Positions 1 to 64,000 of a stretch of DNA of 64,000 nucleotides are shown here, in pieces. Numbering within the stretch: the first letter of the stretch is position 1; each line of letters opens with the position of its first letter. The stretch spans positions 4,455,803 to 4,519,802 of the forward strand of contig NC_087380.1 of assembly GCF_963675165.1 (NCBI RefSeq), in the 5' to 3' direction. This DNA comes from Halichondria panicea. Lineage: Eukaryota > Porifera > Demospongiae > Suberitida > Halichondriidae. The translations under genes were made by a program, and so were the position numbers. The notes beneath the pieces were generated by a model. That model made no database searches, was not told where the DNA came from, and was given only the letters and a program-made list of their open reading frames with translations.

Positions 1-230
1 GCATCTTCTGTCTGCCCTTGAAAAACGCAAAATTGCACCTCACAAAAATTTCCCGCTGTACGGTATGTGTATGTTGTACTCGCTAATCTACTAGATCTAC
101 CTACACGTAAAGAATGAGTGGTTAGTTAGCTGCTTTTTGCTTGCGGCCAATTATAACAGCTTATGCTGTAGTTGTATGCGTGCATTTTGTACATGTACAC
201 TATTATATAGTAAAATTCTCTCTTTTTCAG

Positions 231-3200
231 ACCTACCAGTGATTGTCAGTGGCAATCGCTTAGCTTGTTTTGAACCTCAAGAAAAAGTGTGGAAAGGTGA
301 AGCTGGGCAGGCATTCAGTCTGGCTAGCCTTATTGACCAGTCATCTGATTTTATCACCCCACTCAATGGCTTGGCGGGCTTCGATAAAGAATCGGCCCGA
401 TATTCACACACTATCTTTCGACTGCCATTACGCACAAAAGCATCCAGTCTCTCAGACAATATATACAACACTCAAAAGCTACAAGTGCTCCTCGATGCTC
501 TTAGAGAGGAGGCCAAGTATTTGCTTTTGTTTCTGAAGTCAGTATGCAAGATCCAAGTAGTGCATATCTCACAGAGTGGTCAGCACAGCACATCCTTCTG
601 TGTGGAAATAGCTCCAGCTAGTCTAGCATCAGTTAATTCCAAGCGTAAATTGTTCATGCATCAGCTTCGGCAAGCTCATTCTCAACAGCCTTATTCAATT
701 TCTCAAATATTTTCGTTCACAGCTACCTTCTCTGTAATTGTGACTGACAACAATCATAGGAAGAACCAAGCTGGCCAGAGCAATTGGGTGATAGCTAACA
801 GCGTCGGATCAGGGAACTCTACAGTACAAGCAGCTGCAGCCAAACAGCGTACATTTCCTTGGGTCGGTACAGTTTTGGAGCTAGGTGCTAGTTCTGTTGG
901 GGGTCGGATATTTTGTTTCCTTCCTATGCCAGTGGAGGCTACGTCTGGACTACCGGTTCATGTCAATGGAACATTTGGGCTGAACGACGAGCGACGTACT
1001 CTAAAGTGGCCAGGAATTGAGAGAAGAAACGATCCTACAGCAAATTGGAACAAGATTCTCGTTAGTCAGCTCCTCCCACCTTGTTATGCTATGCTTCTAG
1101 TAGAGGCTAAAAAACACATTTCTCATGATCAGTTCTACAATGCCTGGCCTGATGTGAATACTGTAAACAACCAGTTTTCTGAGATTCTCCATCCTTTGTT
1201 CATTGCATTGTTTCAGCAAGCAGTTGTTTATACTGAGAAGATAGAAGCGCTTCAAGTTGTGGGGAACTGGATCGTCATCTCTCAAGCAACCTTCATCAGT
1301 GAAAGCAGCAAGCTTCCCTCCATTATGAAACGAGTTCTCGCTGATTGTGCTGTACAACTAGTCACAGTCCCTTCAAGAATATGGAGAGCAATGTGTCACG
1401 CTAAAGTCGGTGTCACAGAGATGTCTCCAATGCTAGCTCGCTCCAAATTTCGCAACTACCCTCAATGTTATTCTAGCATTGACCCTATTGGCAAGATGGT
1501 AATTTTAACATACTGTCTTTCTGACAGTTGCTACAACGATCTAAGAGGATTGAATCTTCTGCCCTTAGCAAATGGTAGCTTCATTAACTTTGATGCAACT
1601 TCCAGACAGCAGACAGTTTTCCTTTGCTCAGATGATTGTCCACGATCCTTGCTCCCTAACTTGGATCGCTTACTTGTCTATTCATCAGATGATACAAAGC
1701 TTCAACAAAGTCTATATTCTGTGGCTATTAGTCAACAGACAAAGCTCCGACTCCTCACTGAGAAAGAGGTTGCTCACCTCCTTCCCCAGGCTCTACCCTC
1801 AAGTAGAAACAGTCTAGTGTCCATGCCCCACTCTCAGATTCCCTCCACTTGGCTTCAGACGTTCTGGAATTGGTTGCACAAAAAAAATCTACAACATTTT
1901 GTTGGTCAGCTTGTGGTTCCTTGCTACATCTCTACCTCCAGCTCAAAAATAAATTTTCACCTTGCTCCTCTTCATAGTACACAAGCTGTGATTTATGTCG
2001 ACACATCTTGCTCTGGAAATTTGCTCTCTGCTCTCTACAAAATGAAAATCAAGGTTTGTCTACGAAGTGAATTCAGCTATGTACACCATAGGCAACTTTC
2101 ATCAAACGTAAAGATGCTCGACACAAACAACTTATTGGATGCCATAGCATCAACATCAAATTACAAAGGAGTTGCTTTCACAGCTCAGGAAGCTGATAGC
2201 ATGAGAATGTTTCTCCTATCTAGCACTTACACTCCTTCTATGGTGAGAAAGAAGGTCTTAAAAAACATTCGCATCTTTTCATCTGCTTCAAACTCATCCG
2301 ATGAACTGTTTTCTGTTAACACAGCAGAATCAAAATCAGTAACACAGCAGGCAATAGGAGAACCTAACAAATGTGCTTTCAATGTTGCAAACCTGCCTTC
2401 AAACCTAATTATTTTGTCCCGGGAAAACCATTATCAGCTACAGCTATTGCAATCTCTAAGCATTCCATTTGTATCTGATTTCAGACTTCTTGTCAATCAT
2501 GTGTTCCCGCTCATTAATAACAGGACTTTTCCTGACCATCTCATTGACAAGCTAATGCCGGAAGTGTTGGACATGTTCCAAGTCCTCAACTCCAGAGAGT
2601 ACAATATGGCCAGTTACCTTCAGAGCTTGCAATTCGTAAAAACAAGTAATGGACGAAAGACTCCTTCTGAACTATTCACTCCTTTTGATGCTGATATTTC
2701 GGCTCTGTATAGCGGAGAAGATGTATTCCCTCAGGCTCCTTACAATACGAATGGAAGAGTTCAAACTTTACAAACCTGTGGTCTCTGTGTCGCAGTCACC
2801 CCACAACGAGTCCTTGACATTATCTACTCCATTAGTTGTTCTTGCAGCTCATATCCGCAACGTGTTGACAGCTTAAAGCTGAGCCGGGCCAAGGCAGTGC
2901 TTAAATACATAAGCACATCTACTTTTTATAACCAAACAGGTGGAAGGTATGTAGTAGCTAATGATCATTATCAAAGCTATACCTTCTCGACTGCTCTCAA
3001 GTATCTAGCTACTAACCGGAGCTGGCTCCCAATTCTCAGTGATAAGCCGTCCAGTTATCCTGAAGAGATTTCATGGAAAGGACACGGCCTCAACTCACAT
3101 TTTATCTCTCTGAACAATTCAATGGTTTTGTCACCTTCAACGAAAAACACTATTCCCTGCCTAGTGGGCTCACAGGTCTACATTGTGTGCCCTGCGGTTG

Positions 3201-6200
3201 CCGATCTAATTGCCAACATGTTACCAGCTGACTCTAACAGTTTCTCACAGAATGTGGTCGCTCACTATAAAGAGATACTCTTACACAAGGATCAACTCTC
3301 TGCTGATGTTATGAACTCGCTTGTTCTTCAAGTGTATGACTACATGAATAGTCGAGGTATCTCCTATCTTGCTTCGTTGTATTCTACCACAGAATGGATT
3401 TATATCAAGAAAGAGAGGAAGTTTATAGCACCAGATGTAGTAGCTTTTAAGCTAAACTCCACCTTCAAGAGTGATCTTGAACCGTACATCTACATTCTAC
3501 CCGACATTCTGTCTCAATACTCAACACTTTTTGGCTCAGCTTCTAGAGTCGCAACGACTGTTAGTCAAGCCCAGATCGTTTCCATTCTCAAAATGATCAA
3601 GGACGATGTACAAACTAATGCTATTGAACAATCGGATGCTTGGAGTATGATCATGAACATTCTAAACTGGCTCACAAACAATGGAAATAAGAAAGTTCCT
3701 GACGAAGTCATGCCAGAAGATGTTCTGATACCAGTAGAGACTGAGTCTGAATTGCCTCAGCTAGTTCAGGCTTCGGAGGTTGTGTACACGGACAATGAGT
3801 TCCTCAAGGATTACCTGCAATCGTCAGAAGAAAAGGACTCCTACCAATTTGTGCATAGCCACATCTCTGCTAGCATGGCACATAACCTTGGTGCAGTTCC
3901 ATTGTCAGAGTTTTTGGATATTTCTGAGGACACTTTTGAAGATGCTGGTCAACACGAACCACTCACCACTCGATTGAAGAATATCCTCCGAGACTACAAA
4001 GATGGACTCACTATTATCAAGGAACTACTGCAGAATGCTGATGATGCAGAGGCTACGGAAGTGAACATTTGCTATGACACTAGGCAGCATGAAACAAATC
4101 CAAAGAAACTGTTTTTCTCAGGAATGGCAGAAGCTCATGGTCCTGCGTTAATTGTTCATAACAACAAGAGTTTTTCTGAAGATGATTTTACTAACATCAC
4201 AAAGTTAGCTGGAGCAACCAAGGCCAACAAAGTGTTAAAGATTGGCAAGTTTGGAATTGGTTTTTGTTCAGTATACCACATGACAGATGTACCGTCATTT
4301 GTTAGTCGAGACAAACTATATATCTTTGATCCAACACTATCCTACCTAAGAAAAGAGATAAAGAATTTTTCTCAGCCAGGCAAGAAAATTCTTTTCACGA
4401 GTAAGTTCATTGCGAATTCGCGTCAGCTCTCACCTTATGATGGCTTGTTTGGATTTGATCGATCTGATTACGAAGGGACAATATTTAGGCTTCCATTCAG
4501 GATACACCCTAGTGAGCTTAGTTCTACCTGCTATTCAAATTTAATAGTCCAGGAACTTATATCTGCTATTAAGAACAGTAGCTCAACTCTATTACTTTTT
4601 CTACAGCACGTGAGAACTATTACATTCCAAACGATCAGTCATGGACAAAGCACGCCAGAGATTTTGTTGAAGATCACTCGAAAGTGTATTGAAGCACCAA
4701 TTCGACTCCGTGCGGGTACTGAGATTAGAGAACTAACTTGCTTCGATTCTCTCTCTAATGAATCAAACAGCTGTCATTGGCTGGTATCACAAGAAAGTGA
4801 GACTGATTACTCCCAACAATACTTCACTGCATCAGTCTCCTGCCCATTGGGCGCTCCTGGTAGCTACAGTGTGGATGCAGAATTCCAAGGAGAGATATTT
4901 TGTTTCCTACCCCTCTCTCAGAAGACTGGCCTACCAGTGCATTTAAGTAGCAACTTTGCTGTGATCAATAATCGCAGGGGGATCTGGACCTCAGATGAAG
5001 CCACCTCACTTACAGACAGAGAAGTCATTTGGAATGTTTCACTAATGCAAGGGGTCATTCCAAGAGCTTACTTTGCACATATACTAGCTCTAAAGGACTT
5101 AATGAATAATGGAGATGTAGCCGAATATATTTTTCATTGTTTATGGCCTGATAAAGACATGCTAACTCAGCACAATCCTTGGGAGCATATGATTGACACA
5201 CTCTACTCTTTGATGTCTAAGGGACAGGTCTTCTATTCTGCATGCGATAATCAATGGCTGTATTTGACTGACAGTAAATTCCTTGAGCCCAAAATTCTCT
5301 GTCTTTCAACAGACTCATCCACTCCTATGTGTGTATTGAAAATTGTTGAGCATCTAAAAGTGCCTGTAGTGGATCTACCGCAAAACTATCACATATTTTT
5401 CGATCTTGATGGTTACACTGTGGGTGAGAAAGAATTTATCGACCTTTTCTTTCGAAACATTGACAGTCTAGCATCAATCTTTACTGAGAGGAATAAAGCC
5501 ATCCAGTACATGTTAGAGCAGTACATGGCGAACATCGATAGACCAGGTGGTAGTAACGTGGAATATTTCTTCAAGACTATCCCATCGATTCCGTGCTGTC
5601 CACATGGAGAGGTTTTGCGTTTGTGCAATGAGATTATCGATCCAAAATCCAAGTTTGCTGATCTGTTTGACGAATCTGAGGCTCGTTTTCCTGTGGATAT
5701 GCTCATACATAGAGAACTATCTTCTGCAGGTCTAAAGAAGCTCGGAATGCTAAACAATATTCTCCCATGGAACATGCTTTTGGAACGTGCAACTTCTGTG
5801 CCAACACTGTACCAGATCAGTCCAACGAGAGCAATGACAAGAACCCATTTAGTCATTTCTGCAAGTACAGCTTCTACAGAAGCGGGTGACATTGGTCTGT
5901 CTAAGATCCCCTTTCTTCCTGTGCTAACTAAGGCACCTGACTACCTTCTTCCATGGAAAGGGGCTATACAGCATCAACTTATGTGCGGTGAAGATCTTAT
6001 GATTCCGTTTGTTAAACCCTCAGATAACATCAATGTGGAGGTGTCAGGGTCGCAAGCCACATTTGTAAACAATTCCTCCGTAGAGGATGGTGGATGTGGA
6101 CCAATAGATGAAGATGCTATTCAGCTGCTAGGAATAAGAAGTGCTCCAACCTTTGAGGAGGTTGTCTTGCAGCTCAAGAAATTGATTGAACTGTTTTCAT

Positions 6201-9200
6201 TACAAGAATGCACAACGAAACTAATTCAACTGACAGATAAAATGTGCCGTAGAATATATGAGTTCTTTAATAGTATCCTGGTTAACGCTGATAATACTGA
6301 TGTTCAGAGCTTACGAGAACTGGCATGCATTTGGACAGGAAAACAATTCATCACTGTCAGTGTTGTTGCTACAAAATGGACTTTGAATGGACCCTATCTA
6401 TACCCTCTACCGTCTAGCCTCTCATTTCGCAGATATCTCACCAAGCATCTGAATATAAAAGAGGAATTCACCATTTCAGATATTCAGATTGCTCTTGCTA
6501 AAATAAAGGAACAATTTGGCAGTGAGCCAATCAGTGAGGAATGTCAGAAGGTGTTCAATCAACTGCTTCCCCTGCTTGTAAGCAGTGATGCTCCTAAGGA
6601 TACATCAATCGTGCTTCCTGATGAGAACTACGTCATGCATCCTGCTAGCGAATTGTCCTTCAATGATGCTCCGTGGGCCCCAAAGGAGACTAAGTACACT
6701 TATGTACACGGGAATTTAGCAAGACATGTAGCTACAAAATTTGGAGTGGTCCCTATAAGAACACAATTTCTTGAAAGATTTTCTACAACTGCCAAAACGC
6801 ATTTCAACGGCACTCCTTTTGGTCAGCATGAGGAACTTACACGCAGGATCCAAAACATTTTGGAAGGCTATCCTTTTGATATAACAGTCCTGAAAGAGTT
6901 ACTACAGAATGCTGATGATGCAAAGGCAACTAAAATGTATGTCATTTTGGATAAGAGGACTCACGGTGCAGAAGGTATCTTATCAGAAGAATGGGGCAAG
7001 CTTCAGGGACCAGCTCTTTTGGTTTGGAATGATAGTGAATTTTCAGAGAAGGACCTAGAAGGTATCCAGCAACTTGGCCTAGGTAGCAAGAGATCTGATG
7101 ATGAGACAATTGGTCAGTATGGCATCGGTTTCAATGTAGTTTACCATCTCACTGATTGTCCAAGTTTTATCACTGGAGGAGAAACCATTTGTATACTGGA
7201 TCCACACTGCCACTATGTTCCAGGAGCAAATGCAAGTGATCCTGGAAGAAGGTTTGACAATTTGGTTAAAGATGGGTTCTGGGACACATTCAAAGATATG
7301 AAGAGTGCTTACCTCAAGAGTAGGTTGGAAAATTGCCCGCCAGAGCTACAAAAAGGTGGATCTTTGTTTCGTTTTCCTCTCAGACACACCCCTGAGCTGG
7401 TTGCAATGTCAAAGATCCTAAAAAAGGATGAATTCACAAATCCAAAGTCTCTAAAAGCAGATGATATGCATTCTAATCTCAAAGACTGGGCTCCTGACAT
7501 GAAAGAAGCTATGCTTTTCCTCAACCACGTCACAGAACTTCGTTTCTTTGTCATAGAAGAGAAATCTCACACAATGGTCACATTGAGCAACTATCGCACA
7601 ACGGTAAATCAATGTGCCCAAGTCTCTCGTGTTCAGCTCCATGATGCACTCTCAACCTTTAAAAAAGATAGTGGCACCAAACCCACCGTGGTACGCTATC
7701 CTATTACTATTTCCACGGTCACACACAAGAGGGGAGGGGCTGAGCAACACGTAAAAGAGAATTGGCTGATACAACAAGGCGTTGGAGATATTGAAAATGA
7801 AAATCAAACATGGAAATACATTAGTAACATAAAGCCACGACACGGTATTGCAGCTCCTATTCAGCTTCCACCACATGAATCCAGTGAAACAACAATCCCA
7901 AGAAAAATGTCAGTCTCTGGCAAAGTATTTTGTTTTCTCCCTTTGCCAGTATATTCAAATCTACCCGTACATATCAATGGGCACTTCGTCCTCGATTCCA
8001 ATCGTAGAGACTTGTGGCACTCAACAGATTCGTGCCATGAAGATGACAAAGCAGCATGGAACAGAAAAATATTTGAAGCCATAGCCTCATCTTATGCTAA
8101 CCTTCTTGAGCATGCTCAGCAATACTACATAACTAAAGATGTTTTCAAGTCAATTCACGATGCTTTTGATTCTCTCAACAATTACTACAGTATATTCCCT
8201 CACCCTTCCTTTGATAAGTTGGAAAAACGTTACCTATTGTTAGCGGAGAGTGTGTATACCAAGTTCGTTATTCATAACTCCTCTGTACTGTCTGTTGTGT
8301 GCAATTCTGAGACCGCTGAAACCAAGGCAGTAAAGATTAATTGGTGTCCTATCAAAAGTGAGTTATCTTCCACCCAAGTTTACTTTTGGTCGCCTACTTC
8401 ATATGTGGAGGGGGTACCAGATTATGAGAGGAAGTCCATTAGGCCTTTACTTGAAGCCATTGGCATGCAGCTCACCGCAGCACCATCAAGGCTGCAACGT
8501 CATCTAAACAAGACTATCGGTGATAAGGTAGCAAAACTACAAGAAACCAACCCTGGCTCAGTTTATGCTTACTACCAGAAGTTTAACGTGCAAGCAATCA
8601 AAACTGGAACAGGTGTATTCCCCTGTGCTATTGACTGTACTATTTTTAAACGAGCAGAAGTGTTTAGACGATTCACAGACTATTTGCTTCAGGCACCAAA
8701 GGAAAAAGACACAAAGATAACTGGATGGGTATTTCCAGACAACAATCCTTATGGGTATCCTCTTCTTCTTACAGCTGATAGTATTCTTAGAAACTTTGAT
8801 AAGCATGATAAAGTGCTAAGATCGGAATTTTCTGGTCTGTTTAAAACAATGCAGCACCTGTTCATACACCCAAAGCTACTTAAAGCAGAATATAGTAGTG
8901 CATATTTTGCTGAAAGCTCTGACTATGAACAGCTCGTCAGTACAATTTTATCTACTGAGCTTCCACCTGAACTACAAGCGTCTAGAGTACAAAATTTTGA
9001 TCGGTACTTGTCTGAAAACCGATTAAAAGCACTGTGGAAATGTTTTTCTTGTGATGTTGCGTTTAGAGAAAAACTGGACATAGTGTTAAAACGATGGGCA
9101 TTAATCCCAACCAATGGAGGCCACCTGTATTCAATCTCAAGCAAGGTGCTTCCTGTGTATCCTCTATCAGTAGCGTCAGCTGGGAGAGAAAAACCAGCCA

Positions 9201-12200
9201 TCACTTCAGCTGAAGAGTCTCAACTGTACCATGTACTTTCTACCCTTCAAATGCCCTTCATTGCACTACCATTGGGTGTTTCTCTTCCGTGTCCTCACTT
9301 AAAAGATCGTAAAGCTATTCTCAAAAACTTGTATTTCCTTAGCCAGGAAGTATCCTTATCAAAACTACTCACCAAAGAAATGGTGGAAGTCATATTTGAC
9401 TTTGCTAAAACAGTGGACTTTAGAAGTGATCCGGAGAGTCTCAATTACATCAAGTCCCTTCCTTTATTTGAGAATGTTGATGGAGAATTCAGTACTGTTC
9501 AAGGAAAAACAGTGTTTAAGTGGAACATGTCTGCAAGTGCTGTCGGGTACAAAAAGTGGATTAAACACTGTGATGTCATATTTCTTCATTGTTTTGGTGC
9601 ATGGACTGCTATTGGCTCAGCACAGTTGGCAATCAACAGCATTACTGGTGAAAAAATTTATTCGCAGTATATATTTAAATTCTTTGATTCTTTGAATGAA
9701 GCAGAGCGGTATGAACACCTCGAGCACATCAGGGATGTTCTCTTCCGAACAAACAAAGCAAACTCTCAAGAACATATGTACAAGAGAAAAGAAACCCGGC
9801 AGTGTTATTTTACAGCAAGAACATTTATTAATTTGTTGGAAGACCTTCCATGTATCAGTGAAGGTGATGATGAACCATTGAGACCAGTTAGAGACTTTTG
9901 TGATCATACCTTACCGATCTTCACAGCTTTTCGAAAGACCTACAGATTTCTTCCAGCATTATTTACTAGTAATTCCCAGGTGTGGAGCAAATGGAAGCAC
10001 TTTTTTCAACAGCTACATCTTAGACAGACCCTCACGAAGGAAGAGTTTGTCTCTCTGTGTCAACTCACTGCTGAGAGCCATGACGATCCGAAAATTGCAT
10101 CTCAAGTTTTACTTGAGCATTACTTTTCTGTTGAGGTTGCCGAGAAGGGCTGGACCAACGACCTTCATTTCAATAAGCAAGTATCAAATATTGCCTTTGT
10201 ACCAGCTCAACAGTTACCACAACTGAGCTGGATCAAATCCCCCTTCCGATTTGCTAATCCTGGTCGATGTATTTATAAGAGAGATGGAGAAGTGGTGGAG
10301 CTAACAAAGTTGAATGGTGCAGCTATGCTTGGTCATGATCATGAACACTGCTTGTGGACAATCATGCCCATTGTGTCATTGCCAATCCACTACTTTTCAC
10401 ACAGGACCTATCTTTATCAATTAGGTGTCACAATTGAACCCACCATAGAACAAGTGGTGAGCAATCTCAAGAATATATCTTCAATGGCAAAGTTCACAGA
10501 CTTAAAACTCTTTGATAACTATCCTGCTGCAAACAAGCCACCCGAAGATGGTACTACATGTACAACTGTGATGAAAGTAATTAAGTGCCACTTCACATTC
10601 TTGCAAAACAACTTGTCTTTACTGTCAACAAATCATTTGACGCAGTTAAAGAACATCCCGTGCATCCCTGTTCCCAGTACTGCTAATAAGGATAACACAC
10701 AGAGTTGGCAGGTTGTACTAGTGAAACCTTGCTATGTCCTCAGTTGTACGGTTCAAGGTCTCCACCCATTCCTGCATTCTGCTCCAAGTGAGCTCAACCC
10801 AGCATTCTTGGGCCTCTTACAGAGCATTGGAGTTTGTAATAGTATGGGTATCGAACATTGTCAACTTGTTCTAGAGACAGCCTACAAGCAATCACAAAGA
10901 CAGAAACTCGATGAAAATACAGAAGCATGTGTTGTTCAGGCACTAAAATGTCTCTATAAGTTTTTAACTGGATCAAATCATGCAGAAGAACTTACACCAC
11001 TGTATCTTCCATCGAGTGAGGGTACATTAGTACTTTCCACAGAAATGTTGTATGCAGACAATTCAAGTTTCTTTGGTCACGTTATGAAAACAAAAGTAGA
11101 GAACACAGGGTATTCCCTAATCTACTTTCCAAAAACCCATTATGATTTCACAGAAAACCAATTTTGTGACTCACTTCCAAAACTAGTAAGACCCGAAGGT
11201 ATGTCTGAAGTATGTGAAAAAAAAATTCTTCCAGAATTTGAACACCCCATAGAACCTAATGAAGTTCATAAAAATTTGGAGAGAACACTCTGTATGAAGA
11301 ATGAGCTGCCAAGAGTGCTAAATGTTGTTGTGAAACATGCAGCAACAGGTAAGGTTGAGGATTTTGTTGATGTTTTCACAGAATTTGTGGCAAGTATTGA
11401 TGTAGTCACAGTTAAGCGGGTACGGACTCTCATTACTTTCAGAGAAACCGGTGTACAACTTGGACAGCTTGATTTATCTTTCCATCTGCAACATGTGCAG
11501 AAGGATTCTAATGAGCGACTGTGCTTGTACATTGAGTCCAACATTGATCCAGTTATTGGTACTGATAACATCATCAGAGCACTTTCAAAGATGCTAATAA
11601 AAATCATTAAACAACATGACCCAAAAGTAGGTGATCATTCTTCCTCAGAGATGGCCACAATATTCACTTCACTTTTGAGGCTTCAAACTCCTGCCCACTT
11701 GTACAGTGTTCTCAAGCGAGAGGGTATTCTATACACTGCCAAAGATAGCAACATTCAAATCGAAAAACCTTCTAATGAGCTTGGCAAGGAAATTCCTACA
11801 GAGTGGCACCATCGACTAGACCAAGCTATTGACAATGTGTTTCATCCTGGAGAGCTTGTCGGCTACGAAGATAGTGATGATCACATCATATTTGCACGAA
11901 TTATGCACCCTCTACTTCCTAAAGAAGGAAATCTTGATTCTGTACATCGTATTGACATGAGATACAGGATCTACACAAGCCCAACGGATGATGAAGGAAT
12001 TGAAGTGGGAATTCTTGAGCTGTACAAATTTTTGAGGGGGCTGAAACGTACAAAACAAGTTAACGAAGATGAAAAAAATGTGGTACCGTTTGAAGGAGAA
12101 ACTGAGCCAATTCGACTACATAGAATTTTCCAAGAGAAAGATTTGGAAGAAGTTATTAGTGATCTTAAAAAACAATTGGATGATATTTGGAGGCTGTCAG

Positions 12201-13015
12201 AGGAGGATCGGCGAAAGGCTATCAAGCGTCTGTACCTCAAGTGGCATCCAGACAAGAATCCGAACAACCAAGATTTTGCTGAAAAGGTTTTTAAATTTCT
12301 CAATTCTGAAATTGAGGTGCGGAATACTGGAAGGTTTCATAGAGATGATCTTAATGAGACTGCTAGAAGGCACAGATATAATTTCCACAGAGAACGTCAC
12401 TACTACACGTACACACGCACTCAATACGAGTACCCTTCCTCCAGTAGGGATGAACGTGGAGCAAGTAGTTCTTCATCTTCGAGACCAGATAGGGAATTTG
12501 GAAGCTCTGGATGGGGGACGGCACCACAGCATGAGTCTGATCCATTTGGTGAGGAGAATGTACGACCTCAACCTAAACCTGATGAAGGAAAACGTTGGCT
12601 CAAACAAGCTGAAGCTAATTTTGACTCGCTCCAGGGTCTGTTCGACATTGCAAGAAACAAGTCTCAATTGTGTGGAGACGTATGCTTTATTGCTCACCAA
12701 GTAGCAGAGAAAGCTCTCAAAGGAGGCAAGTACTTTGTGTGTGGGTTAGACGATAACGCTCTTACTACCCACAATATCAGTACTCATGCACACGGGCTAC
12801 AGTCTGAACGTCCTGGAGAGACGCATGGACTAGTCAATCACACAACCCCCTTGGAGAGCTACTACCTTGAACCAAGATACCCCAATCGCTGGCCATCCGG
12901 TATTGTACCAGCTGATATGTACAACTATGAGCAAGCCAAACAAGCCAAGGATCATGCCGAGGCTATACTGAGAATTATCAAGAACATTATAGAGTGTAGG
13001 GAACCAGAGGATTAA
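231..13015 (+). CDS. SACS: Sacsin (SACS), giant terminal exon; 5' end outside window
   Basis: Sacsin is a very large cytosolic co-chaperone; in vertebrates it acts in mitochondrial and intermediate-filament homeostasis. The window enters inside the first ATP-binding repeat: a polypyrimidine tract and CAG end at 230, and coding starts in the codon that straddles the junction. About 4,261 residues follow with no intron. Counting from the exon start, a second GHKL-type repeat has its N-box ELLQNADD near residue 1265 and a GIGF box some 80 residues on. A third has the same N-box near 2223 and its own GIGF. A J domain with HPD at 4006-4008 comes next. A HEPN domain from about 4120 ends the protein. 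Human sacsin has 4,579 residues with the same order (ubiquitin-like, three repeats, J, HEPN), so only roughly 300 residues are missing. The 93 bases of open frame before 230 are intron. Stop TAA at 13013. Confidence 0.96.
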
Positions 13016-14282
13016 TTTTATTTCAGGAATATACAAGACATTAATTAGCATAACTATGACTTTTAGTATAATTTTTTCATTAATTGACTGCATGTGAATA
13101 GTAATAGGCCAGTATATAAGTGTTATAATTATGTAGTATATAAATATACATGCGCATACATGCATGCAATTATAACAATTACTGTTTGATCGATATAATA
13201 ACTAGTGTTCAAGCTGGCGCTGTGCTAATGCCTCTCGCCATGTTTTTGCTTTCGCTCAAAAGTATTAGAGTGTTATCTATAATGAATTTTATATTAAAGT
13301 TAGCTTATCTATATAAAGTCACTGAGAAGAAAAGACTTATTTACATGCATCTATTGTAAGTTATTATTTTTTGTATTATGTGGCTTACCAGGACATCAAG
13401 AAAGAAGAAAATTGATTCTTCCAGGATCTGTAGTTCAGTGTATATAATATCTAAGAAGAAAAGACCTGTGTACATGCATATTGTTATCTATATTGTTATA
13501 TGGTAGTGTTTTGTGGCTTACCAGGCCCTCAAGACAAAGATGATTCTGCCAGGAGGATCTGGATCTGGATCTTGGATATTATTTTCTCACACATGGGGAA
13601 TGAGCGCGCATGCGCATTACATCCACAGGAATAATTAAAGGGTGTGTCCAAAGAGATCAATTTTACAAATGGCTACTGTACTGCTAGCTAGCTGTTTTAA
13701 CAGATATTTTCTGAGTATTGTAGCTAACAAAAAGCTAGCGCTTTAGTGCAAGGCTAACTCATATGTTGAATAGAAAGTTTGTGCGGACAGATGATGCTAT
13801 GAAAGATTCTGAAGAGACTGCAACAGCCTTCAATGTGAGTCAAACTAGCCATAACTCGAGAAAGAAGCTTTAGTTTGCTAATCCACGAATCAAAATCCAA
13901 GAGAACGTGGCTAGAAGCCTATAGAAGCTGTTAGTTTTCGTCGCATTGTAACCGTTGAGCAGTTATAGCTGGAATACACACACACACACACAGACAGACA
14001 CACACACAGTCAGCTTTACCGTATCCCTCGTGCGGCTACGCCTCGAGGCATAATTAACATTCTAAACTATATATATAGGTCTTCTGCGTATATATGATTA
14101 TTATAATTATGACTGCATTGTTATATATACCGCAGGCTTGATGTCAACAAGTATAATTTATAATACTCGCGGTTCCTCATCCCTTGTATAATAAACAAAC
14201 AAATAATTATTTATCATACACTACATGATCACAAATTAATTAAACTGTACTTCTACAATCACAGTGAGGATTTCAGTTATGT
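13016..14282. repeat. SACS-SCCPDH spacer: tandem ~130-bp duplication plus MITE (family H)
   Basis: No gene is seen here. Two imperfect direct copies of a ~130-base unit lie at about 13305-13430 and 13435-13560; each contains an AGAAGAAAAGAC core and GTGGCTTACCAGG. They run into a MITE body at about 13660-14060 (CTAGCGCTTTAGTGCA, then GCCTATAGAAGCTGTTAG), which ends in a CA/CAGA microsatellite at 13977-14008 and the terminus CCTCGAGGCATAATT. The same element recurs at 41435-42020, and a fragment lies near 26860-26960. The spacer also serves as the 3' flank of both convergent genes. Confidence 0.75.
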
Positions 14283-17200
14283 TCACTCCACTAATTCAAA
14301 CTTGACTTTCCCAGTATCATTGAGATTCTGGATGAGGTTGGTGTTTCCAAACACAGCAGCAGGAGTGTAGACACCACCACTGCAAAGAATGGGAGGAGGG
14401 TTACAATAATGATGCTAAGTTCCCCTAATAAATTGAGTATGAGGAACATACAATCCTGTATATAGTTTTCTGACACACAATTACCGAAGTAATATTATAA
14501 ATAGACAGGTGCAACAATACGGTTGTAGATTTTTGGAGAAAACCTCAAGCATGAAAGAGCCAGCTATTAAAGAATGAAGTCTATAATTATAACCTTGCTG
14601 GTAGTGATTCCTTCTCATTCACAATGCACAGAGCAGACTGTACCAGAATGACAGAAGTAGCTCCATAACCAGGATCTGAACAAGGAATTAGAGAACACCT
14701 ATTATTAAATTATTATCAGAACCAGAAAATGACGTAGACAAATTAATTTACGCTCACCTCCTCCACTAACTTTCACAGTGACCCTCGAGTCAGGGGCAGC
14801 TGTTCTGAAAACACCACATAATTATACAGTCATGAATATTTAACGCACAGCTATAGCCACTTACTTTTCAGCACCAGGAGAGTATCCGTAACCTTCAAGA
14901 GTCACAGAGAAGCTCAGGCCATCAAGCTATCATACAATTAATGCAGCAAGGTGAAATCTAGATCTATAATGTATCTTATAATTACTGTACAATTATTTTA
15001 TTATAGTCAAGTGATTACAATTGTGCAGTAATAGTAATAATTGTACAACACTTACGTCTTCTCTCTTTGGAGTTTGGGCCAGCCCTGCACTGAAGAATTT
15101 TGGATACTATAGTGGAAAAAGCACTGAACTCAAAGTGTATTCATACATCAATGAGCGATTCGACAAAAAAAGAGAGTGTTCACCTTGATTAGCAATTTAA
15201 TGCCCCAGTTAGTCATGGTGAGGATGATAACCGGAATGAAGAGTATCACTGTCCCAATGGCTTGCCAAAATGAGGTAAAACTTATGTAGGGTCGAAACTT
15301 GAACTATAATTATAAGTGCTCAATAAAAAGGAGTTGTTAAAAGTATAAGGCTGTTATAACTTACTGAACTGACTCCCTCATTCTCTTGACGATACCTCAT
15401 GCTTCTGTAAACCTATGTATGGTCAGAACATGCACACAGAGTAATGTACGATGCGGTACATATATAATGGGTGCAAAAAAAATTTAATGGGTGTGAAATC
15501 CCTCTTCTCAATGCTAATATTGATCGACCTTTGACATAATTATAGCTACGTACAATAAAAAGCTCTATACCATGCAGCACTACTTGTTAAAAGACATACC
15601 ACAGCCCTGTCAGATCCCTGAAATGGCCCACACCAACGTTTGACAAATTCACTGTAGAAGAGTGACTTCCTGCAAAAACGAAGCAAAACAAAAGGACTAG
15701 GTACATGCATGTTGTATAGTACAAGGTTTTCAGGACTTTTAATTTTTAAGTTTACACAAAGTGCACATTGGCCCTGCCCATCCACTCCACGTACTAGCCC
15801 CATGGTCATATATCAACCCTACATGTACAAGTAGACCTGCCAATGTGTTTGAGAAAATAAATCGGGACACCTTCACCTGTATTAAGTTGCTATAGCTACT
15901 TGTCTGACCTTGGTGGGGGTTGGTAGGCTGGGAGGGCGAGTGGAGGTAAATTGACTCTCTTGCGAAGCTTCATCAGATTGCTATGGTTATTTAAGCCTCG
16001 TACCAGAGATTCCCATGTCCCGGTGTTGAAATTGAGCTACACACAATTACAAAATTACACCGAGGTAATTCAAAAGAACGATACAAACGTCAAAGAAATT
16101 AATGAACAACCTTTCCCCCATGACATATACACAGGTAGCAATCAGAACGTCATTGTCTCTAGGACTAAATACTCTCACACACTCCACAAGTTAGCTAAAA
16201 TCCAGGCTGTTACAACTAGAATTAAATTAGGATAGAGCCTTGACATGCATGTGATTGTGAGTGCAGAAGGATTATTTTAAAACACATAAGACTCACATTA
16301 CTCCCATGTAGGGTCACATAGCTATCTACATAAGCCAGATCTCCATTAAATGACTTCTGCACCATCAGGGCACCCATGTCATTGGGAATGGAATCAAAGC
16401 CACAGGAGCAGACAATGTACACACCAGCATCACGAGCTTGCTGGTCATACTTGGACTCAATTGTCTCCATATACTACAAACAAAAGCAATAAGTAACAAT
16501 AAATAGCCAGAGGAAGCAGATCTCATGTATCAACGTTACAATTGAGGTAAAGAGCAGGAACATAATTATAGTGCATTATAAATGTGCATGTAGTCTGCAA
16601 TCACAATATACAGCATAACTAAGGCATAAGAAGCTGGAGGACGAATAATTATGTATTATGCTGAGTTACATAATTATTATGCAGCCATTAAAACAATAAT
16701 AATTATAGTCTCATCAGCGATGTCCAATAATTATTACTTACAAATGTCTCCCCAGTGATGTCTACGTAGTTGCATTTTTGGCTGATGCAAGCCTTCACCA
16801 CTGGCTCACCATAGAGCTGATACTGTAGGGAAACATGTGCACATAATTATACATGTAACTACAAGCATAAGATAAATTAATTATAGCGAGGAGACAGCAC
16901 ACCAATTGCTTACAGGTCCTACACAGTCGATGATGACTGTGGCATCGGCACACATGGCCTCCAACGAGTCCTGATCACTCACATCTGCCACCAGCACATC
17001 AATGCCCTCTATACCAGACTCTGAGAGAAAATAAAGAGACTATCAACAATTATAAGTAACAGCACGAAGTAAACAGTAAACAGAAGAAAATGAAGAAGTT
17101 GCTAGAGAATCTAGACAAACTGCACAAGCTTAGTTGGCTCAGCAATCAGTGTTCAGGCCAATCAGAGTCAGGTGAAATTGTTTCTACAAAAGAGTTGCAA

Positions 17201-17945
17201 AACAGAAGTGATCCTCTTTAATAATAATTATTATGGCCAGGGGCTAAATTTACAACAACTTACTGGCAAATGTAACAGTCAAAATGAGAGCTACATAAAC
17301 TGCAAAAATTCAAACTGCCTAGTGGGAATTATTAATGAGCCACACCTTCAACACTTTAAAAGAAGTTTGTATGAATCTGATTGTCAAATTGGGCTGCAAC
17401 ATTTTTGAGAAAAAACCTGAGGTTCCCAACCCTTCACACATGTACAGGGCCCAACTATTATGCACCTATCAATGTGTTGCCCCACTACCCCCCCCCCCCC
17501 CCGGTACATACGGGGGGAATTTGATCTAATTTGACCTGAAATGTTGGCCCCATACTGGGGGATTTGAACCTGGCTTTGCGTAGTAAAGACTCTTTTATAA
17601 CCTGTTTTGATGTGTGCAACTGCTTGGGGCTCAAAAATCCTCTGTACTGGGGGATTTGAACACAGAATCCTCCCCCATCAGGGGGAATTTGACCTGAGGT
17701 AAGGTCAAATCCCCCATATAAGCCCGACCCCTCCTGGGGGGGGGGGGGCGACACATTGATAGGTGCATTATTTTCATACCATTTAAAACAGCTTGAACTT
17801 TGCTCTTATTTCTCCCAGCCACTGCCCACTTGAGACCTCCGCTTGTAGCTAATCTTTGAAGCTCTTCAGCAACAAACTGACCTGTGAAGCCAGTAACACC
17901 AAACACAATCACGTCGTATTTCCTTGGGGCATCCTCAGCTTCCAT
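14283..17945 (-). CDS. SCCPDH: Saccharopine dehydrogenase-like oxidoreductase (SCCPDH)
   Basis: Thirteen exons read right to left: 17780-17945, 16914-17020, 16742-16822, 16297-16473, 15909-16036, 15600-15669, 15365-15412, 15184-15303, 15056-15106, 14865-14926, 14758-14804, 14594-14675, 14283-14379. Lengths total 1,236 bases, giving 411 residues (human 429). The N terminus carries the NAD(P)-binding Rossmann signature GVTGFTG at residues 16-22. Further conserved blocks are DCVGPYQLYGEPVVKAC, GFDSIPNDMG and GTWES. A hydrophobic stretch (IGTVILFIPVIILT, in exon 8) matches the membrane/lipid-droplet-associated segment of the family. The C terminus has GGVYTPAAVF. The substrate is unknown; the family resembles lysine-pathway saccharopine dehydrogenase but lacks proof of that reaction. 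Exon 7 uses the acceptor ACATAG at 15413-15418; the CAG seven bases further in would break the frame. Head-to-head with the SLC7 gene. Confidence 0.95.
17461..17767. mobile_element. 307-bp MITE in SCCPDH intron 1, TTA target duplication
   Basis: Terminal inverted repeats TGCACCTATCAATGTGTTGC and the reverse complement GATAGGTGCA enclose long C and G runs (17489-17502 and 17737-17748) that also pair with each other. TTA flanks both ends, which suits the PIF/Harbinger type. No coding capacity is seen. Confidence 0.8.
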
Positions 17946-18150
17946 TATGAAAACAAACTGCCAAATATAATATTCTTATTAATCTTGACTTGACTGAACA
18001 GCTAGCTAGCTGCACTTTGCTGGGTGTGGTTTGGGGAGTTCAATTACACATACTACGTGCATGTGGCCCATACTAGCTATAAATGTGGCCTGTGTTTTTT
18101 TATTAAACAAAAGCTGGATCAAAGCAGAATCATATCGATATTCAACAATT
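17946..18150. promoter_or_regulatory. Shared divergent promoter region, SCCPDH / SLC7
   Basis: Only 205 bases separate the two start codons (17945 minus, 18151 plus). Both genes must share this region or carry promoters inside the neighbour's 5' end. No TATA box is convincing. An upstream in-frame ATG for the transporter exists at 18031, but 18151 is preferred because transporter homology and a hydrophilic N terminus begin there. Confidence 0.6.
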
Positions 18151-21061
18151 ATGGAACAATCTGGTGTATTAAGCTCAAACATTGAGGGTGAGGTAAAAGA
18201 AAGTAAACACGGCACACATGAACATCCTAAACGTATCGGCAAACCGACAGTCACCCTAAGGAAAGAGTTAGGTATTGTCAGTGGTGTTGGACTGATATTT
18301 GGAAATGTCATTGGTTCAGGAATCTTCATTACTACAAGCAGTATCCTGGGTTATACCCAATCATTTGGGCTGACCCTGATAGCATGGGTAGTGGGGGGAC
18401 TGATAGCTTTGATTGGAAGCCTGTGCTACTGCGAGCTTGGTACAATGATTCAGAAGTCTGGAAGTGAGTATGCGTACATACTGGAGGCCTATTCATTTAG
18501 GCGAAAGAATAAATATTTGAGGACTGTTGGTGAAATGCTAGCGTTTACAAATGTGTGGTATGATTTTCTGGTTGGAAATCCTGCTTCTTTGGCAATACCG
18601 TTGCTGACGTTTGGAAACTATCTCTGCCGTCCATTTTTCATTGGATGCCCTGAACTTCCAGTTTTACCAGTGAAGCTAATTGCTCTGGCAGCTCTCAGTA
18701 AGTTGATACCCTCACAATTATTGAACATGTATAAATATACGATATTGCTTTAATAGTTATGTCAACACTGGTGAACATCTACAGTGTGAAGTGGGCCAAT
18801 AGAGTGTCTAACTGGCTCTCTTTTCTCAAGTTTATCTCTCTGGCTTTTATTGTTGTGTTAGGAATCTATCACATTATTGCCAACAGTGAGCTGTACTGGT
18901 ATACCGTATTACTAGAATGGTTTTGTTTTATTTTGCAAAGCGATCAAAATTCGCTTATGTTTGATGCAATAGTAATACGGTAATTTACAATACGGTAATA
19001 ATTTGTACCCCCTAGGATGCTTCTCTTCTGATGCCAGCTCACCATTTAATGGAGCAACTAAAGACATAAGCAGCATTGCCCTTGCTCTATATGGTGTCAT
19101 GTATGCTTACGATGGATGGTAAGCCACCTACTTGTCACAGTATTTTGTCACTGTAAGGATTCTCCTCAAGGGATGCTTTGAATATGATGCAAGAAGAAGT
19201 AAAAGACATTGAAAGGTGTATCACACTCACTAGAACTACTACTATAATCGTTTGGCTCTAGTGTACAGTATTGTACATGCATTTGATTGCGTAACCGGGA
19301 TTTACCGTAAGTATATCCTTTTCTCTTCAGAGTACTACCGCGTGCAATTCTTATTGCTATCCCACTGGTAGTTCTCTCATATGTTGCTGTTAATGTGGCA
19401 TTCTTTGCTGTGCTCAGCTATGAGGAAATTGAGAGTTCAGAAGCTGTTGGATTGGTATGTGCATGTGTTTAACTGTTTGTAACAAATTCTCCTGCATAAT
19501 AATTATTGTAATGTGCAGGTGTTTGCAAATGCAGTAATTGGAAATGCAGGATTGATAATCGTTCCTTTCATGGTTGCTTTAGCTACCTTCAGTTCTGCAC
19601 ATGTGTCTCTCTTGTCTCAATCTAGGTGAGACGTAAATATTCCACCACCTGTGATTGTTGTCTGTATTCTAAAACTCTTCTTCAATTGACCACATATACG
19701 TACATGTAGGAAGCTGTTTGTATCTTCAAGAGATGGAATAATGCCAGAATGTCTAGCTGGAGTTCATATTACTCATCGGACACCTATTCCAGCAGTTTTG
19801 TGTGTGGTGAGTTCAAATATCAAAGTATAAAACTTACAACTAGTAACAGTGTTTATAATTGTATGTGGGGCCATGGTTTAAGTTTGTGATAGGAACGTTA
19901 AAGTGCTGTGAGATGAAGTACCGATAAGTGGGTTGTTGTTATTGTTGCGCACTGTACTGTAGCTCTGATGCCTTGGTGGAGGCGCAAAGCTTTATGACAT
20001 GCAGCTATAGCAATTTAAGTACACACAATGACATGCATGTTGACTTATTTTTTACATTTGCTGTGAAATGTTGCTGTGAACAATGGTGCAAATGAGTGAG
20101 TATATTGACCATGATTGTTGCTAAAAAGGATGCCAAAAGTTCACAATGATTATTAATGACTGAAACGCATGCAGTCAGTTTTGTAGCTATTTTTTCAGCT
20201 ACCAATGGCTAGCGTTATAGTGCAGAGTAACTACTAAGTAGACTAGCTACGTTATATCAACAGATTTTGCTACGTACGAATCTGAAAGAAGTATTAAAGC
20301 AAAACTAGTCATAACTCGCAAATCCACAAATTGAAATCGAAAAAAACGTTACTAGAAGCCTATAGAAACTCTTCTTTGCACTTCATTTTATCCTTAAACA
20401 GTTATAGCAGTAGACACACACAAACACACTACTGTATACCTCGCTTGTGCATATGCACACTGTGGAATAATAATTACTGCAAAACCTGATATGCAACTAC
20501 AACGTTCCAATTGCACACATACAGAGCATCTTCTCAGCTATACTAATTTGCATCGGAACCATCGACCAGATCATTAATGCATTCGTTGCAACGGTTTGGT
20601 TTTTTTATGGTCTGGCCATTGTTGGAATATTTATAATGAGGCTTACAGAGCCAGAGAGAAATCGACCTTTTAAGGTATGTATTTATGTACTTGACCTACC
20701 ATGTACAGCCGCACTCATGTCAAGTTGATTACCGCTTCTTAGGTATGGTTAATCCTTCCCATGTTCATGGTGTTGGCCATTGGTTTCTTAGTGGTTATGC
20801 CACTTCTTCAAAATGCTGTTCCTCAGTTGATAGCCTTCGGAGCAACTTTCTTGGGAATTCCAGTGTATTTCGTTCTAGTAATGGAATCACCGTGGAAAAT
20901 ACGACCGAAGATAATGGACAAATTTTCAGGTTAGTAGTAGATCTAGCCGGGGAAGCCAGAATGTGTAGAACTCGACTAATCATTCTGTTTACATGGCTAT
21001 ATAAATTGGTACAGGCTTTGATGAACGAGGATACCTAAAGTACAAACTAATATTTGGATAA
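18151..21061 (+). CDS. SLC7-family (LAT / b0,+AT-like) amino-acid transporter light chain
   Basis: Ten exons: 18151-18697, 18757-18885, 19016-19118, 19171-19215, 19331-19454, 19519-19625, 19710-19806, 20525-20674, 20743-20929, 21015-21061; 1,536 bases, 511 residues. This is a polytopic plasma-membrane exchanger of the APC superfamily. The substrate-binding unwound helix 1 motif GSG is at residues 55-57 (GNVIGSGIFI). ELGTMIQKSG, YAYDGW and LPRAILIAIP are further family blocks. Cys166 in the helix 3-4 loop (FFIGC) sits where LAT and b0,+AT light chains form the disulfide to their SLC3 heavy chain. The loop sequence is closest in feel to SLC7A9, but I would not assign an ortholog. Exon 4 uses the CTCAAG acceptor at 19165-19170 to keep frame. 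Intron 2 is mostly one 81-bp MITE; intron 7 holds a family A MITE. Confidence 0.93.
18902..18982. mobile_element. 81-bp TACCGTATTAC foldback (family D) inside SLC7 intron 2
   Basis: The ends TACCGTATTACTAG and AGTAATACGGTA are inverted. The interior TTTTGCAAAGCGATCAAAATTCGC is a shortened version of the elements at 57684-57880 and 60563-60779. It accounts for 81 of the intron's 130 bases. Confidence 0.75.
19961..20470 (+). mobile_element. Family A MITE in SLC7 intron 7
   Basis: Begins with GATGCCTTGGTGGAGG, carries the family landmarks (AAAAAGGATGCCAAAAGTT, TAGCGTTATAGTGCAGAG, GCCTATAGAAACTCTT) and ends with ACTGTATACCTCGCTTGTGCAT. It lies in the 718-base intron between exons 7 and 8. No open frame of note. 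Confidence 0.75.
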
Positions 21062-21424
21062 GTACCCTGATTTGGACTAATTTCAAACGTCTTTTCCACA
21101 ACCACAAGCTGATCTAGCTATAGTGTACATCATTTTAATTGTCAGTATGTATAGAGTCCTGTAGGCACCCCTAACGTTTTATTTGTGGCAGTCTCGAGTC
21201 CATTAGTCTGTGTATGCTGAGCTAGTATGGCTACTAAATTGCTGGGTTTAAAGATCCTAGTAACTTTAACAGCTAGTGGCAGACTTTTTGTCATCAAAGC
21301 TTCGTAAGCAAAAACTACGAAATTGGAAGCATAAAGGGAAAGTAATTCGGTGAATCTAAGAGAGGAGTGTGTACTTTAAAATATGCTAATATTTTATTTA
21401 TGGCTTGCATTATTTAAAACAACC

Positions 21425-22400
21425 GTGGGTGCTGATGCCTCGGTGGAGATGCCAAAGCTACATAACATAAAGTTACTAATAGCTTTAAAATTTTATACAC
21501 ACATCTAGAGCACTAAAGTGCAAACGTAGCTAGCGTTCTAGTGCAGAGCTAACTACTAAGTAGAGTAGCAACACTCCATGGACAAGTTTTGCTACGCAAT
21601 TTTCTGAAAAGGCTGCAATGGCATTCCAAGTAAGCAAAACTAGGCATAACTCTAGAACCAGAGATTGAAGAGAGAGGGATATGAAACTTGATGACGTGTA
21701 CATACAATCCGTGTTGCCCAAAATGGGCGTGGCACATTGTCTTTACTGCAAGTTCTATGTAAAATCATGTAAAATACTTTGTGGGACTGTATCTCTGGAC
21801 TTGCTGCTACATATAGCAAGAGTGGACCTTTGGGAAGTGTAACAGCTCCTCAGCTAAGAGCCAAGAGACAGCATGTTCGATCACTTCAACTTTTTTGACC
21901 TCTTGTACTTGTCCTGGAGCAAAATTTTACAAATTGTACACTAAAAATCGATTATACTTTCAGCATCAGAGCGATCTAGCCTTTGAGACAGGCACAAGTA
22001 CATAGAATACATAGCTAACATTAAAACTCATCACTGAACCATCTTATGAAAACCAACTTGCTTTCTGCTACAGTCTAGTATAGCCAATAAACCAGGGAAT
22101 CTGGCGTTCTGGATTTTATTGCCACCAAATATATTTTAAAACAATCTGTGGCTAGTCAATTATATGATCACAATACTTCAAGTGAGTCATCCAGCTTCCC
22201 ATGAAACCGCCATTTTTATAGCAACACGGAGTGCCTAAACTTTTTACTCTGTTTTAACATTGAGCACATAAGCTCACGTGATCTAGTTTCATATCCCCTT
22301 CTCTTCAATCTCTGCTAGAACGAAGTAATATTTTGCAAATCCACGAATACGCATCCGACTAGAAGCCTATAGAAACTCTTACTTGCACTTTATTGATCAG
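21425..22400 (+). mobile_element. Family A MITE, split by a nested element
   Basis: The left part (about 21425-21658) begins GTGCTGATGCCTCGGTGG. The right part (22315-22400) continues with the family's GAACGAAG, TTTTGCAAATCCACGAAT and GCCTATAGAAACTCTTACTT. Joined across the insert, the order matches intact copies at 36595-37150 and 39533-40435. The 3' end stops at the TTGATC point without the usual terminal block, so this copy is also 3' truncated. Confidence 0.8.
21659..22314. mobile_element. 656-bp nested transposon, 30-bp inverted repeats, 7-bp target duplication
   Basis: The ends CAGAGATTGAAGAGA and TCTTCAATCTCTG pair over about 30 bases (ATGAAACT lies inside both). CTAGAAC flanks both sides at 21652-21658 and 22315-22321. 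The CAGAG terminus suggests the hAT group, which normally makes 8-bp duplications; only seven bases match here. No transposase is encoded, so it is non-autonomous. Confidence 0.85.
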
Positions 22401-23532
22401 GCAAGGGTGTAATACAAGTCATACAGTCCCTTCCGTGCTATTTATGTTTATTACATGGTCGCGTAGCCTCATGATCTGGTAAGGGGTCCTCGTGATATAA
22501 ATAATACTTACAGACTGAATCCAAGGTCTCTATGGGATAATTATTGAGGGTTGCATCTTGGCTATAGAGGCACCTAGCTATAAACTTCGAGGCACAGACA
22601 TTAAAGTAATATAATTATTAGGGCAATAAAAGTACATAGGGCATGTAAACCTTTTGAGAATGGTATTGCTGCCACTACAGGTGGCAATACCATATTTTTT
22701 CTTAACTCTTAATCACTCTTGTAATCAAACACATTACACTAATTCCTTTTGTTGACAGGTTCTTTGACTGTCTTTGTGAACAGTCTGCTTGTAACGAAGT
22801 CTTCTCGAGTAATAAAAAAAACCATTTGATAATTTCATATAATTATTTTTGGTTGTTGGATCACACTTTTACCATGTTTAAATCATTATTTTTTACCATT
22901 AATTTTTATGAGTTGACCAAGCTCGTAATACCTGCTACGTAGACTCTCGCTATTCTAGCTCTCTGAAGTACGCCACCTCAATTAATACAACCGGCCATTA
23001 ATTTGGTTTGACACGGATTGCTATAATTATAGCTAGATCGATGTTTACTCACAAAACTCACCCTCACCCGGCGGCCACTCGCTATTGCGTATAATTATAC
23101 TGGCTGCCCCAAACAAGGTTTTTAATACTGCCAGAAAAGGCACATCGTGATCATTCACTTTATAATTGATTTCAGTATTATGTGGAAGGTGACGAGATGG
23201 GTGTAGCCAAGCGTATGTGCTGATAATTCCTGCATGTCCTCTTGTACAAGAAATTGTACTTGAGAATAACAAAATAATTATGCTGCAATAATTATACATG
23301 TATACCTTGAGCGCTGTTCATGCTTGGTTTCGATCAGTGCCTTATGCATGCATGCATGGTATATATCTGCTTCTTCGTTGGGGGTTGACATGTACCATGT
23401 CCATAATTATGCTACTCTACTTTAGATGTACGTAAGAATTATTTGGATGGTTTACGAGTAGGCCCTGTGCCAAATATTCAAAAATGTTACCTATTCTTTT
23501 CGCTTCATCAGCCTGTTATCAAATAATTTTTT

Positions 23533-23538
23533 TTTATT
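23533..23538 (-). terminator. Candidate poly(A) signal for RCL1
   Basis: TTTATT on the plus strand reads AATAAA on the gene strand, about 105 bases past the stop codon. Confidence 0.45.
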
Positions 23539-23642
23539 AATGACACCTAATTATCATTATTTTGATATGTACTATAATAATAGCTACATACATAGCAGCG
23601 AACAAGATCAAAATCCAAGAGAATGTATGTTCAAAGCATGAA

Positions 23643-26600
23643 TTACAATATGCCTTTGCTAAAGTTAGAGAACCCAATCCCTACACATGAAAGTGACACA
23701 ATCTGCCTACTCACACAGTCCTCACTGTCACCATTACTTTCTTCCATTCCAAGCTCCTCCACTTTGCCCTCCACTTTGTATGCCAACTGAAAGAAATCTT
23801 TTATGTGCCGAAGAAATTGTGTACTGCATGGGAGAACAGTATTATTAATATCATGCTCTAAACCGAACTCTTGCACTGAAGCGCTTCGTCTAAACATTAT
23901 CTTAACAAGGGTGTTTTCTATTTCAGAGCTACGATTTTCCAACACACATAACTCCGAGGCTAGCGGGTATATATTAGTCGTCTGGATTGTGATTTCTAAG
24001 CCTGCTCACCTGGAGATGCCACAGCGCTGTGTTTACAGCATGGATAGCCTCACACAACAAGTTATAGTGGTAGATCTTGGTTATCGAATAAAAGCAAGCA
24101 AAAGCTAAGAAGCTTGAACTTGCACGTTGTCTGCAGGGCTAACTAGTCTCGAATAAAGGTTAAACTACACGTTGGCTGCAGGGTTTACAAGCAATAGAAG
24201 CAACATGCGGCCCGTATTTTGCAACTGAGGCGATCCTGTACTATACAAACAATGGAAAAGGGTCACTGTACACAACTATAGTTGCTGCTTTGCTGCCAGA
24301 ACATAATTATCAGGACAATGTTTCTAAGACTCCAGGCTTCTTTACTGTGTAGTCCACAGTGCATGTCTCACGCGACACTAAAACACCGTTCACAGCCTCT
24401 AGTCTCCCTTAGTTTTATTGCTTTAGTTACTGTGCTAGCCATGCAAGCTCAATACATTTACTGTATATCACTACCTGATTTCTATAGATCTTTAACCAGC
24501 AAGGGTTTGCACTGTAGTGCTCTAGTTTGGTATAACTATGTGTTTGTACGTGATTGAATTCGTGTGAAAACAATAAATAATTTGAAAAAGAAATAATTAA
24601 AAATAATTGAAAGGCCCTTTTTGCTCAATCGATCATTAATAAGTAAAGTCAGCATGCATTTTGGTAAAATGGCTAATTGCTTACCTATACTCAGTAAGCT
24701 CTCCTAGTTGAATCTTAGAGACGTCTTTTTGCCCCAAAGCCATGAACAACAAAGGAATCACCTGACAAACACTGTCTGCACATCCACCCTGTAACAAGAG
24801 AACCTGGTATGTTTTCATGCAGGGATAATGAGACCAAAATCTCGACTGACAACGACTAAGATGGTAATTTTCGTGGGGTTGAACAGCAGTGAGTTTTTGT
24901 GAATAAAAAACATGCACTCCGATAAATAACACCAACGTTTTCGTGGGTAAAATTTTGTCGAAGTTAGATTAACCACGAAAAGTACCCGCTATACAGTCAG
25001 ACACTTTCCATGAGAACAGTGTCTGACAAATAAATTTTACATGATCATGCACTGGGGCTACGGCAATTAGCAGGACTGTACTGTGTATATCTAGCATCTA
25101 TTGATGCGAGTTATAGTCTTTCAATAAGCTAACTACATGCAATCTTTATTTTACAAATTAATGTATAATTATTATAATGCCTCAGAGCAGAAGAGGCAGG
25201 AAATTAATGTGTCATACGTCATATGACAATGGAATGTGTGCCAGTGGCATACAATGTTTATATGCTAGGCTCTTGACCTTTAACCTTTCCTAGTGTATAT
25301 AGCTAATGGTACAGTGGAACCTCCATAAAAGTAACGGACACGATTGGGGAGCAGCCTTTTGGTTATACAGAGGTGGGAGGTTTGTGATTGCCTTCTTGCT
25401 GCAAATGAATCTTGGAGCTTTGCTAACTGCTTCTTTGGCTCATACAAGCTTAAAAGGCTGTAGGGAAAAGCTACAGCTAGACTTTCACGATTGTGCAAAA
25501 AAGAATGCAATAATTTTCTGCTAATTCTGGGTGTGGCTGTCCGTTCTGAGAAATTATTTTCCATTGCTAAAGCTGATCAGGGACTAGAAAGCTACTCGTT
25601 ATACGGAGTATAGAGAGGTGGTCGCTCCTGAGAGGTTGCTTTATACATTGAAGTCATTGTAGTTTCAATCCGGACCTGAGCTTTTGGTCGTTATATAGCG
25701 TGTGGTTGCTCTTCGGAGGTGGTCGTTATAATGGAGGTTCCACTGTAGATCTACTGTTGTGCTCTCTAGCAAGCCCACATCACTTTCTAGTAATCTCGAA
25801 CATGTAAACTGCATGGTATGGAAGACGGCAACTAATCTGAGTTAACCTCCCTAGACTGCTCTCCATAGTAGCCTATGTACAGTGAAAAATACAAGGTTTG
25901 ATGGTGAATTTCAAGCTATTGAGCCGGGATCCCACTGGGATCACTGATCCATTAGTTAGTATCCTTTCACTACATGATAGCTAAATTTTAGAGAAAATAA
26001 CCGTGGGATCACTGCTGTTTTGGCTGCTTGAACATCTGCACTTTTCACTCACAAATCCTTGTCTAAATCTTTGCGGTTAAACCTAGATCGTTAATTACTG
26101 AGGCGCACGTGATGTGTGTCCTACCTCCTCTGGCCAAAGAGTTTAACTGCATGTAAACCACACCTATGGATTTACAGCCGCACCCCTCTGCACGTCATGT
26201 AGATACATACAAAATCGATGCACAAGCGTGCTCGTGTGTCAAAATAGATACATGTATAAGACAATTAACAGAGAATGACTGACCACAATTTAAAACACGT
26301 ATACATTACTGTCGTACCTTTACTATTTCTTCAATGAGAGAAGATACTGCCTGTGCACCCAGCTCTTCAGGTAAAACAGCAGATAGTTTGTTGTCAGAAG
26401 CCAGCCAGTGAGCTTCTCCTGCATACATGACTTTCGTCGTGGATTCAGCAATCAGAGTTATACCATAGCCAGGAGACCTATGTAGATCAGAAAGTATACA
26501 ACATAACAAATTACCGACTGTTTCAAATCAACCCCCATGCAGGAGGGCCTGTCTTTAACGGTAAAAATCAGAAGCGTCTTGGTCAAATAAACAAACTTGC

Positions 26601-29600
26601 CCTGGCTTCACTCATCTCAATTTTGTTCCACTGATTCTATTTTGCAGCCCTATACTTTTGCTTCTGGCCAAAAGTTTTGAGTGGAAACAGAAGTTTGATG
26701 GATAGAAATGATCTATAGTTTGAAGAACAAATTTAGATCTACATGTATGTATGATGATAGAAGTTTGTGTTAATGAATAATTCAAAAGGATATAATCTGC
26801 AGAGACGTTAAGTTAACGTTCCTTCTGGCGCTCTGCTGTTTTCTCACTTGTAGCTAACCTGTAGCTAACCAAGCACTTATACAGAATGTAATTAAAAGCC
26901 TATAGAAACTAGCTGTTAGTTTTTGTCACGTTGCAACCGTTGAGCAGTTACAGCTGGTATAGACAGATCGCTTACTATAGTTACAATGTACACTTTTCGC
27001 TGAGCCTGCGAAAGATGGTTGTGTACCTTACCCTTTACCTGCTATTGAGTCATAAACACGTGCCCTGCACTACGTCCATCAGAAATGTCACAGAGAGCGC
27101 ACAAAGTTGCTAAAATCGAGGCATGTAGTAAAGCGCCCGTGTTTTGGTGTGCCCCTTCACCCAATTGTGGAAAGGGGGGTTCTTAAGGGCGCGATAGCCC
27201 CCCTTAAACCGGGGTTCAGTCCCTCGCCTTGTTTTCAGCACTTTGCGCATGCAGGATCTTAATTGTCTCATTGTAAATACAACAGTAATTTGTTTTAAAT
27301 CGCGGAGACGTCATTTGGCAGTAGCCGAGGGTGTACGCTACAGTTTGGTACCAACCTTATCATGATATAGGTGTCGTCCTGCAATTACAAGAATACTTTG
27401 AGGGTGCTGAAAACATCAAGGATCCCCTTCCGGCCATTGTGTGAAAATGGGAGGGTTCAATTAAGTATTGGTGGCTGGATTAGGTTACCAAACTTACCAT
27501 TGAGGAAAAAGGGACCAAACTTGAGGTTAGTGGGTGAGAGTTTGCTACATAAGTCTGCACGTGAATCGGGCGAGGTAGCAGAGAATGAAATTTTAGCGAG
27601 ATTTTTTCGGCAGGTAAACGGTTAATGGAACAATACAATATAACACGGTTTCTGCTACTAGAAGATGACACGCTTGACTTACTTCCCTCCTTCTCCTCCC
27701 TTCACGATGTCGGTGTAGATGTATACATCAGGCAGGTATTTATTGAGAAGTGCTCTCGAGGAGTCCACCATTCTGTTGGCCATTGAAGGACTAACTCGCA
27801 CACAATACCTGCTCTAAGTAAAGGACACACACTTCATCACTTGTGAAATGCGAAATTGCATGCTTATAGCCAAATAAAGTGTTAAGATAAAGGATACGCC
27901 ACACCTCGCACCCTGCGTACTCTTCCTGTTTTCATGAGGAACACAGGTCTCATCCGTTTAACAATAGGACATGAGAAGAACACCTCCCCATTTCCATCAG
28001 GCCACATACCTCTACGACGAATCTAGAGTAATTAATGTAATGTTAATATCGTAGCATCAATGCACGCTATCATAGAATATACATGTACATTCAAATCAGT
28101 ACACGCAATCTTCTACATTTCACGGTATGAAATATTTGCATTTTACCTTGAGTTCTAGCTCGTTGTCGGGTATAAACTGTTTTAGCAGTGGAAGGACACA
28201 CAGTCTGTAGTAGTCAACCTGCAGCAGGGTAAAAACCATTTACCTGCATAATTATAATTAACAAGTTATCCGAAGTGAAATTTCGATTATTAATTATCAG
28301 TATACTCACCGAAGGATCATCAGGTCCGTTTGTGATTCCTCTTAGGGTTATACGCAGCGGTTTCTTCAAGAAGGGAGCTAACATGAGTAAGGACTCTAAA
28401 AAGTAACTTATTGACCTCTGTTTGCTACAGTCATGTTCCAGAGTGCCTCCCATAAGCAGACCAGGTTGGTAGAGCATGCTAGTGCCTGTGCCAGGGAAAG
28501 AGAATAGATTCTGCCAAAACACAGTACAGCCTAGTGCATAATTACTAAATAATTAAGTAGTTCAAAGGCGACGGCATAATTCCCTCAATAATTGTTCATG
28601 TATGCTCAACTGAATCAATTAAGCTCCCAAATATGATCCAGTAGGAATGGATGGACGAAAGATAGACTGCTAAAAAGCTAACAGTCCAAAAAAACAGCAA
28701 TAAAACGACACTTTTTCTCACCAGTTTCATTGACTTCAATCCTAGACCCATTAGTTAGTTTGTCCAAGAGGCGAATAAAACCAGCCTCAAACTCTGTATT
28801 AAAGTATAACAAGATTATTATTATTGCTACGATGGAGATTTAAATAGTAATTATAGTGATTTCATGTCGAACATCTATTACCATTCGAAAGAACAAGAAC
28901 AATTAATTAATTAAACCAGCAGAATCTGTGAACTCTATCTGTATAATTATAGTATCTAAAATGCATAACTAATTCGGTATGCACGAGATATATACTTTCC
29001 ACCAAATTCGGTAGTTGTTGCCTTTCAGACTCATTGCCTCATCCCACTGACACCCCCCAGCCTTTTTGCACGGGTCAGAATGTTAATTATTTATACTGTA
29101 ACACTGTGTTGTTGCTATTGAACATCTATTACAAATCTGACTAAATCAGGAGTTTCCTGCTAACAGGGTGCCAGTGCCGTTTCCGTCAAATTAAAAAGTT
29201 TGATGCATCAAGGTCCATCTTATAAAAAAAGCATAAAAAATTGATGTTTAAAAATAACAATAATGCCAATTTCGACTTTTAATTATAAATTTATAGCAAA
29301 CGTTTGACACCATCACATGATCCAATTTTATAACAAACGACATAATCAAGACTTAATGATCCAGTTTTTACTTACATTCTTGGTTTTACATTCAATGTTG
29401 ATAAGTATCAGAATGACATTATGCTACAAAACATGGGGACACAATAATGACCTTTCATATAATTGATAGAGCTCAATAGGTATCGGGGTGAACTGACGAG
29501 ATATTCACTATTTACCTTTGTCACTCTGTTCAGCCGTTTAGAACCAGAGAAGCTACAACATTTTTACACCTTGCTACTTGTGTACAGTACTATATCTGCA

Positions 29601-31480
29601 GTGCAAAACCTTTGTTTCTTCCTTCTGTATTAAACAGATATCATAAACTACATGTAGAAATTAGTGTTTTTAGGCTACTAATTTTGGCGGATTTGTAGCA
29701 AATTCATTGGCACAATATTAATTTGTCAAAAGATGTATTACCGTATAGCAGGTAATTTCGTGTGGTAAAAATCGTTTAACTCGAAAACGGTGATTTTCGT
29801 TTAGTATCAATGCCTGCATGCACTGCGTTCATACGTTCCGGTAAGCCATTAAAATTTCGTGGAGGTCAGCTTGCCCACGAAAATTACTCGCTATACGGTA
29901 ATATGAGTTTTAAGGTTGAATGGGAACTTTGGAGTCAGATACAGATGAAGGGCTACAATGTAGCTAGCTATTTTTCATTAGATAATTCTGCGTTTTATTA
30001 TTAGCGCGTACTTAATTTAGCGCTAAAATTACTAGCAAAAACCGGGTGGAATGTAGTGCATGAAAGAAGTGGTATCATTATATGACGCCTGTATCGAAAA
30101 TTGCTCAGCAAATCACTGTCTGCAGTACGTGCATGTGTGTATAGATACAAGTCTTGAATTTAAATCCTTTCGTATTAACTAAATGTATAAACACATAATT
30201 ATATTCGCTTATAATATTTTCTGCTAATTACAGCATTCAGTTAGCTTATATAGATCTAGCTTGCATGGGAGGTATCTAGGCTGCATGGAGATCACGTCTT
30301 TCTAAGTATGGGAAAAGGACTGGCCCGGTTATCAATGTGCTCCTTCAAAGAAAGAGGTGTGGGTTAATTGTGGGACTGCACGGAATCTACTTTGCCTGGC
30401 CTATTATGCTAAACTAGACTGGAAACCACTCCCTTCGCTCTGGGCTCTTGGGACTGGCAAGTTGCCGTGTTGAGAGTTGTCCCGTTGGAATGCAATTAGA
30501 ACAAACCACAAAATGCGTAATGCGTGGGTGATATTATTTCAGCCTCGACAACAGACCGCCAGTGATGTACTTTATACTCGAGGCCGATAATATTTTGTGC
30601 AGTGATAGTTAGTTGACTATTTGTGACGTTTACATTCTTGTGGCAGCGTGACATTCTTCATGCACTGGGACAACTCTCAACACAGCAGCTTGCCAGTCCC
30701 TTAATTTCTCCCGAGAGAAGGGGAGTGGTTTCCAGTCTAATGCTAAACCTAAAAAATTTCGATAATTTTCCCTTCCCCTCCAGAGAAAACGCCGGGCACA
30801 CAAGTTGATACCGTACTTATTCGATTTAAAGCGACACTTTTAAATAATTACGAAGCCAGAAGTCGTTTCTTTTTGAGGTTGAGAAAATTATGTTGAAGTC
30901 CTGGTGTCACATCTAATTGGAAGTTACTCTACTATCCTCGATTATAAATTACAATTGTTTCTTGTGGCCTGGAATCGAGGCTGTGGTTTGACCTCTTTAG
31001 GATGCGACATAAAAAATAATTGTAAATGCTGCAGTCGCTACTTTTAGAGGTTAGAAAATTGGAAAAGATCGAGGGTGTCGCATATTTGGAGGGTCGCTTT
31101 AAATCGAATAAGTACGGTAGTACTGACTCATAATTATTATTAGTAGCATTTCCTTAGCCTCGAGACCAGCCGTTCGTTATCTAAAAGAACGCCTGGTCAA
31201 GTTCCAATGTACAAACTCATCTAGCTGAGTCAGCGTTTTACAGCATCATATAATGATATTCATGGGTAATTATCTGACCAAGTTGTACATTGGAACTTGA
31301 CCAGGCGTCTTTCACAACGAACGGCCTGGTCTCGAGGCTAGCATCCTTCTCACCTCTAAGACCAGGATTTTCTTCATCTTTTCGTAATTTAGTGATTCTC
31401 ACTGCTTTAGAACTTAAAGTAGCAAGAACCAGCCTCTGCCTAAAATAGTTGCAGCCTTCGAATGTTAGTATCTCTTCCAT
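23643..31480 (-). CDS. RCL1: RNA 3'-terminal phosphate cyclase-like protein RCL1
   Basis: Nine exons, right to left: 31354-31480, 28722-28793, 28310-28485, 28147-28218, 27898-28022, 27683-27808, 26318-26477, 24685-24788, 23643-23823; 1,143 bases, 380 residues (human 373). RCL1 is a nucleolar protein of 18S rRNA processing that binds the GTPase BMS1; it keeps the cyclase fold but has no cyclase activity. Conserved blocks seen: GCNYFRQRLVLATLS near the start, RLLDKLTNGSRIEVNETG, YQPGLLMGGTLEHDCS, RGITNGPDDPS, VRVSPSMANRMVDSSRALL, LPEELGAQA, LGQKDVSKIQLG and VGIGFSNFSKGIL at the end. Intron 5 (27809-27897) looks U12-dependent. Intron 1 is 2.56 kb and intron 7 is 1.5 kb, both loaded with MITEs. 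Confidence 0.96.
24845..24998. mobile_element. Family B foldback (GGTAATTTTCGTGGGG) in RCL1 intron 7
   Basis: GGTAATTTTCGTGGGG on the left and CCACGAAAAGTACCCGCTAT on the right are the family's inverted ends; the left end has decayed. Confidence 0.65.
25310..25747. mobile_element. 438-bp TACAGTGGAACCTC element in RCL1 intron 7
   Basis: The ends TACAGTGGAACCTCCAT and ATGGAGGTTCCACTGTA are perfect inverted repeats, of the type found in TA-targeting Tc1/mariner/pogo derivatives. It has no transposase. Confidence 0.8.
26478..27682. other. RCL1 intron 6, mostly unexplained
   Basis: A family H fragment lies at about 26860-26960 (GCCTATAGAAACTAGCTGTTAG, CAACCGTTGAGCAGTTACAGCTGG). The rest, including the G-rich stretch 27165-27240, shows nothing I can name. 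Confidence 0.5.
27809..27897 (-). other. U12-type (minor spliceosome) intron, RCL1 intron 5
   Basis: On the gene strand the donor reads GTATCCTTTATC, an exact match to the U12 donor consensus. The sequence before the acceptor is GTCCTTTAC followed by TTAGAGCAG, which places a branch-site-like TTCCTTRAC relative about ten bases upstream of the junction. The intron is 89 bases. Using this donor and acceptor gives RVRGVAYCVRVSPS in frame, matching RCL1; the nearby GTGTGG donor does not. Confidence 0.85.
28794..30414. other. RCL1 intron 1, distal part
   Basis: AT-rich intron sequence. A family B foldback is at 29737-29905 (listed separately). Otherwise I see no gene or repeat. Confidence 0.5.
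29737..29905. mobile_element. Family B foldback in RCL1 intron 1
   Basis: TTACCGTATAGCAGGTAATT and AATTACTCGCTATACGGTAA are inverted ends of about 23 bases. Confidence 0.8.
30415..30739. mobile_element. 325-bp TAGACTGG foldback with exact 9-bp target duplication
   Basis: The ends TAGACTGGAAACCACTCCCT and its complement pair, and the pairing continues through GGGACTGGCAAGTTGC. ATGCTAAAC occurs directly on both sides (30406-30414 and 30740-30748). A 9-bp duplication is the mutator-like (MULE) hallmark. Confidence 0.88.
30809..31119. mobile_element. Family C foldback, copy 1 (311 bp), RCL1 intron 1
   Basis: The ends TACCGTACTTATTCGATTTA and TAAATCGAATAAGTACGGTA are perfect inverted repeats extending through GCGAC. 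Confidence 0.88.
31155..31340. mobile_element. TAGCCTCGAGACCAG foldback next to RCL1 exon 1
   Basis: The ends TTAGCCTCGAGACCAG and CTGGTCTCGAGGCTA are inverted, as are inner blocks such as GACCAGGCG and AAGTTCCAATGTAC. It lies in RCL1 intron 1 only about 13 bases from the exon 1 donor. The 9-bp flanks are only loosely similar. Confidence 0.75.
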
Positions 31481-31733
31481 AATAAGTTATATCCTCGATC
31501 CAAGGAAGATTTTTTAGTGATTTTTTGTACACATGGAATCGACACCGTACCCAACCTAGTCTCGCGGGCCTAGATCTACGGGGGAAAAGAAAGATATTAG
31601 CCAAATATCTTTCTTTTTGACCTGCAAGACTGGTCCTCTCAAGGCATCGATTCTCTTATTTTATCCAAGCGATTCGTTCCAATAAAAGGTCCAAGATAAA
31701 GGTCCTTCTGGTGAGAAAGTCTACAGAACTAGA
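31481..31733. promoter_or_regulatory. Shared divergent promoter region, RCL1 / PET100
   Basis: 253 bases separate the two start codons. It contains a short inverted pair AAGAAAGATATT / AATATCTTTCTTTTT (about 31588-31618), which could be a paired regulatory site or a foldback remnant. Confidence 0.5.
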
Positions 31734-34009
31734 ATGGGCAGTGGTCTGGAGCTTGTGAGAGTAAGTACACTATGCTGCAGCTAATCGTGTGGACTAGCTA
31801 TACACCAACAAAACAAAATGTAGGCCTATCGTACTTATTCGATTTAAAACGACACCCCCAATTTTCTGACCTCTAAAAATAGCGACTGGCAGCATTCACA
31901 ATTATTTTTTTATGTCGCGTCCTAAATAGAGGTCAAACCACAGCCTCAATTCCAGGCCGCAAGAAACAATGTAATTTAAGCGGCCTATAATCGAGGACAG
32001 TAGAATAACCTCCAATTAGATGCGACCCTCTAAATATGCGACACCAGGACTTCAACAAAATTTTTCAACCTCCAAAAGAAACGACCTCTGGCTTTGTAAT
32101 TATTTAAAAGTGTCGCTTTTAATAAATCGAATAAGTACGGTATAAACACTAACGTATGTCATAATTCGGTTTTGCCAGCCAGTGACCAAGGCGAGAGCTA
32201 TCAGTAGTTCGACACTCTCTTCTTACCACACCGAACACCTGTAGAACACCGTCTCCATTATAATTATATACTCTTAATTGGTATACTGTATTACAGTATA
32301 CATTGTATCTGTCTAAATGCAGCTGTAAAATATATACAATACTAAAAATCAAACTGTAGAGATCCACTGTGTACTAAGGGATTGCACTCGACACTAGACT
32401 AGCTGTAGCGCATAAGCGCCAGCTCAGATTGAGCAATTTTTTGAATATTCTAAAAGTGCCGCTGTAATATACATCAACTATGATACCGTACTTATTCGAT
32501 TTAAAGCGACACTTTTAAATAATTACGAAGCCAGAGGTCGTTTCTTTTGGAGGTTGAAAAATTATGTTGAAGTCCTGGTGTCGCATATTTAGAGGGTCAC
32601 ATCTAATTGGAGGTTATTCTACTGTCCTCGATTATAGGCCGCTTAAATTACATTGTTTCTTGCGGCCTGGAATCGAGGCTGTGGTTTGACCTCTATTTAG
32701 GACGCGACATAAAAAAATAATTGTGAACGCTGCAGTCGCTATTTTTAGAGGTCAGAAAATTGGAAAAGATTGAGGGTGTCGCATATTTGGAGGGTCGCTT
32801 TAAATCGAATAAGTACGGTAGTCAACATAACATTTTTTTACACCCTTCTAAACCACCCTTTCGTATTAAACCTTTAATTGTATGTAGATCCTCTTACACT
32901 GTGATCGTTATGTATCAGTTCTGCAGTATTGTTGCTGTACATGCATGGTAAATGTAATCGTACAATGCAGTGACAATGAGCCATCATTCCCGCTTTCAGA
33001 TAAGTATCTATGTTTTCTTTCCTGTGGTTTTGTTCTACTATTTCAACAGACCAGACGTCTACAAGAAAACTATATCTGAGAAGAAGGTAGAGTTAAATTC
33101 ACATGCACTAAATAAACTATAATCTTATGTCTGTTTTGTCTCTGTAGAAAGTGATATACCCTGAGGGAAATGTAAGTCAGATTTGAAATTTAATTGTATT
33201 GTGGCTTGTGTAGGTGGATCAAAGGGAATGCAGCTTGTCGTTGATCTGATAGAAGTATTCGTAAGGGGGGGTTCTCTTTAGTCTTTATAATTATGACCTG
33301 CACGTTTAGGAAGCGAATACAAGGAGCACATGAGGAGATGGATCGTCTTACTACGCGGATTCTGTATCGTCCTGTTATGTACAAATTATGCCATATGTCA
33401 AACCAAGTGCTAACATTAATCATTGCACTTAATATTCACTATTGTTAGATTAAACGCGTTTTCAGCCGAACATGTACAGAGCACTTAATTGGCACATTAC
33501 AGTGGAACCTTGATTATCCAGCTTGCAATTTTCTTAATTCAGAAAATGGGCGTGCCACTTAAATGCGTATGCACGTTGCTATGGAGACAGGCCTTCTGCG
33601 CATGCGCAGACAACCATGTGGCACTGCTAATAAAGTGGGTGGATCAAGGTGTGGTTTATCTATTCCAGTTATCCGGCCTGCCTGAGGAACCAAGGTGTCC
33701 GGAAAATTGAGGTTGTACTGTACAAACAAGGAAATGTGGTTAGACGAGTTATTGAGTCCGCAATACAATATGATCCATCTCCTCATGTGCTCCTGGTGAC
33801 ACATACATAGGTTTTTTTGCTCTGGTAATCTCATGCGAATTCCAGGTATCATTTTCACTATGAGGGCATATTAGGATACGATCAGTGTTATGCACATTCA
33901 TTACATTTTATTCCCATTACAGCGTGTTCCACTGTCTATTGAAGACAACTTGAAACTAAGAGAACAAATGAGAAACAAAAGAAGAATACAGGCTTTCAAA
34001 ACATCATGA
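31734..34009 (+). CDS. PET100: PET100 cytochrome c oxidase assembly factor
   Basis: Four tiny exons: 31734-31760, 33000-33086, 33148-33171, 33923-34009; 225 bases, 74 residues (human PET100 has 73). It is a single-pass inner-mitochondrial-membrane protein needed to assemble complex IV. The N terminus MGSGLELVR resembles the family start MG-LE-R. A transmembrane helix follows (ISIYVFFPVVLFYYFN, residues 10-25). Then come KKxxYPEGN and a basic charged C tail (REQMRNKRRIQ). All introns fall in phase 0. Recognised from size, topology and pattern, so slightly less certain than the larger genes. Introns 1 and 3 contain MITEs larger than the whole coding sequence. Convergent with GET3, 104 bases apart. 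Confidence 0.85.
31827..32142. mobile_element. Family C foldback, copy 2 (316 bp), PET100 intron 1
   Basis: Ends TATCGTACTTATTCGATTTA and AATCGAATAAGTACGGTATA. The interior is in the opposite orientation to copies 1 and 3 (GGTCAAACCACAGCCTC). Confidence 0.87.
32484..32820. mobile_element. Family C foldback, copy 3 (337 bp), PET100 intron 1
   Basis: Ends TACCGTACTTATTCGATTTA and TAAATCGAATAAGTACGGTA. Nearly identical in order to copy 1; it has GGCCGCTTAAATTACATTG where copy 1 is deleted. Confidence 0.88.
33319..33800. mobile_element. Family I foldback in PET100 intron 3, carrying a nested CAGTGG element
   Basis: AGGAGCACATGAGGAGATGG on the left and CCATCTCCTCATGTGCTCCT on the right are inverted. 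A second copy at 54809-55255 shares GCGCATT-like interior blocks (ACAGAGCACTTA, CAAGGAAATGTAG). Comparison of the two copies exposes the nested insertion at 33498-33722. Confidence 0.82.
33498..33722. mobile_element. 225-bp TACAGTGGAACC element nested in family I
   Basis: The ends TACAGTGGAACCTTGATTAT and TTGAGGTTGTACTGTA are inverted. The other family I copy reads ACGTTACAATCAAGG at the same point, so this is an insertion at TA. The same element, inverted, is at 63513-63784. Confidence 0.85.
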
Positions 34010-34045
34010 AGTGCCAAAGTTGCATCAATGATCATAACATGTCAC

Positions 34046-34051
34046 TTTAAT
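34046..34051 (-). terminator. Candidate ATTAAA poly(A) signal for GET3
   Basis: TTTAAT on the plus strand reads ATTAAA on the gene strand, about 63 bases past the GET3 stop and inside the PET100/GET3 convergent gap. Confidence 0.4.
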
Positions 34052-34113
34052 AATAGTTAAAACAAACACAATGTCTTGTCATTTTCCATTATAGATATAA
34101 TTATAAAGTTCCG

Positions 34114-37100
34114 TCATTTAGAATTGGTTCCAAGCAAAAATTTGGAGAAAGATTCTACTTTTTCCCGTCCTCTCACCTCCTCTGTGAGCAGGGGACACTC
34201 AGTGATGTGAAAGTCCTCATACAGATCATGAATTTGCTCTAGGTACTTGGATTGAATCTTGTGGCGCGAGGAACACATTTTGCATACAATTTGTCCTGTG
34301 TGATAATAGAAATAATTGCTCAACTTCATCGTAATACACACTATTGGTATTGGGGTGAGCGCAATATGAGCCTACCTATAGTCCTCTACGTAGTAACATT
34401 TTCTGTGTGTATATAATTATTGTCTGTCATTGAAGCACATGCATGCATGCAGTATTAGTTCTATCCTGAGAGTGCACACACTTTTTGTACCAGGCATAGA
34501 TAAGCTCGTAGAGATCCCAAACGAAAGAATGATCATGCGCATGCATTTTGCAATAGTTAAAAACGCAATAGGGCTTGTACAGTGTCATTCGACTCTGTGT
34601 ATTCGAAACCTGGTATACGCGCGGTTTTTTGTTTACCAAAATCACCCCAAACATGCGGTGCATACTCCTAGTATGAAGGTGGTACACACCAGTGCCAGTA
34701 AGCTCACCATGCTCATCTTGTTCTGGATTTAGTAACTGGTTCACAACAATGTTATGCACATCAATGTTAAGCTTGGTGAGTTCCTGTACAAGTCGTTCTG
34801 TTTCGTACAGAGATAGAAATTCTGCTATGCAAACGCATACAAAAGTAGCTTTGTCCTGCATGGAAAATAGAGGTGTAAATTATGTACGTACATTATTACA
34901 CCTCTAATCGTATGATGTGCTATTAGCGACTGGAGCAATTAATCCTGTATCACATCCAGTCTAGTAATTGCACGATGTCATTGACAGCGTGCAATTACCT
35001 GTCAAGTAATTGCACCTGTCAATGGCAAAGTATTGTTTTCAAATAACGGCTGCGGCCGAAAATGTTAACAGAGAACTTCATCATACACGATTAGAAATCA
35101 ATAGTATGGCTACTCGTGCAATACGGAATTAATAGCACCTATAAAAAGCACTGCAAGGTTAATAGCACTCGGCTACGCCTCGTGCAATTAGTATCCTTGC
35201 CATTACTTGTTACTCGTGCTATTGCACTCTTAGCCATACTATTAATTGTATGATGTGCTATTAGTGATGGGAGTTTGTACAGCAATTAACCCCGTATCAC
35301 ATCTGGTTCAGTAATTGCACGCTGTCAATGACAACGTATTGTTTTTGAATAAATAACGGCCACCCCTGAAAATGTTAATAAAGCTGCAGAGAATTTCATT
35401 ATAGAAATCAATATAGTACCTATAGCAAACATGCACTGGCAAGGTTAATAGCACTCGTCTACGCCTCACATAATTAGAAGCTTTGCCGTTGCTTGTTACT
35501 CGTGCTATTAACCCCATATTGCACTCTTAACACCATGCTATAATTATACTAATAGAGATTGACATGTACAGTAGACTCTCGCTATTCCAGCTCTCTAAAG
35601 TACGGCCATTTGGTTTGGCACAGATTGCTAGCTAAATGTTTACTGCACAAAACCCTGAAATGCAGCCACTCGCTATTCTGTATAATTATATACTGGCCAG
35701 TGTATTGGCTGCCCTAAATAGGTTTTCAATGTTTATTACGGCCAGACATGACCTTTTGGGTGTGGTTTGGCATATAAAGTTCCTTAACCTCGAGACAGAA
35801 CAGCAAAATTAGTCATTAGATTGGAGGTAAGGTCGTTTTTTAGCCGCAGCTATTTTCTGCCACTTTGCTATTTCGGCTAAGCTGCGTGGCCAGATTAACG
35901 AGAGTCCCAGATTAACGAGAGTCTATAATACTGTATGTTATAATTATTGTGAAATGAAAATCCATGGTATACATACGCTATCCCCTTGGGGTTATTATTC
36001 TAGCAAAAACAGATATACATGTACATGGCCCATAGTCAGGCCGGGGACTTACTGGATCCCTAAATTCCTCATTGATTTGCTCAATGGCAGGCATGGACTC
36101 CTGCATTTTGGATCTGAAACTTCCATCATCACCACTACCAGTACTTAGCATGGGCAGCAGCTGCGTTTACATGAAAATTCAGTATTAGAAGTGGCACACA
36201 GACATCATCGTTTTTAGCATAAATACCTGGTCAAATACAGAGCCGAACTGTGATTTTAGTTGTGTAACTTTGCCCATTCCTTTCTGGAAAAGAGCGGGCA
36301 TTGAGAGGAAACGCAAGGTGTGGCCAGTGGGAGCAGTATCAAACACCACCACTGAGAACTGGAGTTCCTTCACTAGCCTGTACATTAAGTCTTGTTGTCT
36401 TGGTGCAGTTTATAAATACGTAACGATTGTACACATGACAAGTCGGTTACAACAGATACATTTTACATACCCCATTACTTGCATGAAACTTTTAGCCTCA
36501 TCAATACCAGGTAAGGAATCAGCAAAATCACTGAGCAATTCCTTTGCCAAACCACTAAGTCCAGCTGAAATGATAAATTGATGAGTTCACTAACAATAAA
36601 AGCACCGCAGGTGCTAATGCCTCGGTGGATGTCAAAGCTACATAACATAAAGCTACATGTACTAGCTATTGCTTGCACACAGATATCATAATGTTCTTAT
36701 GGTAATTTTGCTGCGCCAGTAATCACGTACACAGTGAAACTCATAGCTAAAGTGGGAAATTATCAACAATGATTGATGCTAAAAAGGATGCCAAAGTAGA
36801 AAGTCTAAAAGCTGGCTGCTGCATCAGTAGAGCCTTGCAACTCTCTTCTCACTCTTGCAGCTACCGATAGCTAGCGTTCTAGTGAAGAGCTAACTACTAT
36901 TAAAGTAGAGTAACAACACTCCATGGACAAGTTTTGCTACGCACTTTTCTGAAAAGGCTGCAATAACATCCCAAGTAAGCAAAACTAGGCATAACTCGAG
37001 AACGAAACAATATTTTGCAAATCCAAATTAGAAAACATGACTAGAAGCCTATAACTCTTACTTGCACTTCCTTGAGCAGCTGTAGCAGTCTACACACACA

Positions 37101-37641
37101 CAAACATACTACCGTATACCTCGATTGCGCATGCGCACTGAGGCATAATTAATATGTAACTCACAGGAATCGTCACCAAGTGCATCGTTAGGTATTTCAT
37201 CAGCATCTAAAACGGTTGGATCAATTTCCTGCGCAGATAATTGTAGTAGTACATAGTTTCCAAGACAATCAAACTCACCATGGCATAAAGATTACCAAAA
37301 CCTTGAACCATTGTCGGGTACTTAGAGAACTTTTGATCAAAAGCATCAGAGATATTATGTGCAGGGTCCGTGGATATTAGCAAAACGTTTTCTCGCTGCT
37401 TTGCTAACAGTATAGCCAGGCTGCAACTGTTAAAAGATAAGAAAAATAAATACAAAACGAAATTTGCAACCTACCTACATGTGGTTTTTCCAACACCACC
37501 TTTTCCGCCAACAAAGATCCATCTCAATGATTTTTGCTCAAGGACATTGTTGAGACCAGGTTCCAACTCTGTCTCACTATGACCTGACAGTAATGATTTT
37601 GATTTGGGCTCTTCTTCAGGCTGATATGTCGATGCAGCCAT
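34114..37641 (-). CDS. GET3: ATPase GET3 / ASNA1 / TRC40, tail-anchored protein targeting
   Basis: Eight exons, right to left: 37475-37641, 37279-37420, 37165-37228, 36471-36564, 36227-36377, 36053-36160, 34708-34855, 34114-34295; 1,056 bases, 351 residues (human 348). It is the cytosolic dimeric ATPase that captures tail-anchored membrane proteins and delivers them to the ER. The deviant Walker [11 protein letters not shown] is at residues 45-54. Switch I is [10 protein letters not shown] and switch [12 protein letters not shown]. The dimer-bridging zinc motif CKMC is at 296-299, followed by EDLYEDFHI-like and PLLTEEVRG blocks. An insert rich in G, S and D ([10 protein letters not shown]) replaces part of the family's client-binding helical loop. 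Intron 3 is almost wholly a family A MITE; intron 6 holds a tandem repeat. Confidence 0.97.
34905..35547. repeat. Tandem dimer of a ~320-bp unit in GET3 intron 6
   Basis: Two copies (about 34905-35241 and 35242-35547) share CGTATGATGTGCTATTAG, CGTATCACATC, AGTAATTGCACG, GTATTGTTTT, AAAATGTTAA, GGTTAATAGCACTCG and TTACTCGTGCTATT. The first copy has an extra stretch of GTAATTGCAC words. Function unknown. Confidence 0.8.
35571..35926. mobile_element. Family J foldback (TAGACTCTCG) in GET3 intron 6
   Basis: Starts TAGACTCTCGCTATTCCAG and ends with two copies of CAGATTAACGAGAGTC, then TA. A related, longer-decayed copy lies at 22938-23120. Confidence 0.7.
36595..37150 (+). mobile_element. Family A MITE filling GET3 intron 3
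   Basis: Starts AAAAGCACCGCAGGTGCTAA and ends ACCGTATACCTCGATTGCGC...AGGCATAATT. It occupies about 555 of the intron's 600 bases. Orientation is opposite to the gene. Confidence 0.82.
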
Positions 37642-38237
37642 GGTGGAAAAGAAACAAACTGTCTACCAGAACAGGTACTGTATATATATTAATTATTATG
37701 TAGGCTATGTAAGGGTGACGTCATAAGAGAAAATACGGGTGGAATTGTATGCCCCCCAAAATTATGGACCCCCAGAAAACATTTTGACCTCTCGATCTTG
37801 AAGTTACCGTATATGCTTGATCAGGAGCCGCGGCTACTCAATGTTTCATTTTGCTGGAAGAGGAGGCTACAATTCAAGAGAGGCCACTGTTCAAGAGCGG
37901 CGTTTATTAGCTCCAGATAATTTAGTTTGTCATCAAAAGTTGTTTTCACCTGCATAAACTTGAACTCTGCCATGAGAAAGTCTTTGTGAAGCACTAACAA
38001 GCTGCTACTTGTAGCTACGTACACGTAGCTAGCTGCTAGTACATGTAATAATTTTTTTGGCTGCCACGTGCAGAAATGCTAGAGTCAAAGTTCACTGAGG
38101 CTACTATTTGAGAGCGGCTACTAAATGTTTCATTTTGCTAGCAAGGGAGGCTACTATTTGAGTGCGGCCTTTATACAAGAGCGGCCTCTGATCGAGCATA
38201 TACGGTACTCCGAAAGAGGTGTTTCCACAAGATCAAG
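37642..38237. promoter_or_regulatory. Divergent GET3 / GNS intergenic region
   Basis: The two genes start 596 bases apart. All but about 160 bases next to GET3 and 30 next to GNS is a MITE (37805-38207). Confidence 0.55.
37805..38207. mobile_element. 403-bp TACCGTATATGCTTGATC foldback (family F) in the GET3/GNS promoter region
   Basis: Ends TACCGTATATGCTTGATCAG and GATCGAGCATATACGGTA. The interior repeats GAGGCTAC / GAGCGGC words. It ends 30 bases before the GNS start codon. Confidence 0.82.
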
Positions 38238-41200
38238 ATGCAGTATGCTGTGTGGTTGTTCATGTTGCTGTTAAACTTGTCTGAATGCAAGCCCAATATA
38301 GGTACATCTGTAGTATTATGTTGTGTAGCTAGGATCGTACAAGAGGGTGGTAAATAAAAATACACATACATGCTGCATGCACCATGCATAGCTAGTAGTC
38401 TGGGGGCCAGACCTTTTTCTCAGAGGGGGGAGGGGGAAGAGAGAAAGAGGTATGGATACTCTTGCAGCACTTCCGTGTGCTCTTGGAATGTCAATAGGGA
38501 GGAGACTGTGATATTGGAGGTTATAAAGAAGGAGTAGATGTAGCAATACCGTACGGGTAGAAAATTTCGAGGTGTTTTTAATTTTTCGCGTTTTTCATGG
38601 GTGGCTGCAGAACACGAAAATTAAAACCCGCGAAAGGCTTTGTTTACGCATGCGAGATAGTGACACACTCTAACTCCACGAAATTTACTATAATTATACC
38701 CACGAAATTTTCCAAATAAGACAGAATATTGAATTGCACGAAAATTTACACCCTCGAAATTTTCTACCCGTACGGTACTCTCATTTCATTGGCTGTATCT
38801 AAATTCCATTGGCTGTAATCCAAATTCCACAGAGGCAATACTCGCATTTCATTGGGTTAAAAATCACATGACATAGGATATGCATTTCATTGGCTCTGGC
38901 CACATTCCGCTAGAGCACACGGAAATGCTGCAAGAGTCTCCAGACCTAATCCTAGCTCTCTTGATTTTGCCCCCGAGCTATTAGGTCTGGCCCCCAGGCT
39001 AGCATAGCTAGCTAGATCTAGATACTATAAATTTATAGTATCGCATGCACAAAATTAATGCCCCGACGTACTTTTCGGAAGATGACCTACTGGCCTTTGT
39101 AACATAGACACTATTATCATCTATGCCTTCATATAAACTACCTATAGTTTTGTCCCTATCCAGTGTACATTCTAACTGATGATCAGGACATTAAGCTGGG
39201 TGGTGTGAGCAATCAGACATACGTCAATGATTTGCTAGCTTCTGAGGGACTGTCATTCACCAATGCCTTTGTGACCACTCCAGTATGTTGTCCCTCGAGG
39301 TGAGCTTTGGATGCTTACATGACCTAGATCTATTGCTTCAGAAACTGAAAATTCTCAAGACAGTTAAATAAAACAGGGGCGGATCCAGGGGTAGGGAGTA
39401 CTAGGGCAGTGGCGGATCCAGAGGAGGATCTTTAGGTTCAATTGAACCCCCCTGTGAGACATAAGTGAATGGGAGGCTGAAGCCACTACTAGGCACTATA
39501 GCTATAGCTAGTTTTTCTTTCATACTACTTTTAATAAAAGCACCGCAGGTGCTGATGCCTCGGTGGAGGTGCCAAAGCTACATAACTTAATATCTAGCTT
39601 ATATACACACATTGATTATAATTATCATGATGAACATTGCTGCATGCAAAATCCAGAATCACAGGGAAACTCAAAGAGTGGGTAATGATCGACGATGATT
39701 GTTGTTAATAACGATCGATGCCAAAAGTTCAAGTCTAAAATTAATGGCAAGTCAGCAGAGCCTTGCAGCTCTCTTCTTAGTTGGGCTGAGCCCGACCGTC
39801 CCTGGCGGGAGGTCGGGTTTCAAGCCTATGTCAGGATTTGTCTTGCTGAATTGTGTAACACGCTGATAAGCAGCAATGAATAATCATTAATTTTATTCTA
39901 TGAATATTATTATTCTGAAAGTGGGTGTTAACCAATTTTACCTTGCTTGAGGTTGCGCAACCGGACGTGACACAGACCACAGTAGAAATGCTGCAATCCG
40001 ATTGGGCTGCAACTATAGTTGCAGCAAATACAAATCCTGACATAGGCTTGAAACCCTACCTCCCGTCAGGGACGGTCGGGCTCCGCCCAACTACTCTCTT
40101 CTCACTCTTGCAGCTACCAATAGCTAGCGTTCTAGTGCAGGGCTAACTACTAAGTAGAGTAGCAACACTCGGTGAACAAGTTTTGCTACGAACTCTTTTG
40201 AAAAGGCTGCAATGGCATTCCAAGTAAGCAAAACTAGGCATAACTCGAGAACGAAGCTTTATTTTTGAAATCCACAAATACCAAGCCAAGAAAACATGAC
40301 TAGAAGCCTATAGAAACTCTTACTTGCACTTCATTGATCCTTGAGCAGCTGAAACAGCTAGTCTACACACACAGACACACAAACACACTACCGTATACCT
40401 CGCTTGCGCATGCGCACCATACCAAGGCATAATCACTTAGGCCACTCCAAGTGATACTCTGGTTTCTGGTCCACCGCCCGCATTAGATTTTATTGTTGGA
40501 TTTCTATCTCCTACGCATGCACAGAATGGTTCATGTGGTATAAAATAGTGTGATAATAGCAAAATAATGAGATTCATAAGGTGAAATTGATAATGACATA
40601 ATGAGAAAAGCCGCCCGCCCGCATGCAATTAGGATCAAAAACCAGAGTGTCACTTGGAGTGGCCTTACTTTCAAGTCCTGTTAAGGCTTGTTTATGCCGT
40701 TTTAGTGACTAAAAGGCTAAAAACTCTCGCATGCTGATTGCAGACTGTTAGTGCTGACAGGTAATATTCAATAATGTAATGCGCACGCTGATTTGTTTAG
40801 TAGAAGCATAGATTATAGAGGTGGAAACGCATGCGTGGACTCAGTACAATTCTGGCCCATCCGTGGTTCGCCTACGCCCACGCAATGCTGTTGTGGCAAC
40901 AGAAGCAAGGCGTCTTTCAGAAGGACAGAGAAGTGCCTTGGCCTCAGCTAGGGGTATTGCACAGGGCTATGCCAGCGAGTACTGTGATCTTATGTACCTA
41001 GTATAGTTATAACCTTAACCTAGAAGTGTCTACTAAAGTAGTTTCATGAGTTTTTTTAGCTTTCCTTGACTGGCTGAGGATTGTGGGTTTTTTTTTATCT
41101 CTCCAAGAAGAAGTACAGCCTGTTCGAGATTGAAGACAAGTACAGTGGTGTGTTAAGTGTGTTTTGAATGTAGCAACTTTATGATTGACTCTCCAAGGTA

Positions 41201-44200
41201 GTATTTGCAGACAAATTTATTATCACACTCGTGACTTTCACTTGTTTCACAAGAAAGGGGTGTCCACAGTTAATTGGTCTGGTGCCATTTGTCAAAGGCA
41301 TAGTCAGTAGTCCGTGAGATAAGTATTAAAGACAAAATTCAGTCGCAGAAAGAAGTATCTATAACAAGCAGTCTAAAAAGAGTTTAATCACAGAATTCAA
41401 TCACAGAAAGTAGTATCTATAACAAGCAGTGAAAGTGGTTTGTGGCTTACCAGGACCTCAACAAACATGAACAAGCCAGGATCTGGGGGTTCAAAGTGGA
41501 TTCTCTTACACGTGGTATTGAGTGCGCATGCGCATTACATCTAGGAATAAGGGGGGTGTCTGCAAGTTCAATAATGGCTACTAAAATAGCTAGCTTCTTT
41601 AGCAGTTCTTTCTCAGTGGCGTAGGCAGAGAGAGGCTGACGGGGCTAGAGCCCCCCCCCCCTTTTGTGCTCCATCAACTCCAACTCAGCTTGAATCACCG
41701 TGATCTGTCAATGTATTCTGCACTGTACTGCATGCATAGTTAATTATAGAAGGATGTCATTCAATGGAAATGTGGGCAGGGCCACCTAATCCGCATGCTG
41801 ACTGCTGAAGAAAAGTGATGACCTTTTTTTAGGTAAAATTCCATGTTATTCAGCACCTGCTCTGGCCCTGCTCAACCGATTTGTGCCCTGCCCTTCCCAA
41901 AATTCTGGCTACGCCACTGTTTCTGACTCTTGTAGCTAACAAAAATCTAGCGCTTTAGTGCAATGCTAACTCGAATAGAAAGTTCTCAAGAGGAATTAGT
42001 ACTGAAAGACACCCTTGCAGTTGACTTTATAAAAGTGAATTTTCCTGATAATATAAATTCATTGAACGTTTCTTTCTTTATAACTCTGTATATTGGACAC
42101 ACCCACATATGTGGCAATCCTTAGTTTGGTCACGTGAGTGGGCGTGTCCAATAACGTAGTAAAAATGAGACGTTCAAACAATTTCTTTCTGCATGCACGA
42201 ATTCCTGCCATGCACAGTAACCTGTGAAGTGAACAGATTACAGCTGTTTGTATGACCAAGGGTTTTGTGTAATAGCAAGAGTCCATAATAATAGAGAGAG
42301 AGTATCGAATGGTGCATACTTGATCAGATGTATTCGGAAAGTAACGTGACTTCCTGTCTAAAATGCGTAATTATTGCTGCCTCAAGGCAAGTGGCAGCTC
42401 CAGGCGCTCGAATTGGTCAGATATCAAAGGCAATTAATGCTTCGTTTTATACTCTCTCTCTCTCTCTTCCATCTATTATAATAGTTAGTGCTAATTACGC
42501 TTACACCAGACACAACCGATTATACTTTTGTTACTAGGTCCTCCATCCTTACTGGAAAGTATGTTCACAACCACTACACATATGAAAACTCAGTGGATGC
42601 TGGATGCAATGCACCTACATGGAGGTCACTGAATGAGAACTCTACTATCGGAACCTATCTACAAAAAGCTGGATACAAGACTGGATTCTTTGGCAAGTAT
42701 AATGAATTCTTTTCACCTTCATCTTTAGGTTCTCTAGCACGTACATTCTTTAAATGATCTAATGCCAATAATTATAGGCAAATATCTCAACAACTATGGG
42801 CTGCCAGCATCAGGTGTTGGGCCCGAGCACATTCCTCCAGGCTGGAGCACATGGTTCGGTCTCATTGGGAACAGGTATGCTGCTACTGTTACTTCAGAAT
42901 TAAATTGCTATGAACGTCATCCATACCTGCAGCAAATATTATGATTATTCTGTATCGAACAATGGAGTTTTGGAAAAGCATGGTCACTCATATGAAAAGG
43001 ACTATTTTACAGACCTTGTTCGTAACCACTCGGTTCAATTTATTAAGGCTTCTACAGATTCCCCATTCTTTGCTTACATAGCCACCCCAGCACCACACAG
43101 AGATGCTGAACCTGCCCCCCAGTATGCCAACGTCTTCAAGGGAAAGGTAGCTCCAAGAACTGCATCCTATGGTCAGCATGGAAAGAACAAGCACTGGATA
43201 ATTTCTGAGGGTGGGCTTGTTTAATTTAGCATTCACTGACTGTAGAGATTGCCTTCCCGCAGGAACTCCTTCTCTTACCAGTAATGGCGCACAACTCATT
43301 GACAATCTCTACCAGGACAGAAAGGAAACACTACTCTCTGTTGATGACTTGGTTAAAGAGGTAGTCTCCACACTCGAGGTTGGCGTCATTCCATATTGTA
43401 GTGTCGTAGTAAATTCTTTTTAGTCGGGGGGGGGGGGGCAGATGGGCTGCTGCCCATATACATAGTAAGGGGAGACAATTTAACTGAAGTTGCATTTAAC
43501 CTGTTTAAGATTTCCTTAAAACCTCCATGCAGAAGAAAGGAGAGTAAGCGCTCTCAGGTTTTAGTTTAGGGGCCAGGACCCTTTGCTTCTTCACTCTTAT
43601 GCCAGTGCATGGTTTCAATTGGAGAATATTCCAAGGATACGTATACAGTGCATCCAGTCTAGAGAGTAGTGTTGTCATGGAAACATTTTTGGATATGCTG
43701 TAGTTTATTTATTCACCTACACAAAAGGTATCAGCACCGTTTCTTAGAAATGTTCCAATCAAAAGATATAATACTTAAGTACAACTAACTCACACACTTG
43801 TGGTATTCTACATGTACTCTCTAGAATGCGCTGTAACTATTCTGAGGAACTAATCCTGCAGTAAACTTCCATCCTCAATGTATGTTAATTTCTTCTGCCC
43901 TGTTCTGTACCGTAGAGTGAAGGAATCCTTGATAATACATTTATCTTTTACAACAGTGACCATGGTGAGCTTACTACAGTTTACCACATGAGTGCATCAT
44001 GTTCTGTCTATATTTAGGTTACCATCTTGGTCAGTTCAATCAAAGGGTAAGTGTGATACAACTGACAGTGAAACCACACTAAGTATTTGTGCGTTGCATA
44101 TGCATGGAAAGGTTGTCCTTCAGAGGTTTTAATCTAACTATAGCGGGTAATTTCCGTGGGGTAAAATATTCATTATTTTTGTGGGCAAGCTGACTTCTAC

Positions 44201-47200
44201 GAAACCTAGGTGTAGTTATTGGAACGCATGCAATGCAGTGCAGGCTGAAATTTGAAAACCATCCCAACGAAAATTACCCGCTATACGTCATTCTCGGAAG
44301 AATCCAACCCGGTCCAAAACAATAGATGTGTGATTATAATTATAGGGTGAGAAACGCCAGGTTTATGACGAGAACATACGTGTGCCACTGATAGTGCGCG
44401 GACCAGGGATTGCACCTAACACAGTTACAGAAGCACTGGCTCTCAACATTGATATGGTGGGTATTTAGTGAGTTATAGTGTGCACGTTATATAAAGTGGG
44501 GGCATGATGGTTGTTTACAATGTATAATTCATTCCAAATAAGTGACTCAATGTGTTCCCAGCAATACTATGTTGCTTCTGAACATGTAGGCACCAACGTT
44601 CATTGATTTCGCTGGCCTGCCAATTCCTGACAGCATGGATGGGGTCTCTCTAAAAGAAACACTCGAGGGAGGGAAAATTGAGGTAATATTATCCTACATG
44701 CAGGCAGTAGTGCTTGTTTTGTTTGCAACCTCAAATACAAGCATCCATGACCATTCCCAAAATTGACTTGATATTATATGCCTCTGTTACGCTAGCCTCG
44801 ATCCCAGGCCGCACTTCCTCCAAGAGTGGGCCTGGTATCAACTGCTTGAGCATGCGCTAATACCCCCCCGGTATCTGGGGGCTTATGGATAACATCGTAT
44901 ATGCTCAGTAAACAATGACATCACAACAAACGGAAGTGGATTGAAGGAAGTAGATAGAAAGTTTGCTTGAAGGTTTCTAGCCCATCGGATAGCATTCTCT
45001 GATAGCTACCCTTAGCCTGCTATGTTAATAAAAGACTCACACCTGCAACAGTGTGAATGACAATCGTCTGAACGGAGTGAAAGCTGACAAGAGCCTATAT
45101 AGATAAGCCACACCCATTGTTTGAACCCTTTCTCGGTATAGATAAATAGTTAGCTAAGTGATACTAGACAGGCTAGATCTAAATAGAAACAGGTTCTATT
45201 CCGCTATATGCAATTGAAATACTGTAGCTAAGCTATAGCAAGCATTCATGCAAATTGACTTCACTATTGCTGTGCCAACAATTCTTAGGTAGAGAGCAAA
45301 GTGAGTACAAAATGGCTGCAGGAGCACAAAATACAGTGATGGAGGCCCTGGGTGGGGCTCACATGAACAAAGAGAGGAAATGTTAACAATAGTGAGGCTA
45401 AATGCTAGAGTCCAAAAGTACAACTTGACAGCAGCAAATTATGGTTTAAATTGTAGTAAATATTACGTAATAAGGTATAACATGTATGCACCAACACCTA
45501 ACTTGCGGGGAAAGTCTACTATACTAATGCTTTCTATTAGAAAGGAAATAGTTGTACAACAACCCTACAGCTTTGTCTGTAGCTAGCTAGCTATAATAAT
45601 AATTATATGACTTTTGGATATTAAATATGAATATGATTAATTCATATAGGAAATTTAGGGGAAAAAATATCCAATAATTTTGCACATGCGCAAGCAGTTG
45701 ATAGCAGGCCTTCTTTTAAATTCTCTTGAAAGCCGGTGAAGGAGGCTACTGTTACGCATGTGCTCAAGCTCGTGTGTGATTTGATTTGTGGATATTCAAA
45801 CTAAAAGCTAGTGTGATTACTGAAAGCTATTGAATTCAGACACTCTGTGCGTACCAAAATCTCTACTTAGTACTTATCTCTGATACTGCAGCAAACGTTC
45901 CACTAGCTGTCAAAGCCATAATAATAATTATTGCACCAATTGTTGCATCAATGTTGCCCATTCCTCCTTAGTCTATCACGTGTTGATATTATGGGCTTTG
46001 AGCTTTGACATTCTTTTTAGCAACAACAATCTTGGTCGATCATTTCCCACTCTTTTTGCATAATTCCTGCAATCCTTGTATCTTATCAGTGCACTGGAAT
46101 GTGCATGCAGGGGAGTTTCTCTAATTACAGGAAATTCTGCAATGTGCACCCAGTTTCCAAACGACTACAACCCGAAAGTGAGGTAGATTTCCTCTCGGGC
46201 TCGATCTCTCTAGACAATTCACCATAATTATTCATGTACGTGTAACTATTGCGCATGCGCAATAACGTTATACTGGGCGTGGCTGTTATGTTAATCTAGC
46301 TAGCAGTTCATTAAGTGCTAGTTCAGTGCAGCAGTTTTACTTTTGTTTTCAGCATGCAGATATCCATTCTAAGGTATGCACTGATCACCACAGGACCAAT
46401 AATTAAAACCTTGTAGCGTGCACTTGAATTAATTAGGACTGTGCCATTTGGCTTTAGTTGATTGTGTGGTACATAGCATAATTATAGCATTGTCATATAT
46501 ACATCCACGACTTAATTGGCGATTCATTGCATGCATGCTTCTTGATACCTCCCGTTTTTCTTTTTTCAGGACTCTTACAACTTTGCTGTGGAATACTTTG
46601 GAGAAGGTTCACCATTTGGACATGACGTTTTTTATACTGGACCAAATATTCCTTTTATTCATGGTGAAGTATATTTTGCCGTTCTTATTACACGTACATG
46701 TATACACATTCACCTTTTGATACTGGTACAGATTGTACTAACAATACTTGGTATGCCATTCGTTCCTTCTCCACAATTGGGTCAGCCAAGAAGTATGACA
46801 CCACTCTGTCTCACTACTACATTAAAGGTGGGTTTGAAATGTTGTGTGTCCAACATCTATAAAATGCGGTGTGACGTTATCGCTGCACAATGTGTAATGT
46901 TATACCTGTTTCATAGATTCATTGTTACCACCTGATGAAAGAGATGATCTCTATTTTACTGAAATGTATGATCTTACAGAGGTAAGGAATTACATGTAAA
47001 CTTTGTTCATTTACAGTTGCAAGTGTCTGTATGCCAACATTTTCAATTGTCACTTGTGTACGTGTTAGGATCCTTGGCAGTTAAACAACCTCAAGAATGG
47101 CGATCTCAGTCAGGATTTAACAATGATGCTCAGTAAGATGAATACCCACCTCAACAAACTTGCTAAATGCTCCGGTAGGGACTGCCGAGAGTTGAGAGTC

Positions 47201-47212
47201 ACTGAACTCTGA
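38238..47212 (+). CDS. GNS: N-acetylglucosamine-6-sulfatase (GNS), lysosomal
   Basis: Fourteen exons: 38238-38301, 39164-39299, 42538-42692, 42778-42874, 42933-43210, 43263-43378, 43916-43964, 44018-44046, 44346-44456, 44590-44682, 46570-46663, 46732-46827, 46917-46981, 47069-47212; 1,527 bases, 508 residues (human 552). The enzyme removes 6-sulfate from N-acetylglucosamine in heparan and keratan sulfate. The signal peptide (WLFMLLLNLSEC) is in exon 1. The metal-site motif LTDDQD is at 25-30. The formylglycine site CCPSR is at 63-67, split by intron 2 after the first two bases of Arg codon 67. IATPAPHRDAEPAPQY, GKNKHWI, LLSVDDLV, NSDHGYHLGQF and VPLIVRGPG are further GNS blocks. Cysteines CSGRDCREL lie near the C terminus, as in the human protein. 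Intron 3 is GC-AG. Introns 2 (3.2 kb) and 10 (1.9 kb) carry repeats. Confidence 0.96.
38396..39001. mobile_element. 606-bp TAGTCTGGGGG foldback with ~10-bp target duplication, GNS intron 1
   Basis: The ends TAGTCTGGGGGCCAGACCT and AGGTCTGGCCCCCAGGCTA are inverted, as are inner blocks around CTCTTGCAGCACTTCCGTGT. GCATAGCTAG directly flanks both sides. A second foldback (38551-38776) is nested inside. Confidence 0.83.
38551..38776. mobile_element. 226-bp TACCGTACGGGTAG foldback nested in the previous element
   Basis: TACCGTACGGGTAGAAAATT and AATTTTCTACCCGTACGGTA are perfect inverted ends. The interior repeats CGAAATTTTC words on both strands. It is related in style to family B. Confidence 0.85.
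39533..40435 (+). mobile_element. Family A MITE interrupted by an AGTTGGGC element
   Basis: Starts AAAGCACCGCAGGTGCTGAT; ends TACCGTATACCTCGCTTGCG...AAGGCATAAT. The nested element is at 39779-40092. Confidence 0.82.
39779..40092. mobile_element. 314-bp AGTTGGGC foldback nested in family A
   Basis: Long inverted ends: AGTTGGGCTGAGCCCGACCG against CGGTCGGGCTCCGCCCAACT, continuing through AAGCCTATGTCAGGATTTG for about 70 bases. A related copy with one end replaced occupies 53558-53823. Confidence 0.82.
41435..42020 (+). mobile_element. Family H MITE interrupted by a CAGTGGCG element
   Basis: Shares GTGGCTTACCAGG, GCGCATGCGCATTACATC and CTAGCGCTTTAGTGCA with the 13435-14060 copy. Split by the insert at 41614-41919. 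Confidence 0.72.
41614..41919. mobile_element. 306-bp CAGTGGCGTAG element, TTTCT target duplication
   Basis: Ends CAGTGGCGTAGGCAG and CTGGCTACGCCACTG. TTTCT directly flanks both sides (41609-41613, 41920-41924). A solo related end, GCAGTGGCGGATCCAG, is at 39404. Confidence 0.78.
42693..42777 (+). other. GC-AG intron (GNS intron 3)
   Basis: The donor is G/GCAAGT and the acceptor ATTATAG/GC. Only this pair gives the conserved FFGKYLNNYG; the GTATAA four bases later shifts the frame. Confidence 0.85.
44129..44292. mobile_element. Family B foldback in GNS intron 8
   Basis: CTATAGCGGGTAATTTCCGT and AAAATTACCCGCTATACG are inverted ends. The interior (GGGCAAGCTGACTTCTACGA, GCAATGCAGTGC) matches the copy at 61436-61657. 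Confidence 0.78.
44683..46569. other. GNS intron 10 (1.9 kb)
   Basis: Begins with a one-ended repeat at about 44793-44870 (TAGCCTCGATCCCAGGCCGC, shared with 55799-55870). A reverse family A fragment lies near 45980-46090 (GACATTCTTTTTAGCAACAA). The rest shows nothing I can assign. Confidence 0.5.
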
Positions 47213-47254
47213 TAAGATTTATAGTTTTTACACGTATTTATCCCCTGCATGTAT

Positions 47255-47260
47255 AATAAA
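47255..47260 (+). terminator. Candidate AATAAA poly(A) signal for GNS
   Basis: AATAAA lies 43 bases past the GNS stop, within the 149-bp gap to the convergent dehydrogenase gene. Confidence 0.6.
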
Positions 47261-47361
47261 TAGCTAGATATCGTTTAAGCTAAAATTAAATTGACATTGT
47301 TAAAAGTTCATAGCATATCATGCATGCACTCAACACAGGTATAATTATGTCCATAGTCAGC

Positions 47362-48426
47362 TTAAGGTATTCGGCCTCCATCAATGGGAAGTGTCACTCC
47401 AGACATGTAGGAAGCATCATTGCTAGAAAGGAAAGCTACGACTGAAGCTACTTCCGACAGATTACCCAACCTTCTGAGTGGGGTTGAGGTGATCATTCTT
47501 TCTTCTTGTTCTTGAATATCACTTGCAGTGATTTCACTGCTATCACCTCGAGCTCGTTTTCGACAGCGTGCATTTCCCTTCACTTGAGTAGTCCACAAGC
47601 GACCTTCAAGTATCCCTGGAGCAACAGCATTCACTCTGATCCCATACGGTGCTAGATCCTTAGCTGCTGTCTTAGTCATGCCAACAACAGCAAATTTAGA
47701 TGCAGCGTAAGCAGCCATGTTTGCTGGCCCAATGAGACCAGCCACACTAGCCGAGTTGACAATAGCTCCACCTTTTTTTTGCTCAATCATGGCCTGTGAT
47801 ACATACTTCAAGCAAAGAAACACACCATAGATATTCACATTTGTAACACGGCTAAATTCACTTGCGGATTGCTCTTGAATTGGACAAAGTTCTCCTTGAA
47901 CACCTGCATTGTTAAAAAAAATATCTATACGACCAGTAGTTTTCATTACTTTCTCCACCATCTCCATTACATTTTTCTCGTTGGTAACATCAGCAGATAT
48001 GATGATTGGTTCTACTCCACCTAACATGGATAATTCATCTCGCTTTGCTTTCAAAATACTCTCAGTTCGAGGCAAATCAGAGAGTATCACTGTAGCACCT
48101 TCCTCAACAAACTTCTTCGCTGCTGTCCCACCTATGTCACCCGCAGCTCCTGTAATTAGCACCACCTTCCCGTCAAATTTACCCGCTTTAACCTCAAGAC
48201 CTGCTTGGCAGTTAGCAGTAGTGCATGTGTTACTTTTCTTCCAGACATATGCAAAAGCAGTGAGTCCACCTATTGCAACCAACATGGCTGGTGATACGAA
48301 GGGGTTGTTGTTCGGAATCCTGTAATTGGACATCTGCCTAAATCCTCGTAAAGCGCTGACTCTGATTGATCTCAGGCTGAGAACAGAAGCAAACGTGCGT
48401 GGTGTCACATTGGAGATGAACTGCAT
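47362..48426 (-). CDS. Membrane-anchored short-chain dehydrogenase/reductase, intronless
   Basis: One open frame of 354 residues. It is a classical SDR: the cofactor motif TGAAGDIG is at 92-99, NNAG at 172-175, the catalytic Ser at 227 (NSASVAG) and YxxxK as Tyr240/Lys244. VNAVAPG and SGVTLPIDGG close the fold. Residues 1-80 extend beyond a bare SDR: an Arg/Ser-rich, acid-poor leader that could target mitochondria, and a hydrophobic helix at about 46-62 (AMLVAIGGLTAFAYVW). That predicts a membrane-tethered enzyme. A basic insert (RCRKRARGDSSE, 288-299) sits in the substrate-loop region. The substrate cannot be told. It is intronless among intron-rich neighbours, so it may be a retrocopy or an old acquisition from bacteria. 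Convergent with GNS, 149 bases away. Confidence 0.93.
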   Translation of the reverse strand: MQFISNVTPRTFASVLSLRSIRVSALRGFRQMSNYRIPNNNPFVSPAMLVAIGGLTAFAYVWKKSNTCTTANCQAGLEVKAGKFDGKVVLITGAAGDIGGTAAKKFVEEGATVILSDLPRTESILKAKRDELSMLGGVEPIIISADVTNEKNVMEMVEKVMKTTGRIDIFFNNAGVQGELCPIQEQSASEFSRVTNVNIYGVFLCLKYVSQAMIEQKKGGAIVNSASVAGLIGPANMAAYAASKFAVVGMTKTAAKDLAPYGIRVNAVAPGILEGRLWTTQVKGNARCRKRARGDSSEITASDIQEQEERMITSTPLRRLGNLSEVASVVAFLSSNDASYMSGVTLPIDGGRIP

Positions 48427-48534
48427 ATTCGTGGACTTCCAATATTAATTAATTAAAGGTAAACATAATTTTGTCTTGTGTTAACGTTACTAAAGAAAAA
48501 TCAGACTGGGGATACCAGCTCTAATATTATAGTA

Positions 48535-49148
48535 GCCTCGATCCCAGCCTAGACTCGCAAGCCACTCCCTTTTCTCTGATCGGACGGGGGGCGGGCAGAG
48601 GAGGCTGGAACCACTTAACCTTAGCTAATTAAGGTCACTAATTGGATTTATCCAAACTTCTTTTGCAGACTACTTCAAGCCTAGTTTTTAGTGTGTATCA
48701 GTTTAAAACGTTATTTTTCAGGGGGGGTCAAATCTTATTTTCGCCAATTTTGCTCAGAAGCAGAGATACAATCAAAAGTCTTTCTCTTGTACTAGCCTCG
48801 ATATCATGAGCGGCTTGTTCTCGAGGTCACTGCATTGCTGGCTTTGAGACTTGTATCTCTGCTTCTGAGCAAAATTGGCGAAAATAAAATTTGACCCCCC
48901 CTGAAAAATAACGTTTTAAACTGATAGACACTAAAAATTAGGCTTGAAGTAGTCTGCAAGAGAAGTTTGGATAAATCCAATTAGTGACCTTAATTAGCTA
49001 AGGTTAAGTGGTTCCAGCCTCCTCTGGGGGGCGGGAGTCCAATCAGAGAAAAGGGAGTGGCTTGCGAGTCTAATCCCAGCCCCTCACTACTTTCTCTGGG
49101 GTCTTTCTGGGGTCTTTCTCAATTGAGAGCGGCCTGGAATCGAGGCTA
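48535..49148. mobile_element. 614-bp TAGCCTCGAT foldback with 9-bp target duplication
   Basis: TAGCCTCGATCCCAG and CTGGAATCGAGGCTA ends. Arms of over 200 bases are near-perfect (for example GGTTAAGTGGTTCCAGCCTC against GAGGCTGGAACCACTTAACC). Flanks are ATATTATAG and ATACTATAG, eight of nine identical. Confidence 0.87.
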
Positions 49149-49415
49149 ATACTATAGATGCATGGGTCATGAATAATTCATTAGATAATGAGCTGCTCTC
49201 TTGCACCAAGCCATAACATCTAGGAACCAGAAAATGCTCACTACAAATGATACTTGTCCTAGGGGTTCGTCACACTCCCACAATATGTTAATGTCCTAAT
49301 AACTCGCGTGCCACCACTCACGCATGTACTATTTCTATGGGGGGTGATCAGTGCCAAAACCTCCATTATTTAGTACTAAAATTATTTGCATGGTAAAGTT
49401 CTATATACAAATGAC

Positions 49416-49455
49416 TAGCCTCGAATCCACGCCGATTAACGTGGATTCGAGGCTA
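49416..49455. mobile_element. 40-bp miniature foldback with exact 9-bp target duplication
   Basis: TAGCCTCGAATCCACG and CGTGGATTCGAGGCTA are 16-base perfect inverted arms around an 8-base loop. ACAAATGAC sits directly on both sides (49407-49415, 49456-49464). Confidence 0.88.
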
Positions 49456-49792
49456 ACAAATGACATGTTCTGCATGGAGTTCTATACAAATGATATACTC
49501 TCATTTGCATGGTGAAGTTCAACATACAAATGACACGCTCTCTCTTATTTGCATGGTGATTTTCTACATACGAATGAAAGTTCTACATACAAATAACGCT
49601 GCATGGCAAATGATAAGCTTTGTTAGTTTTACAATGACACTCTTACATATTTGCATTGACTTGAAACCACTCCTTTTTTCATCTAAGGAAGGGCTTGGAT
49701 GAAAAAGGGAAGGTTGGAATACAATTAGAACAAACCACTACATAATGTGTGGGTGATTATTAGTATAATATACCACGTGCAGAAACGTAATT

Positions 49793-50374
49793 ACACAAGT
49801 GTAAAAAACATTTGTGAAAAAATGGGGAAGAGTAGGGTTGGAAGAGCATGCGCACTGAAGTAACAAAAAGTTCGAAAACAAGATTGTGTGTTGGTATAGA
49901 TAGTCTTTGCATGCTCCAACTAGTTGGGGTGGGGCTCAATCTTTGCGATCTTTAACAATTGGGTCCAGCACAACTTCTCGTTACACCTATGGGTGACGCT
50001 CATGCAATCGGCAATCCCCTGACCATCAACCTGCATGTGCATGTTTCTACATAAGAATGACGCATTCGAATGAGGCTTTCGAACTTTTCTTTCCTCCAGG
50101 GACCATGCAGCACCGAAACACATGGTGTGTATATATATATATAAATTTTAAAGTTTAGATCTACAGATAAGCCCTGCCCACAAAAACTCGAAGTAGTGTT
50201 GGACCCAACTGTTAAAGATCGCAAAGATTGAGCCCCACCCCAACTAGTTGGAGCATGCAAAGACTATACCAACCCACAATCTTGTTTTCGAACTTTTTGT
50301 TACTTCAGTGCGCATGCTCTTCCAACCCTACTCTTCCCCATTTTTCACAAAATGTTTTTTGCACTTGTTTGTAC
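49793..50374. mobile_element. ~580-bp foldback with ~185-bp arms
   Basis: The left arm (to about 49977) and right arm (from about 50190) are near-perfect complements, for example GGAAGAGCATGCGCACTGAA against TTCAGTGCGCATGCTCTTCC and CTCCAACTAGTTGGGGTGGG against its complement. The loop holds an AT dinucleotide run at 50131-50142. No coding. Confidence 0.85.
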
Positions 50375-50761
50375 ACTGTTTTGCAGCAGAAAATAACATA
50401 TACTTTTTATAAGTGGTCGTGGGAGACCACGTACAATATTTAACTAATGACGTTTTGTGCCTATTCTACTGGGCGTTCCTTTAGTATTACTCATCTTGTT
50501 CACGTCCTTTTGGTATTTGGGTGATTCATCCAACATGCAATGTCCTCAACACCTCTGTATCAGACTCATGCAGCCCCTGTATTATTATAAATGAATGACC
50601 AAAACATTAATTGTTGTCTGTTATTACACGTATAAGAAGTAAGAGTTCTATACCAAATTACATGTAGCGCTCAAACCAATAATAATAATATTGATGCTCA
50701 TGCACCAATGACATAATTATAACGAAGAAAAAACGAGAAGGTTAATAGTTATCAAGATCAG

Positions 50762-51259
50762 TCATGTGGAGTAAAATCCTCCATCGTGTTTCCTTGAGTA
50801 TCCTCGATTAGTGGCTTCCGAATGATGGCTCTCAATCGCTAGCCCTTTAGCACTGTGTATTTGAGTCTTTTTACGCTCAGTAAAATCCACAAGTGGTTTT
50901 GACGTCAGCGTAACCGGCTCTGGAATAACGGGACGATTGGTCAAAATTCGGTCGCCAAATCCAAGGGTCTCTGGTTGCACTAGAGTGTCTGCCTTCATTT
51001 TCATAAATTGTTGGTGGTGGTCATACTGGCACTTCAGTACAAAATCAAGGCTATCTCGAGGCGACTGTGGGTCATAATGATACACTTCTCTTCGTTCACT
51101 TGAAAGGGTTTTGGTTGCATTGAGTCTAGACCATGGGTTTTGTTCGGTACAAGCAGCATAGTTAGTATCCTGACAGCTGAAAGGAGGCTCATTTTTCAAT
51201 CCTACAAATTGCTCATCATTTTCGATCCTAGGAAATGGGTATGGATTTCTGCTGGACAT
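50762..51259 (-). CDS. CFAP276: CFAP276 (C1orf194) ciliary microtubule inner protein
   Basis: A single-exon frame of 165 residues (human 169). It is a small protein inside the doublet microtubules of motile cilia. The match rests on distinctive blocks in the same order as the human protein: PWSRLNATKT near 42-51, REVYHYDPQSPRDSLDFVL, YDHH, and a C terminus ATNRGYSRKHDGGFYST. In between it is proline- and threonine-rich and predicted disordered, as expected for a lumenal microtubule protein. The start at 51259 is the first ATG and gives a family-like N terminus. An RFX X-box lies 51 bases upstream. No intron interrupts it. A marker for motile cilia in this organism. Confidence 0.93.
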   Translation of the reverse strand: MSSRNPYPFPRIENDEQFVGLKNEPPFSCQDTNYAACTEQNPWSRLNATKTLSSERREVYHYDPQSPRDSLDFVLKCQYDHHQQFMKMKADTLVQPETLGFGDRILTNRPVIPEPVTLTSKPLVDFTERKKTQIHSAKGLAIESHHSEATNRGYSRKHDGGFYST

Positions 51260-51309
51260 CTTGCAACTTGAAATAGATTATTGAGCGGTGAAGTGTTGTG
51301 ATTTGCCAG

Positions 51310-51323
51310 GTTGCTAAGGCAAC
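51310..51323 (-). promoter_or_regulatory. RFX X-box upstream of CFAP276
   Basis: On the gene strand it reads GTTGCCTTAGCAAC, a perfect fit to the X-box GTNRCC-N2-RGYAAC. It ends 51 bases before the start codon, the usual distance for RFX-driven ciliary genes. Confidence 0.82.
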
Positions 51324-51456
51324 GTATACTTTTATTTACGTGTGAGGCGTGCCACAATTTAGTATGTTGCGCATGCGCAAACATAGTGGCATCTTATTAT
51401 TGCCATAATGAGAACCTAAAAAAGAGGCACTACGAGCAGCGTATAAGAGAAGTGAA

Positions 51457-51642
51457 CTGCAACTGCTGGGCCAAGGCCACCTGTGGTGGCGAAGACGGTG
51501 ACCAGGGGGGTAAAAGATGAGTGCTTCAGTGGCGAAGACGGTGACCAGGGGGGTAAAAGATGAGTGCTTCTGAAGCACTCATCTTTTACCCTCCTGGTCA
51601 CCGTCTTCGCCACCACAGGTGGCCTTGGCCCAGCAGTTGCAG
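51457..51642. repeat. Foldback with an internal tandem duplication
   Basis: CTGCAACTGCTGGGCCAAGG on the left pairs with CCTTGGCCCAGCAGTTGCAG on the right. Inside, a ~43-base unit (AGTGGCGAAGACGGTGACCA...GAGTGCTTC) is repeated directly and then once inverted. The unit is GC-richer than its surroundings. Confidence 0.82.
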
Positions 51643-52159
51643 CCTTTTACAACACCTGGCCAGCATGCTTTCTGACGAACCTAATGGAAGCAACCATACA
51701 GCACCACCATAGGCTGGCTTAAGATGTAGAATATAATTCTCACTACTCAGATCCTCTATCCTGAGAGGCGCCAGATCTTCGACCGGACAACGGACAACAA
51801 CCTTGCACAAAAGAACAAAAGATACATTCAGTGTAAGAAAAACGGTTGAACCAGTTATTGGGATGTGTTCAGTGTCACTGTTGCTGCTTGAAAGAAAGTC
51901 AGTAGACAGGTCTGCAGCTGTGCAGTGTGTATTTGAAACAGGATCACGTTGTTGGTCATGCTCCTAGTTCTTCGTTTATCTATGGTTTTATCATAGATTA
52001 TAGCCTAAAATACTCACATTTCTTAGCAAGAGGACTGCTGTGACTATTGATAGCTAAGTATATTCTTGTCCTGGTCTGCCATAGTTCACTATTTAGTCTC
52101 ACTCGCTGTCATGTAAACGACAGTTTCACTTTTTTCCAAACAATAATTATGTCTCGGTG

Positions 52160-52820
52160 CGCATGCGCAAGCGAGGCTCAGTCTGCTGCTCTGGGCCTTT
52201 CAAAAGAAACTCCACACTGTCCAGGGGTGGTTCCAGACTCCGCTTCTCGCCCTGCTGACGTACTCCTTCCTAATTGGATCAACGGCCGCCCGGCCGCTCT
52301 TGACATTCATGTTATTTCTCCCCTCCAGTCTCTTACATTGTCAGAAGCCGCAAGGACTCAGGGCCACGCTCTCCAAGTGGGCGTCCAACATAAGCTAGCT
52401 TCCAATCTCCCCAGCTGTCGCTCTATGGTTTGACTTGCATCCCTCTAGTGGCCGAAACCCTTGGAGGCTTAGATGAAGACTTCGTCTCAACCATCCGGGA
52501 TATTGGTCGATCAATTTGTCTTCGTTCAGGCGCAGACCGTGACATAGTCACGACTAAACACCTCTTTGGGAGAGTCAGTATAGCCCTTTGGCGAGGTAAC
52601 ACTACCATGCTCATTCACAGGTCTCCCACTCTATCACCTGTGCTGGATGGGCATACCTAAATTTACTAACTCTTCTACTCGTTTGTACAAACTTTACCCA
52701 TATTTTATGTTAAGTTACTTAGATTTACTAACCTGTGTTTCATGTATAACTCTCTACTCGTTTGTACTTACTTCACCCGCTCGTTTGGCCATGCATAAAG
52801 GCTGTTGTTGCATTAAACCA
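52160..52820 (+). pseudogene. 3' fragment of a non-LTR retrotransposon reverse transcriptase
   Basis: The frame reads SRPADVLLPNWINGRPAALDIHVISPLQ-type sequence (given in part only), then a one-base frameshift near 52430, then TCIPLVAETLGGLDED. That order is the familiar C-terminal tail of animal retroelement polymerase proteins. The RT catalytic domain itself is absent. A 3' tail with two imperfect TTTACTAAC...CTCTACTCGTTTGTAC copies ends in CATTAAACCAAAAAAAAG. It is dead and 5' truncated. Confidence 0.72.
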
Positions 52821-52899
52821 AAAAAAAGAAGGTATAAAGTAGTGTGTTTGTGTGTCTGTGTCACTGTGTGTGTGTGTAGACTGTTTCAGCTGCTCAAGG

Positions 52900-53425
52900 A
52901 TCAATGAAGTCAGTGCAAGTAAGAGAAAACTAGGCATAACTCGAGAACGGAGCTTTATTTTGCAAATCCACAAATACCTGATCCTTGCTTACTTGGAATG
53001 TCATTGCAGCCTTTTCAGAAGAGTGACAGTCCGTAGCAAAACTTGCATTGCAGCCTTTTCAGAAGAGTCCTACCGTAGCAAAACTTGTTCACCGAGTGTT
53101 GCTACTCTACTTAGTCTTAGACTCTTAGTAGTTAGCTCTGCACTAGAACGCTAGCTATTGGTAACTGCAAGAGTGAGAAGAGAGCTGCAAGGCTGGCTCT
53201 GGGCTGACTTGCCATTAATTTTAGACTTGAACTTTTGGCATCGATCGTTTTTAATAACAATCATCGTCGATCATTACCCACTATTTGAGTTTCCCTGCGA
53301 TGATTCTGGATTCTGCATGCAGAAATGTTCATCATGATAATTATAATCAATGTGTGTATAAAAGCTACTAATACATAGTATCTTTGCTTTATGTTATTTA
53401 GCTTTGGCCCTCCACATCAGCACTT
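52900..53425 (-). mobile_element. Rearranged family A MITE
   Basis: A short forward piece (AAACTAGGCATAACTCGAGA, about 52925-52976) abuts a reverse copy that runs back to CACATCAGCACTTG at about 53428. CATTGCAGCCTTTTCAGAAGAGT is duplicated at about 52999-53068. Confidence 0.7.
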
Positions 53426-53460
53426 GTTAATTTGTGGTAGACGTCTAGTAGATCTATGTC

Positions 53461-53557
53461 TAGCCTCGGTCCCAGGCCGATTTTTTTTAATAGAACGATG
53501 TTGAAAAAAGGCGACCTAGCCTTCAATTGGAGACGGATCGGCCTGGAGTCGAGGCTA
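53461..53557. mobile_element. 97-bp TAGCCTCGG foldback, degenerate 9-bp duplication
   Basis: TAGCCTCGGTCCCAGGCCGA and CGGCCTGGAGTCGAGGCTA are inverted. Flanks ATCTATGTC and GCCTATGTC agree at seven of nine. It appears inserted at the end of a truncated AGTTGGGC-type element (53558-53823). Confidence 0.78.
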
Positions 53558-53834
53558 GCCTATGTCTGGATTTGTCTTTGCTGCAACTATAGTTGCAGCC
53601 CAATCAGATTGCAGTATTTCTACTGTGGTCTGTGTCACATCCGGTTGCGCAACCTCAAGCAAGATAAAATGGTTAACACCCACTTCAGAATAATAATATT
53701 CATAGAATAAAATGATTATTCATAGCTGCTTATCAGCGTGTTACATAATTCAGCAAGACAAATCCTGACATATATAGGCTTGAAACCCGACCTCCCGTCA
53801 GGGACGGTCGGGCTCCCCCCAACTAATCTGATCG

Positions 53835-53879
53835 TAGCCTAGATTCCAGGCCGCTCTCAATTGACTGGGATCGAGGCTA
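53835..53879. mobile_element. 45-bp miniature foldback with exact 9-bp target duplication
   Basis: Starts TAGCCTAGATTCCAGGCC, ends GGGATCGAGGCTA. ATCTGATCG flanks both sides (53826-53834, 53880-53888). The two ends match the two ends of the 614-bp element at 48535, so it is an internal-deletion derivative. It sits 95 bases upstream of the RNF17-like start. Confidence 0.85.
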
Positions 53880-53973
53880 ATCTGATCGTAACGCTTCACG
53901 TAAGTGGGCGTGGGGACCCGGCCCACACGTGGCCTCTGCATGTGGCCAAAAGCTTGTCTTTCTTTGAATTAAA

Positions 53974-56900
53974 ATGGCTCAGATTTTGCCCGGTACCGGT
54001 ATGTGCCTTAATTGTGGAGCAATGTTTAATCTAACAGGTAAGTCAGTACATCTATTGCTCAAGATTGATTTTTATCATTGGGCTGGCTATTGGGATTACC
54101 TGTTAATGTTGCTGTTATTTTATACCTCAGATCATGTCCCTTTAAAATTAACATGTGGATGTAACCTTTGTGAAGCTTGTGTGACTCAAAAAACAAGACA
54201 CAGGAAAGAATCAGTTGCATGTCCTAAATGTGGTGTCACTACCACGATGCACAGTCACTTAAAACCGCGAGAGCAATTACCAGCTAACCTATTTGTTCTT
54301 GGTGGTTTGACAGCAGAACGCATGGGATTGATCAGGTAATAAACGGTCTGCGATACTGAAATTACATTTGAAAAAATTATGTGGGCAGCCTAATTATTCG
54401 TTATGTATACTCTTGAGCTTAGGATTAAAAAAATGGTCCAACAATTGTTGGCATTCCATTATTTTGGGTAGCTTCCAGTTTGCCAGCAACAGTTGCGCAC
54501 ACCTAACTAATACCTATTCCCAGTGTGCCCAGGGACATCCGTGCAAGAATGGACACTCTAAAGCAATTTTTAAGTGATTCTGCGTGCCTTACGAATATTG
54601 ATGATGAAGGTCAGTAGCACGTATTCCTGTCCTTGATTGTTTAGTTTGTATGTTTTTACCAGATGCATCTCCCAAGATCTTTTGTGAAGAGTGTAGTCAA
54701 ACTGCAAATGTAAAGTGTGACAAGTGTGGAGGAGTGTACTGCCACTCTTGTTTTGCCGTTGTGAGTTTTATGTGCAACTTTGGTTGTGAGTCTAGACAAT
54801 AACAGTAGCATATGAGGGGATGGAGCGTCTTATTACGCGGAATCTGTATCGTCTTTGCTATGTACAAATCATGCCATATACCGTATAGCTGGTAATTTCC
54901 GGGGACAAAAGTTTTCGTGGTTGGAGCTCAGACCACGAATATTGCAGACCATGAATATTTTACCCACCCACAAATGAAGGACTTTAACAGCAAGCAGCAA
55001 CTTCTTACTGCTAAGTGCTGCTCATTGTTTTGAGTGCATGAAAATGCACTCCTGATTGTGTTCTTCACTATTATCAGATCAAATGCGTTATCAACCACAC
55101 ATTTACAGAGCACTTACACGTTACAATCAAGGAAATGTAGTGTAAACGATAGCAGGAGTACAGTACACTACACTTAATGTACTCCTGACGATAGTGAATC
55201 CGCAATGTTGTATGCATATAGTAAGACCCGCTCCATCCCCTCATATGCTCCTGATTACATGAATTGTATACTAAACTGCATAGTGTTGCTGACCGAATTC
55301 AATGAGCATCACTGCATGTGCTACTGCATGCTCAGTAGACAGCCTCATTTCTAACCTACATTGTTATACTTGGTTTCGAGTGCAGACTTTTTCGATTATG
55401 GATTTCATGTGTCCCATACTGTAGAAACTGGATTATTAATGTGTGGACTAATGTAATGGGGTCAAGAGCAGAGCTCTACATGTGCATGTACAATTTCATG
55501 TATATTCCAGTGCAAAAAACCAACAGTTGAGCATGCGCTTAAAACAAAGTTACGTTTACGGTCAAGTATGCGCTAATAATCCAGTTTCTACGGTGACGTC
55601 ACACACGAAAGAAGACTTCTAATGAGAGACATATTCCGCAATATCGTAGGGCTTCCTGTGATCGAAATTAGTTTCTATTACATTGGCCAGATAGGCGTTT
55701 CCAATCCCACTCTTTTTGACCTGACTAATCAAGTAGCTAGAGATTGTCACTGTAGTGTGGCTGTACTAGCTACATGTATATGGAACTTAATAGAATGTAG
55801 CCTCGATCCCAGGCCGCACTTCCTCAAAGAGTGGGCCTGGTATGGACTGCTTGCGCATGCGCTAACCATTAGCCAGATACCAGCTAACGCAGGATAACAA
55901 CGTGTATACCTACTCTTTGAGTTTAGAAATTCTGGGTTCTGCCTGCATGCAGCAAAATTAAGATGTTCATCATGAAGCTATTGCTAATAGCTAAGTAGAT
56001 TTGTGTTATGTAGCTTTGACACCTCCACCGAGAGGCATCGATCAGCACCCGCGGTGCTTTCGTCTCATTTAGAAAAAAAAACATTGTGGATCAAATAATT
56101 ATATTACGGATTGACGTATGGCTCTGGGTATTATACTTTTATTGCTTTCCCCGGCCAACTAACAGGCCAACTAACAATTTCACATTTGCATGTTTAATTA
56201 TTTTATGGGATTTCATAGCTACATTTGTAGAACCAAAATGCTAGTCAGGGGGATTTAAGGTTTCCCATTTCCACCATCCCAACCAGTACAAAAACGTATG
56301 CGTTTAAAATCAAGATACGCTTATAATCGAGTAAGCGTTATTAAACATGAAAAAATTGTGTTGTGCTGTAAACGCAGCGCTATGCTGACAAAATGGAGGC
56401 AACTGTTCGATCGAGTACAAAACCCTCCACCAAAGCTATATAGCAGACGCTTGACCTGCTCTTGTGCACTAGCTCCATAAATATGTAGTCGTTTTTCTGC
56501 TGTTCCCCCAGGTCCACTCATCTTCTCGATCAATGAGGACTCATGTCAGCACCCCAATCTCTCTGGTTGTTACTACTCCCAGTCCGTGCTCAACCCACCC
56601 TGGAAACATCCATACTCACTACTGTGAGACAGATAAGACTCTTATCTGTCCTGACTGCTTGCTGGAAAAACATAGAGATCACAGTATCAAGAGGTTACAT
56701 GATTTGGTTAGTGGTTTTTGTTTTATGGCTATACAGTAATGTAGTAAGCTAGAAGTACGCGTGTGGGCCTACCGAGTTCTTGAAATAGTCACAAACTCTT
56801 GATATCGTAGGTATTAATTAAACGGGTTGATTTTGTTGCAGGCCAGTGATTATCGTGAGAGGCTTGCCCCTTTGTTGGAGTCTGCAAGTGATACCCTCGC

Positions 56901-59900
56901 TAAAATGTTCGAAACAGAAAAGGTGTGCTTAATGTTTCTGTATTGGCTTTGTATCAACAAACCACATACCTTGTTTACATTTCTATTAGACTCTCGCTGA
57001 CAAGCTGAAGTCTTTATCTAGTCTCCTAGAAAGCAGTGCAGAGTCCGTGCCAGCGTGCTTCGCTCTGCTTCACAATGCACTGGAAACGCAAGGGTCTAGT
57101 GTTCTGAGGGAGCTCATCAAGGCTGTTTCTTTGTATGGCAGACCACTGCAAACTGCTGTGAGTGCAAACTGGTATTGTTTAGCTATAGACTATAGGTGCC
57201 ATCAACACCATAATTATTATATTCTGTTGTTTGCTGTACATATGTATGCGCTGACTATAGGTACCATCAACACCATATATTCTGTTGTTTGCTGCACATA
57301 TGTATGCGCTCTGACTGTCCCCACAGAAAAGGGTTGTGCACAGTCATGTGATGTCTTTGAATTCAGCAGTGAGGGAGACAAAAGCTGCTCTTGACAGTGA
57401 CAATCATATCATCGAGAATGGAGAAAACATATTGTTAAAGCTCTCAAATATTCACCATCTTCCACAAGGACTGGACGTGGACAATCACCAGCCCATCAAG
57501 TGTGTTACATAATATTAGTGTAGCTTTTACTGCCTCTCCGCATTGTTGCAGGTTCAGCGTGTCACCGATCAAGTGTGCTCTTAAATCTGGATGCTTGACA
57601 TTTGATCCGGAGTACAAGGGGTATATACACTCACTTTGTACTTTATGCATACGTGTCAGTGTGGCAATCATTATGTGTTGGTATACCGTATTGTTTTGCG
57701 AGCATCAAACGAGCTTTGCGATGGTTGATCAATTCGCAACAATAAAATCCGCAAAGCCTAAAGTAAATACACACTATCCTTGCCAGAACACAATAGTTAG
57801 TTTGCAAAGGGTCAACTTTTCTGCTGATTTGGCTCATTTGCAATGGTTTTTCACCAGTAAAATATTCTAGTAATACGGTAGTATGCATACAATAATATCA
57901 CCAAAACCAGAAAAATGTAGTTGCATGGAGCTCTGCGCACGTATAGTTACTATATAATTATAATAGTGAGAGGCAATGTACATGTGCATGATTTGGTTTG
58001 CAGGCCGGCTCTACTATGTCGAGATGGCCCAGTGGATCGTAAGTATCTTGACGTCACTGATGAGAGAGATTCCATCCCTGGCTCTTCAGTCACAGGTGAT
58101 TCACAGCTTTTGGTTTAGATTGTGGAAGTGGTACGTACGACATACATGTACGTATATCAGGTTTTGATTACATGGTTAGTCGTTTGCCACGCCCAGAGGT
58201 CAGATATCACTTAAACTTTCACTAATTGTTCGTTTTTGCTGACTCAGCGAAGCTGCATTCCTTTCCGCTTACACATCACTCCTTTTATAGGACAACTAGT
58301 TTGCAACTACTTGTGGTCGGCTGTGGAATGCACCAGACGCATGAAAAACGTTTTTTGCTTACCACTAAATAACTCTAACGGTTATTAACCCGAGGCGCGC
58401 AGGCGGCCTCGGTTACAGTAGTCTGTCAGTCTGTCTGTGTGTCTGCCGCTCAGTTTGGCTTACCAGGAATCACAATTTGTACATAGGGAAACTTAAAACT
58501 AAGGCTTAAAATTTGGCAGATTTTGCAAAGAATTAAGTCTTTGTTTCGCAGAAAAGGCAAGCTAAACCCAAGAAGCTTTTTGCGTACTACTAAACGCAGC
58601 TATTATTTGAAACACCAATATAATTATTCAAGCTGTATGCGGCTATTATTCGAAACATAAACCAACAATTACTGATTGTTTGTGGAAAAGGGTCGATACA
58701 ATAGAAAGCTAAAATTGTGTTTGGTTCAGTTGTATCTGTTAGCTGACTCTGGGATCCTACTCCAGGAGCCATACTTCTCGACTCCAGGCTTCTTTGCTGT
58801 TATCCTAGTCCAAATGTGTATAAAACCTTGTTTTCAAATGTTTCAGCATGCCTCTAGCTGGTATAGCTCCTGAGTTGGTGTGCTAATAAGTCATACATGA
58901 TATTCATCACTACATGCACTGCATTATATGGTTTCTTTATAATCATGTCACGTCACCAGCCGAGGGTTTGCACTTAATTTAAATTAGTACTCTAGTTGGG
59001 TAGGTACTGTGCCAGTATCTAACCACTATGCCAATATCTAGGTACGGGTACAGTGTTTCCTATGATCTCAAAGGTCAAAATGCGACAATGCCTGTATAAT
59101 TATGCCTCTCTTTTGTTGGCAATCTTTGCGAAAACTCACTATTCGCAAAATAAAAAAACCTGTATTCAAAACCTGTTAGTGACATACACATACTATAATT
59201 ATATATATACATGTATAATTTATAATAATAATTTATATGCTTATACCACTTCATGTTACTGTTCATCGTGAATATTTTGGTGGCTTAGCAATCAGCATAT
59301 TTTTCCATAGAGCACTTGGAGATTCCTGGTCAAAGGTCCGAAGTAAGACACTCAGCTACACTATCTTCAAGTATCTCTCCTGTGAGTGATAGAACTGACT
59401 CAAGTATCCAGCACAAGAAAGTTGCCGTGGACATACAAGGAGCTGGTAAGGAATCACGTATCGATTGTGTTATTCTGTATGTCAGTCGATGTTGTTCCAG
59501 AGTACACCTTCAGTTACTATTTTGGGAACAGTTGGAAGCATACCTCGATAAGAGATGCACACATACTAACTGACCAATGTGTTCATGGTTTGTAGCTTGT
59601 TTCCTTATCAAATTCCTTATCCATCTCTCTCTTCGGTCACAGGTGATTCGCATTTAGCTTTTGGCTTAGATACTTACCGTAATTGATGTAATTACAGCGC
59701 CACCATAATTTAAGCGCCACGTCAGCATTAGCATAATTTTTTAGGTCCTCCAACCGTTGTTGGAATTATTTTTTTCTGGCGCTTATAAAAAGGCTTGTTT
59801 AATTTTGAGACATCAAGACAATCATCCTGCATCTTTGACTTCCTTCACTTCTAAACAGTTGTCTAACCCATAACTACAGTCAATGAACCATCAACGTTGT

Positions 59901-62900
59901 TCACAAGTCATTCAGCTCTCAACGGTGCAGCTAGCTAGCAAGTGAAACTGAGCTAGACCACGCCCATTTTCTCTACAAATTCTATACTAGCTGTTGAACA
60001 TAAGCGCCACCATAATTTAGGCGCCAGCTTGGGCTGAACGCAATTTTTTGTGCTCTAAAAATGCGCCACTCAAAAGTGGATTTAATTTTTCTGGCGCTGT
60101 AATTACATCAATTACGGTATATGGATTGTGGAAGTAAAGTCTATTTGTGTTGAGGTTGACCTTCATAATGTTGTCATAATGTTGTCATAATTAATTTTTG
60201 TCATATATACAGTTTACTTACTGAAATTCAAAGTTCATAATTATACCATATGATATAATTATTGTATCTATATGCAGTAGAGCTGATAAGCGTCAACCAG
60301 CGGCTAAAAGTTAGCATTTTCCATGTAGAAGTCCTTGGCATACTTGACAAGTCTTATTAACCACTTAAAACATAAATGAATCCATAATTGACCATAGAAT
60401 TTCGGGCGAACTCAACGCAAATAGACTTTAGTAATCATGTCATGTCACATTGAATGTGAGTGTTAACAACATTTTTTGGGACTTTGTGAAATATTCATGC
60501 AGTTTATAGCCTCTTGCTTTGCATACCCTGAGGGTCTATTCCGGGGCCGAACTCAACTCAATTACCGTATTACTAGAATATTTTGCTGGTGAAAAACCTT
60601 CGCGAATTAGCAGAAAATTTGACCCTTTGCGATCTAACTATTGCGTTTAACTATTGCGTTCTGGCAATGATTGTGTGTATTTACTAGTTACGTTTTGCGG
60701 ATTTTATTGTTGCGAATTGATCAACCATCGCAAAGTTTGCAAATGTTTGATGCTCGCAAAGCATTCCAGTAATACGGTAGTATAATTATACGAGTCAACT
60801 TAGCGTATAATTGTTAGGTTTGAATATACATGATTAGTTATTTGCGAGTGACACTGTATATATGCCCTAGCTATTGCGTTTTAACTGAAAATTAATTAAT
60901 AAGATATTTTATCAATTTGAAACATGCGAAATTGCATGCCTATGCCTATCTTTTGTTTTCAATCAACCCTTGCATTCGATACCCAGTATACGTTTACATT
61001 ATTACATGCACTCCAATGTTGTGCCACTTGATGAGTCAGCGAAGTGTTGCTGTTCATCGTAAATGGCTTCCGTATATTTTGGTGGCTCAGCAATCAATAC
61101 AATTATTCTTTCATAGAGCACTTGGAGATTCCTGGTCAAAGGTCTGAGGTAAGACGCTCAGCTACACCATCTTCTCCTGTGAGTGATACAACTGACTCAA
61201 GCACCCAGCACAAGAAAGTTGCCGTGGACATACAAGGAGCTGGTAAGGAATCTCGTATCAATTGTGTTATTCTAATAATTATGTCAGTCAATGTTATTAC
61301 TGAGTACACCTTCCATTTACCATTTTGGAAACAGTTAGGAAGCACAACTCAATAAGAGATGCACACATACTAACTGTGCATGCTTTGTAGTTTGTTTTCT
61401 TATCACAGTCGCTTGTATTATTGATGGGTTTGTGTATACTGTATAGTGGGTAATTTTCGTGTGGGTAAAAAATTTATTATTTTCGTGGGCAAGCTGTCCT
61501 ACACGAAATTTTTTTACCCACGAAAACCTAAGCGTGGCTTACCGTAACACAAGCAATGCAGTGCAAGCAATGAAGTCAAATGAAATTAATACTCACGAAA
61601 ATCGAAAATCACTGTTTTCCAATTTTTTACCCCATGAAAATTACCTGATATACGGTACGTACAGTGATTTGCATCACAGTTGTCCAGAGCAAGAATTGAT
61701 ACAATATAAGTTAACTATTGCATTCCCTCCTGCATACAAATAATATAAAATTATGTGTGTATTTAATTATAATGCGTGCATGCAGTTAGTAGCTTCATGT
61801 CGTAAAGGTTTGGCGTCTCACCGAGGCATCAGCATGCACCCGTATTTCATTATGAAATCAAGTAGGTACTCATGCCTGACACTGTACACTGTAAGGAGTC
61901 ATTTTCTAGGCCAGAATTTTCTGAATTCCGAGATATTCATCTATAGAATATATAGCACACTTACGTTGGTTTGAGCACACACATTTTTGTCATTGAAATG
62001 TGAAAATGTTGTCCCTCGAAAGTTACCATACGGTACATTAATACTCGTACAGATGATGTACTGGTTACACATATGGAGAGCCTAGATGAGTTTTATGTCC
62101 AAACTCAACAGCAACAGGCACAAGTGGCTGAAATCATGGCTCAGCTACATGTAGAAGACCATTCTGTTCTTTTGTCTGCGGATGACCTTTATATAGGTAA
62201 GTCTTACTCTGTATTAGCTGTGTACATTATAATGGCCTCTATCATTATGCCTCTGTGGTGCATGCGTAGCGAGGTATACGGCAATGTGTGTGTATCACCA
62301 CTTCTATGCCTCTCGACAGTTACAATTAAAGCACAGGAAAGAGCCGTTGTAGGCTGTTTTATTAGATTTTGATTCGTGAATTTGTAAAAAAAAAAAAAAC
62401 ATTTCGTATCTCAACTTATGGCTACCTTGATGGCCATTTCAGTCTCTTCAAACTCGTTCATAGAAAAACATTTAGTTATTCTTCGCTCTGCAATAGAGTG
62501 CTATCAAGTGTTTTCACGGTACATTGTGTCCTGATAAGTTAATAAGAGTCGATCCCTTCACTGATTGCGCAGGTCTCCCTTGTGCTGCAATTTTCTCCCA
62601 GGATGGGAAATGGTACAGAGCCAGTGTAACACGCTGCCTTGGGAACCATTCAGTGACAGTGAAGTATGTTGACTATGGTAACTCAGAGGATGTGGGTTTG
62701 TTGAGGTACGTTAATACTTAAATTAGGACGCGAAGTGTATGTACAATTAATATTTCCTCGATTATCCGGACTTAATTGATATGAATACAGAAGGACTTGG
62801 ATGAACAGAATAGTGCAAAAGTGTGGGAAATGATGCCCGTGGTTCCTAAAAAGGATGCTAACGTTCTTCGAAGTCTTAATGACTGCCTCATAAAATGAAA

Positions 62901-64000
62901 GCACCGCGGGTGCTGATTCCTCGGTGGATGTGTATACATGTACATATAGCATAAAGTTGCTAATACACGCAGATATGAACATTTTTGCATATTTTGCTGC
63001 ATGCAGGCTAATCTGTAATCACAAGGAAACTCGAAGAGTGGGAAATGATTGACCATGATGCTAAAAAGGATGCCATAAGTAAAATATGCTGCTAGGAGAG
63101 CTAGCTCTCTTCTCACTCTTGCACCTACCAATAGCGTTCTAGTGCAGAGCTAGCTATTATAAGTAGAGTACGGTTTGTAGCAACAGTCAATGGACAAGTT
63201 TTGCTTTGCACTTTTCTGAAAAGGTTGCAATGGTATTCCGAGAAGAGAACATTATTTTCGCAAATCCACAAATTAAAATCCAAGAAAACTTAACTAGAAA
63301 CAAGCAAAATTATTATTAGCTCCACATGCAGTTAGCTTTCCACCGAGGTATAACGATGCTTTCATAGCAATGCATTATTGTTTTTGACTTAGGAGGCAAT
63401 AGGTAAGTGTAGGCATTTCCATTTTACCTGTCAACTGGTGCAGAGTGGCAGTTAAACGTTTTGGACAGGAAAATGTTGTTGCAAGTTAGAGTGCTGGTCT
63501 GATCTCTGTGCGTACAGTACAACCTCAATTATCTGGACACCTTGGTTCCTGAGGCAGGCTGGATAACGAATAGATAAACCACGCCTTGATCACTTTATTG
63601 ATAAAGAGCAGTGCCACATGGCTGTCTGCACATGCGCAGAAGATAAATATATAGGCCTGTCTCCATAGTAACACTGCACCGTGCATGCGCATTTCAGGGA
63701 CACGCCCATTATTTTTCTGAATTGATTAAAAAGAAAATTGCAAGCCGGATAATCGAGGTTTCGGATAATGGAGGTTCTACTGTACTACAGAGCCTTTTGC
63801 ATGCATCTAGTAATGATGTAAATAGTTACAACTTGCACACACACAGCATGCTGCAGCTCCCATGCCACCTGCTGTTGGTACCGCCACTCTGCAGTAGGTG
63901 TGCCCTAGCAAACATATCCCCATTCAAGGAAGGATCGTATAGACACTCCAGTTGGACCAGAGAAGCTGTGTCTGTGTTCTCCAATTTTGCCTCAATGGAT
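53974..64000 (+). CDS. RNF17: RNF17/TDRD4-like RING, B-box, Tudor protein; 3' end outside window
   Basis: Fifteen exons seen: 53974-54037, 54131-54335, 54524-54609, 54663-54760, 56512-56706, 56842-56922, 56990-57157, 57327-57499, 57552-57620, 58004-58038, 59311-59445, 61117-61242, 62053-62196, 62573-62705, 63847-64000 onward; 622 residues in frame. A RING-like finger uses Cys11, 14, 30, 32, 35, 38, 52, 55. A first B-box-like cluster uses Cys126 to 148. A B-box 2 uses C177, H180, C189, C197, C200, H205, H208. A helical, coiled-coil-like region follows. Two near-identical serine-rich segments are encoded by duplicated exons 11 and 12. A Tudor core follows (WYRASV, VKYVDYGNSE, about 540-565) with the flanking P..EGSYRHSSW region. 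In mammals RNF17 is a germ-granule protein of the piRNA pathway. Exon 10 could instead end at 58096. Confidence 0.88.
54809..55255. mobile_element. Family I foldback in RNF17 intron 4, carrying family B sequence
   Basis: AGCATATGAGGGGATGGAGC and GCTCCATCCCCTCATATGCT are inverted ends. From 54883 (ACCGTATAGCTGGTAATTTC) to about 54965 there is family B sequence absent from the other copy at 33319-33800. Confidence 0.78.
55925..56070 (-). mobile_element. Truncated family A MITE, reverse, RNF17 intron 4
   Basis: GTAGCTTTGACACCTCCACC and CAGCACCCGCGGTGCTTTC are the family's terminal block in reverse; the rest is missing. Confidence 0.72.
57684..57880. mobile_element. Family D foldback in RNF17 intron 9
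   Basis: Ends TACCGTATTGTTTTGCGAGC and ATATTCTAGTAATACGGTA; the interior GATGGTTGATCAATTCGCAA is shared, inverted, with 60563-60779. Confidence 0.78.
58039..59310. other. RNF17 intron 10 with the first partial duplication unit
   Basis: 58055-58140 resembles 59608-59675 plus 60120-60140 (GTCACAGGTGATTC, AGCTTTTGG-TTAGAT, GATTGTGGAAGT). The remainder (58150-59220) holds nothing I can name. Confidence 0.55.
59240..59680 (+). repeat. Segmental duplication, unit containing RNF17 exon 11
   Basis: From TTACTGTTCATCGTGAATAT through exon 11 and on to ATGCACACATACTAACTG, it parallels 61040-61400 in exon and both intron flanks. Confidence 0.85.
59675..60119. mobile_element. 445-bp TACCGTAATTGATGTAATTA foldback (family E), RNF17 intron 11
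   Basis: TACCGTAATTGATGTAATTA and TAATTACATCAATTACGGTA are perfect inverted ends. CGCCACCATAATTTAAGCGC and CGCCACCATAATTTAGGCGC repeat inside. The paralogous sequence at 58110-58125 runs uninterrupted (TTTAGATTGTGGAAG) and is an empty site. Confidence 0.87.
60563..60779. mobile_element. Family D foldback in RNF17 intron 11
   Basis: Ends TACCGTATTACTAGAATATT and GCATTCCAGTAATACGGTA. Confidence 0.8.
61040..61400 (+). repeat. Segmental duplication, unit containing RNF17 exon 12
   Basis: The second copy of the exon 11 unit. The coding part differs by an indel of three codons and a few substitutions. Confidence 0.85.
61436..61657. mobile_element. Family B foldback in RNF17 intron 12
   Basis: ACTGTATAGTGGGTAATTTT and AAAATTACCTGATATACGGT are inverted ends; an inner TTTCGTGGGCAAGCTG matches the 44129 copy. 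Confidence 0.8.
62895..63320 (+). mobile_element. Family A MITE, 3' truncated, RNF17 intron 14
   Basis: AAAGCACCGCGGGTGCTGAT start; family landmarks continue to CAAGAAAACTTAACTAGAA, then the family sequence stops. Confidence 0.75.
63513..63784. mobile_element. 272-bp TACAGT...ACTGTA element in RNF17 intron 14
   Basis: TACAGTACAACCTCAATTAT and ATAATGGAGGTTCTACTGTA. The interior (GTGCCACATGGCTGTCTGCA, GGCCTGTCTCCATAG) is the reverse of the element at 33498-33722. Confidence 0.82.

Follow-up and report, generated by a model that had tools for sequence, protein, structure and literature searches.

A 40-bp palindrome in the genome of the sponge Halichondria panicea belongs to a family of hundreds of very short, TAGCC-ended insertions that consist of little more than their terminal inverted repeats (TIRs) and that lie between 9-bp target duplications differing from site to site. 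The reading that we favor, and consider likely, is that of a non-autonomous, TIR-only family whose complete tiny form is 58 bp, which would be inserted by the AcademH-like machinery of larger TAGCC-ended transposons and of which the 40-bp copy would be a secondary derivative. Positions below refer to the window, that is, the whole stretch of 64,000 nucleotides that was analyzed (positions 4,455,803 to 4,519,802 of NC_087380.1), and locus handles (L) refer to regions fetched from the same genome.

The 40-bp Element and Its Surroundings

The element and its flanks comprise the following features.

49416..49455, no strand assigned: 40-bp TIR-only element, both ends TAGCCTCGAATCCACG
49416..49431, + strand: left arm, 16 bases, of an inverted pair with 100% complementarity
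49440..49455, − strand: right arm, 16 bases, partner of the left arm in the inverted pair
49407..49415, + strand: left flank, one of two copies of the 9-bp duplication ACAAATGAC
49456..49464, + strand: right flank, the other copy of ACAAATGAC
49498..49560, + strand: adjoining local repeat unit, used as the empty-site reference

An earlier, sequence-only reading had described two 16-base arms around an 8-base loop between exact 9-bp flanks, and all of this is confirmed: the arms are complementary at 16 of 16 bases, the loop occupies 49432-49439, and ACAAATGAC is read on both sides. As single-stranded DNA, the element folds into a full hairpin (−18.9 kcal/mol, z −9.9), a stability that 0 of 200 shuffled sequences equaled. 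The flanks are part of a degenerate local tandem repeat with a third ACAAATGAC at 49526, so that a 9-mer match on its own counts for less than it would seem to. The duplication is nonetheless real, because the site, when the element and one 9-mer are removed, aligns to the neighboring unit at 49498-49560, which has a single ACAAATGAC.

The window holds further TAGCC-ended elements and one foldback of a different kind.

48533..49148, no strand assigned: interrupted 84-bp TAGCC-ended element in two pieces, 48533-48549 and 49082-49148
48550..49072, no strand assigned: inner 523-bp foldback, a dispersed repeat with ends TAGACTCGCAAGCC and the 9-bp duplication ATCCCAGCC
53835..53879, no strand assigned: second tiny element, 45 bp, perfect duplication ATCTGATCG, one end base altered
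53461..53557, no strand assigned: TAGCC-ended relative of 97 bp, duplication copies differing at 2 positions
44793..45748, no strand assigned: 956-bp relative, perfect duplication CTGTTACGC; one TAGCC end exact, the other altered

The first two of these together make up what had been read as a 614-bp foldback with ends matching those of the 40-bp element. The match is confined to the outer end, TAGCCTCGA plus a few bases, and the foldback is a nested pair and not a longer form of the element. The interrupted 84-bp element has the outer duplication ATATTATAG/ATACTATAG (1 mismatch), relatives of it of 62-67 bp exist without the inner element (likeness judged by eye), and copies of the 523-bp inner foldback are dispersed in the genome. 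At 137-13015 the window also contains a 4292-aa open frame, which by eye we take to be sacsin-like, with what are presumably DnaJ-like and HEPN-like ends, judged by motifs.

A Dispersed Family with Duplications That Differ by Site

The genome searched comprises 131.5 Mb in 39 contigs. The pattern TAGCCTCGA-N(8-38)-TCGAGGCTA matches 726 loci of 26-56 bp with both ends exact, and the same ends with N(39-69) match 415 loci of 57-87 bp; the reversed-pattern control gave 0 matches in each case. Flanks were read at 132 tiny loci, and the merging of similar flanks reduced these to 82 sites. The 132 loci comprise 7 of the 20 in a set that includes L008-L020, the 50 first listed of the 726, 47 of 57 places with one arm type (of the other ten, one is the window copy and nine were already in the first two sets), 7 of the 20 in a set that includes L155 and L158, 20 picked by hand from the first 50 listed of the 415, and the window copy. 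The sample is thus not random: 70 loci (the 50 of 726 and the 20 of 415) all lie on contig C1, and most of the 20 were chosen for being 58 bp. All but 8 of the 132 (the window copy and the 7 of the L155/L158 set) came from searches that required both exact ends, so end loss is hardly detectable in this sample; at L158, bases are missing near one end. Left out were L008-L020 (13 loci), the tandem pair L155, and 12 other loci of the L155/L158 set, while L085 (87 bp, tandem-like) was retained. Merging was conservative, with some sites fused because of repeats that they share; in this way the count lost L103, which is a further, sixth instance of the commonest 58-mer and has a perfect duplication of its own.

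When the best member of each flank cluster is scored, 48 of the 82 flank-distinct sites show a duplication free of mismatches over 9 bp or more, and all 48 9-mers are different. The remaining 34 sites divide into 7 with one mismatch, 3 with 8 bp, and 24 that are worse. Shuffled pairing of flanks gave a mean of 0.55 perfect duplications with self-pairings included, which is about what self-pairing alone would yield. Target preference is weak and symmetrical, with G first in 25 and C last in 23 of the 48 9-mers. For a mobile element the sequence-only reading had anticipated many loci with different 9-mers, as opposed to a single locus or one 9-mer common to all, and the sites bear this out. The order target repeat/tiny element/target repeat/tiny element/target repeat is seen in tandem at L083:2550-2673 and L155:92-222, as from a second insertion or from slippage between duplications.

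Near-identical paralogues on contig C1 provide filled and empty versions of one site. In two of them a 58-mer stands between two copies of GTTAAAGGT; in four, GTTAAAGGT occurs once and the element is absent. When the filled version is emptied in silico, it differs from the empty paralogues by 2-3 mismatches in 424-428 columns, small indels aside, which points to the insertion, or the precise excision, of exactly 58 + 9 bp within a short time. The family thus shows the features by which MITEs are recognized, namely terminal inverted repeats, target duplications that differ by site, and filled and empty versions of a site, the last as paralogues and not as individuals. A large array on C1 at ~1.1-2.65 Mb (L022-L057 in part) consists of near-identical duplicated segments with identical tiny elements and is useful for comparisons of this kind.

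Longer Relatives Carry Helicase Remnants

The ends of the tiny elements are also found on longer ones. Elements of ~500-720 bp (L135-L139) and of 541-550 bp (L141, L142) share them, and their 9-bp duplications are perfect or contain a single mismatch. Those of 1.9-4.4 kb (L124-L127) have the same ends with the duplications GAAAAAATC (one duplicated site), GTCGGTTTG/GTCAGTTTG, and ATGCGCATG, and inside these TIR-bounded elements lie fragments of a RecQ-type helicase. The DEAD matches of the fragments in L124 and L126 score 24.7 and 24.9 bits (E 2e-5), just below the Pfam cut-off of 26 bits. Copies of the RecQ-type helicase exon are numerous in the genome, many of them with identical scores: a 60-residue query gave 150 scored matches of 502 candidates, a number that suggests one or more multicopy transposons bearing a helicase.

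A second helicase query returned 16 loci, and at 8 of these a TAGCC end, read by eye, lies upstream in the right orientation (L192, L196, L197, L198, L199, L201, L204, and L205; L206 was unclear and is excluded from the count). The helicase open reading frame (ORF) starts ~150-190 bases inside the end in L189, L190, and L196. The L196 helicase has DEAD, Helicase_C, and RecQ zinc-binding matches, all above cut-off, and for the L192 helicase the nearest solved structures are WRN and RecQ1. On the strand opposite the helicase is an ORF with a DUF6589 match (E 1e-21 to 1e-31 in four ORFs and 1e-6 in a fifth). A tblastn match to it at E 1e-6 or better is present at 13 of the 16 helicase loci, two weak, and the TIR-bounded L127 contains a fragment akin to the N-terminal part of this ORF (45% over 44 aa). 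Predicted structures for L205:26-745 and for the DUF6589 alignment were too poor to use (pLDDT 38.8 and 35.5), and we found no paper on DUF6589 in the open-access literature. Among the long elements and helicase loci read, we saw none that was intact and autonomous, having the two ORFs and the two ends together.

AcademH elements have 9- or 10-bp duplications and encode a helicase (PMC10045372). Both the tiny and the long TAGCC elements have duplications of 9 bp, in agreement with that description, and helicase sequence stands between TIRs in L124-L127, there as fragments; no intact gene between two ends was seen. Together, the RecQ-type helicase fragments between TIRs and the 9-bp duplications point to an AcademH-like element, and the larger TAGCC-ended transposons fit this description, with DUF6589 as the putative transposase.

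The 58-bp Unit and How It May Arise

Among the tiny elements, 58 bp is the mode. In a complete list of one arm type (57 places of 33-63 bp, counted by hand), 21 are exactly 58 bp, and the next size, 48 bp, has n = 6; 22 of the 50 places listed among the 415 (57-87 bp) are likewise exactly 58 bp by hand count. The merged sample has 29 of 82 sites of this length, a figure inflated by the preferential picking of 58-mers, so that 21 of 57 and 22 of 50 listed are the values free of selection for exact length. The 58-mer consists of the outer 29 bases of two terminal repeats placed head to head, each reading TAGCCTCGA, 7 variable bases, and CCGATTAAAATAC, the second in reverse, and it leaves almost no bases unpaired. 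Five flank-distinct sites hold one and the same 58-mer, and at 4 of them the duplications are perfect and differ from one another. Insertion as a TIR-only unit is therefore well supported at 58 bp, but movement at 40 bp is not.

Copies shorter than 58 bp lack part of the center, and their joins vary. Six loci share a 44-bp join and seven a 47-bp join, in both cases with differing arms (the flanks of L029 and L054, in the latter group, are alike). A whole 48-mer is present at two sites, L088 (duplication with 1 mismatch) and L110 (perfect duplication). These recurrent joins hint at movement, or at recurrent deletion, below 58 bp. The exact 40-mer has a single copy in the genome (all 72 matches of a pattern covering it were listed, from 57 places), and it equals the 44-mer L002 minus four bases. 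That the element had moved at its present size is thus no longer the best account: with a unique 40-mer and a commonest unit of 58 bp, loss of the center is the simpler history. Most likely, the 40-bp copy was inserted as a longer palindrome of up to 58 bp, and its center would have been lost at or after insertion.

In several arm-pair families, the 58-mer is joined at the point where GGCCTGG would follow in the long TIR. In L175 the join is at the same position despite a different inner sequence, and the outer 29 bases are identical in the TIR of L196. Five 58-mer arm pairs also occur in fetched long elements (L124/L125/L127, L135-L137, L139, L141, and L142). The tiny form therefore probably arose several times at one join position, which suggests a mechanical cause, and the recurrent join may mark a 29-base transposase footprint on the end. 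The presence of these arm pairs in long elements means that 58-mers may be made anew from long copies. Tests on single arms leave standing both this possibility and copying of the 58-mer itself: ends with the CCGCATT arm were as in the tiny form in 9 of 34 cases and as in the long form in 25 of 34, and the asymmetric arm pair AGACCACG/AATCCAGG is also present in the 541-bp element L141. The CACG arm was considered as the mark of a tiny-only lineage and rejected, as long elements carry it too.

In the mechanism that we propose, the family would consist of non-autonomous DNA transposons cut down to their terminal inverted repeats, with the 58-mer built head to head from the outer 29 bases of each repeat, left and right. 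The larger TAGCC-ended transposons, with their RecQ-type helicase and accompanying DUF6589 protein, would supply the insertion machinery, acting on the tiny copies and making the 9-bp duplication. Of the two readings that remain, our first choice is that the 58-mer is itself the donor and mobile unit. More tentatively, the two 29-base ends could be the whole of the mobile unit and, being too short to loop conventionally, could depend on extrusion as a cruciform or hairpin, with the RecQ-type helicase of the family itself opening the structure and the two ends thus coming to lie next to each other, or on stubs held by the transposase and glued by the cell. It is speculation that cruciform extrusion, perhaps aided by the helicase, brings the ends of the 58-bp duplex together.

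The second of the remaining readings, which we think rather improbable, would make the 58-mer a by-product of insertion that need not be mobile. Here, a transposase complex would hold the two cleaved ends of a long element; cutting or resection of the body would stop at the protected 29 bases; the stubs would be inserted with a 9-bp duplication; and the cell would seal the gap by end joining, with shorter copies as the result of trimmed inner ends. The constant join before GGCCTGG across arm-pair families and in L175 is what such a process would leave, as is the recurrence of five arm pairs in long elements, and there would be no need to bend a stiff 58-bp DNA to pair its own ends. By our own measure, 59 of 73 distinct TTAA-type sequences keep at most 30 TIR bases on either side, and the other 14 are, for the most part, over this limit by a base or two or are 47-mers, whose inner sequence is indistinguishable from that of the opposite arm. 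However, copying of the tiny form would equally lead one to expect an identical 58-mer at 5 sites and an identical 48-mer at 2, the arm pair of the 58-mer L174 (AGACCAGG twice) is absent among the fetched long elements, and we found no described example of such joining in the open-access literature.

An unlikely alternative is that long elements insert with their duplication and later shrink to their ends in place, by microhomology deletion or abortive gap repair. The 47-bp join agrees with this, as in our reading the long form has a short direct repeat at that point, and the recurrence of the 44- and 47-bp joins with differing arms would suit recurrent deletion. The filled/empty paralogue pair, on the other hand, leaves little time for two steps, and intermediate sizes are scarce, since among the 50 listed places 8 of the same TIR type exceed 58 bp and 2 exceed 64 bp (one of them tandem); both observations make collapse less likely. 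The 58-bp join is, moreover, the commonest despite what we read as a mere 2 bases of microhomology. Our preferred reading remains insertion of the 58-mer as such.

MULE Transposases and Hitch-Hiking

The sequence-only reading had taken the 9-bp duplication as the mark of a Mutator-like (MULE) mini-element. The duplications are indeed of the right length, but this is common to AcademH too, and the genome has 31 MULE transposase matches. We looked for a pair of TAGCC ends with a common duplication enclosing a MULE domain, and none was found in 9 of the 31 PF10551 regions read at 8 kb or in L074 read at 3.3 kb. The MULEs of L076 and L083 have other ends, CGCTGTGACTATTCTTACGG, with their own 9-bp duplications, and the long TAGCC-ended elements hold helicase fragments instead of a MULE domain. 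A Mutator origin of the tiny elements is, on these grounds, very improbable.

L076:1699-5398 and L083:2463-6216 represent a true MULE family with CGCTGTGACTATTCTTACGG ends, and TAGCC elements lie inside or beside them. In L080:2412-5285, an open frame of 958 aa includes a MULE domain and motifs that by eye resemble zinc fingers, and the 8 kb read there show no paired ends. A TAGCC end 1.6 kb after this ORF was considered as the terminus of the element and rejected, because the same end recurs elsewhere (L181), with outer flanks that are alike over ~90 bases, and because the search for a left end found none.

Segmental duplication or carriage inside other repeats does account for part of the family, in which one insertion is multiplied within larger duplicated repeats without movement of its own (in one fetched set, 13 of the 20 loci, L008-L020, have the tiny element, with one end altered, inside a larger repeat, and much of the C1 array at 1.1-2.65 Mb is of this kind), but as the explanation of the family as a whole it is refuted by the 82 flank-distinct sites and the 48 different perfect 9-mers that are left after shared flanks are merged, and we give it almost no credence.

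Comparison with Known Systems

Several mobile or transposon-derived short hairpins and remnants are known, among them mitochondrial GC clusters, double-hairpin elements, and the short IESs of Paramecium; these are organellar or excised remnants, unlike the nuclear TIR pairs with 9-bp duplications described here. The REP palindromes of bacteria are not known to have 9-bp duplications. REP sequences resemble the sponge elements as short dispersed palindromes linked to a transposase (PMC2817692, PMC3733652), of 20-40 bp according to PMC3733652. They are, however, bacterial, and the enzyme is a tyrosine transposase. Mutator/foldback elements such as Tm1 (PMC3169594) are also inverted-repeat elements with target duplications and are filed with Mutator; the sponge family differs in that no MULE gene with TAGCC ends was seen in the regions read here (10 of 31).

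In the open-access literature we found no report of TIR-only nuclear elements below 60 bp and none of a cargo-free route of transposition, whether by a cruciform or by joined stubs. Either of the two, if correct, would mean that transposition can proceed with no cargo DNA at all. Our results suggest that ~58 bp, possibly less, made up almost only of end sequences, suffices for insertion by a eukaryotic cut-and-paste system. As these palindromes are very short, hundreds of them could escape the usual repeat annotation.

The closest likeness in coding content is to the AcademH lineage of Academ DNA transposons (Kojima 2020, as related in PMC10045372 and PMC10799480), which has 9-bp duplications and a helicase between TIRs; the sponge family differs from the lineage as there described in having hundreds of derivatives of 58 bp or less. 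The closest likeness in form is to MITEs. Like them, the tiny elements are non-autonomous, with TIRs, target duplications, and a high copy number. MITEs are typically ~100-800 bp long. The sponge elements have almost no DNA between the repeats and thus represent a MITE-like family, of an otherwise known kind, reduced to its TIRs, for which we found no comparable nuclear element below 60 bp in the open-access literature.
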